This document shows positions 1 through 44,923 of a stretch of DNA of 44,923 nucleotides, piece after piece. The DNA is from Treponema sp. (GTDB taxonomy: Bacteria; Spirochaetota; Spirochaetia; Treponematales; Breznakiellaceae): the NCBI GenBank assembly GCA_009788065.1, contig WQSF01000004.1, forward strand, positions 23,465-68,387. The letters run 5' to 3'. The position numbers and the translations under genes were made by a program. Below the pieces are notes generated by a model. It did no database searches. It was not told where the DNA came from and saw nothing but the letters and a program-made list of their open reading frames with translations. The stretch's first letter is position 1, and each line of letters starts with the position of its first letter.

Positions 1-1
1 G

Positions 2-1375
2 TACTGGTTCCGCTCTTACGGCGTGCAGGACCCTGTAGTGCGCGTTAACCGCAAGAGTTCAGACGCGAGAACAAGCAACTGGCATGTACCGACAGGCAGA
101 GCCTATAATGAGCCGGCAGCTACCAGTACAGCCGCGGGCTGGGGCATGAACGATTTTAACAGGGCGTATTACCGCATAGAAACAGAAACAAAGGACGCTC
201 GGATTTATTACAATACCTTCGAGGGAACTATTGCAAACGGAGGCTCTGTAACAGGAGCGTGGAGCGGTACTGTTGCTGGTTCAAATTCAGGAGCAAATAT
301 ATTAGTTAATACGCCGGATATTACATTATATGTAGTAGAACAAGCTACGGCTTCCGCCAATAACACATACAGGACAGTAACAACAAGCGGCGGTACAACA
401 GCCGTGAATCATAATCTTGGCGCTAACGGAACTGTTGTGCAGGTTACTGTTTCTGGAACACCGTACTGGGTAAACGTTCAATCCGCTAATACAATAAGGA
501 TATATGAGACAGAAGCGCTGGCTATTGCCGGAAACGCCGGTTTTGAAATGGGCACAGGCGGACTTAATAACGCTAATTTTACAATGATTATTCCGGGTGG
601 ACCAGCAGGCTGGCAGGATGCATTTAGCGCTACAGCAGGTGAATGGGTAATGAAAAATTTAGTCCGCCGCCGGGGATCATCAAGCTATATTGTTTCAGAT
701 AACGGTTATGATGTAACCCGCACAATAACTGCAAATCATCGCGGGCTGCGCTCGTACAACAGAGATATACTAAAGACAGACTTATTACCCACAAGCTTCA
801 ATGTAACGTCTCCTTCTGGAACACAAATAACAAGCGGAGCTGAAAATTATTTTACTTACGAAAAACTGCAGGCAAGCAAAAACTATGTTACCGCTTTCGC
901 CCGCGTTGACAACTCAGGCGCAGGTACTTTTACAAGCACAAACGCGGCGGATAATTCACAGCGCGGATACGAAGGAGTATTCCGCTCTGTCATCGCTTTA
1001 AATCAGGCGTCATTTGGAGGCAATCTTAACGGTGCTAGCAATACTAATAATCCGATTATGATTCAAGGTTCAAACATTAAAAACGGAATGCCGAGTATAG
1101 CAGGCTTCCCAGTGCGCGATGCCGAGGAAACAGGAGACAACAGGTTTATTAAATTGTACTTTAGGGATAGTTTTACAGGAACAAATGCTACAATGACTTC
1201 AGGTCAATTCTACTGGGTTAGTTACGAGATATTGTCGCTCTGGTATGCCCTTAACTGCGGAAGGCGGGCAAGCGATAATGGTAACACCGGCGGCACTCAC
1301 ATGGGTCACGGAGATGTTAATAACTATCTTCTGTCCAGTTACGGCGAGCTGACTTACAGCAACAATCAACAGTAA
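2..1375 (+). CDS. Large exported protein, C-terminal part (5' end outside window)
   Basis: The frame is open to the window edge: codons before the GTG at 23 read YWFRSYG without a stop, so that GTG is not the real start. About 457 residues are visible. They are Gly/Asn/Thr/Ser-rich and beta-type, typical of surface or periplasmic proteins. The visible part aligns by eye with the C-terminal module (about residue 1556 onward) of the next gene. Matching pieces are VVRVNRK/FIRIRK, DARIYYN/NARIFYI and SIAGFPV/SIPGYPL, followed by FYWVSYEI/FKWITWEI. The 'ARIYY' strand resembles the chitobiase C-terminal-like beta domain, which is a weak inference. The stop TAA is followed directly by GGAGG for the next gene, so the two are probably co-transcribed. 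Function unknown. Confidence 0.8.
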   Translation, partial: YWFRSYGVQDPVVRVNRKSSDARTSNWHVPTGRAYNEPAATSTAAGWGMNDFNRAYYRIETETKDARIYYNTFEGTIANGGSVTGAWSGTVAGSNSGANILVNTPDITLYVVEQATASANNTYRTVTTSGGTTAVNHNLGANGTVVQVTVSGTPYWVNVQSANTIRIYETEALAIAGNAGFEMGTGGLNNANFTMIIPGGPAGWQDAFSATAGEWVMKNLVRRRGSSSYIVSDNGYDVTRTITANHRGLRSYNRDILKTDLLPTSFNVTSPSGTQITSGAENYFTYEKLQASKNYVTAFARVDNSGAGTFTSTNAADNSQRGYEGVFRSVIALNQASFGGNLNGASNTNNPIMIQGSNIKNGMPSIAGFPVRDAEETGDNRFIKLYFRDSFTGTNATMTSGQFYWVSYEILSLWYALNCGRRASDNGNTGGTHMGHGDVNNYLLSSYGELTYSNNQQ

Positions 1376-1386
1376 GGAGGAATAAA

Positions 1387-4300
1387 ATGAAAACACTTAA
1401 ATGTTTAATATTAATTTCATTGGCTGTATTTTTATTTTCATGCGATATGCCTCTGGCTCTTGGTTCCATGCTGGATTTACAAGGTCCTGTAGTAGAATTT
1501 ACAAGTCCCGCGCCTAGAAAAGCTGTAAGCCAGGATTTCTTTATTGAAGGAACGGCGGAAGATTTTTCGGGTGTTAGTACATTGCTCATTAAAGCGGAAA
1601 TAAACAATAATCAGTATCCAAAGCAATGGCGTTACGACAATGGAGGATGGGAGGTTTCCGATAATTTCGGGCAGACTTGGGTTTTTCATCAGGGAGGCGA
1701 GTGGACAGGATCGAATAAATCGGGAATATGGAAAGTGCCTGTAAATTTAGCAATAGACGGATTATCACCGGAAGACGGAGAATATCTGTTTATATTACAG
1801 GGGTGGGACACAGGCGGTTTTTCAGACGATAATTCTTATAAAACAAGAGTTTTAATATATGATGTTAATCCTCCCAAGGTAGAAGTAATAAATCCGTATC
1901 TTTATTCAAGACATGCTTCGTATGATTCTGATACAAATTTGTTTGACAATGCGGAATTACAGGACGTTCACGGAATAGACGAATCTGATAAAGTCAGCGA
2001 TAACGGAGATAAAAGAAGATTTGATCCGACATATATAGGCAAATTTATTACCCAGTCTTTCCAGCTTCAATGGCAAATAGAAGATAACCATGATATATGG
2101 TCAATTGACATCCGCTTTTACAGACACGATAAAGAAGTGGATGAAGATCATATAACAGTGTTGGATGATTCGGATTATATTTATAATTATCACAAAAATC
2201 TACCTCCGCCTCCGCCGGCTTTTGATTCTCTGGATACTGTCAGCCCCAACGGTACAATAACCGTTCCTGCATTGGACGGTACTGCCGGATTTTACGGCGA
2301 CGGCGGTGAATTAAAAAATCCAATAGACGGTAAAACAACAATTAAAGTTGTTACTATTTGCTATGATGCCGCCGGTAACGCAAATCAGGAAAAAACGATA
2401 GGCTATTTTGTTTATTGGCCTGCCGCAAACGAACCGTGGATTATTTATCCCGACGGAATGAACGTTCCCTCTCATTATGCAGGTAAAGATAAAAATGCTC
2501 TGGATGCAATGGTAAGCTCAGGCGATCTTTTAATGATATACCCGGGAAGAAGCGTAAAAGCGACAGCGTTCCACGCACACGGTCTAAAAGATGTTAAATT
2601 TAAACTTTTTAAATATAACGAAGCTACAGCAGATTATAGCGAAGAAGTTCTTGGAAGTGACAAAGACGGAAATCCGTATTCTAACATTACCTTGACAAAT
2701 CCTCCGCGTCCCAACGGTATGCCTTCTAACATTTTCCCATGGGAATTCACTCCTCCGCCTTCAACGGGTTATTATGTTGTAAGAGCGTACTGTTATTCTT
2801 ATTCAGATGTAGTAAGTGTTGAATATGCCGCTCTTTTCATGCTGCAGGATATTTCATTCCCGGATTTTCCAGAAGCGCCGAAACCTAGCGCGACAAAATC
2901 ACTGCACGAGTCTGTTAATACTTTTGATAATTCAATTACAATAAGCGGAATTGTGCGCGACGCTACCGATATAAAAAACCTGACTATGGTATGGATTAAT
3001 CCCGCGTCTGATAAATATGCCGCAATGAACCAACTGTCATATTTCCGTGAGAAAGATTATGAAGGGTGGAGAACAATTTTAAACGATCAGAGCATAGCTT
3101 ACGGCTCTTTTAAAACTGAAGGCATTAAAGATTCAACTAATCCAAACAAAGTATGGAAACTAAAACCAAATGATATAGGAATTGATAATGAGACAACAAG
3201 AAGGCAGTTTACATTTGAACAGAAAATATTATTAACCGAATTAAATATCGCGACAGGCGATCAGCCGTTTAATGAAAAATGGCGTCCTCTGGAAAGCCAG
3301 ATGTTTTTGTTCAGAGCGGAAAATCCCGACGGTAAAACTACTATTATTACATACGCGCCGCAGGGAGATACTCTGCCACCAAGGATATCTATAGATAATG
3401 TTACTGTAACAAGACCGTCAAATAGCGACGTATTAGTACCGGGTGAATACAATATAATAAACGCGCTTGAAGACGGTAATACAATCACAATTAACGGCAA
3501 ATGGGAGGAAGGATCGGCGGCATATCTGAATCCTGTTAATTACCTCAAACCCAGAATGAAATTTTATATAAACGGATATAATATTACAGGACTTACAGGC
3601 ACCGGTACAAGTATTAATATAGGACATACAACCGGTAACGATCAAGGCACGTTCACAGTTACAGGAATTCTTAGCAATGCCGCGGGAAATACGCTTGTCG
3701 CGGCAAGTTTAAAAGACACTCTTGTTGTAAATGCAGAAGTTACCGACATCGGAGGAAATTACGCCGAAGCGGGAGCTTCATGGCTTATTAAAAGCGATGA
3801 TTTAAAATTCCTTCGCGTTACAAGTACAAACCAGAGTAATACTTATACAACAGGCGTTACAATAGAAATTTTCTTTGAGTTTAACAAACCTGTAAAACTG
3901 ACAAATCAAAGCACCCCGGAGATAATATTGAACGCGCTGAACGGAAGTACAAGAGTAATCGCTAAGTACAAACAGGGACAGCAGATGGAAGACACGCGCC
4001 AGTATTTTGAATACACAGTAAAACCAGGTGATAATACCCCTACGAGTGAATATTTAAATGTAAGTTCTCTTGATACAGAAGGAATTCTTTGGTCTAACAA
4101 CACATATCCGTTTAGATGGGAGCATACCATGGAAAACGGAGGTAAGGAACATATAAGAATAACTGAAGTTACAGGTCATAATGGCGGTATACCTGCAGGT
4201 CAGACAGACTTTTACGCTCATGCTCTGCCTACTTCGGGAATGTATTCTCTTGTAGGAAGCAGAAATATTAAAATAGATACTGCTGCGCCTGGTTTTTCTG

Positions 4301-7020
4301 CGCCGACGGCAACTCCTGCCGGATGGCATACTGTTGGAGCGGAAATATTTATTAATGTTAAATTCTCTAAACCTGTAAAAGCTGGTACAGGTGCGAACGC
4401 GCCGTATCTTACCATCCTTGGAAGAAATACAAGTACAAATCCTGAGGATATACGCGTAAATAACGATATAATTACATTCAAGTACACCGTTGCCGCAAAT
4501 GATAATTCAAACGGAAACCCGCTTCAGATTACCGGAAGCGGAGGCGTGATAACAGATCTTGTAAATACTCCGATGGAGGGCAGTATAACAGGAACATTAG
4601 CGGGTATTTATATTGATACAATTACCCCCGCGGCTCCGACAGTAGAGATTAGAAGCGGCGGCAATATTATAAGCAATATAGTAAGCGGAAATACTGTTCA
4701 AGGGACATCTGGCGGAGTGGGGCTTACAACAGGAACAGGAAACCAATGGCCTACTGCGGGAAGCGCTCCTACAGATACTGTTAATAACTTAAGGAATCTG
4801 CAAACCATTTACTACAATGATTTGTCTCTGCAGATAACGCGAAGCGGCAGTACAACCGCGCAGGATTTAAACAAAATAGAATATTCTGTTAATTACGGCG
4901 CTGACTGGCAGGATTATTCAACAGGACAAAACGCCGGTACAGCGATTGCATGGGGAAGCTCAGCTCCAAACGGCGTATATCAGATAACGGCAAGACAGAT
5001 AGACTCGGCTGGAAATGTTTCCAACTGGGCAAGGCCTGTTACATTTAACTGGGATAAAGGCGATAATTTTGTTACAAGGATAGATTCGTTTACTCCCAAC
5101 GGAACATATACTTATAATTCCGTACGTCAGAATGATCAGGTTGAAATAGTGTTGCAGTTAAGAAAACAGATAAATATTACAGCGGCGCAGATTACGCTTA
5201 ACGCTGTAAACTCAGGCGGGAACGCTGTAACTGTGGCGCCTGTATCAACAGGGAATGTAGACAGATTAACATTCAGGTATAACGTCGCAAACGGTCATAC
5301 GACAAACGGCGCGAATCTTACTGTAAGTGCGGTGAGTATTACAGCAACAGACAGCACTAATGTTAATGTGACGGCTTTCGCAAGCAAACTGCCCGCAAGC
5401 GCCTTAATTTTGCCGGGTAAGGAAATAAAGGTTCAAACAGGAGGCCTGACTGTTTATAATAACGCGAATCCGAGTTTTACAGGAGGCGTATACACAAACG
5501 ACACTTACACGGCGACCTTAACTCTGGAGTACGCAAGGTACATTTACAAGAACACAGGCTCAATTACAATTGAACAGCAAAGAAACGAATACAAACTGCC
5601 TGCGGTTCTTACAGAAGCGCAGGCGGCAAGGTTCAGCGGTATTGCAGGTTTTAGCACATACTATACGCGTGGTACAAATGGGTATAACTATGTTGACGAA
5701 AATAACAGATCTGCGGACACAACACCGAAATACATATTGAATTATACAATTGATACATCAAGCGCGCTTAACCAGCCGACTACGAGTGGAACAGGCGGAA
5801 GCGTGATTCAACAGATGGCTGAAGCATTCAGGGTTGCGGAAAGCGTAGTAATTCCGGTCACCGCGGCGGCAGTAACAATTGTCAACAATACAACAACAGG
5901 AAGAGGGACTCTTAATGTAACGTTAACAGGTACAAACGCGCTTCAGGTTCTGGGAGCGAATTATTTAATTACAATCCCTGCGGATTTCGTACAGGACGAG
6001 CTGAGTAATCTTTCTCCTGCGATAATAGAACACAATATTAATATCGGCCAAGTATCGCGCCCATTTATCCGTATAAGAAAAACGCAGGATACAATTTCAA
6101 TTTCAGGTTCGCCAAGCACATCTCAACCGCGTCTTGTCGCTCATCAGCCGTTCCAGGCGCAGGTAAGAATGGACAGCCGTACCCCGAATGCCAGAATATT
6201 CTATATTGCTGCAAGCGCTGTAACAACGACAAATGCTGTTAACTGGAGTACATCCAGCGGTCCGACAGGTACAACTGCGGCTCCGGCGCAACCTGCAGAC
6301 CCGCGTACAACAACAGCAAACCGTGAACAATATTCAGCTCCCTTCTCGATTGGAACAGACAATGATTATCAGGGACTGCAGTGGTACGCGCGCGTAAAAG
6401 CAACTACATCAACCGCTGTGCCGCCTGCTAATACAGCAAATCTGTGGAGTGAAAATTCAGAACAAATGGCTTTCAAAACTGTAGTAACTTATGTAGCAAA
6501 CGGTATTGCTTCAGGCGATACCGGACAGCCGTTTGGTGACGGAGATCAACTCTGGATAAGAGGAGGAGACGCGATAGGTTCTTCTTCCATACCCGGCTAT
6601 CCGTTAACATGGGAAGATAACTGGATTGAAAGCAGTTTGCAGAATAAAAGAGCGGGAATCAGGCTGTTTACAAGAACAACAAGTGATAACACTAGTCTTA
6701 ACAGTTCAACATTTAAATGGATTACATGGGAAATAACCGTAGACACTTACTTTGACATTATCCTTGGAAGGGACACTGCATCTTCAGCGGATCAAGCATG
6801 GCAATACGGTCCAAGAGGATGGGCATATCAAAGAGCTGGATGGACATCGTTTAAACTTGAATCGCGTATTTTACCGGGACAACACCGCTGGCTTCAAAGC
6901 AATAGCCCGGATCCCGGTAAAGGTACGTTAAACTTCTCCGGCACTTGGATGGCAAGAAGCAATCTCAGTACAAATTATACGTTGTCTGCGCTAAACAAAG
7001 CCTACGATGGAGCGCCGTAA
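1387..7020 (+). CDS. Giant Ig-like-domain lipoprotein (1877 aa)
   Basis: The start is well set: GGAGG at 1376-1380 lies 6 nt before the ATG. The N-terminus has Lys residues, a hydrophobic stretch and the lipobox LFSC with Cys19, so a lipoprotein is predicted. The mature protein is a chain of beta-sandwich-like segments. An early segment has a phrase like VEFTSPAPRKAVSQ, as in bacterial Ig-like repeats. Two clear related repeats begin near residues 807 and 967 and share a 'G-x-x-I-x-I-x-V/F-x-F-x-K-PVK' strand followed by a 'YTV..GDN' strand. Further divergent copies may start near 1227 and 1350. The last roughly 320 residues match the upstream gene's C-terminus. No enzymatic motif was recognised. 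An adhesin or surface-scaffold role is inference. A strong terminator follows. Confidence 0.85.
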   Translation: MKTLKCLILISLAVFLFSCDMPLALGSMLDLQGPVVEFTSPAPRKAVSQDFFIEGTAEDFSGVSTLLIKAEINNNQYPKQWRYDNGGWEVSDNFGQTWVFHQGGEWTGSNKSGIWKVPVNLAIDGLSPEDGEYLFILQGWDTGGFSDDNSYKTRVLIYDVNPPKVEVINPYLYSRHASYDSDTNLFDNAELQDVHGIDESDKVSDNGDKRRFDPTYIGKFITQSFQLQWQIEDNHDIWSIDIRFYRHDKEVDEDHITVLDDSDYIYNYHKNLPPPPPAFDSLDTVSPNGTITVPALDGTAGFYGDGGELKNPIDGKTTIKVVTICYDAAGNANQEKTIGYFVYWPAANEPWIIYPDGMNVPSHYAGKDKNALDAMVSSGDLLMIYPGRSVKATAFHAHGLKDVKFKLFKYNEATADYSEEVLGSDKDGNPYSNITLTNPPRPNGMPSNIFPWEFTPPPSTGYYVVRAYCYSYSDVVSVEYAALFMLQDISFPDFPEAPKPSATKSLHESVNTFDNSITISGIVRDATDIKNLTMVWINPASDKYAAMNQLSYFREKDYEGWRTILNDQSIAYGSFKTEGIKDSTNPNKVWKLKPNDIGIDNETTRRQFTFEQKILLTELNIATGDQPFNEKWRPLESQMFLFRAENPDGKTTIITYAPQGDTLPPRISIDNVTVTRPSNSDVLVPGEYNIINALEDGNTITINGKWEEGSAAYLNPVNYLKPRMKFYINGYNITGLTGTGTSINIGHTTGNDQGTFTVTGILSNAAGNTLVAASLKDTLVVNAEVTDIGGNYAEAGASWLIKSDDLKFLRVTSTNQSNTYTTGVTIEIFFEFNKPVKLTNQSTPEIILNALNGSTRVIAKYKQGQQMEDTRQYFEYTVKPGDNTPTSEYLNVSSLDTEGILWSNNTYPFRWEHTMENGGKEHIRITEVTGHNGGIPAGQTDFYAHALPTSGMYSLVGSRNIKIDTAAPGFSAPTATPAGWHTVGAEIFINVKFSKPVKAGTGANAPYLTILGRNTSTNPEDIRVNNDIITFKYTVAANDNSNGNPLQITGSGGVITDLVNTPMEGSITGTLAGIYIDTITPAAPTVEIRSGGNIISNIVSGNTVQGTSGGVGLTTGTGNQWPTAGSAPTDTVNNLRNLQTIYYNDLSLQITRSGSTTAQDLNKIEYSVNYGADWQDYSTGQNAGTAIAWGSSAPNGVYQITARQIDSAGNVSNWARPVTFNWDKGDNFVTRIDSFTPNGTYTYNSVRQNDQVEIVLQLRKQINITAAQITLNAVNSGGNAVTVAPVSTGNVDRLTFRYNVANGHTTNGANLTVSAVSITATDSTNVNVTAFASKLPASALILPGKEIKVQTGGLTVYNNANPSFTGGVYTNDTYTATLTLEYARYIYKNTGSITIEQQRNEYKLPAVLTEAQAARFSGIAGFSTYYTRGTNGYNYVDENNRSADTTPKYILNYTIDTSSALNQPTTSGTGGSVIQQMAEAFRVAESVVIPVTAAAVTIVNNTTTGRGTLNVTLTGTNALQVLGANYLITIPADFVQDELSNLSPAIIEHNINIGQVSRPFIRIRKTQDTISISGSPSTSQPRLVAHQPFQAQVRMDSRTPNARIFYIAASAVTTTNAVNWSTSSGPTGTTAAPAQPADPRTTTANREQYSAPFSIGTDNDYQGLQWYARVKATTSTAVPPANTANLWSENSEQMAFKTVVTYVANGIASGDTGQPFGDGDQLWIRGGDAIGSSSIPGYPLTWEDNWIESSLQNKRAGIRLFTRTTSDNTSLNSSTFKWITWEITVDTYFDIILGRDTASSADQAWQYGPRGWAYQRAGWTSFKLESRILPGQHRWLQSNSPDPGKGTLNFSGTWMARSNLSTNYTLSALNKAYDGAP

Positions 7021-7047
7021 AATAACTAAAAACAACAAGCATTAAAA

Positions 7048-7081
7048 ACAAAGCCGCTTTCTCAAGCGGCTTTGTTTTTTT
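7048..7081 (+). terminator. Rho-independent terminator after giant lipoprotein gene
   Basis: A perfect 12-bp stem (ACAAAGCCGCTT, loop TCTC, AAGCGGCTTTGT) is followed by a run of T. It lies 28 nt after the stop codon at 7018-7020 and ends the two-gene lipoprotein transcript. Confidence 0.93.
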
Positions 7082-7100
7082 ATTTTTGGTAAATATTAAG

Positions 7101-7166
7101 AGGTGACTGTCACCTTTTGTTTGTTTTTTGGGTATTCTGAAGATAATTCACAGGTGACTGACACCT
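7101..7166. repeat. Palindrome pair, 51-bp period (array 1)
   Basis: There are two 15-bp palindromes, AGGTGACTGTCACCT (7101-7115, perfect 7-bp arms around a T) and AGGTGACTGACACCT (7152-7166, one mismatch in the arms). Their starts are 51 bp apart. The 66-bp block is 62/66 identical to 8002-8067, in direct orientation on the other side of the Rpn pseudogene. The bases just before it (TTTTGGTAAA..TTAAG) recur before the copies near 18229. Confidence 0.9.
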
Positions 7167-7177
7167 TTTATACTAAA

Positions 7178-7887
7178 CTACAATTTCGCTATTTCTTCAA
7201 TGGAGAGGCCTGTGATTTTTTTCACAAATTCAGGTGTTGAACCTTCGGCAAGCAGGTTACGAGCGATAGTTAATTTTTCTTCCTCGCGGCCTTTAATGCG
7301 ACCTTCTCTTAAACCTCTTTCCATGCCTTTTTCACGACCTTCTTCTTCGGCTTCTTTAGCGCGGACTTCTACAATTTCTTCGATGGTCAGCTCGTCTGTC
7401 AGCATATTGATTACCTCCGATCCATGTCTTTCCAGAAACTCTCTCAAAATATTATGCTCTACACAATATTTTACAGCATTTATGATAGATTCTTCAAGCG
7501 TTAAATATGCGTTAAACTCTTTTATTTTCTCTATAAAAAAACTGTAGCCATATAATGTTTCGCATTTCTTAAATATTTCAAGATTCCTGCCATGATTTAT
7601 GTTATATACCTGCACCGTTAATTCTAATGGGAATTCGTTGTTACTGGATTGCTTTAATCCTTGTATATCTTTGAATGCATTGGAAAGCCGCAGTTCCTGA
7701 CGGTCAGGACACTCATCCCTGCCGTTATACAAGACAATAAACTCCGGTGTAGGGATTTTTTCAAGCCTTTTTTGGTGGAGTTTTTCCCGGTCGATGATTT
7801 TTTCGTACACGCGCCCGATATATCCGGGGAACTGAAGAGCGCAGAGAAAACACTGTCCTTGTGATTTCTGTTAATTTTAAAATCCAT
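7178..7887 (-). pseudogene. Rpn/PD-(D/E)XK nuclease-family transposase, internally deleted
   Basis: From ATG 7887, with GGAGG 5 nt upstream, the frame gives an N-terminus containing KINRNHKDSVFSALFSSPDI. This is the usual opening of Rpn-type (PDDEXK-2 transposase) proteins. A few codons later the family's middle continues in another frame, as RVYEKIIDREKLHQK near 7810, and runs to the stop at 7178. The later part has IPTPEFIVLYNG, then 'LELTVQVYNINHG', and a charged C-terminus with repeated GREKG-type runs. From family knowledge, the missing segment of roughly 70-80 residues includes the catalytic Asp/Glu-x-Lys core, so the gene should be inactive. It sits between two 66-bp palindrome repeats. 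The downstream frame alone (7178-7810) may still be called as a gene. Confidence 0.85.
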
Positions 7888-8001
7888 AAAAACCTCCAGC
7901 TATATATGGCGCGGGCGCGCCGAAAAGCTTGCTCGAGAATGAATAAAGTTTGATTTTTTTTACTGTTGTTATAAAATTTTAATGTTTTGTAATCAATTAA
8001 G
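7888..8001. other. Non-coding stretch upstream of the Rpn remnant
   Basis: It holds the remnant's Shine-Dalgarno sequence, a GC-rich inverted repeat at 7908-7921 (GGCGCG-GG-CGCGCC), then AAGCTT and CTCGAG palindromes at 7925-7937, and an AT-rich run up to array 2. No gene is seen. Confidence 0.6.
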
Positions 8002-8067
8002 AGGTGACTGACACCTTTTGTTTGTTTTTTGGGCATTTTGAAGATAATTCACAGGTGACTGACACCC
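8002..8067. repeat. Palindrome pair, 51-bp period (array 2)
   Basis: AGGTGACTGACACCT at 8002-8016 and AGGTGACTGACACCC at 8053-8067 start 51 bp apart. The block is a near copy of 7101-7166 (four differences in 66) in the same orientation. It ends about 33 bp before the likely ATG of the next gene. A possible -10 TATAAA (8069-8074) touches it. Confidence 0.9.
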
Positions 8068-8100
8068 GTATAAATGATAGAGTGTTTAATAGGAACTATA

Positions 8101-9573
8101 ATGCAGAACGAAAACGCCGTGTATCAAAAAGTTGTAGAGTCTCTTAAACGCCGAAAAAGCAGTACTGTAGCGGATATCGCGGCGGCGACGGCGCTTCCTC
8201 TTTCTGCGGTCAGCGAACTTTTGCCTAAGGCGGCGGACGAATATTCAGGGCATTTGCGCGTAACTGAATCAGGTGAAATTCTTTATTATTTTCCCAACGT
8301 TTTTTCGAGCCGTTACAGAAGTTTTAGCGCAAAAATAAAAAAACTGGTTTCAAGGTTTACAGTATTTTTTAAGAAGGCGTTGGTTCTGTTATTTAAAATT
8401 TGGATAATGGTTATGCTCATCGGGTATTTTATTTTGTTTCTGCTAATCGCTCTTGCGAGCGTCTTTTTGTCGGTCGCCGCAAGATTAAACAACAACGGAT
8501 CTGGTACAGGAGGCTCAAACAGTGAAGGAAGTTCGTTCAGTTTCGGATTATTTGACATTTTGTTCAGGATTTGGTTTTATTCAGAAATAACAAAACCATT
8601 CAATAATTACGAAGATAGATATGATAAAGTGCCCCAAAAGCAGAAAAATCCAATGCACAAAGCCATTTTCTCATTTATTTTTGGAGAGGAGGATCCTAAT
8701 ATAAATTGGGATGATCAAAAAAATAAAGCTGTTATTTCTTATATTCAATCAAATAAGGGTGTTATATCGCTCGTTGAATATATGACATTCAGCGGTCTTA
8801 ACAGTCTTGAAGCGCAAAAAGAGATTCTTTCATTTTGTTCTAAATTTGAAGGAAGTCCCGAACTTACGCAGGATGCTACAATTGTTTACAGGTTTGATAA
8901 ACTTTTATTGCGCTCGGATAATAATAATTTTAATGAATTATTACCGCCAATAAAAAGACTTAAAATATTTTCTGTTAATTCAAAAACAAAAAATATTGTT
9001 TTTACGTTAATAAACACGTTTAATCTTATTTTTGGCGGTTATTTTTTTTATCAATCTTTCGCGGCAGGGCAGTTGTTATCCGAAGAAAGTTATCGCTCTG
9101 CATCGAATATTTACGCCTATGTTCATTTATTACTGGGTTTGATTATGCCTGACCCGCATAATTTAATTAGAATTGTTTTAGGGCTGGTTCCGCTGTTATT
9201 CTCGTTTTTTTTCTGGATTATTCCGCTAATAAGATTTTTTAAGGAAAAGAAAGAGAATGAAAATAATAAATTACAAAATTTTAAAATATTTGGTTTTAAT
9301 AAAATCTGGTCATTACTTAAGAATATTGATAAATTTATTTTCAGAACTCCGGTTAACGAATGTAAGGTACGAGATTTTAACGAGGCGGCGCAAATTGTAA
9401 TTAATGATATCGGCGTAATTTCTATGCCTGAAATAGAAATTAATGAAGAAGGAAGAGAAATTTATTCATTCAACGAACTGGAAAAAGAAAAACAGGCTTT
9501 AATTAATTACAGGTTATCGATAGATACAAATAAAACAAAGATCGGAAATACAGTATTTGACAGCAGCGACTGA
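8101..9573 (+). CDS. Membrane protein with winged-helix-like N-terminus
   Basis: ATG 8101 is preferred over ATG 8074 because AGGA at 8091-8094 is 6 nt upstream, giving 490 residues. Residues 1-60 look like a small helical/winged-helix module (a 'VADIAAATALPLSAVSELL' helix pair, then a beta hairpin ending ILYYFP). Basic residues and a long hydrophobic segment follow (about 90-125), then a Gly/Ser-rich loop. Next is a second soluble part beginning 'AIFSFIFGEEDPN' that again ends in a 'IVYRF' hairpin, so it may be a second winged-helix copy. Two more hydrophobic segments lie near 300-325 and 360-390. I recall similar uncharacterised proteins in cyanobacteria with an 'FSFLFGDGDPN'-like motif. Function unknown. 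The stop codon is one base from the 3' end of the opposing tRNA-Arg. Confidence 0.8.
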   Translation: MQNENAVYQKVVESLKRRKSSTVADIAAATALPLSAVSELLPKAADEYSGHLRVTESGEILYYFPNVFSSRYRSFSAKIKKLVSRFTVFFKKALVLLFKIWIMVMLIGYFILFLLIALASVFLSVAARLNNNGSGTGGSNSEGSSFSFGLFDILFRIWFYSEITKPFNNYEDRYDKVPQKQKNPMHKAIFSFIFGEEDPNINWDDQKNKAVISYIQSNKGVISLVEYMTFSGLNSLEAQKEILSFCSKFEGSPELTQDATIVYRFDKLLLRSDNNNFNELLPPIKRLKIFSVNSKTKNIVFTLINTFNLIFGGYFFYQSFAAGQLLSEESYRSASNIYAYVHLLLGLIMPDPHNLIRIVLGLVPLLFSFFFWIIPLIRFFKEKKENENNKLQNFKIFGFNKIWSLLKNIDKFIFRTPVNECKVRDFNEAAQIVINDIGVISMPEIEINEEGREIYSFNELEKEKQALINYRLSIDTNKTKIGNTVFDSSD

Positions 9574-9574
9574 T

Positions 9575-9648
<74 letters not shown>

Positions 9649-9688
9649 TTTAATAACAATCTAGCCCAATTCCATAATGAGCGCAAGC

Positions 9689-12490
9689 CTACCTTAACAG
9701 CGATGAATTATCATTTCTATTAAAACGAAGAGCTATATCATTGGGGCTTTCCAAAGCGACGTTTCTTATCGATCTGTTTGCGCCCATTTCAAGAAGGACA
9801 GAAACTAAATTCGGAGTTCCGTATCTTGCGGCAAGATGTAAAATTGTGTTTCCCGAACTGTCTCTGGAATTTATCGCCCTTCCCGAGAAGAGCGCTCTTA
9901 TGCAATCTTCACCCTTTGTGAAAGCGATTTCGGCAGGGCTTTTATTATCAACAGCAGTCTGGAAAGGATCCGCTCCTGCCTCTGCGATTATTTTAGCAGA
10001 TTCAAACATATCCATGTCAACCGCAAGGCGTAATGGAGTTTTACCGTTACTGTCAACAGTGTTTATTCTGCCGCCCTGATTTACGATAGTTCTTATTATT
10101 ACGTTATCGGCTCTTTCAAGGAGAGCCACATGCAAAGCGGAATTTCCGAAATCATCCGGGATATTAATTCTGTTATCTTCAAGAAGCGTAGAAACCATTC
10201 TTGTCGATATGCTCAATGACACCTGAAAAGGAGTTCTGTTTCTTGTGTTACGCGCATGAATGGATACTCCTGTTTTTAACAGCATATTCACAAGATCCAT
10301 ACGTTCCATTCCGACCGCGATATGAAGGGGAGTGTCTCCCCTTGTATTTCTGGTGGATGTATCAGCTTTATTCTGCGTCAATTTTTCGATAGAAGGAATT
10401 AAGCCGCCCCTTACAGCTTCCATTAACGGAGTGTTGCCGTCCATGTTTCTTACTTCAAGATTTGCTTTCTGCCTGATTAAAAGTGTTTCAATCTCTGACA
10501 TTCCGAGTATTACTGCGTCATGAAGCGCGGTATTTCCGTTAAGTGAATGTCCGTTAATGTCGATACCGGCTGAGAGCAGGAATGTGGCGGATATAATCGC
10601 GTTCCAGCGGACAGAAGCATGAAGAACAGAATTGCCCTGAGTGTCTCGCGTATTCAAATTTGCGTTATTATCAATAAAGACTCTTATTGTAGAGGGGCTG
10701 TCGCTTTTTATCGCGTAGAATAGAGGCGTTTGTCCTGTTGCGTTAGGTGTATCGACAGGTATACCGCTTCTGATTATCAAAGAAATCGCGTTGTTAAATC
10801 CCCATTCCGCTGCGTAATGCAGCATTGTATTACCAAGACCGTCTCTCGCCTGAATGGTGGTTGAGTTTACCATCCATTCACGCATCCCGTTGATGCCGCC
10901 GAGAGCAAGATAAAGAGGACTTTGACCCGCCGCATTCAACGCAAAAATATTTGCGTTACGCGAAACAAGGAACTCTCCGCTTTCTCTTTGATTTAACCTG
11001 ACAGCTATATGGAGAGCCGTCTCTCCATCTCTGTTTCTGGCATCGACAAGAGCGCGCTGCTCAAGAATTTTCGCGATTTGTTCTGAATTTGCCCTGTTTC
11101 TTACCGCGGAGTGAAGCATTGTATTTCCGGAGCTGTCTCTCTGGATAACAGTTTCTGGAGTTATTAAAAGATTAAATGTTCCGTCATTCGCTTTTGCGGA
11201 AATATCAAAAGGAGTTGTGCCTGAATTGTCGTCAGCGAATATTTCTGAGCCGTTCGCCAATAAGATGGGAATAAGGGCTGTGCGGTGATCCTGCACGGCA
11301 AGATACAAAGGAGTTTTACCGTTTATATTTCTGATATGAACATCAGCTCCGCCTTTTAATAACGCCCTAACGCCGTCTTCTGAACGGTTTAAAGTAATAG
11401 CGATATGAAGCGGAGTGTCGCCGTGATCGTCACGAAGATTCGGATCGGCGCCTCTTGCAAGAAGCATTGTCGCGACATCGTTATAAACATTGGGCGGAAT
11501 TCCTGTATGAAGCGGCGTATTGCCTCTTGCGTCTTTCGCGTTTACATCAGCGCTGTTATCAAGAAGCATTGTAATAATATCGATATTTCCGATTCTTACG
11601 GCTTCATGCAGAGCTGTAGCGCCTGAAGTGCTTTTTACATTAAGGTTGACCTTTTTTTCGAGAAGGAAAATTATTAAACCTGTATAATTGTCTATTACCG
11701 CGTAATGAATTGGAGTGATGCCTTCGTTTCTGCGGATGTTATAATTCGCGCTTCGCACCGCAGGACCGAAATAATTAAAAATCGGGTTTTCGGAAACGCC
11801 TCCTAAAAGGATAAGTTGTTCTGCAATCGCAAAATGATTTCTGGAATTTGTTCTTTCAAAAGCGTAATCAAGAGCAGTCTTGTCGTCATTATCTTTTTTA
11901 TTAATTAATGCAGGGTTAGTTGAAATTATGGAAAGCGCTTCAGACACTGCGGTTTGATTTCCTGAAATAGCCGCCATATGAAGAACTGTTTTTCCGCTGT
12001 TATCCGAGGAATCAATAGAATTGGGCGTAAGTATCGATCTAAAAAGAGATGAGCCTCTGGCAAGGGATAAAACCGCCGCTGTTGAATTATCATAAGCCGG
12101 TATCTGCTGATGAATATTCGCGCCGCCTGCGGTCAGCACTTGAGCGACTGTGGGATCTCCGTTTTCAATACAAATTCCTAAAGGGCTCTGCCCCTCATTG
12201 TCAAATACATTGGGATTGGCGCCTAAGGCTAAGAAAAAAGACGCAAGCTGCGCGTCTCTTCGTTCAGCGGCATAATGTAAAGGCGTTTTTCCGTCAGGAT
12301 CGACAGCGTTAACATCAATTTCACCCATGAAATAACTTCTCGCCGAGTTATCACCCGAGGACAATAACTTGAAAACAAGAGCTAATGTATCGACAGGCTC
12401 CTCTTCGGGAGTGCTTTTACAGTCTGCGGCAAGCAGAGCAATTGCCATTAAAATGATCAACGGCGCGCTAAAAAAAGATACCTTTTTCAT
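9689..12490 (-). CDS. Giant exported ankyrin-repeat protein (933 aa)
   Basis: The N-terminus MKKVSFFSAP plus a hydrophobic core and '..LLAADC' suggests export, possibly as a lipoprotein with Cys24. Asp at -1 makes the lipobox poor, so signal peptidase I cleavage is also possible. The rest is about 25 ankyrin units of 33 residues. Each carries a 'xGxTPLHxA' turn (for example DGKTPLHYAAERRD and RGDTPLHIAVGMER), with few non-repeat residues. Many units are preceded by RD or RN and alternate in type (GNTMLH then GETALH/GQTPL), hinting at a 66-residue duplication unit. Ankyrin stacks bind proteins. The predicted site here is the periplasm or membrane surface, not the cytoplasm. There is no clear Shine-Dalgarno sequence. 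The partner is unknown. Confidence 0.93.
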   Translation of the reverse strand: MKKVSFFSAPLIILMAIALLAADCKSTPEEEPVDTLALVFKLLSSGDNSARSYFMGEIDVNAVDPDGKTPLHYAAERRDAQLASFFLALGANPNVFDNEGQSPLGICIENGDPTVAQVLTAGGANIHQQIPAYDNSTAAVLSLARGSSLFRSILTPNSIDSSDNSGKTVLHMAAISGNQTAVSEALSIISTNPALINKKDNDDKTALDYAFERTNSRNHFAIAEQLILLGGVSENPIFNYFGPAVRSANYNIRRNEGITPIHYAVIDNYTGLIIFLLEKKVNLNVKSTSGATALHEAVRIGNIDIITMLLDNSADVNAKDARGNTPLHTGIPPNVYNDVATMLLARGADPNLRDDHGDTPLHIAITLNRSEDGVRALLKGGADVHIRNINGKTPLYLAVQDHRTALIPILLANGSEIFADDNSGTTPFDISAKANDGTFNLLITPETVIQRDSSGNTMLHSAVRNRANSEQIAKILEQRALVDARNRDGETALHIAVRLNQRESGEFLVSRNANIFALNAAGQSPLYLALGGINGMREWMVNSTTIQARDGLGNTMLHYAAEWGFNNAISLIIRSGIPVDTPNATGQTPLFYAIKSDSPSTIRVFIDNNANLNTRDTQGNSVLHASVRWNAIISATFLLSAGIDINGHSLNGNTALHDAVILGMSEIETLLIRQKANLEVRNMDGNTPLMEAVRGGLIPSIEKLTQNKADTSTRNTRGDTPLHIAVGMERMDLVNMLLKTGVSIHARNTRNRTPFQVSLSISTRMVSTLLEDNRINIPDDFGNSALHVALLERADNVIIRTIVNQGGRINTVDSNGKTPLRLAVDMDMFESAKIIAEAGADPFQTAVDNKSPAEIAFTKGEDCIRALFSGRAINSRDSSGNTILHLAARYGTPNLVSVLLEMGANRSIRNVALESPNDIALRFNRNDNSSLLR

Positions 12491-12536
12491 ACTTTAATCA
12501 TCGGCAAAGCGAAATTGAGAGTTTATAGAAGAAATA

Positions 12537-12566
12537 TGCGGTTTAGAAGGTCTGAACTCTCCAACC
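12537..12566 (-). pseudogene. Possible fossil of a tRNA-Leu 3' end
   Basis: Aligned without gaps, this segment matches 20/30 bases of the 3' end of the adjacent tRNA-Leu. It keeps the GTTCAGACC T-loop shape, an acceptor-like AAACCGC and the terminal A. The T-stem is broken and there is no 5' half. It may be a decayed tandem copy or an integration scar; chance similarity is not excluded. Confidence 0.4.
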
Positions 12567-12575
12567 TTACATTTT

Positions 12576-12657
12576 TGCGGCCTAGAAGACTTGAACTTCC
12601 ATGCCTCTCGGCACTAGCACCTCAAGCTAGCGTGTCTACCAGTTCCACCAAGGCCGC
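12576..12657 (-). tRNA. tRNA-Leu (anticodon GAG)
   Basis: On the minus strand, acceptor arms GCGGCCT/AGGCCGC pair fully. The anticodon stem is CTAGC/GCTAG with loop TTGAGGT (anticodon GAG). A long variable arm TGCC-GAGA-GGCA marks a class II tRNA, and the T-loop is TTCAAGT. Discriminator A; CCA is not encoded. It is 82 nt long. Confidence 0.96.
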
Positions 12658-12712
12658 AGGACATCATCTTTTTACCAAAATGGGACGATTTTGTCAACCC
12701 TGTTACATGTAA

Positions 12713-12741
12713 TAGACAGATATGTATATAAATACTAATAT
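12713..12741 (+). promoter_or_regulatory. purH promoter, predicted leaderless
   Basis: TAGACA (12713-12718), 17-nt spacer, TAATAT (12736-12741). The purH ATG begins only 6 nt after the -10, so the expected transcription start is the A of the start codon. No Shine-Dalgarno sequence precedes the ATG. Confidence 0.7.
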
Positions 12742-12747
12742 ATTCCT

Positions 12748-14403
12748 ATGAAAAAACGAGCATTAATAAGCGTATTTTATAAAGACGGAATCCTTGAATT
12801 GGCTTCTTTTTTAAACGGTCTTGGATGGGATATTATATCGACAGGCGGCACCGGAAAATATCTAAAGGATAATAATATACCTGTTATCGATATTTCGACA
12901 GTTACCGGCTTCCCTGAGTGTCTGGACGGGCGTGTCAAAACTCTTCACCCCGGTGTTCATGCCGGTATTCTTGCGCGGCGCGACCTTCCAAGCCACATGG
13001 ATACCCTTAAAACCCATAACCTTTCAACCATCGATTTGGTGTGCGTCAATCTGTATCCCTTCTTTGAGAAGGTTAAAGACGCTTACAGCGGAGCGCTTTC
13101 ACAGGAAGAAACCGTAGAATTTATCGATATCGGCGGGCCCGGTATGCTGCGTTCCGCCGCGAAAAACCACCGCGATGTAATTGTTTTAACAGAGCCTGAG
13201 GATTATCCGATAACAATGGACTATCTTAAAAAAGGAGAGGTTCCGCTTGAGTTTAAAAAAAGGCTTGCGGGGAAAATTTTTAATCTTACATCCGCGTATG
13301 ACGCGGCGATTTCCCGGTATCTTCTCGACGAAGAATATCCGAGGTATCTTTCCCTTTCGCTAAAAATCGGACAGGATCTGCGTTACGGTGAAAATTCCCA
13401 CCAGAGCGGAGCGCTTTACCTGAATGCCGATTCAGACGGCGTGCTTGGCAGTATGGAGCAGTTAAACGGCAAGGAATTGGGCTATAACAATATTAGAGAC
13501 CTTGATTTGGCATGGAAAGCGGTTTGCGCGTTCGGGCTTTCCGCGGACGGAACCGAGCCTGCGGGAGAAGCCGACGTTAGAAAATTTGTTCCCGACGCGG
13601 CTGGATCATGCGAAGGCAAGGTTTGCTGCGTCGCGATAAAACACAACACTCCCTGCGGAATCGCCGTTGCGAGGAATCTTCTTGAAGCCTACGACAAAGT
13701 GTTTCAATGCGATCCGGTTTCGATTTTCGGAGGCATAATTGCGTGTAACGTAAAGATTGACGGTCCTGTCGCTTTAAGGTTTGCCGAGCTGTTTCTGGAA
13801 ATTATTGTCGCTCCTGATTTTACAAATGACGCGCTTGAAATATTAAAAAAGAAAAAAAATCTTAGAATAATAAAACTTTTAAAAGCGCCCAAGGATGTTC
13901 ATGAATATATTTCCGTTGACGGCGGCATTTTAGTCCAGCAGACAGACCGCGTTTTCCTAGAAAAATGGGATGTTGTTACAAAAACAGCGCCGGATAAGCG
14001 TGATATTGCCGACATGATTTTCGGGATGAGAGCCGTAACGTTTGTAAAATCAAACGCAATTATGATTGTTAAAGAACTTTCGGCGACAGGTATCGGAGGA
14101 GGGCAGGTAAACAGAATCTGGCCCGCAAAGCAGGCGCTTGAAAGAAGCGCTAAAGCGCTTGACAGCGCGTCCGAAGAATCCGCAGATACGGGCGGAAGTC
14201 CGTGGAAGGACAATCATCAAGCGAGAGTGCTGGCTTCAGACGCTTTTATTCCGTTTGCAGATGTAGTTGAAGCGGCTCACACCATGGGGATTAAAGCGAT
14301 AATACAGCCGGGAGGATCGTTAAACGACAAACTTTCAATCGAAGCATGCGATAAATACGGTATAGCGATGGTTTTCACCGGTACAAGACATTTTAAACAT
14401 TAA
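12748..14403 (+). CDS. purH: Bifunctional AICAR transformylase / IMP cyclohydrolase
   Basis: This enzyme catalyses the last two steps of de novo IMP synthesis: formylation of AICAR and ring closure. The N-terminal cyclohydrolase (MGS-like) domain shows STGGT and GRVKTLHPGVHAGILARRD. The transformylase domain starts near LRYGENSHQ (family usually LRYGENPHQ), has the catalytic Lys298-His299 in KHNTPCG, and ends with IQPGGSLNDK and the usual FTGTRHFKH. At 551 aa it is longer than the common ~515. Part of the extra length is a segment near residues 270-290 (EPAGEADVRKFVPDAAGSCEG). Its stop codon overlaps that of convergent purL. The start codon has no ribosome site and follows a promoter directly, as described for the promoter. 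Confidence 0.97.
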   Translation: MKKRALISVFYKDGILELASFLNGLGWDIISTGGTGKYLKDNNIPVIDISTVTGFPECLDGRVKTLHPGVHAGILARRDLPSHMDTLKTHNLSTIDLVCVNLYPFFEKVKDAYSGALSQEETVEFIDIGGPGMLRSAAKNHRDVIVLTEPEDYPITMDYLKKGEVPLEFKKRLAGKIFNLTSAYDAAISRYLLDEEYPRYLSLSLKIGQDLRYGENSHQSGALYLNADSDGVLGSMEQLNGKELGYNNIRDLDLAWKAVCAFGLSADGTEPAGEADVRKFVPDAAGSCEGKVCCVAIKHNTPCGIAVARNLLEAYDKVFQCDPVSIFGGIIACNVKIDGPVALRFAELFLEIIVAPDFTNDALEILKKKKNLRIIKLLKAPKDVHEYISVDGGILVQQTDRVFLEKWDVVTKTAPDKRDIADMIFGMRAVTFVKSNAIMIVKELSATGIGGGQVNRIWPAKQALERSAKALDSASEESADTGGSPWKDNHQARVLASDAFIPFADVVEAAHTMGIKAIIQPGGSLNDKLSIEACDKYGIAMVFTGTRHFKH

Positions 14404-17400
14404 GAGTAATATTTTACCGCGCCTGCAAAGATGTCCATTTTGCGGATTCCTGGGATGTTGATATAGAGTCCGTCGTCAAAACGTTCGTTATGCGCCATTC
14501 TGCCGAAAACCCTTCCGTCTTGCGATGTTATTCCTTCTATCGAGAAATTTGAATTATTAGGATTAAAATTAATGTCCTGCGACGCGTTGCCGTTAAAATC
14601 AGCGTACTGTGTGGCTATCTGGCCGTCACGCGCAAGAGAGCGGATCAAAGATTCCTCCGCGACAAATCTTCCTTCGCCGTGAGAGATCGGTACAATATAA
14701 TTTTCGCCAAGTTCAAGATGCGAAAGCCACGGCGATTTATTGGAAACAACTTTTGTGTTAACAAGCACGGACTGGTGTCTTGCGATTGTGTTAAATGTTA
14801 AAGTTGGAGATTTATCTGTCATACTGCGGATATCACCGTAGGGGACAAGACCAAGTTTAATTAGCGCCTGAAAACCGTTACAGATACCGCAGATAAGCCC
14901 GTCTCTTTTATATAAAAGTTCTGTTACAGCGTCGGTTATCGAAGGATTACGGAAAAAAGCCGTAATAAATTTACCTGATCCGTCAGGCTCGTCTCCTCCT
15001 GAGAAACCGCCTGGTATAAAAATTATATTGGATTTTCTGACGGCTTTTTCAAAACTTTTTACGCTCCATGCAATATCGGCGGAACATAAATTGCGTATAA
15101 CAAATATTTCCGCACTTCCACCCGCTTTTTCGATTGCCTTTGCGCTGTCGTACTCCGAGTTGGTGCCAGGAAAAACAGGAATTATAAATCTGGGGCTTTT
15201 AAATCTTTCTTTAGATTTTATCGTAACGCCCTTGTCGTAAAAAAAGTTTTCTGTTTTTCCTTCCTGAGATGAAAGATACGGATAAACTGGCTCAAGCGTA
15301 TTTTCCCATGCATGCTGTAATTTATCCAGTGAAACCTCAAAATCTGGCGTTTTTAACGTATAATCATCAGTTATTCTGCCTAAAAGCTTAATATTTTCCT
15401 TGTCCATTATTATCGCGCTTTCGTGTATTTCAAGAATAAAACCTCCGAAACCGCCGCCTGCTTGAAGATGTTCTTTGGAATTAAATCCAAGCCTGTTGCC
15501 CATGCACATTTTAATAACGGCTTCAGCGCTTCCGCCGGGACCTATAGCCCATGCGGAAAGAACAAGTTTTTCCTTAAATAAATCTTCGATAGTATTAAAA
15601 AATCTGCGTAACGCGTCAAAATCGCATTTCTCGTAAACAGAAAAAGACGGCAGGAAATGATACACATAACTTCCCGGTTTTTTAAATTCGCCTGTAATTA
15701 TATTTTCCAGTTTTTCATCGCAGACGGCAAAGGAAACAAGAGTCGGAGGAACATCAATATTTATTTCATCGTTAACTGAATAGCTTCCCGACATCGAATC
15801 CTTTCCGCCGATCGCCGCTGTTTGTAAACCAATCTGCGCGTCTAAAGCCCCAAGAAGCGCGGCGGCAGGTTTTCCCCATCTGTAAGGATCATCGCGAAGT
15901 CTTTCAAAATATTCCTGAAATGTCAGATAACATTTGCTTCTTTTGCCGCCTGATGCAATTATTTTCGCTATTGAATGAACTACAGCGAAAATCGCGCCGT
16001 GATACGGGCTTACAGAAGAAATAAACGGATCAAATCCCCATGACATTAAAGAGCAGGTATTGGTTTCTCCTTTTAAAACAGGAATTTTTGCCGCCATAAC
16101 CTGAGAAGGCGTTCTGTTATATTTTCCGCCGAAAGGAGCGACAACAGTAGCGGCTCCGATACAGGAATCAAATCTGTCAACAAGTCCTTTTTGAGAGCAG
16201 ATATTTAAGCCGCTTATATAATCGGTTAATTCTTTAATATTTGACAATGTTTTTGTATGAAGCGCGGAACCGGGAGCAGGGAGCGGCGAAGAGGAGATTT
16301 TAGCCGCCGCCTGTTTTTTAGCGCCATTTGAATTTAAAAAATCCCGGGAAAGATTTACGATATTTCCACCGTTCCACTGCATTACAAGACGCGGCTCCTG
16401 CGTTACTTCGGCGATAATTACAGCTTCAAGATTCTCATTAGCCGCAAGAGAAATAAAATTGGCGGCGTCTTTTTTCGCCACAACAACAGACATTCGTTCC
16501 TGGCTTTCGCTTATAGCAAGTTCGGTGCCGTCCAAACCTTCGTATTTTTTAAAAATTCTATTCAAGTCGATGCAAAGTCCGTCCGCAAGTTCGCCTACAG
16601 AAACGCTTACGCCTCCTGCGCCGAAATCATTACAGCGTTTAATTAAACGAGTCGCCTTTGGATCGCGAAAAAGTCGCTGGAGTTTTCGCTCTTCAGGAGC
16701 GTTTCCTTTCTGAACATCCGCCGCGCAAATTTCCAAAGAAGCCTGTGTATGGGATTTAGATGAACCTGTCGCGCCTCCGATACCGTCGCGGCCGGTTCTG
16801 CCGCCCAAAAGAATAACAACATCGCCTGCGGCAGGTCTTTCGCGGATTATATTTTCAACAGGAGCCGCGCCTATAACAGCGCCGATTTCCATGCGTTTTG
16901 CGGCATAACCGCTGTGATAAATCTCATGAACGTGCCCTGTCGCAAGTCCTATTTGATTTCCGTACGAACTGTAACCAGCCGCGGCGGTTTTGCATATTTT
17001 TCTTTGTGGAAGTTTTCCGGGAAGCGTATTCTTTGCGCTTTGCAAAGGATCACCCGCTCCTGTTACGCGCATTGCCTGATATACAAATGAACGCCCGGAA
17101 AGCGGATCGCGGATAGCGCCTCCAAGACAGGTCGCGGCTCCGCCGAAAGGTTCTATCTCTGTCGGATGATTATGGGTTTCGTTTTTAAACATTAAAAGCC
17201 AGTCTTTGTCTTCGCCGTCAATGTCAACTTTAATTTTAACCGAACACGCGTTGATTTCTTCCGACTCGTCCAGATTGTCAAGTAATCCGTTTTGCTTTAA
17301 CGCCTTTGCGCCGATTGTAGCCATATCCATCAGAGTGACAGGCTTATCGCCGCGTCCAAGCGATTCGCGCAGCAAAAGATAATTTTTATAACTTTCGCTG

Positions 17401-18137
17401 ATAACGCCGTCTTCGATTTGAACGTCTGTAAGTTCTGTAAGAAAGGTAGTGTGGCGGCAGTGGTCGGACCAGTAAGTATCAAGAACGCGAATTTCTGTAA
17501 CCGAAGGATCGCGTTTTTCATTAACGGAAAAATACGCCTTGCAGAATTGCAGATCCGCAAAATCCATCGCAAGATTCATGTCAGATAGAAGTTTCTCCAA
17601 CTGTTCATCAGAAAAATTTATAAAACCTTCGATAAAACCGACCGGTTTTGGTTCCGGGTATTTTTGAAAGAGGGTATCTGGTTTTACCGTTTGAGCTTCG
17701 CGGCTTTCGACGGGATTAATAAGCCATGATTTAATTTTTATAAAATCGTCATCAGAAATATCGCCGTAAATGGCGAAGATTTTTGCGGATTGAATATTAG
17801 GTCTTTCTTTCCCTGTCGCAAGAGAGATGCATTGCGCGCAGGAATCCGCGCGCTGGTCAAACTGTCCGGGAAGAAATTCCACAGCGAAAACGCGCGCGTC
17901 ATTCAACGCCGGGAACGTATCATAAATTATATCTACAGGAGGCTCAGAAAAAATCGTATTCTTGGCGGAATCAAAATCATCGACGGAAATACCTTCGGCA
18001 AAATAGCGGTTAATTATCCGAACATTTTTAATTTTATCTGTTTGAAGCTGAAGCCCAAGGCGTAAATCCGCGGCGATGGAAGCGGCTTCCTGCGCAAACT
18101 CAGGCTTTTTTTCAACATATATCTCAAAGACACCCAT
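14400..18137 (-). CDS. purL: Phosphoribosylformylglycinamidine synthase, large single-chain form
   Basis: The enzyme converts FGAR plus glutamine and ATP to FGAM in purine synthesis. All parts are in one chain: an N-terminal domain, two synthetase halves and a C-terminal glutamine amidotransferase. Visible motifs are SDHCRHTTF, KNETHNHPTEIEPFGG, GGKDSMSGSY, the amidotransferase nucleophile Cys in GICNGFQAL, and SHGEGRF with its catalytic His. The length, 1245 aa, suits the family. I start at ATG 18137 (MGVFEIYVEKK) rather than ATG 18152. The upstream codons ATG TAT AAT contain a perfect TATAAT -10 box and there is no ribosome site for the longer form. The gene ends on purH's stop (TTAA shared). 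The same reaction needs separate PurL/PurQ/PurS chains in many other bacteria. Confidence 0.96.
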   Translation of the reverse strand: MGVFEIYVEKKPEFAQEAASIAADLRLGLQLQTDKIKNVRIINRYFAEGISVDDFDSAKNTIFSEPPVDIIYDTFPALNDARVFAVEFLPGQFDQRADSCAQCISLATGKERPNIQSAKIFAIYGDISDDDFIKIKSWLINPVESREAQTVKPDTLFQKYPEPKPVGFIEGFINFSDEQLEKLLSDMNLAMDFADLQFCKAYFSVNEKRDPSVTEIRVLDTYWSDHCRHTTFLTELTDVQIEDGVISESYKNYLLLRESLGRGDKPVTLMDMATIGAKALKQNGLLDNLDESEEINACSVKIKVDIDGEDKDWLLMFKNETHNHPTEIEPFGGAATCLGGAIRDPLSGRSFVYQAMRVTGAGDPLQSAKNTLPGKLPQRKICKTAAAGYSSYGNQIGLATGHVHEIYHSGYAAKRMEIGAVIGAAPVENIIRERPAAGDVVILLGGRTGRDGIGGATGSSKSHTQASLEICAADVQKGNAPEERKLQRLFRDPKATRLIKRCNDFGAGGVSVSVGELADGLCIDLNRIFKKYEGLDGTELAISESQERMSVVVAKKDAANFISLAANENLEAVIIAEVTQEPRLVMQWNGGNIVNLSRDFLNSNGAKKQAAAKISSSPLPAPGSALHTKTLSNIKELTDYISGLNICSQKGLVDRFDSCIGAATVVAPFGGKYNRTPSQVMAAKIPVLKGETNTCSLMSWGFDPFISSVSPYHGAIFAVVHSIAKIIASGGKRSKCYLTFQEYFERLRDDPYRWGKPAAALLGALDAQIGLQTAAIGGKDSMSGSYSVNDEINIDVPPTLVSFAVCDEKLENIITGEFKKPGSYVYHFLPSFSVYEKCDFDALRRFFNTIEDLFKEKLVLSAWAIGPGGSAEAVIKMCMGNRLGFNSKEHLQAGGGFGGFILEIHESAIIMDKENIKLLGRITDDYTLKTPDFEVSLDKLQHAWENTLEPVYPYLSSQEGKTENFFYDKGVTIKSKERFKSPRFIIPVFPGTNSEYDSAKAIEKAGGSAEIFVIRNLCSADIAWSVKSFEKAVRKSNIIFIPGGFSGGDEPDGSGKFITAFFRNPSITDAVTELLYKRDGLICGICNGFQALIKLGLVPYGDIRSMTDKSPTLTFNTIARHQSVLVNTKVVSNKSPWLSHLELGENYIVPISHGEGRFVAEESLIRSLARDGQIATQYADFNGNASQDINFNPNNSNFSIEGITSQDGRVFGRMAHNERFDDGLYINIPGIRKMDIFAGAVKYYS

Positions 18138-18143
18138 GCGCAA

Positions 18144-18171
18144 ATTATACATTTTAAAACCTAATTATTAA
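18144..18171 (-). promoter_or_regulatory. purL promoter, predicted leaderless
   Basis: On the minus strand: TTAATA, 16-nt spacer, perfect TATAAT (18149-18144), then 6 nt (TTGCGC) to ATG 18137. The first palindrome of the 51-bp array lies just upstream of the -35, so the array could affect purL. Confidence 0.65.
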
Positions 18172-18176
18172 AGTGT

Positions 18177-18293
18177 GGTGTGACTGACACCTTTGTTTAA
18201 ATCTTTTGCATTTTGGTAAACTGTTAAGAGGTGACTGACACCTTTGTTTAAATCTTACACGTTTTGGCAAATTATTAAGGGGTGACTGACACC
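18177..18293. repeat. Three palindromes with exact 51-bp period (array 3)
   Basis: TGACTGACACC occurs at 18181, 18232 and 18283, exactly 51 bp apart. Each is preceded by GGTG, AGG or GGGG and followed in the first two by CTTTGTTTAAATCTT. The two 51-bp units are similar but not identical. The array fills the space between the divergent purL and SUMF1-domain promoters. Its palindrome and the TTTTGGTAAA..TTAAG block match arrays 1 and 2. Confidence 0.92.
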
Positions 18294-18304
18294 AAATTTA
18301 GGGA

Positions 18305-18332
18305 TTGAATTTTTTCAATTTGTGTGTACAAT
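18305..18332 (+). promoter_or_regulatory. Promoter of SUMF1-domain gene, predicted leaderless
   Basis: TTGAAT (18305-18310), 16-nt spacer, TACAAT (18327-18332), then ATG at 18339 after 6 nt. The -35 lies inside the inverted repeat ATTGAA-TTTT-TTCAAT (18304-18319), a possible operator. Confidence 0.6.
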
Positions 18333-18338
18333 ATAATG

Positions 18339-19157
18339 ATGATCGGGAAATCGGTAAAAATTATATTTTTATTCGTTTTTGGCGTTTTCGCGCTTCAGTC
18401 CGGCTATTCGCAGATAGATAACCGCATGGTAGAGATAAAAGGCGGCTCTTTTCTGATGGGAAGCCCGGAGGACGAACCCGGCAGACACATGACCGACGAA
18501 GGCCCTCAGCACAGGGTCACTGTTAAATCCTTTTTATTATCAGAATATCCTGTAACGCAGGAAGAATATCTTGCGATTATGGGGGTAAATCCTAGCAAGA
18601 ACTCAGGCGAAAACCATCCTGTGGATCAGGTTAGCTGGAATAACGCGGTAGATTACTGCAATAAGAGAAGCGCCGAAGAAGGGTTTACTCCCGTTTATAT
18701 AATCAACGGAAATAATGTAACATGGAACCGCGAAGCGAACGGCTACCGTCTTCCCACGGAATCCGAATGGGAATACGCCTGCCGCGCAGGGACGGCTTCG
18801 CCTTATTATTCGGGCAGTTCCATGAATGACGCAGGCTGGAACAGGGAAAATTCCGCAGTGGTTATAAACGGTTATAACAGCCGCTCTTCGTTTCCTGTAG
18901 GACAAAAAACCCCGAATGACTGGGGTATTTACGATATGCACGGCAATGTGCTTGAATGGTGCTGGGATTGGATGGCGCCTTATACCGCTGAACCGAGAAA
19001 TGATCCTATCGGACCTGCGACAGGATCGAGACGTATTTACAGAGGCGGGTGTTTTGATTTACCGGCGGCGCAATGCCGAAGCGCATACCGTTTTGGACAG
19101 CATCAGAATCTAAGAATGTTTTATATAGGTTTTCGCGTAGCCAGAAACGCCCAATAG
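18339..19157 (+). CDS. Exported SUMF1 (formylglycine-generating-enzyme-like) domain protein
   Basis: ATG 18339 is favoured by the promoter spacing; GTG 18324 or ATG 18336 are alternatives. A signal peptide ends near '..SGYSQ'. The rest is a SUMF1/FGE fold with MVEIKGGSFLMGS, PVTQEEYLAIMG, HPVDQVSWNNAVDYCN, RLPTESEWEYACRAG, GNVLEWCWDW and GFRVAR. In real FGE the copper-binding cysteines form a CX4C pair. Here the corresponding part reads GGCFDLPAAQC: the second Cys stays, the first is Leu, and another Cys appears three residues earlier. Oxidase activity is therefore doubtful. A binding or structural role is more likely, which is an inference. The ligA start codon is 4 nt downstream, so the two share an operon. 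Confidence 0.88.
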   Translation: MIGKSVKIIFLFVFGVFALQSGYSQIDNRMVEIKGGSFLMGSPEDEPGRHMTDEGPQHRVTVKSFLLSEYPVTQEEYLAIMGVNPSKNSGENHPVDQVSWNNAVDYCNKRSAEEGFTPVYIINGNNVTWNREANGYRLPTESEWEYACRAGTASPYYSGSSMNDAGWNRENSAVVINGYNSRSSFPVGQKTPNDWGIYDMHGNVLEWCWDWMAPYTAEPRNDPIGPATGSRRIYRGGCFDLPAAQCRSAYRFGQHQNLRMFYIGFRVARNAQ

Positions 19158-19161
19158 TGAT

Positions 19162-21147
19162 ATGCCTTCAAAGCAAGAAAGAATCAAAAAACTGGAACAG
19201 CAAATCCAGAAATATCAGGCTTCTTATTACATCGGCGAAGCTGAAATATCCGACGGAGAATTTGACCTTCTTTGGGATGAATTAAAAAATCTTAACCCTG
19301 AAAGCGAAATACTAAAGAAAATAGGTACAGGTCCTTCTGTAGACGGTTTCCCAAAAGCAAAACATATAATACCGATGGGAAGCCAGGACAAGGCATCCAA
19401 CCCGCAGGAATTCATAGAGTGGGCAAGAAAAAACGGGATGCAGACCGAGGTCGATTTATCGTTAACCGATAAAAGTAACGGGTTAACAAAGAAATTCATT
19501 GTTCAGTATAAACTTGACGGCGCGAGCCTTGAATTACAGTTTAATGACGGGGTTTTAATCCGCGCCGTAACGCGCGGAGACGGCATAACAGGCGACGAAA
19601 TTACAAACAACGCGCGGCGCATGAAAGGATGTATTAAAAAACTCGCGGTTCCATTTACAGGCGGCGTCCGCGGCGAGGTTATAATGACCCACGATGTTTG
19701 GGACAGCAAATATCGGGATAAGGCGAACTGCAGAAACGCCGCCAACGGAATCATGCGCCGCAAGGATGGCGAAGGCTGTGAAGATTTAACAATTATTGTT
19801 TATGACGCGGCGGACCCGGAAAACGACCGTTTTTTCAAAGACGAACTGCAAAAATTTAAATGGCTTAAGCAGCAGAATTTCAACACAACGGAAACAAAAA
19901 CATTCACCAAAGCGCAGGAGATAATCGCTTACCGTGACGAAGTCGCCGCGCAAAGAGACAAACTGCCATTCGATATTGACGGCCTTGTTGTAAAAGACGT
20001 TGACACTGATATGTCTGACCTTCGCAAAGCGCGCCCGGAAAAACAAATTGCGTTTAAGTTCGAGCTTGAAACGGCGTTCAGTATTCTTAAAGAAGTTATC
20101 TGGAGCGAATCGGGCGCGACATATACGCCGATCGGCGTTATAGAACCTGTAAGGCTTGCCGGAACTACCGTGAAGCGCGCAAATCTCAACAATCCCGATA
20201 TGATACGCTCAATGGGGTTAAAAATCGGATCGGCTGTTTCTGTGGTGAAACGCGGCGAAATTATCCCAAAAATTGAAGGGCTCGCGCCTGAACCTGTTAA
20301 TGTAAAAACGACGGAAATTGAATTTCCGCAAATCTGCGGCGTTTGCAATACCGGACTTACGGACGCAGGTACAAGGCTCTACTGCCCGAATCCGGCATGT
20401 CCGAAGAGGCTTTTTCACCGCCTTGAAAAATGGGTTTCTGTTCTTGATATACGCGAACTCGGAGTAAAACTTTTACAACAGTTGTTCGATAAGGGCGTAA
20501 GGCAGATCAGCCAGTTATATAAACTAAAAGAAGATGAACTTTCGCTTTACGACAGAATGGGCGATCTTTCCGCCGCAAAGGTTATCCGTCATATAATGAC
20601 AAAAAGAGAGCTGACTCTCGCATCGTTTATAGCCGGTTTTGATTTTGAAGGAATCGCCGAGACCACGATGGAAAAAATAGTCACGGCAGGTTTTGATACA
20701 CTGGAAAAATTGCGCTCTGCCTGTACCGCTGACCTTGCCGCTGTTTACGGTCTTGGAGATATTACGGCTTCCGTTATTTTTGACGGCTTAAAAGAATGTA
20801 AAAAAGAAATGGACGCGGTTTTAAAAACGGGAATTATTTCAATCGCCGCGCCGCCCTCGCAGGAAACACAGCCTCTGCGCGGAAAATCATTCTGTTTTAC
20901 AGGCGAATTAAAATCCATGAAAAGGGGAGAAGCGGAAGAAAAAATAAAAGCTCTCGGCGCACAGGCAAAAACTTCCGTGGTAAAAGGTTTATCGTATTTG
21001 GTGACAAACGATCCTTCATCAGGCTCCTCTAAAAATAAAAAAGCGGAAGATCTAGGAATACCGATTATCGACGAAGTTGAATTTATAGCATTAATAACAT
21101 CACAGCCTAAAAAGCCTGACAAACCCAAACAGGGCGAATTGTTCTAG
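19162..21147 (+). CDS. ligA: NAD+-dependent DNA ligase
   Basis: This ligase seals nicks in replication and repair using NAD+. In order there is the NAD-binding Ia helices (SYYIGEAEISDGEFDLL), the adenylation domain with catalytic Lys117 in YKLDGAS and RGDGITGDE, and the OB fold. A zinc finger with Cys392, 395, 408 and 413 follows, then helix-hairpin-helix repeats and a BRCT domain (RGKSFCFTGEL). The 661-residue length is normal for the family. The region between 'PMGSQDKASN' and the KLDG motif is more divergent than in E. coli. A short tail after BRCT ends in QGELF, which resembles a sliding-clamp-binding peptide. There is no Shine-Dalgarno sequence; translation may couple to the upstream gene. 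The stop overlaps the next, convergent gene (CTAG). Confidence 0.96.
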   Translation: MPSKQERIKKLEQQIQKYQASYYIGEAEISDGEFDLLWDELKNLNPESEILKKIGTGPSVDGFPKAKHIIPMGSQDKASNPQEFIEWARKNGMQTEVDLSLTDKSNGLTKKFIVQYKLDGASLELQFNDGVLIRAVTRGDGITGDEITNNARRMKGCIKKLAVPFTGGVRGEVIMTHDVWDSKYRDKANCRNAANGIMRRKDGEGCEDLTIIVYDAADPENDRFFKDELQKFKWLKQQNFNTTETKTFTKAQEIIAYRDEVAAQRDKLPFDIDGLVVKDVDTDMSDLRKARPEKQIAFKFELETAFSILKEVIWSESGATYTPIGVIEPVRLAGTTVKRANLNNPDMIRSMGLKIGSAVSVVKRGEIIPKIEGLAPEPVNVKTTEIEFPQICGVCNTGLTDAGTRLYCPNPACPKRLFHRLEKWVSVLDIRELGVKLLQQLFDKGVRQISQLYKLKEDELSLYDRMGDLSAAKVIRHIMTKRELTLASFIAGFDFEGIAETTMEKIVTAGFDTLEKLRSACTADLAAVYGLGDITASVIFDGLKECKKEMDAVLKTGIISIAAPPSQETQPLRGKSFCFTGELKSMKRGEAEEKIKALGAQAKTSVVKGLSYLVTNDPSSGSSKNKKAEDLGIPIIDEVEFIALITSQPKKPDKPKQGELF

Positions 21148-21752
21148 TACCATGTTTCCATCGCTTCGAATTTTTCGCGGACTTGCTGGAGGAATTTCAG
21201 TTCCCTGTTGATTGTTTTCGCATAATCAAGAGAGCCTTTTTCTATTCTGGTAGCTTCGTCTTGCCAGAATTGCACAAGAGGCAGATCGATCCACCTCAAA
21301 CGCCTTTCGCCCGCTTTTTTCGACCACGCGACAGCTTCATCCCAATAGTAAAGCGCCGTGCGGTAACATGATTCGGCGGTTTTTAAACTTTCAAGATTTT
21401 GATCCCTCCACGGGGCGTTGTAAAAATACGCGTTACGTTTGTTGTATTTGTTACCCAAAAATAAATACTGTTCGATTAATTTCAGGTTGATATGCATTGT
21501 GAAAAGATTGCGGTATTTTTCCCATTGGATTTCATTCTCGATTACTGCGAGCGCGTAAAGCGGATTGCAAAAATCGGCTTCCATGGCTTTTTCAAGCCAG
21601 TAGATATTTTCCATGGAATCGCTTGGGTACTGGATATAATGAAGGTGGAAAAGCCTGTAATACTGCTCTTTATAAGTTACAAAATAACTGTTTGCAGGAA
21701 CAGCGACAGAAAGAAGAAAGATAATAACGGCTGATTTAAAAACAATTTTCAC
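21144..21752 (-). CDS. Exported hypothetical protein, 202 aa
   Basis: GTG start at 21752 shares one base with the stop of thymidylate kinase (TAGTG), so it is translationally coupled. A signal peptide (hydrophobic 8-20, then VPANSYF) leads to a helix-rich mature protein full of Trp and Tyr. It contains phrases such as YPSDSMENIYWLEKAMEAD and 'SCYRTALYYWDEAVAWSKKAG', suggesting one or two TPR-like helix pairs. I recall a small hypothetical gene next to ligA in T. pallidum (TP0633/TP0634). Relation to it is likely but unchecked. Its stop codon overlaps that of ligA. Function unknown. Confidence 0.85.
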   Translation of the reverse strand: MKIVFKSAVIIFLLSVAVPANSYFVTYKEQYYRLFHLHYIQYPSDSMENIYWLEKAMEADFCNPLYALAVIENEIQWEKYRNLFTMHINLKLIEQYLFLGNKYNKRNAYFYNAPWRDQNLESLKTAESCYRTALYYWDEAVAWSKKAGERRLRWIDLPLVQFWQDEATRIEKGSLDYAKTINRELKFLQQVREKFEAMETWY

Positions 21753-22378
21753 TATTGTTTAAATATCGGCAGGCTTGAGACTATACTCCAGACTTGATCC
21801 GACACTTCCTGCGCTGACAGAGAAGCGTCGATTGTTTCCACTCTTGCGCCGTTTCTGCGGTAGATGCGGATTAAAGATATATACTTGTGGCGGACTTTTT
21901 CCTGAAATTCATGGTATTCGTAGATTTCAAGCGAAGAGCGGTTTTTCATCCTGTCCATGGCTATTTTCGGGTCTATATCGAGGAAAATAGTCACTTCAGG
22001 AGCAGGGAAAAGGGAATTTATAAACAGCGGCAGTTCATCGCCGCATTCAATACCCTGATAAACAAGCGAAGAAAGGGCGTATCTGTCGCTGACTACGAAT
22101 TCTCCGCGTTTTGCGCGCTCCATAATACCGTCTTTAGCGTCTAAATGCTCGTTTCTGTCCGCGGCAAAGAGCAAAGCAAGGGTATTGGGTTGTAAAAAAG
22201 TTTCTTTTTTAAGTGTGGAGCGGATTATTTTACCAATTTGTCCCTCTGTCGGTTCAAAAGTAGAAAAAAAAGGGAAATTTTCGATATTTTTTAAACGATC
22301 GCAAAGCATTTTTAACTGTGTAGTCGTACCGCTTCCGTCCCCGCCTTCAAAAACGACAAAATTAGGTATTATCTCCAT
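21752..22378 (-). CDS. tmk: Thymidylate kinase
   Basis: The enzyme phosphorylates dTMP to dTDP for DNA synthesis. The P-loop FEGGDGSGTTTQ lies right after the start. The Asp-Arg motif is in VVSDRYALSSLVYQG and a hydrophobic core strand is VTIFLDIDP. Start ATG 22378 (MEIIPNFVVFEG) places the P-loop where the family has it. The frame stays open 123 nt further, to ATG 22501, but that extension reads like intergenic DNA and crosses a -10-like TGCTATATT at 22387-22395. No ribosome site is seen and the 5' leader may be very short. The 208-residue length is typical. It forms an operon with the next, overlapping gene. Confidence 0.94.
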   Translation of the reverse strand: MEIIPNFVVFEGGDGSGTTTQLKMLCDRLKNIENFPFFSTFEPTEGQIGKIIRSTLKKETFLQPNTLALLFAADRNEHLDAKDGIMERAKRGEFVVSDRYALSSLVYQGIECGDELPLFINSLFPAPEVTIFLDIDPKIAMDRMKNRSSLEIYEYHEFQEKVRHKYISLIRIYRRNGARVETIDASLSAQEVSDQVWSIVSSLPIFKQ

Positions 22379-22386
22379 ATGCCGAA

Positions 22387-22395
22387 AATATAGCA
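22387..22395 (-). promoter_or_regulatory. Extended -10 for tmk
   Basis: The minus strand reads TGCTATATT, an extended -10, followed by 8 nt and ATG 22378. No good -35 is visible at 16-18 bp. It predicts an mRNA with a leader of about 0-2 nt. Confidence 0.45.
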
Positions 22396-22494
22396 TATTA
22401 AGCATTTTAATAAAAGATGTAACTAATCTGCCGGGCTGTTTTTTATCTGTAAAAGTAGTATAGTTATAGTAGGAAGTTGTGAAAGGGTAGAAAT

Positions 22495-25400
22495 TTGTCA
22501 ATATTCATCGTAAAAGACGGGAAAAAGGTGATTCCTGTCACTATTTATGTGAAATTTTTCCTCTTTTTGGCGCTAATAGCGCTTTCTTCCGTACTTTTAC
22601 GCCCTATTCAAAACGCCCTAAGCCGTGAAATGATCAATGTCCGCACAACTTTAATTCAGAACCTTGAAGATCTTACAGGAATGCAGGTGCGCTATTCATC
22701 TTTACGCCCGTCATTTTTAGGTTTGCTCGAAATTAAAAATCTAAGATTGACAAAGGACGACACTCCGTTTTTTACGGTATCGGGAATTAAAATTCATTTT
22801 TCGTTATTCGAATTTATTTTTAGAAAAAAAACATTTATACATACAGTTCAGATTGATTATCCTTCGCTTTTTCTAGACTCGCATAAAGACAGCAATCTTT
22901 TGGAATATATAAGATCCGTTATAGACGACAGAAAAAACAATTCTGAAAAAGTCAGCGTACAGCAGATAATGGAATTTCTTCCAAGACAGGCAAGTTATCA
23001 AATCCGCCATTTAAATATAAATTATACGGACAGATTCAGCGAATATAAAATTGAAAACATGAACGTGAACCTGCGCGAAGATGACGGCGAAATTTCGCTT
23101 TACGGAAGATTTCTCGCAGAGTTTAAGATTAACAATGTTTCGGATAAAACAATTATTGTTTCAGCGGACGCCGGAATAAACGGAACGTATTTCAGCAGTC
23201 TGGAAGAGGGAAGCGCGGAGCTTTCTGTTTATTATCTGACAGGTTTACAGCAGGAGCAGATCAGGAAGAATGTTTCATTTTTTAAAACATCATCTTCGCC
23301 CAGAAAAAATCAAAAAATGCTTTTTAGCATGAATCCATTTAACATGGGCGTTACATACAAGGATTTTATTGTTAATTTTATAAAGACAGAAGAAGATAAC
23401 TCAAGCAATATAAATTTAAATTACAGCATGGAAACAGGCGCCATTGACGCGAACATTGTTCTTGATAATTTCAGACCGGGAAGTTTAATATCCATATCGG
23501 ATCTTATGGATAACGCGGATTCAATTCTTCAGCTTAAAATAAACGGAAACGCGGCTTTTGAAAGCGAAAACGGAAAAATGAAATACAGTGCGGATATAAA
23601 CGGAGAGGATGTTATAGTCATTAACGCTTACGGAAACGAGAAAAAAGCGGTTATTAATGATTTTCACATAACGTCTCCTGCGAAACAAGGCGAACCCTTT
23701 TTCTTTTACGGAAGCGCAGGCGCAAAGGGTAATCTTGCGTTTTATCCGCTTGAATCCGAAGGCACAATCTTTTTTAAAGATTTCAGTTTTACGCAAAATG
23801 ACACAATAAACGCCCTGTTTGAAATATCAAGCCAGGAAGGCGAGATTTTTGTCCACAGCGAAAACGCATCAATCGCGCAGACTGTCATTGAAGATTTTTC
23901 GCTGTTTTTATATCCGCTTAATAAAAACGTGGGGATAACGGTATCAAGCTTTTTTAATAACGGCGGAGCCGTATATTTGGACGCAATCTTTAACGATTCT
24001 CCGAGCGAAATTGAAGCGGCTATTTCAATCGATTCGCTGTCGCTTTTTGAGATCGCCGAGATCACGCGGCCGTTTTCAAACATTCTGGATCTTCCCGCGA
24101 TCAGCCGCGCCTCTTTAAAATATTCTTCGCTGAACGCGGATGTTTTCTTTTCTACGGATTTTAACAATATTGTCTATAACGCGCCTAATATTGCCTTTAA
24201 TTTCAGGGATGTTAACGCGCAACTGTCAATTTCCGGTTCGGACAAGCAATTAACCCTGACAGAAGGCATATTCGTTAACGGTGAGGAGGAGCTTCAACTT
24301 TCGTCAAAAATTGACTTTGCGAACCCGATGGAATTGGTTTTCGCGGTTAACGCCAATTACCGCGATCTTTCATGGAATATTGACGGACAGATACTGGACA
24401 GAACAACTCTGATTGTAAGAGATCCAAACGGGTTTCACGCTTACGGAAATATAACCAATACAGGTGCGATGTCGGGGTACATTGAAGGCATAGATTACCC
24501 TGTTTCAATCAAATCAGATATTGTATATCTTAATTTTTTCGCCGCCCTGCGCTTTGACTCTCCTCAATTTTGGAATATGAGTATCGATCGTTTTACGGCG
24601 CGCGAAGCTAACTCAAGCGACGGAAGGGAGTTTTTAAGAATTTCAGGAATCGCGGATCAGGACGGAGCAAGTTTTAAAAATATTACATACAGAGACTCTG
24701 TAGGTATGCTTTACGGGGACGCTGATTTTACATGGACAAATGATTTTTCATATTGGGATTATGTTATCAACATAACAGACAGAAATGAAGCGGGAGAATA
24801 TTACTTTTCCAGAGGCATTGTGCAAGGCGAAAATATTTTTGTTCAGGCTTCCGTCTCCGACATGCATGTTAACCGTTTCTTGGGGCAAAACCGCCCGATG
24901 CTGTTAAGCGCAAACGCAGAAGCGACATGGGATTCAATCAACCTGTTTAACGCAAGAATAAGTTTAGAATCTTTAAATATGAAAGTGCAGGATGACCAGC
25001 TTAATGCGGCTGTGGATTTAAATTTTACCAACGACGAATTATTAATCAGCGATTTAAAATTCGGTTTCGCGGATTTTAACGCAAGTCTCGGAGAACTTCA
25101 GTTAAACAGGATTGACGGCGTTCTAAAAGCCGGCGCTGATATAAACGGTATTCTTCGCAATAAAAATCTGGAAGGAAACATCGCCATTAACGCGAATTTT
25201 ACGCCGATTAATTCATGGCTGGCTATTAAGGACGCTGTTCAAAAATTCGACGGTAATATTTGCGCGAATCATCTGGAATTCGGTTTGATCAAGGAAGAAG
25301 ATTTTAACATCACGTTTGCGGGTGAAGACGGCTCTTTTTCGCTTAAAGCGGGAAAAAATGAAATGGTGAGAATCGAGCTTGATACCGAAGGTGATCTGTT

Positions 25401-26961
25401 CGCCGGTTTCTCGGCGCCGTTCCCGATACGCGGCACTCTTATAGGAAAATTCAAAGACTGGAATATAGACGCTTATTGCAATGATTTATTTATTGACATA
25501 TCCACATTGTACACATTCGTATCAACAATAAAAGATTTTAAAATAAACGGCGGATATATTGCCGGAAAAGCCGGTTTAAAAGGACCGATATGGAATCCCG
25601 AATATCACGGAAACGTGAGAGCGTCGAGCATGCGTTTTCAGGCGCCGAACTTTGTCCCTGAAGATATAAGAACCGTTCCGTTTGATATTCTCGCGCAGGG
25701 GTACGAAATGACTTTCGGTCCTGTCGATACAGTCTGCGGTTTAGGCGGAGGAAAAGCCAGCGGATGGCTGCAATTTGAAAACTGGGGGCCGTCAGGAGTC
25801 GGGCTTGATATTTTTATTCCCCGCGAAACCCCTGTTCCTTACGATATTAACATAACAGGTTTTCTCGCCAAAGGCGGCGCGTCAGGAAAGCTTCTTATGA
25901 ATGTAGACAGCGCGAATTCATTAATCGAATTACAGGGCGATCTTTTCACAAATGAAGCTGAGCTGGGACTCAGAATCGACGATATAATGTCAAATTTCTA
26001 CGGCGAAATGTTTGTCGAGGTTGATTTTAACACGATTGTAGATTTTAAAGTGACGACAGGCACAATGGTCGAATTTTTATGGCCGGCAGGAAACCCGATC
26101 CTGAGGGCGAATCCTGAAATGGGTTCGGTGGTTTACATCACCTCTGATACCTCAACACAGCAGTATTCGCTTATAAGCGACGTAAAAATCCGCTCTGGTG
26201 AATTGAACTATTTTGACAGGAATTTCTACATCCGGCAAGGAAACCTGATTTTCAGGGAAAACGAAACCCGGTTTGACCCCATGCTGACCGCAAGAGCGGA
26301 AATCAGGGACAGGTCAGATACAGGCCCAGTCATAATTTCAATGATTATAGAAAATCAGCCTTTATTTGGATTTGAACCGCGTTTTGAGGCAAGCCCCAGT
26401 TTAACACAGCTTGAAATTTATTCAATTTTAGGGCAGACTTTCAACAGTATTCAAGGAGAGGAAGGCTCCGAGATGGCGCAGCGTTTCCTTGTGACTTCGA
26501 CGACCGATCTTGTAACCCAGTTGATAGCAAGTTCGGATGTCTGGTCGCAATTCGCTTTTGTCAGAAATCTGGAAAGGCGGATTAGAAATACTCTCGGGTT
26601 TGATATGTTCAGCGTAAGAACGAAGATATTGCAGAATATGGTCGCCACAGGCGCTTCCGAGCTTACGTACAGTAATAATTTCACCTCCGGGAGCGATTAT
26701 GTCGGTAACTTTTTTGACAATACGACTGTTTTTGTAGGTAAGTACATAGGACAGCATATGTTCGCCCAGGCTATGCTTAGGGTCAGGCAGGATGAAAACA
26801 GTGATTTCCTTGGCGGGATTCGGTTAGAGCCCGATATTGGAATCGAATTGCAAAGTCCGTTCTTTACAATAAGGTGGGATTTATACCCATACCGCCCCGA
26901 AGACTGGAAAACGTGGTTAAGCGGTAATTCAATTACTCTAAGCTGGAGTAAGTCATTTTAA
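22495..26961 (+). CDS. tamB: TamB-like translocation/assembly protein (DUF490)
   Basis: TamB-type proteins span the periplasm as a long beta-taco and work with BamA-family barrels in envelope assembly or lipid transport. The start is TTG 22495 with AAAGGG about 8 nt upstream. One N-terminal membrane helix (about 15-40) anchors it. A very long repetitive beta-rich body follows, with many 'FDGNI', 'INGNA' and 'LKAGADINGIL' strands. The C-terminus is the DUF490 module with SGELNYFDRNFYIRQGNLIF, SLTQLEIYSILGQTF and a final hydrophobic ITLSWSKSF. The 1488-residue length exceeds E. coli TamB (1259). It lies 35 nt before bamA, and this pair adjoins in T. pallidum (TP0325-TP0326, from memory). The symbol follows the family; a spirochaete-specific role is not proven. 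Confidence 0.88.
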   Translation: MSIFIVKDGKKVIPVTIYVKFFLFLALIALSSVLLRPIQNALSREMINVRTTLIQNLEDLTGMQVRYSSLRPSFLGLLEIKNLRLTKDDTPFFTVSGIKIHFSLFEFIFRKKTFIHTVQIDYPSLFLDSHKDSNLLEYIRSVIDDRKNNSEKVSVQQIMEFLPRQASYQIRHLNINYTDRFSEYKIENMNVNLREDDGEISLYGRFLAEFKINNVSDKTIIVSADAGINGTYFSSLEEGSAELSVYYLTGLQQEQIRKNVSFFKTSSSPRKNQKMLFSMNPFNMGVTYKDFIVNFIKTEEDNSSNINLNYSMETGAIDANIVLDNFRPGSLISISDLMDNADSILQLKINGNAAFESENGKMKYSADINGEDVIVINAYGNEKKAVINDFHITSPAKQGEPFFFYGSAGAKGNLAFYPLESEGTIFFKDFSFTQNDTINALFEISSQEGEIFVHSENASIAQTVIEDFSLFLYPLNKNVGITVSSFFNNGGAVYLDAIFNDSPSEIEAAISIDSLSLFEIAEITRPFSNILDLPAISRASLKYSSLNADVFFSTDFNNIVYNAPNIAFNFRDVNAQLSISGSDKQLTLTEGIFVNGEEELQLSSKIDFANPMELVFAVNANYRDLSWNIDGQILDRTTLIVRDPNGFHAYGNITNTGAMSGYIEGIDYPVSIKSDIVYLNFFAALRFDSPQFWNMSIDRFTAREANSSDGREFLRISGIADQDGASFKNITYRDSVGMLYGDADFTWTNDFSYWDYVINITDRNEAGEYYFSRGIVQGENIFVQASVSDMHVNRFLGQNRPMLLSANAEATWDSINLFNARISLESLNMKVQDDQLNAAVDLNFTNDELLISDLKFGFADFNASLGELQLNRIDGVLKAGADINGILRNKNLEGNIAINANFTPINSWLAIKDAVQKFDGNICANHLEFGLIKEEDFNITFAGEDGSFSLKAGKNEMVRIELDTEGDLFAGFSAPFPIRGTLIGKFKDWNIDAYCNDLFIDISTLYTFVSTIKDFKINGGYIAGKAGLKGPIWNPEYHGNVRASSMRFQAPNFVPEDIRTVPFDILAQGYEMTFGPVDTVCGLGGGKASGWLQFENWGPSGVGLDIFIPRETPVPYDINITGFLAKGGASGKLLMNVDSANSLIELQGDLFTNEAELGLRIDDIMSNFYGEMFVEVDFNTIVDFKVTTGTMVEFLWPAGNPILRANPEMGSVVYITSDTSTQQYSLISDVKIRSGELNYFDRNFYIRQGNLIFRENETRFDPMLTARAEIRDRSDTGPVIISMIIENQPLFGFEPRFEASPSLTQLEIYSILGQTFNSIQGEEGSEMAQRFLVTSTTDLVTQLIASSDVWSQFAFVRNLERRIRNTLGFDMFSVRTKILQNMVATGASELTYSNNFTSGSDYVGNFFDNTTVFVGKYIGQHMFAQAMLRVRQDENSDFLGGIRLEPDIGIELQSPFFTIRWDLYPYRPEDWKTWLSGNSITLSWSKSF

Positions 26962-26996
26962 ACCTATGGTGAGACCTGCGGTTTTTAGGAGTTTTG

Positions 26997-29561
26997 ATGA
27001 GATTTAGAGTATTTGTTTTTCTGTTGATCGCCTCAGCAGTATCGGTTTTTTCTCAGGAGGCGGAGGAGCAGCCCGCAGAACCTGTAAGACAGGCGGTTGA
27101 CGAGTGGTATCTGGGAAAACCGATAAGAGAAATTGTTTTCAGCGGATTAAAAAATATATCGCAAAACGAACTTGACGGATTGATGAATCCGTACAAAGGA
27201 CGCGTTTTCAATGACAGTATATTTTTGGAAATTCAAGGGAAACTTTACGCGCTTGAATATTTTGAAAGAATAGAGCCGACAACGCACAGGTATAACACTG
27301 CCGGAAGCGAAGTTATTATCAGATTCGCCGTAATAGAAAGACCCATTGTGGGAAGAATCAATTTTGTCGGGAATTCGGGACTTAGGCGCGCCGAACTGAT
27401 GGAGCTGATTACATCCAAAACAGGCGATATTTACAATTTTGCAAAATCAAGAACGGACGTTGAAGCGATTTCCGCCAAGTACATAGAAAAAGGATACCCG
27501 GACGCGACTGTAAGAGTATCAGAAACACATTCGGGGGATTCTACCGTAACTCTTTCGTTTCACATAGTTGAAAATGAAAGGATGTCCATTTCCAAAATCG
27601 AATTTCAGGGCAATACCAGATTTTCAAATAACGTGTTAAAAGGAAAATTGTCTTTAAAGGCGAAATCGCTTATTAATGACGGCGCTTTTCAGGAAGCCAA
27701 ACTTTTAGCGGACAGGGAAGCCATTACAAAACATTACCATGATCGCGGATATATCGAAGCCGCGGTTAGAGATGTTACGCGCACATACACAAAAGACGAT
27801 AAAGGAACCACTATGGTTCTTACTTTTATGATAGATGAAGGCGGCGAATATACATTCGGCGGCGTAACATTTGAGGGTAATATAATTTTTACTTCCGAAC
27901 AGCTCGACAAGCTTGTATCTTCCAAAATAGGCGATATTGCTAACATGACAAAAGTGGAAATGGATTTACAGCGGGTCGCGGACCTTTATTTTGAAAACGG
28001 CTATATCTTCAATTCGATTATGAGGGACAAAAATGTCAATCATCAAACGAATGTTCTTTCATATCACATATCAATTGTAGAAAGGAGCAGGGCGTACATC
28101 GAGAATATCATTGTTCTTGGAAATGAAAAAACAAAATCCCATGTTATTTTAAGGGAAATCCCGATGGAACCGGGTGATATTTTTTCAAGAACCAAAGTAA
28201 TGGACGCTATGCGCAATCTTTACAATCTGCAGTATTTCTCAGCTATTCTCCCCGATACCCTTCCCGGAAGCAGCGAAAATCTGATGGATTTGATTATTTC
28301 CGTTGAAGAGCAGCCGACAACCGACGTGCAGTTCGGCGTAACTTTCTCCGGCGTTAACCCGGATACGTTTCCGATCTCCGGTCTTGTAAAATGGACAGAC
28401 CGGAATCTTGTCGGAAGCGGAAACGAACTTGGCGCAGAAATCAATTCTACGGTTATAGATTCAAGTTCTCTGTCAGTTAATTATGTTCACAGATGGGCGC
28501 TTGGGCTTCCTCTTTCTCTTGGCACAGATCTTTCCGCAAATTACGCAAGGTACAACGCGGCGCTTGATAACCAGCCTCCGTTCTTTTACGGCTCTGAAAA
28601 TTACGCGTTCCCCGACGGTTTTATCTCCCGCGAAGAATATGAAAGTAACGCTCTGACTCCTTCAAGAGAATACATGATGCAGTACAGGCAGTGGTATATT
28701 TCATTGGGTCTTTCCACCGGGTACAGATGGGCGACATTCCTTGGAAGTCTGAGCTTAAACGGCGGAATGCGCTTCGGTATTATAAAAAATGTATACGACG
28801 CAGAATTGTACAGGCCATTCGATCCGGCGTTAAGAGAAGGGAACAATAGATGGACGTTTAAAAATTCGCTGTGGATCGCCGTTTCGATTGATCAGCGCGA
28901 TATATTTTACGATCCTTCAAAAGGTTATTATATTTACGACAGAATCGGATTATACGGAATATTCGGCGGCGAAAGAGAACATTATTTCAGAAACGAAGCG
29001 AAAGCCGAATATTTTATAACATTGTTCAATATTCCTATCACTGAGAAATGGAGCTTTAAATGCATTTTGGGAGCGCATATCGGGTTCTCAGCTATCTTTA
29101 AACAGCCGGGAAGGGATTTATTCCTAGAAGATAAAAATAAACTCGCTGTAGACGGCATGTTTACAGGAAGGGGATGGAGCAGTTCGTACAAGGACAGAGG
29201 CGGCTACTACAATAAGGGATTAGTGCTAATCGATAGCTGGGTTGAACTTCGATTCCCGATTGTTCCGGGAATTCTCGCTTTGGATTTATTCTTTGACGCG
29301 GCGGGCGTAGAAGACGAAGAGGGGAAATATTTTGGTGTTAACAACAAAGGCAACAAAAATTTTACCATGCAGGAAATGCTTTTCAGTTTTGGCGGAGGTT
29401 TCCGTTTCACAATGCCGCAATTCCCAATCCGTTTAAGCCTTGCAAAAAGATTTTTTGTTAACGATAACGGCTCTGTTGAATGGGTACCGGGAGCTATTAA
29501 ATTCGGGAAATCACCGACAGGCGGTTTGGACATTGTAATGTCATTTGTATTATCATATTAG
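26997..29561 (+). CDS. bamA: Outer-membrane assembly factor BamA
   Basis: BamA inserts beta-barrel proteins into the outer membrane. ATG 26997 is chosen (TTG 26994 is in frame) because TAGGAG is 5 nt upstream. A signal peptide ends at VFSQEAE. POTRA repeats begin at GKPIREIVFSGLKNIS and continue with INFVGNSGLR, ISKIEFQGNTRFS and FGGVTFEGNIIF, then IENIIVLGNEKTK, about five in all. The 16-strand barrel follows, with a GRGW motif near residue 725 standing for the conserved (V/I)RG(F/Y) of loop 6. The last residues are FVLSY, so the C-terminal residue is Tyr, not Phe. The order tamB-bamA-ompH-mutS matches the T. pallidum Tp92 locus. Confidence 0.95.
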   Translation: MRFRVFVFLLIASAVSVFSQEAEEQPAEPVRQAVDEWYLGKPIREIVFSGLKNISQNELDGLMNPYKGRVFNDSIFLEIQGKLYALEYFERIEPTTHRYNTAGSEVIIRFAVIERPIVGRINFVGNSGLRRAELMELITSKTGDIYNFAKSRTDVEAISAKYIEKGYPDATVRVSETHSGDSTVTLSFHIVENERMSISKIEFQGNTRFSNNVLKGKLSLKAKSLINDGAFQEAKLLADREAITKHYHDRGYIEAAVRDVTRTYTKDDKGTTMVLTFMIDEGGEYTFGGVTFEGNIIFTSEQLDKLVSSKIGDIANMTKVEMDLQRVADLYFENGYIFNSIMRDKNVNHQTNVLSYHISIVERSRAYIENIIVLGNEKTKSHVILREIPMEPGDIFSRTKVMDAMRNLYNLQYFSAILPDTLPGSSENLMDLIISVEEQPTTDVQFGVTFSGVNPDTFPISGLVKWTDRNLVGSGNELGAEINSTVIDSSSLSVNYVHRWALGLPLSLGTDLSANYARYNAALDNQPPFFYGSENYAFPDGFISREEYESNALTPSREYMMQYRQWYISLGLSTGYRWATFLGSLSLNGGMRFGIIKNVYDAELYRPFDPALREGNNRWTFKNSLWIAVSIDQRDIFYDPSKGYYIYDRIGLYGIFGGEREHYFRNEAKAEYFITLFNIPITEKWSFKCILGAHIGFSAIFKQPGRDLFLEDKNKLAVDGMFTGRGWSSSYKDRGGYYNKGLVLIDSWVELRFPIVPGILALDLFFDAAGVEDEEGKYFGVNNKGNKNFTMQEMLFSFGGGFRFTMPQFPIRLSLAKRFFVNDNGSVEWVPGAIKFGKSPTGGLDIVMSFVLSY

Positions 29562-29570
29562 GGGTTTGTT

Positions 29571-30098
29571 ATGTTTAAGCGCTTTTCTGCATTTTTATTG
29601 TTAAGTTTAATATGTATCGCCGGAGTTTACAGCCAGTCGATAACGCGTTTTGCTTTGGTGGATTTACCGAAAGTATACACGGCTTTTTTCCGCGATTCAA
29701 AAGCTGTAAGAGAATTTGAAGAGCGCAGTTCCAAGGTTCAGGCGGAAATTGATAAATTGACGCGAGAAATTCAGGATATGAGATCAAGGCACGCAAACGC
29801 GGTTCTTGCCGATAACCAGACAGAGGCGCTCCGTCTTGAAAACCTTATATACAGAAGATCTGAATTTTTAAGAGATTACTACCAGACAAAAACAGCGGAG
29901 CTGGAAGATCAAAGAAACAGGCTTATGCAGTCCAGTTCTTTTTTAGATCAGGTTTATGATGAAATACGCTATATCGCGGAAAGCGAAGGATATACGATGG
30001 TTCTTAACATGAAGAACAATCCCGGCATAGTCTGGTACAGCCCGACAATCGATATAACGGATAAATTAATTTCGAATTTACAAACCAGAAACAGATAA
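29571..30098 (+). CDS. OmpH/Skp-family periplasmic chaperone
   Basis: Skp holds unfolded outer-membrane proteins before BamA. A GGGG ribosome site is about 6 nt before the ATG. The signal peptide ends at VYSQS. The start of the fold is FALVDLPKVYTAFF, then a long charged coiled-coil (about 45-125, with many Glu, Arg, Gln) and a C-terminal beta strand 'YTMVLNMKNN'. The 175-residue length fits the family. It starts 9 nt after bamA and ends 4 nt before mutS, as in the T. pallidum TP0326-TP0328 block. Confidence 0.92.
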   Translation: MFKRFSAFLLLSLICIAGVYSQSITRFALVDLPKVYTAFFRDSKAVREFEERSSKVQAEIDKLTREIQDMRSRHANAVLADNQTEALRLENLIYRRSEFLRDYYQTKTAELEDQRNRLMQSSSFLDQVYDEIRYIAESEGYTMVLNMKNNPGIVWYSPTIDITDKLISNLQTRNR

Positions 30099-30102
30099 AA
30101 AA

Positions 30103-32748
30103 ATGGACGCGTCTAAAACCAGCCCTATGCTGGAACAGTACAGGCGTATCAAAAGACAGCATGAAGGAAACGTCCTTTTTTTCAGGCTTGGCGATTTTTA
30201 TGAAATGTTCGCGCAGGACGCGATAGAAGTTTCGACGCTTTTAAATCTTACGCTTACAAGCAGAAACGGCCTTCCCATGTGCGGCGTTCCGTACCACGCC
30301 GCCAAGGTATACATAGCGCGGCTGTTAAAACTTGGAAAAAAAGTAGCGATTTGCGAGCAGTTAAAAGAGCCATCTGCTTCCATAACTCCCGGAAAGCAAA
30401 AAGTAATTGAGCGCGACGTTGTTGAAATAATCACCCCCGGAACGACAATAGACGAAGATTTTTTGGATAAAAGCAGTTCAAATTATCTTTGCGCTCTGGC
30501 TTGCGTTATAAAAAAAGGAAAAAAAATATTTTCATTTTCTTATATCGATCTTTCAACAGGCGATTTTTATACAACTTCTTTTTTGGCGGAAGTAGAAATT
30601 TTAAGGCAGGAGCTTGAAAGGCTTTCGATTAAGGAAATGCTTATTCAGGAATCGCTTCTGGAAGAAGACATAAAAGTTGCGCAAGCTGTATATAATCACA
30701 ATTCGATTGTTTTAAACAGATGGGCGGACTGGCTTTTTGATCCGTTTCAGGCTAAAGCAAGACTGGAAAAACAATTCTCTCTTGTAAATTTAAAAAGTTT
30801 CGGGCTTGAGGAAGACAGCGCAGAAATTATTACCGCCGGCGCGCTTCTTAATTATCTTGACACGACATCAAAAAGCATGCTTTCGCATATCAGAAGCCTG
30901 AAAGTGTATAAAGACTGTGAATACCTTGGCATCGACGAATCGAGCCAGCGCAATCTTGAGCTAACGGAAAACCAAAGAGACGGAGACGTTCGTTTTTCGT
31001 TATTGGAAGTGATGGATGAGACGCGCTGTTCAATGGGAAGGCGTCTTTTAAAAAGGCGCATCCTGCATCCGCTCAGGGATAAAATAAAAATTAACAGGCG
31101 CCTTGACATGGTGGAAATCTTCTACCGGGATCAGGGGGCTCTTGGAAAGTTACGCGATCTTTTGGGAAAAACCCCTGACCTTGAACGCCTTTGCTCAAGG
31201 CTCGCGATGGATAAAGCCCACGGGCGCGATATGCTTGCGGTTAAAAACGCTATTGGGTTATACAAAGAAATTATTAACATTTTTTTTACCGCCTGCCGCG
31301 CGAACAACACAAACGGAGACGATGGAAAATCGCTGTTTGAGAACGATGATATATCGTGTGTTGATGAAGGTTTTAAAGAGCTGGATGCTGTGTACGAGAT
31401 TCTTGAGAGAGGAATTTGCGAGGAGCCTTCGATCCTGCTAAGCGAAGGTAATTTGATTAAAGCCGGTTTTAACAGCGAACTTGACTCGCTTCGCTCGATG
31501 AAGGATAACTCAAGGCAGATTCTGGAGCAGTATCTTGATGAGGAGAAACAGGAAACAGGCATTTCCAGTTTAAAGATTCGTTACAACAGGCTTATAGGCT
31601 ATTTTTTTGAAGTGACAAAAAATCACCTTGACAAGGTGCCTAAACATTTTATAAGAAGGCAGGGGATTGCAGGCGGCGAGCGTTATACAACGGATCGTCT
31701 TGCCGCGCTTGAATCAGAAATTAACGGCGCTTCCGATAAAGTAGTTGAGCTTGAAAAAAAACTGTTTTTGGAATTACGCGAAAAAACAAAGCAAAATCTT
31801 TCGCTTCTTTCAGCCGCTTCACGCCGCCTCGCGCAACTGGATACGGCGCAGTCGCTTGCAAAAGCCGCATCGATTAGAAGCTGGGTAAGGCCAGAACTCA
31901 ATGACAGCGAAAACCTTGAAATTTACAGCGGCCGCCATCCCGTAGTTGAAGCCCACCTTTGCAGAGGGGAATATATACCAAATGACATTATTTTAAATAT
32001 TACGGAGATTGGAACATCTCGGGAACAGTCACCGGAAACGAATGTCCCCGGCATCTCATTTGCGATGATTACAGGTCCGAATATGGCGGGAAAATCAACA
32101 TATCTGCGCTCGGCGGCTCTAATAACAATCATGGCGCAGGCAGGCTGTTTTGTACCGGCACAAAAAGCGAGCATAGGCATCTGCGACAGAATTTACTGCA
32201 GGGTGGGCGCGTCTGACAATCTTGCAAGAGGTGAGTCAACATTTCTTGTGGAAATGAACGAAACCGCTTACATTTTAAATACAGCGACAAGAAAGAGCCT
32301 TGTAATAATGGACGAGGTCGGCAGAGGAACAGGCACAAACGACGGTTTATCGATCGCGTGGGCGGTAAGCGAAGATTTATTAAACCGCATAGGATGCAAA
32401 ACGCTTTTTGCAACGCATTTTCATGAATTGTCGCTTTTAACCCATCCGAGTCTTGCAAACCACTCGATGGAAGTTCTAGAACAGGGAGAAAAAATCGTTT
32501 TTTTGCGAAGGCTTAAGGAAGGTCCTGCCGCTGAGTCATACGGTATCCATGTCGCGATGCTGGCAGGTCTTTCCCAGAAGGTTTTGGAAAGAGCGGGCGA
32601 GATTATGGATCTGTTAAAAACGAGGGACGCCGATCTTAGAAGCACTTTTGGCGTTAACCATAACGAAGAAAAGGTTAACGATACAAAGAAACAGACCAAC
32701 AAGAAAAAAGAATCAGACGAAAACATTGAATTATCGTTATTTGATTAA
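30103..32748 (+). CDS. mutS: DNA mismatch repair protein MutS
   Basis: MutS finds mismatches. The Phe-x-Glu wedge is in the N-terminal GDFYEMF. The connector and clamp regions follow. The ABC-type ATPase has Walker A GPNMAGKST (from about residue 658), Walker B and signature in MDEVGRGTGTNDGLS, and the family FATHFHEL. The 881-residue length is typical. The C-terminal tail is charged (many Lys, Asn and Glu) and ends ELSLFD. This is similar to sliding-clamp-binding peptides (QL-S/D-LF), an inference from consensus. There is no good ribosome site; the start is 4 nt after ompH, so coupling is likely. Confidence 0.97.
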   Translation: MDASKTSPMLEQYRRIKRQHEGNVLFFRLGDFYEMFAQDAIEVSTLLNLTLTSRNGLPMCGVPYHAAKVYIARLLKLGKKVAICEQLKEPSASITPGKQKVIERDVVEIITPGTTIDEDFLDKSSSNYLCALACVIKKGKKIFSFSYIDLSTGDFYTTSFLAEVEILRQELERLSIKEMLIQESLLEEDIKVAQAVYNHNSIVLNRWADWLFDPFQAKARLEKQFSLVNLKSFGLEEDSAEIITAGALLNYLDTTSKSMLSHIRSLKVYKDCEYLGIDESSQRNLELTENQRDGDVRFSLLEVMDETRCSMGRRLLKRRILHPLRDKIKINRRLDMVEIFYRDQGALGKLRDLLGKTPDLERLCSRLAMDKAHGRDMLAVKNAIGLYKEIINIFFTACRANNTNGDDGKSLFENDDISCVDEGFKELDAVYEILERGICEEPSILLSEGNLIKAGFNSELDSLRSMKDNSRQILEQYLDEEKQETGISSLKIRYNRLIGYFFEVTKNHLDKVPKHFIRRQGIAGGERYTTDRLAALESEINGASDKVVELEKKLFLELREKTKQNLSLLSAASRRLAQLDTAQSLAKAASIRSWVRPELNDSENLEIYSGRHPVVEAHLCRGEYIPNDIILNITEIGTSREQSPETNVPGISFAMITGPNMAGKSTYLRSAALITIMAQAGCFVPAQKASIGICDRIYCRVGASDNLARGESTFLVEMNETAYILNTATRKSLVIMDEVGRGTGTNDGLSIAWAVSEDLLNRIGCKTLFATHFHELSLLTHPSLANHSMEVLEQGEKIVFLRRLKEGPAAESYGIHVAMLAGLSQKVLERAGEIMDLLKTRDADLRSTFGVNHNEEKVNDTKKQTNKKKESDENIELSLFD

Positions 32749-32753
32749 TCAAA
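32740..32753. promoter_or_regulatory. 14-bp perfect palindrome before uraA
   Basis: TTTGATTAATCAAA spans the mutS stop and ends just before the candidate uraA -35 (32758). It is a possible operator, but AT-rich palindromes of this size also occur by chance. Confidence 0.3.
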
Positions 32754-32757
32754 GCAG

Positions 32758-32786
32758 TAGAATTAATCCAATCATTTCAATATAAT
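32758..32786 (+). promoter_or_regulatory. Candidate uraA promoter
   Basis: Weak -35 TAGAAT, 17-nt spacer and perfect TATAAT (32781-32786). CGGAGG lies a few bases downstream, before ATG 32804. This gives a short leader of about 10 nt with a ribosome site. Confidence 0.5.
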
Positions 32787-32803
32787 AATACCGGAGGAAA
32801 AAA

Positions 32804-34090
32804 ATGAATACAAATGAAATATTACGTCCGCAGGACAGACCGAATATCGGCACATGGATACCGTTATCATTCCAGCACGTTTTTGCTATGTTCGGAGCGA
32901 CGATTTTAGTACCGCTTTTAACCGGATTAAACCCGGCGACAGCGTTATTTACGGCAGGAACAGGCACATTGCTTTTTATTCTATGTACAGGCGCGAAAGT
33001 CCCCGCGTTTTTAGGTTCGTCGTTTAGTTTTATAGCGCCTTTAATCGCCGTAACGTCAGCATACGGGCTTTCATACGCGCTGGGAGCGGCGATGATTACA
33101 GGTTTATTTTACTGTCTTATCGCGCTAATTATCCGTTTTACTGGCTCGGCGTGGCTGGACAAAGTTTTGCCTCCCGTCGTTATCGGCTCTGTGATTGTCG
33201 TAATCGGTTTATACCTCGCGCCTACGGCGATGAGTATGGCTTCAAACAACGCTGAAGGAAATTACAGCCTTGTCGCGCTTTCAATAGCGGTTGTAACTCT
33301 CGGTATAACGATTGTCGCTAATATATTCATGAAAGGATTTTTTAGCGCTATTCCGGTTTTAATCGGACTTATCGGCGGTTATATCTTCACGTTTTTTATG
33401 GGTTTGGCTTTCCCCGCGTACGCGATTATTGACTTTCAAGTTGTCAGAGACGCGGCGTGGTTCGGCTTTCCGAAATTCCACGTTCCAAGTTTCAGTTTGG
33501 TTCCGATTTTAATTTTCGTAATAGTTTCATTCGCGACAATCTGCGAACATTTAGGCGATATGGTTGTAACAAGTAAAATTGTCGGACAGGATTTTTACAA
33601 AAATCCGGGTCTTCACCGCACCCTTACGGGAGACGGTCTTGCTTCAGCGTGGGCGGCTCTTTGGGGTGGCCCTCCCAACACAACATATAGCGAAAATGTC
33701 GGCGTAATGGCGATTACGCGCGTATACTCGGTATGGGTTATCGGAGGCGCCGCTGTTATAGCCGTCATTCTTGCGTTCTTTACAAAATTCGGCGCTGTGA
33801 TCCAAACAATACCAACGCCTGTTCTTGGCGGCGTTTCAATTTTACTGTTCGGAATAATCGCGTCCAGCGGAATCCGCACAATCGTAGAAAGCGGCGTAGA
33901 TTTTAAAGATAAGCGCAATTTGATAATTACCTCAGTCATTCTTGTAATCGGAATCGGCGGCGGAAGGCTCGCGTTTAATATCACGAATGATCTTACTTTC
34001 GAACTTGCAGGAATCGCTTTGGCGACTCTTGTCGGGATTGTGCTTAACCTTATTATCCCTGTAACGAAAAAAACGGAGACACAGCAGTAA
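32804..34090 (+). CDS. uraA: Uracil permease, NCS2 family
   Basis: This is a proton-linked uracil (pyrimidine base) importer in the inner membrane. GGAGG lies 7 nt before the ATG. About 12-14 hydrophobic segments are seen. The family opening is TWIPLSFQHVFAMFGATILV, with an FLGSSFSF loop. The central substrate-binding signature reads GGPPNTTYSENVGVMAITRV, which is typical of UraA/PyrP uracil carriers rather than xanthine ones. The 428-residue length is normal. The neighbours include comF and, on the other strand, dihydroorotase, giving a pyrimidine-related setting. Confidence 0.93.
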   Translation: MNTNEILRPQDRPNIGTWIPLSFQHVFAMFGATILVPLLTGLNPATALFTAGTGTLLFILCTGAKVPAFLGSSFSFIAPLIAVTSAYGLSYALGAAMITGLFYCLIALIIRFTGSAWLDKVLPPVVIGSVIVVIGLYLAPTAMSMASNNAEGNYSLVALSIAVVTLGITIVANIFMKGFFSAIPVLIGLIGGYIFTFFMGLAFPAYAIIDFQVVRDAAWFGFPKFHVPSFSLVPILIFVIVSFATICEHLGDMVVTSKIVGQDFYKNPGLHRTLTGDGLASAWAALWGGPPNTTYSENVGVMAITRVYSVWVIGGAAVIAVILAFFTKFGAVIQTIPTPVLGGVSILLFGIIASSGIRTIVESGVDFKDKRNLIITSVILVIGIGGGRLAFNITNDLTFELAGIALATLVGIVLNLIIPVTKKTETQQ

Positions 34091-34172
34091 AACAGCCAGT
34101 CGTTTTATAATATTTTTATTTTCAGGCAAGCTTTTGGGCGCCTTCGCGCCATATATAGCTGTGAATATTCTT

Positions 34173-34889
34173 ATGAAAATTTTGCTCCGGGGGAAGAACC
34201 TGCTTTTCCCCGGAATGTGCGTCCTGTGCGGCGGCGGCTTATTCGAGCCTGAGGAGATACGGCTCGGTCTTTGTTTAGATTGCGGCAGTTCCTTTGTTCC
34301 TTTTGAGGGAATGAAATGCGGCGTTTGCGGGAAGCCTCTAATATCGGAGCAGGGTACTTGTCTGCCTTGCAGGAACAATCCCGAACATTCCTATGATCGC
34401 TTATGGGTATTGTTTCCCTATACCGGAAAATACAGAAAACTCTTAACCGCGTATAAATTCCATAAAAACCTTGAGCTTGCATCTTTTTTCGCGAAAAAAA
34501 TAAACGAGCTTATAGCCTGTGAACCGTTATTAAAGGACGCTTGTATCGTGCCTGTTCCGCCAAGACCCGGTAAAATCAAACATTCAGGATGGGATCAGGT
34601 TGAACACCTTGTAAAAAAACTGGTGAAAATACCTGTAAGCTCCTTAAAGAGCGAGTACCCAGTCTCCCGCTGCCTTAAACGCAGGAAATCAAAAGCTCAG
34701 AAGCAGTTAAACAGGACTGACAGACTGGATAACCTGAAAGACAGGATTTATATTACAGGAGCCGTACCCAAAAAGGCGGTAATAATCGACGATGTTATAA
34801 CAACAGGTTCGACAATGGAAGTTTGCGCCCGGGTTCTTAAAAACGCTGGAGCTGAGGATATATACGGAATATGTCTTTTTTACGACTAA
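34173..34889 (+). CDS. comF: ComF-family phosphoribosyltransferase-like protein
   Basis: ComF/GntX proteins have a zinc ribbon and a type I PRTase fold; their substrate is unknown, though ComF aids DNA uptake in competent bacteria. The zinc part has CVLCGG, CLDCG, CGVCGKPL and CLPC. The PRTase part has CIVPVPPRPGK and the PRPP-binding loop VIIDDVITTGSTM. I prefer ATG 34173 (MKILLRGKNLLFPG) to TTG 34134 because the family begins close to the Cys pairs; no clear ribosome site exists for either. A GGCGC-CTTC-GCGCC hairpin at 34138-34151 sits just upstream, without a T-run. The gene follows uraA. Confidence 0.9.
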   Translation: MKILLRGKNLLFPGMCVLCGGGLFEPEEIRLGLCLDCGSSFVPFEGMKCGVCGKPLISEQGTCLPCRNNPEHSYDRLWVLFPYTGKYRKLLTAYKFHKNLELASFFAKKINELIACEPLLKDACIVPVPPRPGKIKHSGWDQVEHLVKKLVKIPVSSLKSEYPVSRCLKRRKSKAQKQLNRTDRLDNLKDRIYITGAVPKKAVIIDDVITTGSTMEVCARVLKNAGAEDIYGICLFYD

Positions 34890-34898
34890 ATAAATGTA

Positions 34899-34928
34899 TT
34901 GCCAATAACCGGGTTTTGTTTGTATAAT
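34899..34928 (+). promoter_or_regulatory. Promoter of the small 59-aa gene
   Basis: TTGCCA (34899-34904), 18-nt spacer, perfect TATAAT (34923-34928). GAGGGG (34950-34955) and ATG 34961 follow at good distances. It lies in the space after comF. Confidence 0.8.
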
Positions 34929-34960
34929 GTATATATGCATAATTCAAGAGAGGGGAATGT

Positions 34961-35140
34961 ATGAATTTTGAAAAGCTGAAAAAAAATATTAAAACTTCCG
35001 AAAAAGTTGAAGAACTGATTATTCTGTCGGGCAAAGTTTTTGGCAATAGCAGCGACGATGTTAAAAAAGCTGTTGAAATGTTCATTACAGAGTCATATTT
35101 AATGGGCAAGCAGAACATGGTTAAAACATTTGATGAATAA
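34961..35140 (+). CDS. Small 59-aa protein, unknown function
   Basis: This short frame has everything a gene needs: a strong promoter, GAGGGG 5 nt before the ATG, and a stop at 35138-35140. The product is charged and probably helical (starts MNFEKLKKNIKTSEKVEEL, includes FGNSSDDVKKAVEMFI, ends TFDE). It has no signal peptide, membrane segment or Cys. No family recognised. The stop lies 12 nt from the stop of the convergent dihydroorotase gene. Confidence 0.75.
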   Translation: MNFEKLKKNIKTSEKVEELIILSGKVFGNSSDDVKKAVEMFITESYLMGKQNMVKTFDE

Positions 35141-35152
35141 AATTTAAAAAAG

Positions 35153-36487
35153 TTACGCCTGCGGTTTTATAAGAATTCCGTAACCTTTTTTACCTGAAAA
35201 TATTCCATCCCTCATTACAAAGGCGCCTCTTACGATAGCGGTTACGGGTATTCCCTGTACCTCCATTCCGTCATACGGGCTTGTTTTATTTTTTGAATGA
35301 AGTTCGCTTGCGCGGATAACTTTTTTCCTGTTCATATCAACAATCGTTAGATCAGCGTCAGCTCCGGCGTTGAGATTTCCTTTGCGCGGATAAATACCCC
35401 AAATTTTTGCCGGCATTTCACTTGCAAGACGGACATAATCGTTAAGGGTCAGTTTACCTTTGTTCACCTGATCCAGCATGACGGAAACAGATGTTTCAAC
35501 TCCGCTTAAGCCGGCAGGTGTTTCCCATGTTACGGCGGATTTTTCTGATTCAAGATGAGGCGCGTGATCGCTTGCGATCATGTCGATTACATTTTTATTT
35601 ATCGCTTCCCATAAACCGTCGCGGTGGCTTTCATCCCTTATTGGAGGGTATACCTTATGCGTATAATCCTCGCAATTAAAGACAAGATAATGAGGGCATG
35701 TTTCAACAGTTAAATCAATGCCTTTTTCTTTTGCTTCGCCTGAAAGTACGGCGCCGTCTTCTGACGTTACGTGATGAAAATGAATTTTCGCTCCTGAAAA
35801 CTGCGAGTAATTTAATATAGCCGCCATTGCCTTGACTTCCGACATAACAGGCCTTGCGTAATCGAGCCAGAAACCGTCAGGTGAATCCGTTTCCTTCTTT
35901 GCGATGGAAGTAAAGTTTTCATTTACATCATTTAATTCGGCATGAAAACCGATTCGCATGTTTAAAGAAACGCTTTCGTCAATTTGCCGCGTTAAAACAG
36001 ACATTGAAGGAGAAGCGATATCACCCGTGGAAGATCCAAAAAATACTTTGAAGCCGATTGCGCCATTTTCTTTTAAAGCCGCCATCTCTCCTGTATTGTC
36101 ATTATTAAGAAGCGCGAAGAGCGCGAAGTCGATACATGATTTTTCTTTTGCGATACCGGCTTTTTTTGTAAAAGCGTCCGCTGTGGATGTTACAGGATCT
36201 ACATTTGGCATATCGGCAACAAGAGTTATACCGCCCATCGCCGCGGCGATACTTCCTGTTTCAAAATCTTCTTTTTCAATAAACCCAGGATCTCTAAAAT
36301 GGACATGCGCGTCGATAATTCCCGGAAGAACATGTTTCCCTGCCGCGTCGTAAATTTCATCTGCTGAATCAGAAGGATCAAGAGTTCCTGTTGCGGCTAT
36401 TTTTCCGTTACTGATTCCAACATCACCCAAAAATGTTTTAACAGCGGTAACAATGGTTCCGTTTTTAATAATTAAATCGTATTGCAT
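35153..36487 (-). CDS. pyrC: Dihydroorotase (class I amidohydrolase)
   Basis: This enzyme closes carbamoyl-aspartate to dihydroorotate in pyrimidine synthesis. Metal and substrate motifs are GIIDAHVHFRDPG (HxH plus orotate-binding Arg), ADMPNVDP (the Asn typical of dihydroorotase), GFHAE, HFHHVTS, ETCPHYL and SDHAPH with the catalytic Asp. It also has 'GFKVFFGSSTGD', which looks like the carboxylated-Lys site of allantoinase/hydantoinase relatives. Allantoinase is therefore a less likely alternative. The 444-residue length fits. It is the last gene of a probable four-gene minus-strand operon (12 nt after the VWA gene). The ribosome site is weak. Confidence 0.82.
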   Translation of the reverse strand: MQYDLIIKNGTIVTAVKTFLGDVGISNGKIAATGTLDPSDSADEIYDAAGKHVLPGIIDAHVHFRDPGFIEKEDFETGSIAAAMGGITLVADMPNVDPVTSTADAFTKKAGIAKEKSCIDFALFALLNNDNTGEMAALKENGAIGFKVFFGSSTGDIASPSMSVLTRQIDESVSLNMRIGFHAELNDVNENFTSIAKKETDSPDGFWLDYARPVMSEVKAMAAILNYSQFSGAKIHFHHVTSEDGAVLSGEAKEKGIDLTVETCPHYLVFNCEDYTHKVYPPIRDESHRDGLWEAINKNVIDMIASDHAPHLESEKSAVTWETPAGLSGVETSVSVMLDQVNKGKLTLNDYVRLASEMPAKIWGIYPRKGNLNAGADADLTIVDMNRKKVIRASELHSKNKTSPYDGMEVQGIPVTAIVRGAFVMRDGIFSGKKGYGILIKPQA

Positions 36488-36499
36488 GGATAAAAAGTT

Positions 36500-38206
36500 T
36501 TACCCCGGCACTTTTACAGACATTAACATACGGTTAAGCGCGACAAGCGGGTCTTCATACATTTCAAATCTGAAATGCATTTCATATTTTTTATCAGAAA
36601 CAATGCGTATCGTCTTGTTTATGCAGTCACTTACCTGGTTTGATCCGATGTCGGGAAAGTATTTTGGTTTTTTAGGAATAAATGTAAGAGTTGCGCCTTC
36701 TCTGCGAATTTCACCTAATGCAGGCGGCATAGGAACAAGGAAGATAAGATAATCGTCGGCTTTTCCGCCGCCGAGAGACAAACTGTAGCCGGTTTTTAAC
36801 GAATGAATATTTCTTTTCCCGATGGAAGTGTTTTGATCTTCTACAAAAAGATTTAAAAGAAGCGGGCCGGACGGATTAATAACAGGCTGTTTGACATTTT
36901 CTGTTTTTGTTTTTCTATCATCATACGGAGTGGTTCTTCTTGAAGATGATCCAGCCGCGTAACTTGCAAGATCTTTACTGTGATCTTTAAACGGAGCCGC
37001 TTCCGCCGATTCTGATGAAGAAACATCTCTCATCACGCGGTTAGGGCTTGAGCCAAGCCTGCGCGAAGCGAGAAGGATAATAAGACCCAAAAGGAGCAGT
37101 ACGCCGATTATAATTCCGATGATAAGAGGTATTGAAGAAGAGATGGAATCTTTTCTTTCTTTTTCATTTTTCTGCTTTGTATTACCTGACTCTGACGTTG
37201 AAACATTTTCAGATTTTGATCCGGAGCTGTCTGATACAGGTTGTGTTGTTCCAGACGGCTGTGAATCCGTTTGAGACGCGCCCTCGGCTGTTCCTGTTAC
37301 TGAACTTCCTGTTGAGGCGCGCGATGTTGAAGTATCCGCCGCTGTCTGAGTCGTTTCTGCGGAAGATCCGGCAGGCGGCGTTGTACCGCTGTCTCTTGCG
37401 CTCGTACTTGCGCCGCCGCTTCGTGAGGTGTCAGTTGCGCCGCTTGTCGTTCCGCTGCCTGTTGCCGTTGCGGTTGACGCTGCGCCCGATGACGCGCTTG
37501 TCGTCCCGGTTGAAGCACTTGTCGTCCCGGGTGCCGCGTCTGTCGAAGCGTTGGTTCCCGAAGCTGTGCCTGAGCGCGAAGTCGATCCTTGCGCGGCTGT
37601 TGAAGTAACCGCCTGAGTCGATGGCGCCGCAGTTACAGTCTGCGTTGAAGAAGAAGAAGGTGACGGCGCTCTTGCGGCGGGAGCCGGCCGCCCCGAACTT
37701 GGAAGGTTTGAAAGCTGTCTGCCCGGTGTTACCTGCACATAATCAAAAGTCGCTCTTGATCCAAGGCGCTGTTTTGACGCGTTAACAAGATTATTTGTAT
37801 CCGACGCTCCGACAGTGACAAGAACTATTTTTTTTGGGCGGGAAGGAAGCGATGTAACGTATTGTTCCGCGTAGGTAATTGCAGAGCCGATATTGCCGGT
37901 TTTTTCTACTGGGTATTGAAGAAGCATACGGCCAATAATTGTTTCAACATCGCCGATACCGTTAATGCGTCTTGCGACATCGAGCCTGGGATTTGCCGAA
38001 AAAGGAATAAGGTGGAAGGTGTCTCCGACTCTTAAAAACTCGGTCAGAAACGGGCCTGTTAAGTAATTGTTTACATTCTCGTATGATGAACTCATTCCGG
38101 TTGAAGTATCCAAAAGCAGTACAAGATCGACAGGTGAGGAACTCTGGCCGTAAGCGCCGAAAACCGCGCTTAAAATCAATACTACAATCAGAATGGTTCT
38201 TTTCAT
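36500..38206 (-). CDS. Exported VWA protein with Ser/Thr-rich stalk and membrane anchor
   Basis: ATG 38206 (MKRTILIV) is preferred to GTG 38212, because AAAGGGG lies just upstream. A signal peptide ends at FGAYGQ. Residues about 25-165 form a VWA domain with DTSTGMS, in which the MIDAS position 5 is Gly rather than Ser. A stalk of about 165 residues made almost only of Ser, Thr, Ala and Gly follows, with a 21-bp tandem copy at 37494-37535. Then come a Lys/Glu-rich segment and a transmembrane helix (PLIIGIIIGVLLLLGLIIL). A C-terminal domain follows, containing GYSLSLGGGKADDYLIFL, possibly FHA-like. The stalk would place VWA in the periplasm and the C-terminus inside. Partner unknown. It is in an operon with greA. 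Confidence 0.85.
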   Translation of the reverse strand: MKRTILIVVLILSAVFGAYGQSSSPVDLVLLLDTSTGMSSSYENVNNYLTGPFLTEFLRVGDTFHLIPFSANPRLDVARRINGIGDVETIIGRMLLQYPVEKTGNIGSAITYAEQYVTSLPSRPKKIVLVTVGASDTNNLVNASKQRLGSRATFDYVQVTPGRQLSNLPSSGRPAPAARAPSPSSSSTQTVTAAPSTQAVTSTAAQGSTSRSGTASGTNASTDAAPGTTSASTGTTSASSGAASTATATGSGTTSGATDTSRSGGASTSARDSGTTPPAGSSAETTQTAADTSTSRASTGSSVTGTAEGASQTDSQPSGTTQPVSDSSGSKSENVSTSESGNTKQKNEKERKDSISSSIPLIIGIIIGVLLLLGLIILLASRRLGSSPNRVMRDVSSSESAEAAPFKDHSKDLASYAAGSSSRRTTPYDDRKTKTENVKQPVINPSGPLLLNLFVEDQNTSIGKRNIHSLKTGYSLSLGGGKADDYLIFLVPMPPALGEIRREGATLTFIPKKPKYFPDIGSNQVSDCINKTIRIVSDKKYEMHFRFEMYEDPLVALNRMLMSVKVPG

Positions 38207-38222
38207 AATCACCCCTTTATTG

Positions 38223-40994
38223 CTAGAATTTTGCCGGAACTATCTTTTCTACAAGATACGAATTCCTCTCTTCATTTATCGCAAATTCAAACTCTTCACC
38301 TTCGGTTCTGTTAAGTATAGCGCTTCCAAACGGAGAAAGATAGGAAATAATATTATTATTCGGGTCAGATTCCCACGGTCCCAAAATGGTAAAATTCTCT
38401 TGTTTTCCGGCTGTTTTATTGTTTAGCGTGACGGTAGTGCCGAAGGAAACCTTGGTTGTGCTTACAGAATTCGGATCGAATAATTGCGCTCTTTCGATTT
38501 CTTCCTTGAGTTTGGCGACCTGAGAATTGAGCTGTTCCTGTTTTTCTTTCGCAGCCTTGTACTCGGCGTTTTCACGAAGGTCGCCAAGCGAGAGCGCGTA
38601 TTCGATTTCTTTGGAGTTTAAGGGTACTTCCACTTCCATGATATGCGCTAACTGTTTCTTCTTTTCTTCGTACATCGGCTGTGTTACCATCAGGCGCTTC
38701 GATACTTTCTTTTCAGCGTCGCCGAAGAATTTAAATTCAGGGAATTTATCAAGGATACTGGAGCGAAGATTTAATTTATCCTGCGGATCAAGGTCTACAA
38801 CATCGTTAATAAATGTGAAAATTCTAATGATGGCGTCTTCGTCATTGTTGTTAAAGAACGAAATAACTTCGCCGTCTTTAAACAGGATATTATGCACCTG
38901 TTTGTTAATTTTTCTGTTTTCAACAGTGTCCTTGTGATTTTCTATATCGCGGTATGTAATGTCAAGAACATGAATAAGCGTTATGAGTTGTTTTTCTATG
39001 CCGATATTCGCGTCTTTAAACCATTGTTTTTCTTTCGCGTTTTTATAAAGCCAAACAACAGCCTCGCGGCATTCGCGGTACCGGTCAAAACAGTCGTTGC
39101 ATAAAAGCGAGAGTTTGTCATAAAAACCGCCTTCTTCCAGTTGTTCTGTAATTGAAACAAGCTGTGAGTACGGAAAAAGTTTAATATAAATATCAGGCCA
39201 TTCTGTTATACTGAGTTTTACATTGTTTAGAAATTCCGCTTTTAACTTTCCGTCTTTTAAATTTTTAAAAAGATTTCGCACGTCTTTGATGTTGGAGAAA
39301 ACATCGGCGAAACTGCCTGTAATAGTCTGTTTAAGATGAGAATAATTTTTGTTAGACGCTAGTTCGTTTATAAGCAGAAAGGATGACACGGCATATTCAG
39401 CGGTCTGGCTTGCCGATTCCGCCGTTCTTCGCGATTCATGCGCGTCCGATTTCGGTTTAAGGAACGTTGTAAAGTAGGAAAACATTTCTGTAAAATAATC
39501 GGAATCGGGATCAGCTTTTTTATTATTCACATAATCGCGCATAGCGGATACCTTGTCGTAGAAATTGCGCTGGGCTGTAAACTCGTTGTAAAGTTTTTCC
39601 GTAACGCTTACGGGTCTGTCGCGGACAATAAAAACATCGCTGTTTTCCGCGCTTACGCCAAAATCGGGATTTGATTTTAGAATATCGCGCGCTTTGGAAC
39701 TCCATGTTGACCATTCGCCGGCTGTAAGAAGGGCAGGGGAGAGTTCAGCTTTGATTTTTTTCATATCGCAGGCATTCCCGAAACTCTTAATAATTGTTTT
39801 TAAAGTCCAGATGATGTTTTCGTCTTTATCTTTAATTTTTTCGCGTATTTCTTCTTTTTTCTTTGTCGCCTTTAACACCCAAATATGATCTTTGGTAAGG
39901 GTTTGAAGCGCGTCAACCGCCATTTTTAAAGACATTACATGGGCGCGTTTTTTTGAAAAATCGATTTTTATCTCGTCGCCTATAATACTTGCGATGCGTC
40001 CCACGCCCCATGTCCTGTGGTATACAAAGTTACCTTTGTCAAAAGCGATGTGTTTTTCAAAATCGGCGATTGCCTGATGAACAGCGCGGTAAGTCTGAGA
40101 AAGATTAGAAATGCGGATATACTCATCCAACTGGCTGTGAGACGCATATTTTTTCTTGTAACATTCGAGTATTTCGCGCCGTCCGTGATTATCTTTTTCG
40201 TCGTATTCAAGAATTATTTTTAAAATATTAATCGCTATATCGATATCTATGTTCTGGTATTTGGAATAAAGTTCGTTTAACAGAGTTACGGCTTTATCTT
40301 CGCTGACATTTTTCGCGATTTTTTTCTGAATGTGAAGGAAGAAATCGATATCCTCGGGAGCAAGATTAATAAGTTTTTCCCAAATTTCCTTGATGCTTGC
40401 GAAATTCGATTTGCTGATATAACGATGAAGCGCTTTTTTAAAATAATCTATCGCGTCTTCTTTGCTTCCTGTTTTTTCGTAATGTTCCGCGAGAGATTTC
40501 GCGATGTCTGCTTCCTCATAATCGACTTTTACAAGTCTTTCCCAGACGTCAAATATTTTTTCTTCTTCGTTATCGTTCTTGTAACAGTCCGCGAGAGTGC
40601 GAAGCGCGTATTTGGATTCGCCGTGATCCAGAATTCTTTCGCACAAATATTTTACGATACCCCATTTATGGTTATCTAAAAAAATCGAAACAAGATTTAT
40701 CATCGCGGAATCGTCGATAATCTGGCGGGAAAGCGCTATCATTCCCGATAAATAAAGAGCTATTAAACTGTTCCTTGTATGCGAAAGATGCTCGTCGCAG
40801 GTTTTTTTAAGCTCGTCAACGGCTTTCTCGTTACGCGCATTTTTAAGAATTACGTCAAGTTCCTTGAATTGGCTGGTCGAATAATTACCGAGACTTGCCC
40901 TTGTCCATTTTTCCTCGTTTAAAGTTTCGTGCAAATTTTTCAGAAGCGCCTGGGCGCCTTCTGAAAGTGTTACTGCTGTTTCAGCATTATTCAT
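38223..40994 (-). CDS. greA: Transcription elongation factor GreA with giant N-terminal extension
   Basis: The last ~155 residues are a full GreA: coiled-coil with the acidic-tip phrase GDLRENAEYKAAKE, then the globular domain with ILGPWESDPNNNIISYLSPFG. GreA rescues backtracked RNA polymerase by stimulating transcript cleavage. The first ~770 residues are helix-rich, with TPR-like segments such as YALRTLADCYKND and EDAIDYFKKALHRY. A middle part has HRTWGVGRIASIIGDEIKIDF, which resembles an RNA polymerase-binding (CarD/TRCF-like Tudor) strand set. Total 923 aa against 158 in E. coli. I recall ~900-aa GreA in Treponema and Borrelia. AGGAG is 7 nt before the ATG. It follows the TPR gene by 16 nt. 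Confidence 0.93.
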   Translation of the reverse strand: MNNAETAVTLSEGAQALLKNLHETLNEEKWTRASLGNYSTSQFKELDVILKNARNEKAVDELKKTCDEHLSHTRNSLIALYLSGMIALSRQIIDDSAMINLVSIFLDNHKWGIVKYLCERILDHGESKYALRTLADCYKNDNEEEKIFDVWERLVKVDYEEADIAKSLAEHYEKTGSKEDAIDYFKKALHRYISKSNFASIKEIWEKLINLAPEDIDFFLHIQKKIAKNVSEDKAVTLLNELYSKYQNIDIDIAINILKIILEYDEKDNHGRREILECYKKKYASHSQLDEYIRISNLSQTYRAVHQAIADFEKHIAFDKGNFVYHRTWGVGRIASIIGDEIKIDFSKKRAHVMSLKMAVDALQTLTKDHIWVLKATKKKEEIREKIKDKDENIIWTLKTIIKSFGNACDMKKIKAELSPALLTAGEWSTWSSKARDILKSNPDFGVSAENSDVFIVRDRPVSVTEKLYNEFTAQRNFYDKVSAMRDYVNNKKADPDSDYFTEMFSYFTTFLKPKSDAHESRRTAESASQTAEYAVSSFLLINELASNKNYSHLKQTITGSFADVFSNIKDVRNLFKNLKDGKLKAEFLNNVKLSITEWPDIYIKLFPYSQLVSITEQLEEGGFYDKLSLLCNDCFDRYRECREAVVWLYKNAKEKQWFKDANIGIEKQLITLIHVLDITYRDIENHKDTVENRKINKQVHNILFKDGEVISFFNNNDEDAIIRIFTFINDVVDLDPQDKLNLRSSILDKFPEFKFFGDAEKKVSKRLMVTQPMYEEKKKQLAHIMEVEVPLNSKEIEYALSLGDLRENAEYKAAKEKQEQLNSQVAKLKEEIERAQLFDPNSVSTTKVSFGTTVTLNNKTAGKQENFTILGPWESDPNNNIISYLSPFGSAILNRTEGEEFEFAINEERNSYLVEKIVPAKF

Positions 40995-41010
40995 TCTTTT
41001 TCTCCTGTAA

Positions 41011-41946
41011 TTACCGGGTATACATGTTGTATATACCCTGGTCTGTAACTTTTATTTTCAACAAGGTCTCATCGATAAGCGAAGGATCCTCGCGGCTGTT
41101 CTCCAAATAATCAATCAGCCAGAAATATTGATTTAAAAGACGCGGCTTTAAAATCTCTTTTCTCGCAGGATTCGAATCCGATTCGGCTTCCAGCGAAAAA
41201 ATCGACTGTTTGAGCCTTCCTGCTTCCATTTGTTTTAATTCCCGTTTTACGGAAAAAACTCCCCATAAATATCCGTAAACAGGAATCCATTCATTCAGCG
41301 CTCCGTTTTTAAAACCAAGTTCGCAAACGCCGTCTCTAAGTTTTAAAATAAGCGCCGACTCCAGAAACTTAATATCAATCTTTGACGGATCAATAAAAAA
41401 CGCCTCGCGAAAAAGCGCCTTAGCCGTTTTTGTCTGCGATAAAAGCGCGTTAATGTCCGCAACTTCGGCTAATGTCTCCGCATCCTCCCTTTTTAAATGG
41501 ACCGCCTGTTCAAGACAGGAAAGCGCGCGATCGTAATCGCCGATTCCCTTGTAACAGCGTCCCGCCAAAAGCAGAAGACCCGGGTCACGCTGGTTCGCCG
41601 GGTTCCCAAGCAATCCTTCAAAAAAAAAGAGTGCTTTTGAAAAAACAAAATATCTGACAGCGTATTGGCACTGATCAAATACGTGGTTTAAATGACCCAA
41701 AAAAATATGGTATTGTTTCATTTGGGAAATAAGGAACGCCCCCTTTTCGTAAGGGTTTTTTAATTCATCAATCCTCCTTGTATGTTCAAGCCACCAATTA
41801 ACGCATTTAAGCGCGTGCTTGATTTCCTCGTTCTCAAAATCAAGATCAAGAGCGCTTTCAAGAATCGCGCTGGCTGACAAGGCATCTGAGTCTTTCAGTT
41901 TTTCATAGGCCTTTTTTAACAGTCCCGAAGCCTGCCCGTATTCCAT
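41011..41946 (-). CDS. TPR-type cytoplasmic protein, 311 aa
   Basis: There is no signal peptide. The helix-rich protein has at least three TPR-like units: 'SASAILESALDLDFENEEI', 'AGRCYKGIGDYDRALSCLEQAV' and 'ALFREAFFIDPS'. It is the first gene of a probable four-gene operon with greA, the VWA gene and pyrC. The promoter is about 13 nt upstream. The ribosome site is weak (AAGA). Unknown function; TPR domains mediate protein contacts, so a link with the TPR-rich GreA extension is a guess. Confidence 0.85.
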   Translation of the reverse strand: MEYGQASGLLKKAYEKLKDSDALSASAILESALDLDFENEEIKHALKCVNWWLEHTRRIDELKNPYEKGAFLISQMKQYHIFLGHLNHVFDQCQYAVRYFVFSKALFFFEGLLGNPANQRDPGLLLLAGRCYKGIGDYDRALSCLEQAVHLKREDAETLAEVADINALLSQTKTAKALFREAFFIDPSKIDIKFLESALILKLRDGVCELGFKNGALNEWIPVYGYLWGVFSVKRELKQMEAGRLKQSIFSLEAESDSNPARKEILKPRLLNQYFWLIDYLENSREDPSLIDETLLKIKVTDQGIYNMYTR

Positions 41947-41959
41947 TTTTTCTTGTTTC

Positions 41960-41987
41960 AGTATAGCATTTTTTTAAGGTTTGACAA
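41960..41987 (-). promoter_or_regulatory. Promoter of the TPR-greA-VWA-pyrC operon
   Basis: On the minus strand: TTGTCA (41987-41982), 16-nt spacer, extended -10 TGC-TATACT (41965-41960). The gene starts at 41946, so the leader is about 7 nt. The -35 overlaps the rpe -35 on the other strand. Confidence 0.75.
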
Positions 41988-42009
41988 TAGTATGCTAAAA
42001 AGGTAGTAT
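41981..42009 (+). promoter_or_regulatory. rpe promoter, predicted leaderless
   Basis: Perfect TTGACA (41981-41986), 17-nt spacer, TAGTAT (42004-42009), then ATG 42017 after 7 nt. If this is the -10, ATG 42008 cannot be the start. Confidence 0.65.
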
Positions 42010-42016
42010 GCAGAAA

Positions 42017-42667
42017 ATGAACAAAACAATCGTTTCGCCGTCAATTTTATCCGCCGATTTCGCCGATTTCGGCGGCGCGGTTTCAGAGATCGACACATCT
42101 GGCGCTTCATGGATACACATGGATGTAATGGACGGTTCATTTGTGCCTAACCTGACATTCGGCGCGCCGCTTGTAAAAGCGTTGCGGAGCAGAACCAAAG
42201 CGATTTTTGATGTTCATCTGATGGTCGTTCAGCCGGGACGCTTTATACAGGAATTTGTAAAAGCCGGTGCGGATATTATCACATTTCACTACGAAGCCGA
42301 AGTTCACTCTCAAAAATACCTGTCAGAAATTCATGATTTAGGTAAAAAAGCAGGAATAGCAATCGCTCCCGCTACGCCTTGCTCTGTTCTGGAAGAAATA
42401 CTGCCGTTTATCGATATTGCTCTTATTATGACTGTAAATCCCGGATTCGGAGGGCAAAACCTCATTCCCGAGTGTTTGGAAAAGGTCGAAAAACTGGTAA
42501 AAATGAGGGAAAAAGCCGGTTTAAACTTCAGAATCTCCGTTGACGGCGGCATAAACGAAGAAACTGCCAGAAACGCGAAAAAAGCGGGCGCCGATGTTCT
42601 TGTAATCGGCTCGGCATTCTTTAAAAATAACGATAAAAAAGGGCTTATCGATCGTTTACAGGATTAA
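42017..42667 (+). CDS. rpe: Ribulose-phosphate 3-epimerase
   Basis: The enzyme interconverts ribulose 5-phosphate and xylulose 5-phosphate in the pentose phosphate pathway. It is a TIM barrel with the family motifs PSILSADF, HMDVMDGSFVPNLTFG, DVHLMV, MTVNPGFGGQ and VDGGINEETA. These hold the catalytic Asp residues and the metal-binding His. ATG 42017 (MNKTIVSPS) is preferred because the promoter's -10 overlaps ATG 42008. The upstream ATG has AAAAGG at a short distance, so it stays possible. Length about 216 aa, as usual. Confidence 0.96.
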   Translation: MNKTIVSPSILSADFADFGGAVSEIDTSGASWIHMDVMDGSFVPNLTFGAPLVKALRSRTKAIFDVHLMVVQPGRFIQEFVKAGADIITFHYEAEVHSQKYLSEIHDLGKKAGIAIAPATPCSVLEEILPFIDIALIMTVNPGFGGQNLIPECLEKVEKLVKMREKAGLNFRISVDGGINEETARNAKKAGADVLVIGSAFFKNNDKKGLIDRLQD

Positions 42668-42743
42668 AAAAAGAGAAATTTTACCTCAAACAACGCGAAC
42701 AGTCACGAAAGCGACGGTAGGATTATTTTTATTATCTTCTTCT

Positions 42744-42772
42744 TTGCAATTTTCGCCGAAATTCAATATAAT
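42744..42772 (+). promoter_or_regulatory. Promoter of the TPR/lipoprotein operon, predicted leaderless
   Basis: TTGCAA (42744-42749), 17-nt spacer, perfect TATAAT (42767-42772). ATG 42773 starts in the next base, ATG 42779 after 6 nt, ATG 42782 next. Start at 42779 fits a leaderless mRNA; there is no ribosome site. Confidence 0.78.
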
Positions 42773-42778
42773 ATGAAT

Positions 42779-43801
42779 ATGATGGAAAAAAGAAGCGTTT
42801 TTTTACCGTTAATGCTGGTGTTTCTGTTTATTTGCGCTACAGATGCCTTTTCACAGGATAAGGCGCAATTTAACCGCAGATACCAAAACGGGACACAGCT
42901 TTACAAGCTCTCCCGGTTCCATGAAGCGGCTGTCGAATTCAGGCGCGCGCAGGAAACAGCGACGAACTCGAATGAAAAATCTGCTGCTCTTTACTGGGTT
43001 ATATTAAGCCAGCTCGCCTATTCTGATTTCGGTTCGGCTATCCGCGATATGGAAACGCTGGAAAAAACAGCGCCCAATTCGCCCTATGCAAGAGATATGG
43101 TATACCACCGCGCGAGAGTTTATTACAATCAAGGGTATTTTGAAGACGCGCTGTTTTTATTTAACCGTTATAACCAGTCTACAGTGGAAAAAGACAAAGA
43201 ATCCGCAGACCGTAAAGCCGCCGCTTTTTTCTGGATGGGTGAATGTTTGTTCTCGCTCGGACAGCACGAAGAAGCTGAAAAATTCTACGCATGGATAGTC
43301 GCAAAATATCCCGGCAGTCCCAAAGTTGAAGCGTCAACTTACAGAATCGATCTTATCAAGCAGAAGAAAATAGAATCCGAACTTCTCGCGCTTTTACAAT
43401 GGAGCCATGAAGAAGCCCTGCGCACAAGCGAAGATTATCAAAAGACAATACGAACCTATGAATATACGCTTAATATGTATCAAAGACGCATCGCGGAACT
43501 TTCGAACACCGATAATGTTATGCAGCATCAGATAAACAGCCATGATTTTTATCAGTTTGAAAGGCAGAATTGGAATCAGAACGAAAACCAAAACCAGAAC
43601 GTTATTCAAAACAACATTCAAAACGGTTTCGAGATAATCGAAGAGCTGGAAATTATCGAAGAGGCGCCTGCTTTTGATGATCCCGTTACAGAGCCCGAAG
43701 ACGTACATTTCAGCCAGAATGAATATTTAATTGAGAGGGCGAGGCAGTTAGGCAATAATGTACGCGCAATATTAAACAGCGAACCTTCCGGAGGGCGTTA
43801 A
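42779..43801 (+). CDS. Exported TPR protein (YbgF/BamD-like arrangement)
   Basis: A signal peptide ends at DAFSQ. The mature part has TPR units with 'GTQLYKLSRFHEAAVEFRRA', 'ARVYYNQGYFEDALFLFNRY' and 'GECLFSLGQHEEAEKFYAWI', the last followed by AKYPGSPK, as in BamD and YbgF/CpoB proteins. Then a helical part, an Asn/Gln-rich stretch (about 260-285) and an acidic Glu/Ile segment. No lipobox, so it is periplasmic rather than a lipoprotein. The next gene overlaps by one base (TAATG), so the two are coupled. The specific role is unknown. Confidence 0.88.
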   Translation: MMEKRSVFLPLMLVFLFICATDAFSQDKAQFNRRYQNGTQLYKLSRFHEAAVEFRRAQETATNSNEKSAALYWVILSQLAYSDFGSAIRDMETLEKTAPNSPYARDMVYHRARVYYNQGYFEDALFLFNRYNQSTVEKDKESADRKAAAFFWMGECLFSLGQHEEAEKFYAWIVAKYPGSPKVEASTYRIDLIKQKKIESELLALLQWSHEEALRTSEDYQKTIRTYEYTLNMYQRRIAELSNTDNVMQHQINSHDFYQFERQNWNQNENQNQNVIQNNIQNGFEIIEELEIIEEAPAFDDPVTEPEDVHFSQNEYLIERARQLGNNVRAILNSEPSGGR

Positions 43802-44923
43802 TGTTTTTGCGCAGGTGGTTTGCAGTCTCATTTTTACTGATTTTCTTTTCGCTTTGCGGCTGCCAGTCGTTTCTTGCGCTTGCAAAAGCAATGGGAGAAG
43901 ACGAAGAAACGACCGCTCCCAGAAAATTAAAACATAACGAAAGAGAAAGAAAATCTGACAGCCTGAACGAAATGCCGCACGATGAAGAAGCAAAACAGAG
44001 CGAAACGAAAACCAAGACTAAAGCGCCAGATGACGGTTTTTTCAGACTGGTTCTTAACGAAAAAAAAGGAAGTTTTTCACTTTACTTTTTAGCGGATCCT
44101 GTATCGATGCGTTACGAGTCATTATTTAATTCAAGCGATCCGTCTGCAAGTTATATAACGGTTTATTTTGACAGCAATGTTTACAAGCTGGGAAGTTCAA
44201 AACATTTTAAAACAAGATTGACTAGAATTGACGGCGCTCCCGCGATTGTGTACGAATCGTCGTTTTTAATTTTAACTCAGATTTTTACGCCTATTCGCAC
44301 GTCAAGTTCCAATGTCGCCAACGGCGTTATGATTACTTTAACCGCTGAAAATATAGGGACGCAAATGTCGTCTGTCGGATTAAGAATGTTAATCGATACG
44401 GATCTCGGAGAAGGGCGAAGACAGGTTCCGTTTATAACAAATACCCAGATTATTTCATCGGAATTGCTTTTGGAAGGAAACTCTGAAGAAAGATTTTGGG
44501 TATCGAGAGGGAAAAATACAGCACTGATGGGAAGTATTGTCAGTCCTTTTGCGGGAGAAGATAATGAAAATGGCCCTGACGCCGTACATATCGCAAACTG
44601 GAAAAGATTAAATGATACCCCATGGAAGCTTCGCTACATGGAGGGAAGGTCTTTTAATTATATCCCGAATTCTATCCGCGACTCCGCTGTCTGTTATTAT
44701 TTCGGACCTTCAATGCTGGATCGCGGCGATTTATTGTCATACAAAATTTATCTTACAACGGAAGATATCGCATGGTACAATTTGACTGCGCCGCTTCCTG
44801 TTTCAACCGCCTCAATCCTTGAGCGTTCAAAGGCATCCGCAGCGCCTGAGAAAACGTCAAGAAGGCAGTCGTCTGCGGCGGCTTCATCTGTTCAAACTCA
44901 AACTCAGACACCCGCCGCTCTTC
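43801..44923 (+). CDS. Lipoprotein, 3' end outside window
   Basis: ATG 43801 overlaps the previous stop. The hydrophobic N-terminus with lipobox LCGC (Cys21) marks a lipoprotein. A charged low-complexity linker (Glu, Lys, Thr; about 30-75) leads to a beta-rich domain. This has phrases such as FRLVLNEKKGSFSLYFLADP, ITLTAENIGTQMSSVGLRML and DLGEGRRQVPFI, resembling a large beta-sandwich. Near the edge it becomes Ser/Ala/Gln/Thr-rich. The frame is open to the last base, about 374 residues. No family named. Confidence 0.85.
   Translation, partial: MFLRRWFAVSFLLIFFSLCGCQSFLALAKAMGEDEETTAPRKLKHNERERKSDSLNEMPHDEEAKQSETKTKTKAPDDGFFRLVLNEKKGSFSLYFLADPVSMRYESLFNSSDPSASYITVYFDSNVYKLGSSKHFKTRLTRIDGAPAIVYESSFLILTQIFTPIRTSSSNVANGVMITLTAENIGTQMSSVGLRMLIDTDLGEGRRQVPFITNTQIISSELLLEGNSEERFWVSRGKNTALMGSIVSPFAGEDNENGPDAVHIANWKRLNDTPWKLRYMEGRSFNYIPNSIRDSAVCYYFGPSMLDRGDLLSYKIYLTTEDIAWYNLTAPLPVSTASILERSKASAAPEKTSRRQSSAAASSVQTQTQTPAAL

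Follow-up and report, generated by a model that had tools for sequence, protein, structure and literature searches.

The window, that is, the whole stretch of 44,923 nucleotides analysed here (G000:C4:23465-68387), begins with two neighbouring open reading frames (ORFs) on the same strand, one at 2-1375 that has no 5′ end and one at 1387-7020 that encodes 1,877 aa. They are hereafter called gene 2 and gene 3, respectively, and their features, in window coordinates, are the following.

2-1375, plus strand: 3′ part of gene 2 (457 aa), the start of the gene lying upstream of the window
26-1372, plus strand: C-terminal module of gene 2 including its insert, placed by the profile-profile match to the gene 3 module and by alignments
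389-616, plus strand: insert of about 75 residues in the gene 2 module, with a relative elsewhere in the gene 2 copy of contig C22
1376-1386, plus strand: intergenic gap of 11 bases that separates the two genes and contains a GGAGG ribosome-binding-like site, read directly
1387-7020, plus strand: gene 3, ORF of a 1,877-aa lipoprotein
1387-1446, plus strand: signal peptide and lipobox-like FSC (Cys 19) of gene 3, from the sequence
1447-6051, plus strand: stalk of gene 3, an estimated ten or so Ig/FN3-like beta-sandwiches, from AlphaFold2 of residues 21-1200 and linker-like motifs
6052-7017, plus strand: C-terminal module of gene 3, 322 aa, two beta-sandwiches, from AlphaFold2 and VIA-align
7044-7079, plus strand: terminator-like hairpin just 3′ of gene 3, 16 pairs followed by a T-rich tail, from a consensus scan

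Reading the contig upstream of the window, we located the whole of gene 2 at C4:18405-24839; counted from the ATG chosen here, its product has 2,144 aa and starts with a signal peptide and a lipobox-like TTC. Genes 2 and 3 are probably co-transcribed. The signal peptide and the lipobox-like FSC of gene 3 agree with the original prediction that the second gene encodes a lipoprotein, and 58 of 61 family ORFs have a lipobox-like Cys close to their start according to one regular expression. Every Pfam or NCBIfam match of the two genes falls below the curated cut-off. Gene 1 precedes gene 2 and lies outside the window; its 1,676-aa product contains an array of Big_7 domains (7 stretches, E 1.1e-50) and ends, by eye, in a barrel-like region with a terminal Phe. 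The gene 1-2-3 cassette is found twice in the source genome, on C4 and C22, the second copy of gene 3 (C22:618-6407) showing 45% identity.

Further downstream, the window holds two direct-repeat copies, each some 70-75 bases long (7097-7172 and 7998-8068), with GGTGACTG(T/A)CACC hairpins, which flank a 210-aa minus-strand ORF (7178-7810) as if forming a small mobile unit. For the 499-aa gene at 8074-9573, which follows the pair, a look-alike was recognised by eye at L064:15766-16500 downstream of the G104 pair; no Pfam family was found for it at E up to 0.01. Finally, the minus strand at 9689-12490 encodes a lipoprotein-like protein of 933 aa with ankyrin repeats (Ank_2, 18 stretches, E 4.8e-150).

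Relationship between genes 2 and 3

From the window, the two genes had been thought to end in the same module while being otherwise different, and a variable surface family made by module swapping had been proposed. Pairwise BLASTP relates gene 2 to gene 3 only weakly (E 0.025, 20/67 residues identical). Relatives were gathered from 145 family genomes (13 of them match gene 3 and 16 the gene 2 copy on C22, in some cases only locally), and 13 gene-2 C-termini were compared with 12 gene-3 C-termini as profiles, the gene 3 fragment of G042 being excluded. Although BLASTP barely detects them, the two C-termini align significantly in this comparison (probability 99.8, P 6.7e-28, 240 columns). The C-terminal module common to genes 2 and 3 is real, as predicted. 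The motifs that had been quoted for it belong to the second protein; at the corresponding positions the first reads PVVRVNR, DARIYYN, SIAGFPV and FYWVSYEI.

The likeness extends over the whole genes. Full-length profiles of gene 2 and gene 3 give a single collinear alignment, which spans 1,552 columns at 18% identity (P 5e-109); proteins no longer than 1,500 aa were dropped from these profiles, so that 9 of 13 gene-2 and 12 of 13 gene-3 sequences were retained. When gene 2 was split into 8 segments, all 8 had their best match at the collinear position of gene 3, and the N-terminal segment was among the two strongest of the matching segments (P 4.8e-26). The notion that the two genes are otherwise different is thus refuted, the whole of gene 2 also encoding a lipoprotein, homologous to gene 3 end to end. 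On the strength of these alignments, genes 2 and 3 are old tandem paralogues, and their common ends would reflect the old duplication of whole genes, not a swapped end piece; the genes seemed otherwise different because the window edge cuts gene 2. The case shows how full-length paralogues, when cut by a window edge, can come to resemble a swapped module.

Module swapping is contradicted by this collinearity and also by the paralogue clades in domain trees. The trees, obtained with a quick method from 62 proteins (31 rows for gene 3 and 23 for gene 2), recover gene 3 as monophyletic whether built from the C-terminal module (95%) or from the N-terminal domain (98%). Sequences of gene 2 are monophyletic in the C-terminal module tree (99%), and their N-terminal domain needs 2 changes, which are weakly supported. 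After removal of duplicate ORFs via identical tails, which was done for the counts of end classes and of gene order alike, 84 distinct family ORFs were considered: 61 with both ends, 14 with the C-module only and 9 with the N-domain only. N- and C-terminal class are concordant in 53 of the 61 two-ended proteins, and the 8 disagreements all concern distant families (f7, f22 and f35) with low scores. The one-ended ORFs are mostly split or at contig ends, with the exception of a few long proteins of distant loci that have the N-domain only. An N-domain without a detected C-module is seen in L136 (1,809 aa), L139 (2,542 aa, at a contig end) and L085 (2,233 aa, weak scores); the C-module lacks an N-domain only in truncated, split or contig-end ORFs.

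These data make it extremely improbable that the C-terminal module is a mobile domain recombined onto otherwise unrelated surface proteins. That reading draws on the window, which shows the C-terminus of gene 2 only, and on the small insert, whose relative (C22:8744-8932, 50% identity, E 5.4e-6) is placed differently, so that two gene 2 copies carry it at differing sites. It is opposed by the full-length collinearity, the clades, the class concordance and the gene copies themselves, which share no long exact DNA match. Indeed, the longest one among the four gene copies of the source genome is just 25 bases, and gene conversion among these copies was rejected on the same account. Along gene 3, the identity among close sequences is also uniform. 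As to the insert domain, no Pfam family over the cut-off was found and the best PHROGs match has E 0.041; a look-alike was seen by eye in the gene 3 module of G104.

Distribution and gene order

The combined module profile has matches in 21 of 392 genomes of the phylum, and a contig scan yielded 22 loci, including one in Treponema bryantii XBD1002. A gene-2-type ORF lies directly upstream and on the same strand for 30 of 41 gene-3-type ORFs, the window's own pair not being counted. Five of the remaining 11 touch a contig end (L083, L085, L094, L104 and L138); in L090 the ORF upstream matched both C-terminal models, with scores below the threshold used; and L132, L133, L134, L136 and L139 represent distant families without gene 2 directly upstream of gene 3. 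Gene-2-scoring neighbours are found downstream of gene 3 in L136, L138 and L139, as is an 821-aa neighbour in L132; these three or four distant loci (L132, L136, L138 and L139) have either a reversed order or an ambiguous class. Genes 2 and 3 constitute a real family of giant lipoproteins, paired and so far uncharacterised.

Gene 1 is commoner than the pair, occurring in 33 of the 145 family genomes. It is present in all 12 family genomes with more than a local gene 2 or gene 3 match and in 11 of 12 further module-bearing genomes, the exception being G076 and some of the matches being partial. Its position varies: 7 of 40 gene-2-type ORFs (several of the 40 start at contig ends) have it as their immediate upstream neighbour, and it lies about 6.7 kb upstream of the pair in T. 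bryantii and about 1.1 Mb from the pair in G028. A working link of gene 1 with the pair is possible.

Predicted structure of the module and the stalk

The structure of the module was predicted with AlphaFold2 using window 5977-7017 and 43 rows (mean pLDDT 78.7, pTM 0.80). The model consists of two beta-sandwiches, the first FN3-like and the second CBM20-like. With VIA-align, the first half matched FN3 and Ig domains (6x3a, Z 7.0, model 25-169), and the second half (model 135-320) matched the CBM20 structure 2z0b (Z 7.0, 107 aligned, rmsd 3.1) and two others, 8x8k (Z 6.3) and 1cqy (Z 5.9), with 90-107 residues aligned; the best Z of 7.0 is not significant, values below 8 lying under the trust level of the tool and possibly reflecting merely a common arrangement. 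Foldseek with the module model gave no match at E 0.001 among PDB or viral models, and the module profile gave none against PDB sequences at E up to 1. The second half of the module may resemble CBM20 starch-binding domains in fold, at a level below the trust of the tool, but the module has no PF00686 match: none of the 43 module sequences has one at E up to 0.1. The source genome likewise yielded no match to PF00686. In hhalign, the module compared with 13 spirochaete CBM20-like stretches (drawn from 17 matches, 11 of the stretches exceeding the Pfam cut-off) gave P 0.26. Membership in CBM20 thus failed by sequence.

AlphaFold2 of gene 3 residues 21-1200 returned an all-beta model (pLDDT 70.3, pTM 0.46), which we read with moderate confidence as a beta-sandwich chain. 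This model has 231 hits in the PDB at E 0.001, with TM-scores of 0.09-0.16 among the matches listed, and these are taken as generic beta-sandwich chains. The Ig-like repeats originally ascribed to the second gene are in keeping with such an Ig/FN3-like stalk. By sequence, the stalk has sub-threshold matches (20-23 bits) to the OmpL47-type domain (NF047446) and to the Big_13 and Big_5 Ig-like families. The NF047446 scores, 20.3 for P0002, 22.3 for P0003 and 22.7 for P0005 (none is listed for P0004), fall short of its cut-off of 40 bits; the likeness to OmpL47-type proteins and to Big_13 and Big_5 is sub-threshold only, genes 2 and 3 remaining below the curated cut-offs.

The shared end had been suggested as a possible ligand-binding, sorting or polymer-binding domain. 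The first role could apply. That the module is a sorting or secretion signal and not a binding head seems very doubtful: its extreme C-terminal position and its beta-sandwich fold would suit such a signal, but the proteins have a lipoprotein-like N-terminus, the module comprises two domains (at least 232 residues across the family, up to 520 with inserts) and, as described above, it occurs without the N-domain only in incomplete ORFs. Moreover, no sorting-domain model matched; T9SS-type C-terminal sorting domains (NCBIfam) were found neither in P0001 and P0002 (E up to 1) nor in P0003-P0005 (E up to 0.1).

Poly-G tracts and proposed role of the pair

In about 686 kb of loci there are 7 G/C runs of at least 13 bases, 6 of which are within gene 2 (13-16 bases; L071:9058-9073, L094:2312-2327, L069:9287-9301, L072:8359-8373, L074:6818-6832 and L084:1-13) and 1 about 310 bases upstream of it (L070:4078-4091). 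The count of 6 includes the first bases of contig L084; these and L074 were scored outside the family in the run scan although they lie within gene 2, and duplicate loci were removed by a hand list. Three of the seven tracts share one place and hence are not independent, and some contig-end tracts, e.g., G141 C11, may be sequencing artefacts. At three G15 tracts the gene 2 frame is open on either side, and at two G16 tracts it is broken; the frame of gene 2 also breaks at nine T in G028 and, in L099, at no homopolymer. Poly-G tracts are more typical of exposed, switchable proteins, and the state of the frames suggests that gene 2 may be switched on and off by slippage in one related genus.

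As a mark of the gene 2/3 family, poly-G is weakened by the many tracts that the same genomes hold elsewhere: each of eight genus-g23 (termite-gut) genomes searched has 80 to 937 overlapping 12-G matches. The tracts that share a place, the possible artefacts and the L099 break weaken it as well. The source genome has one 12-G match, and its gene copies contain no G/C run of 7 or more. Poly-G is abundant genome-wide in g23 and G042 (genomes G117, G065, G524, G521, G141, G042, G094, G132 and others), and at a few loci, by eye, tracts lie near the signal-peptide starts of apparent transport proteins. In the available portion of PMC7864442, T. pallidum surface genes such as tprL are described as poly-G controlled, with slippage, and the gene 2 tracts fit slippage of this type. 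Compared with that account, the likeness to tprL-type genes consists in homopolymer G tracts at treponeme surface protein genes; the difference is that the tracts are within the coding frame of gene 2 and belong to a related genus, not to the source genome.

We lean towards the view that the pair encodes lipid-anchored, Ig-stalk adhesins of the outer membrane with ligand-binding heads, the genes being tandem duplicates kept adjacent. Following an old tandem duplication, genes 2 and 3 would have been retained as an adjacent pair. Each product would be exported and then lipid-anchored via its N-terminal cysteine, the long Ig/FN3-like beta-sandwich stalk would carry the two-sandwich head at the C-terminus, and the heads, held off the cell, would bind a glycan or another ligand. 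The two proteins may act together, as the constancy of their pairing suggests. Against this view as a whole stand the CBM20 likeness of the head, which is below the trust level and failed by sequence, the head being no more conserved than the stalk, and the distant loci with a reversed order, an ambiguous class or long N-only proteins.

The length of the chain bears on their location. A beta-sandwich is roughly 4 nm long, and about twelve of them would span some 50 nm, exceeding the usual width of the periplasm. This estimate, together with the poly-G tracts in gene 2 of the related genus, common as such tracts are elsewhere in those genomes, speaks against the proteins being inward-facing, periplasmic structural or spacer lipoproteins and not surface adhesins. 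We regard a periplasmic role as rather unlikely, while giving it some weight: many treponemal lipoproteins are periplasmic, the surface location of the pair is one that we infer, and conservation is even along the chain, the identity of gene 3 being uniform over its length (0.36-0.53 per stretch among four close sequences) and its head no more conserved than its stalk.

If the pair does consist of surface adhesins, then most likely, by analogy, it works like the Lig adhesins of Leptospira. The available portion of PMC7821625 presents LigA and LigB as lipoproteins with long Ig-like domain arrays, encoded by duplication-derived genes and shown on the surface; their first domains are nearly identical and their ends differ, LigB having a large C-terminal extension. 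Set against that portion, genes 2 and 3 are alike in being related by duplication and in encoding spirochaete lipoproteins with Ig-like arrays, and they carry the lipoprotein signal expected in the Lig family (FSC in gene 3, TTC in gene 2). They differ in having diverged equally and anciently at both ends, in that Lig domains are Big_2, and in that surface exposure and matrix binding, both features of the Lig family, are putative for their products. Membership in the Lig family was rejected, Pfam scans of P0001 and P0002 (E up to 1) and of P0003-P0006 (E up to 0.1) having found no Big_2.

A more elaborate arrangement, which we consider improbable, would be a three-part apparatus in which gene 1 provides an outer-membrane base or display partner and genes 2 and 3 form a heteromeric fibre whose tips bind glycans; in certain lineages of the termite gut, poly-G slippage (G15 open, G16 broken) would switch gene 2 and thereby alter the make-up of the fibre. 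The available portion of PMC13067680 describes the outer-membrane coats of large termite spirochaetes, and in it the words lipoprotein, adhesin and surface protein are absent. By title and start of abstract, no paper was found concerning the gene 2 or gene 3 proteins.

The pair is large and old within the Spirochaetota, yet it is named by no Pfam or NCBIfam model above cut-off. Since the named strain T. bryantii XBD1002 possesses it, its location and function could be tried outside the uncultured symbionts. Should the ligands of the heads be plant or host glycans, the pair would be a candidate for the attachment of gut spirochaetes.
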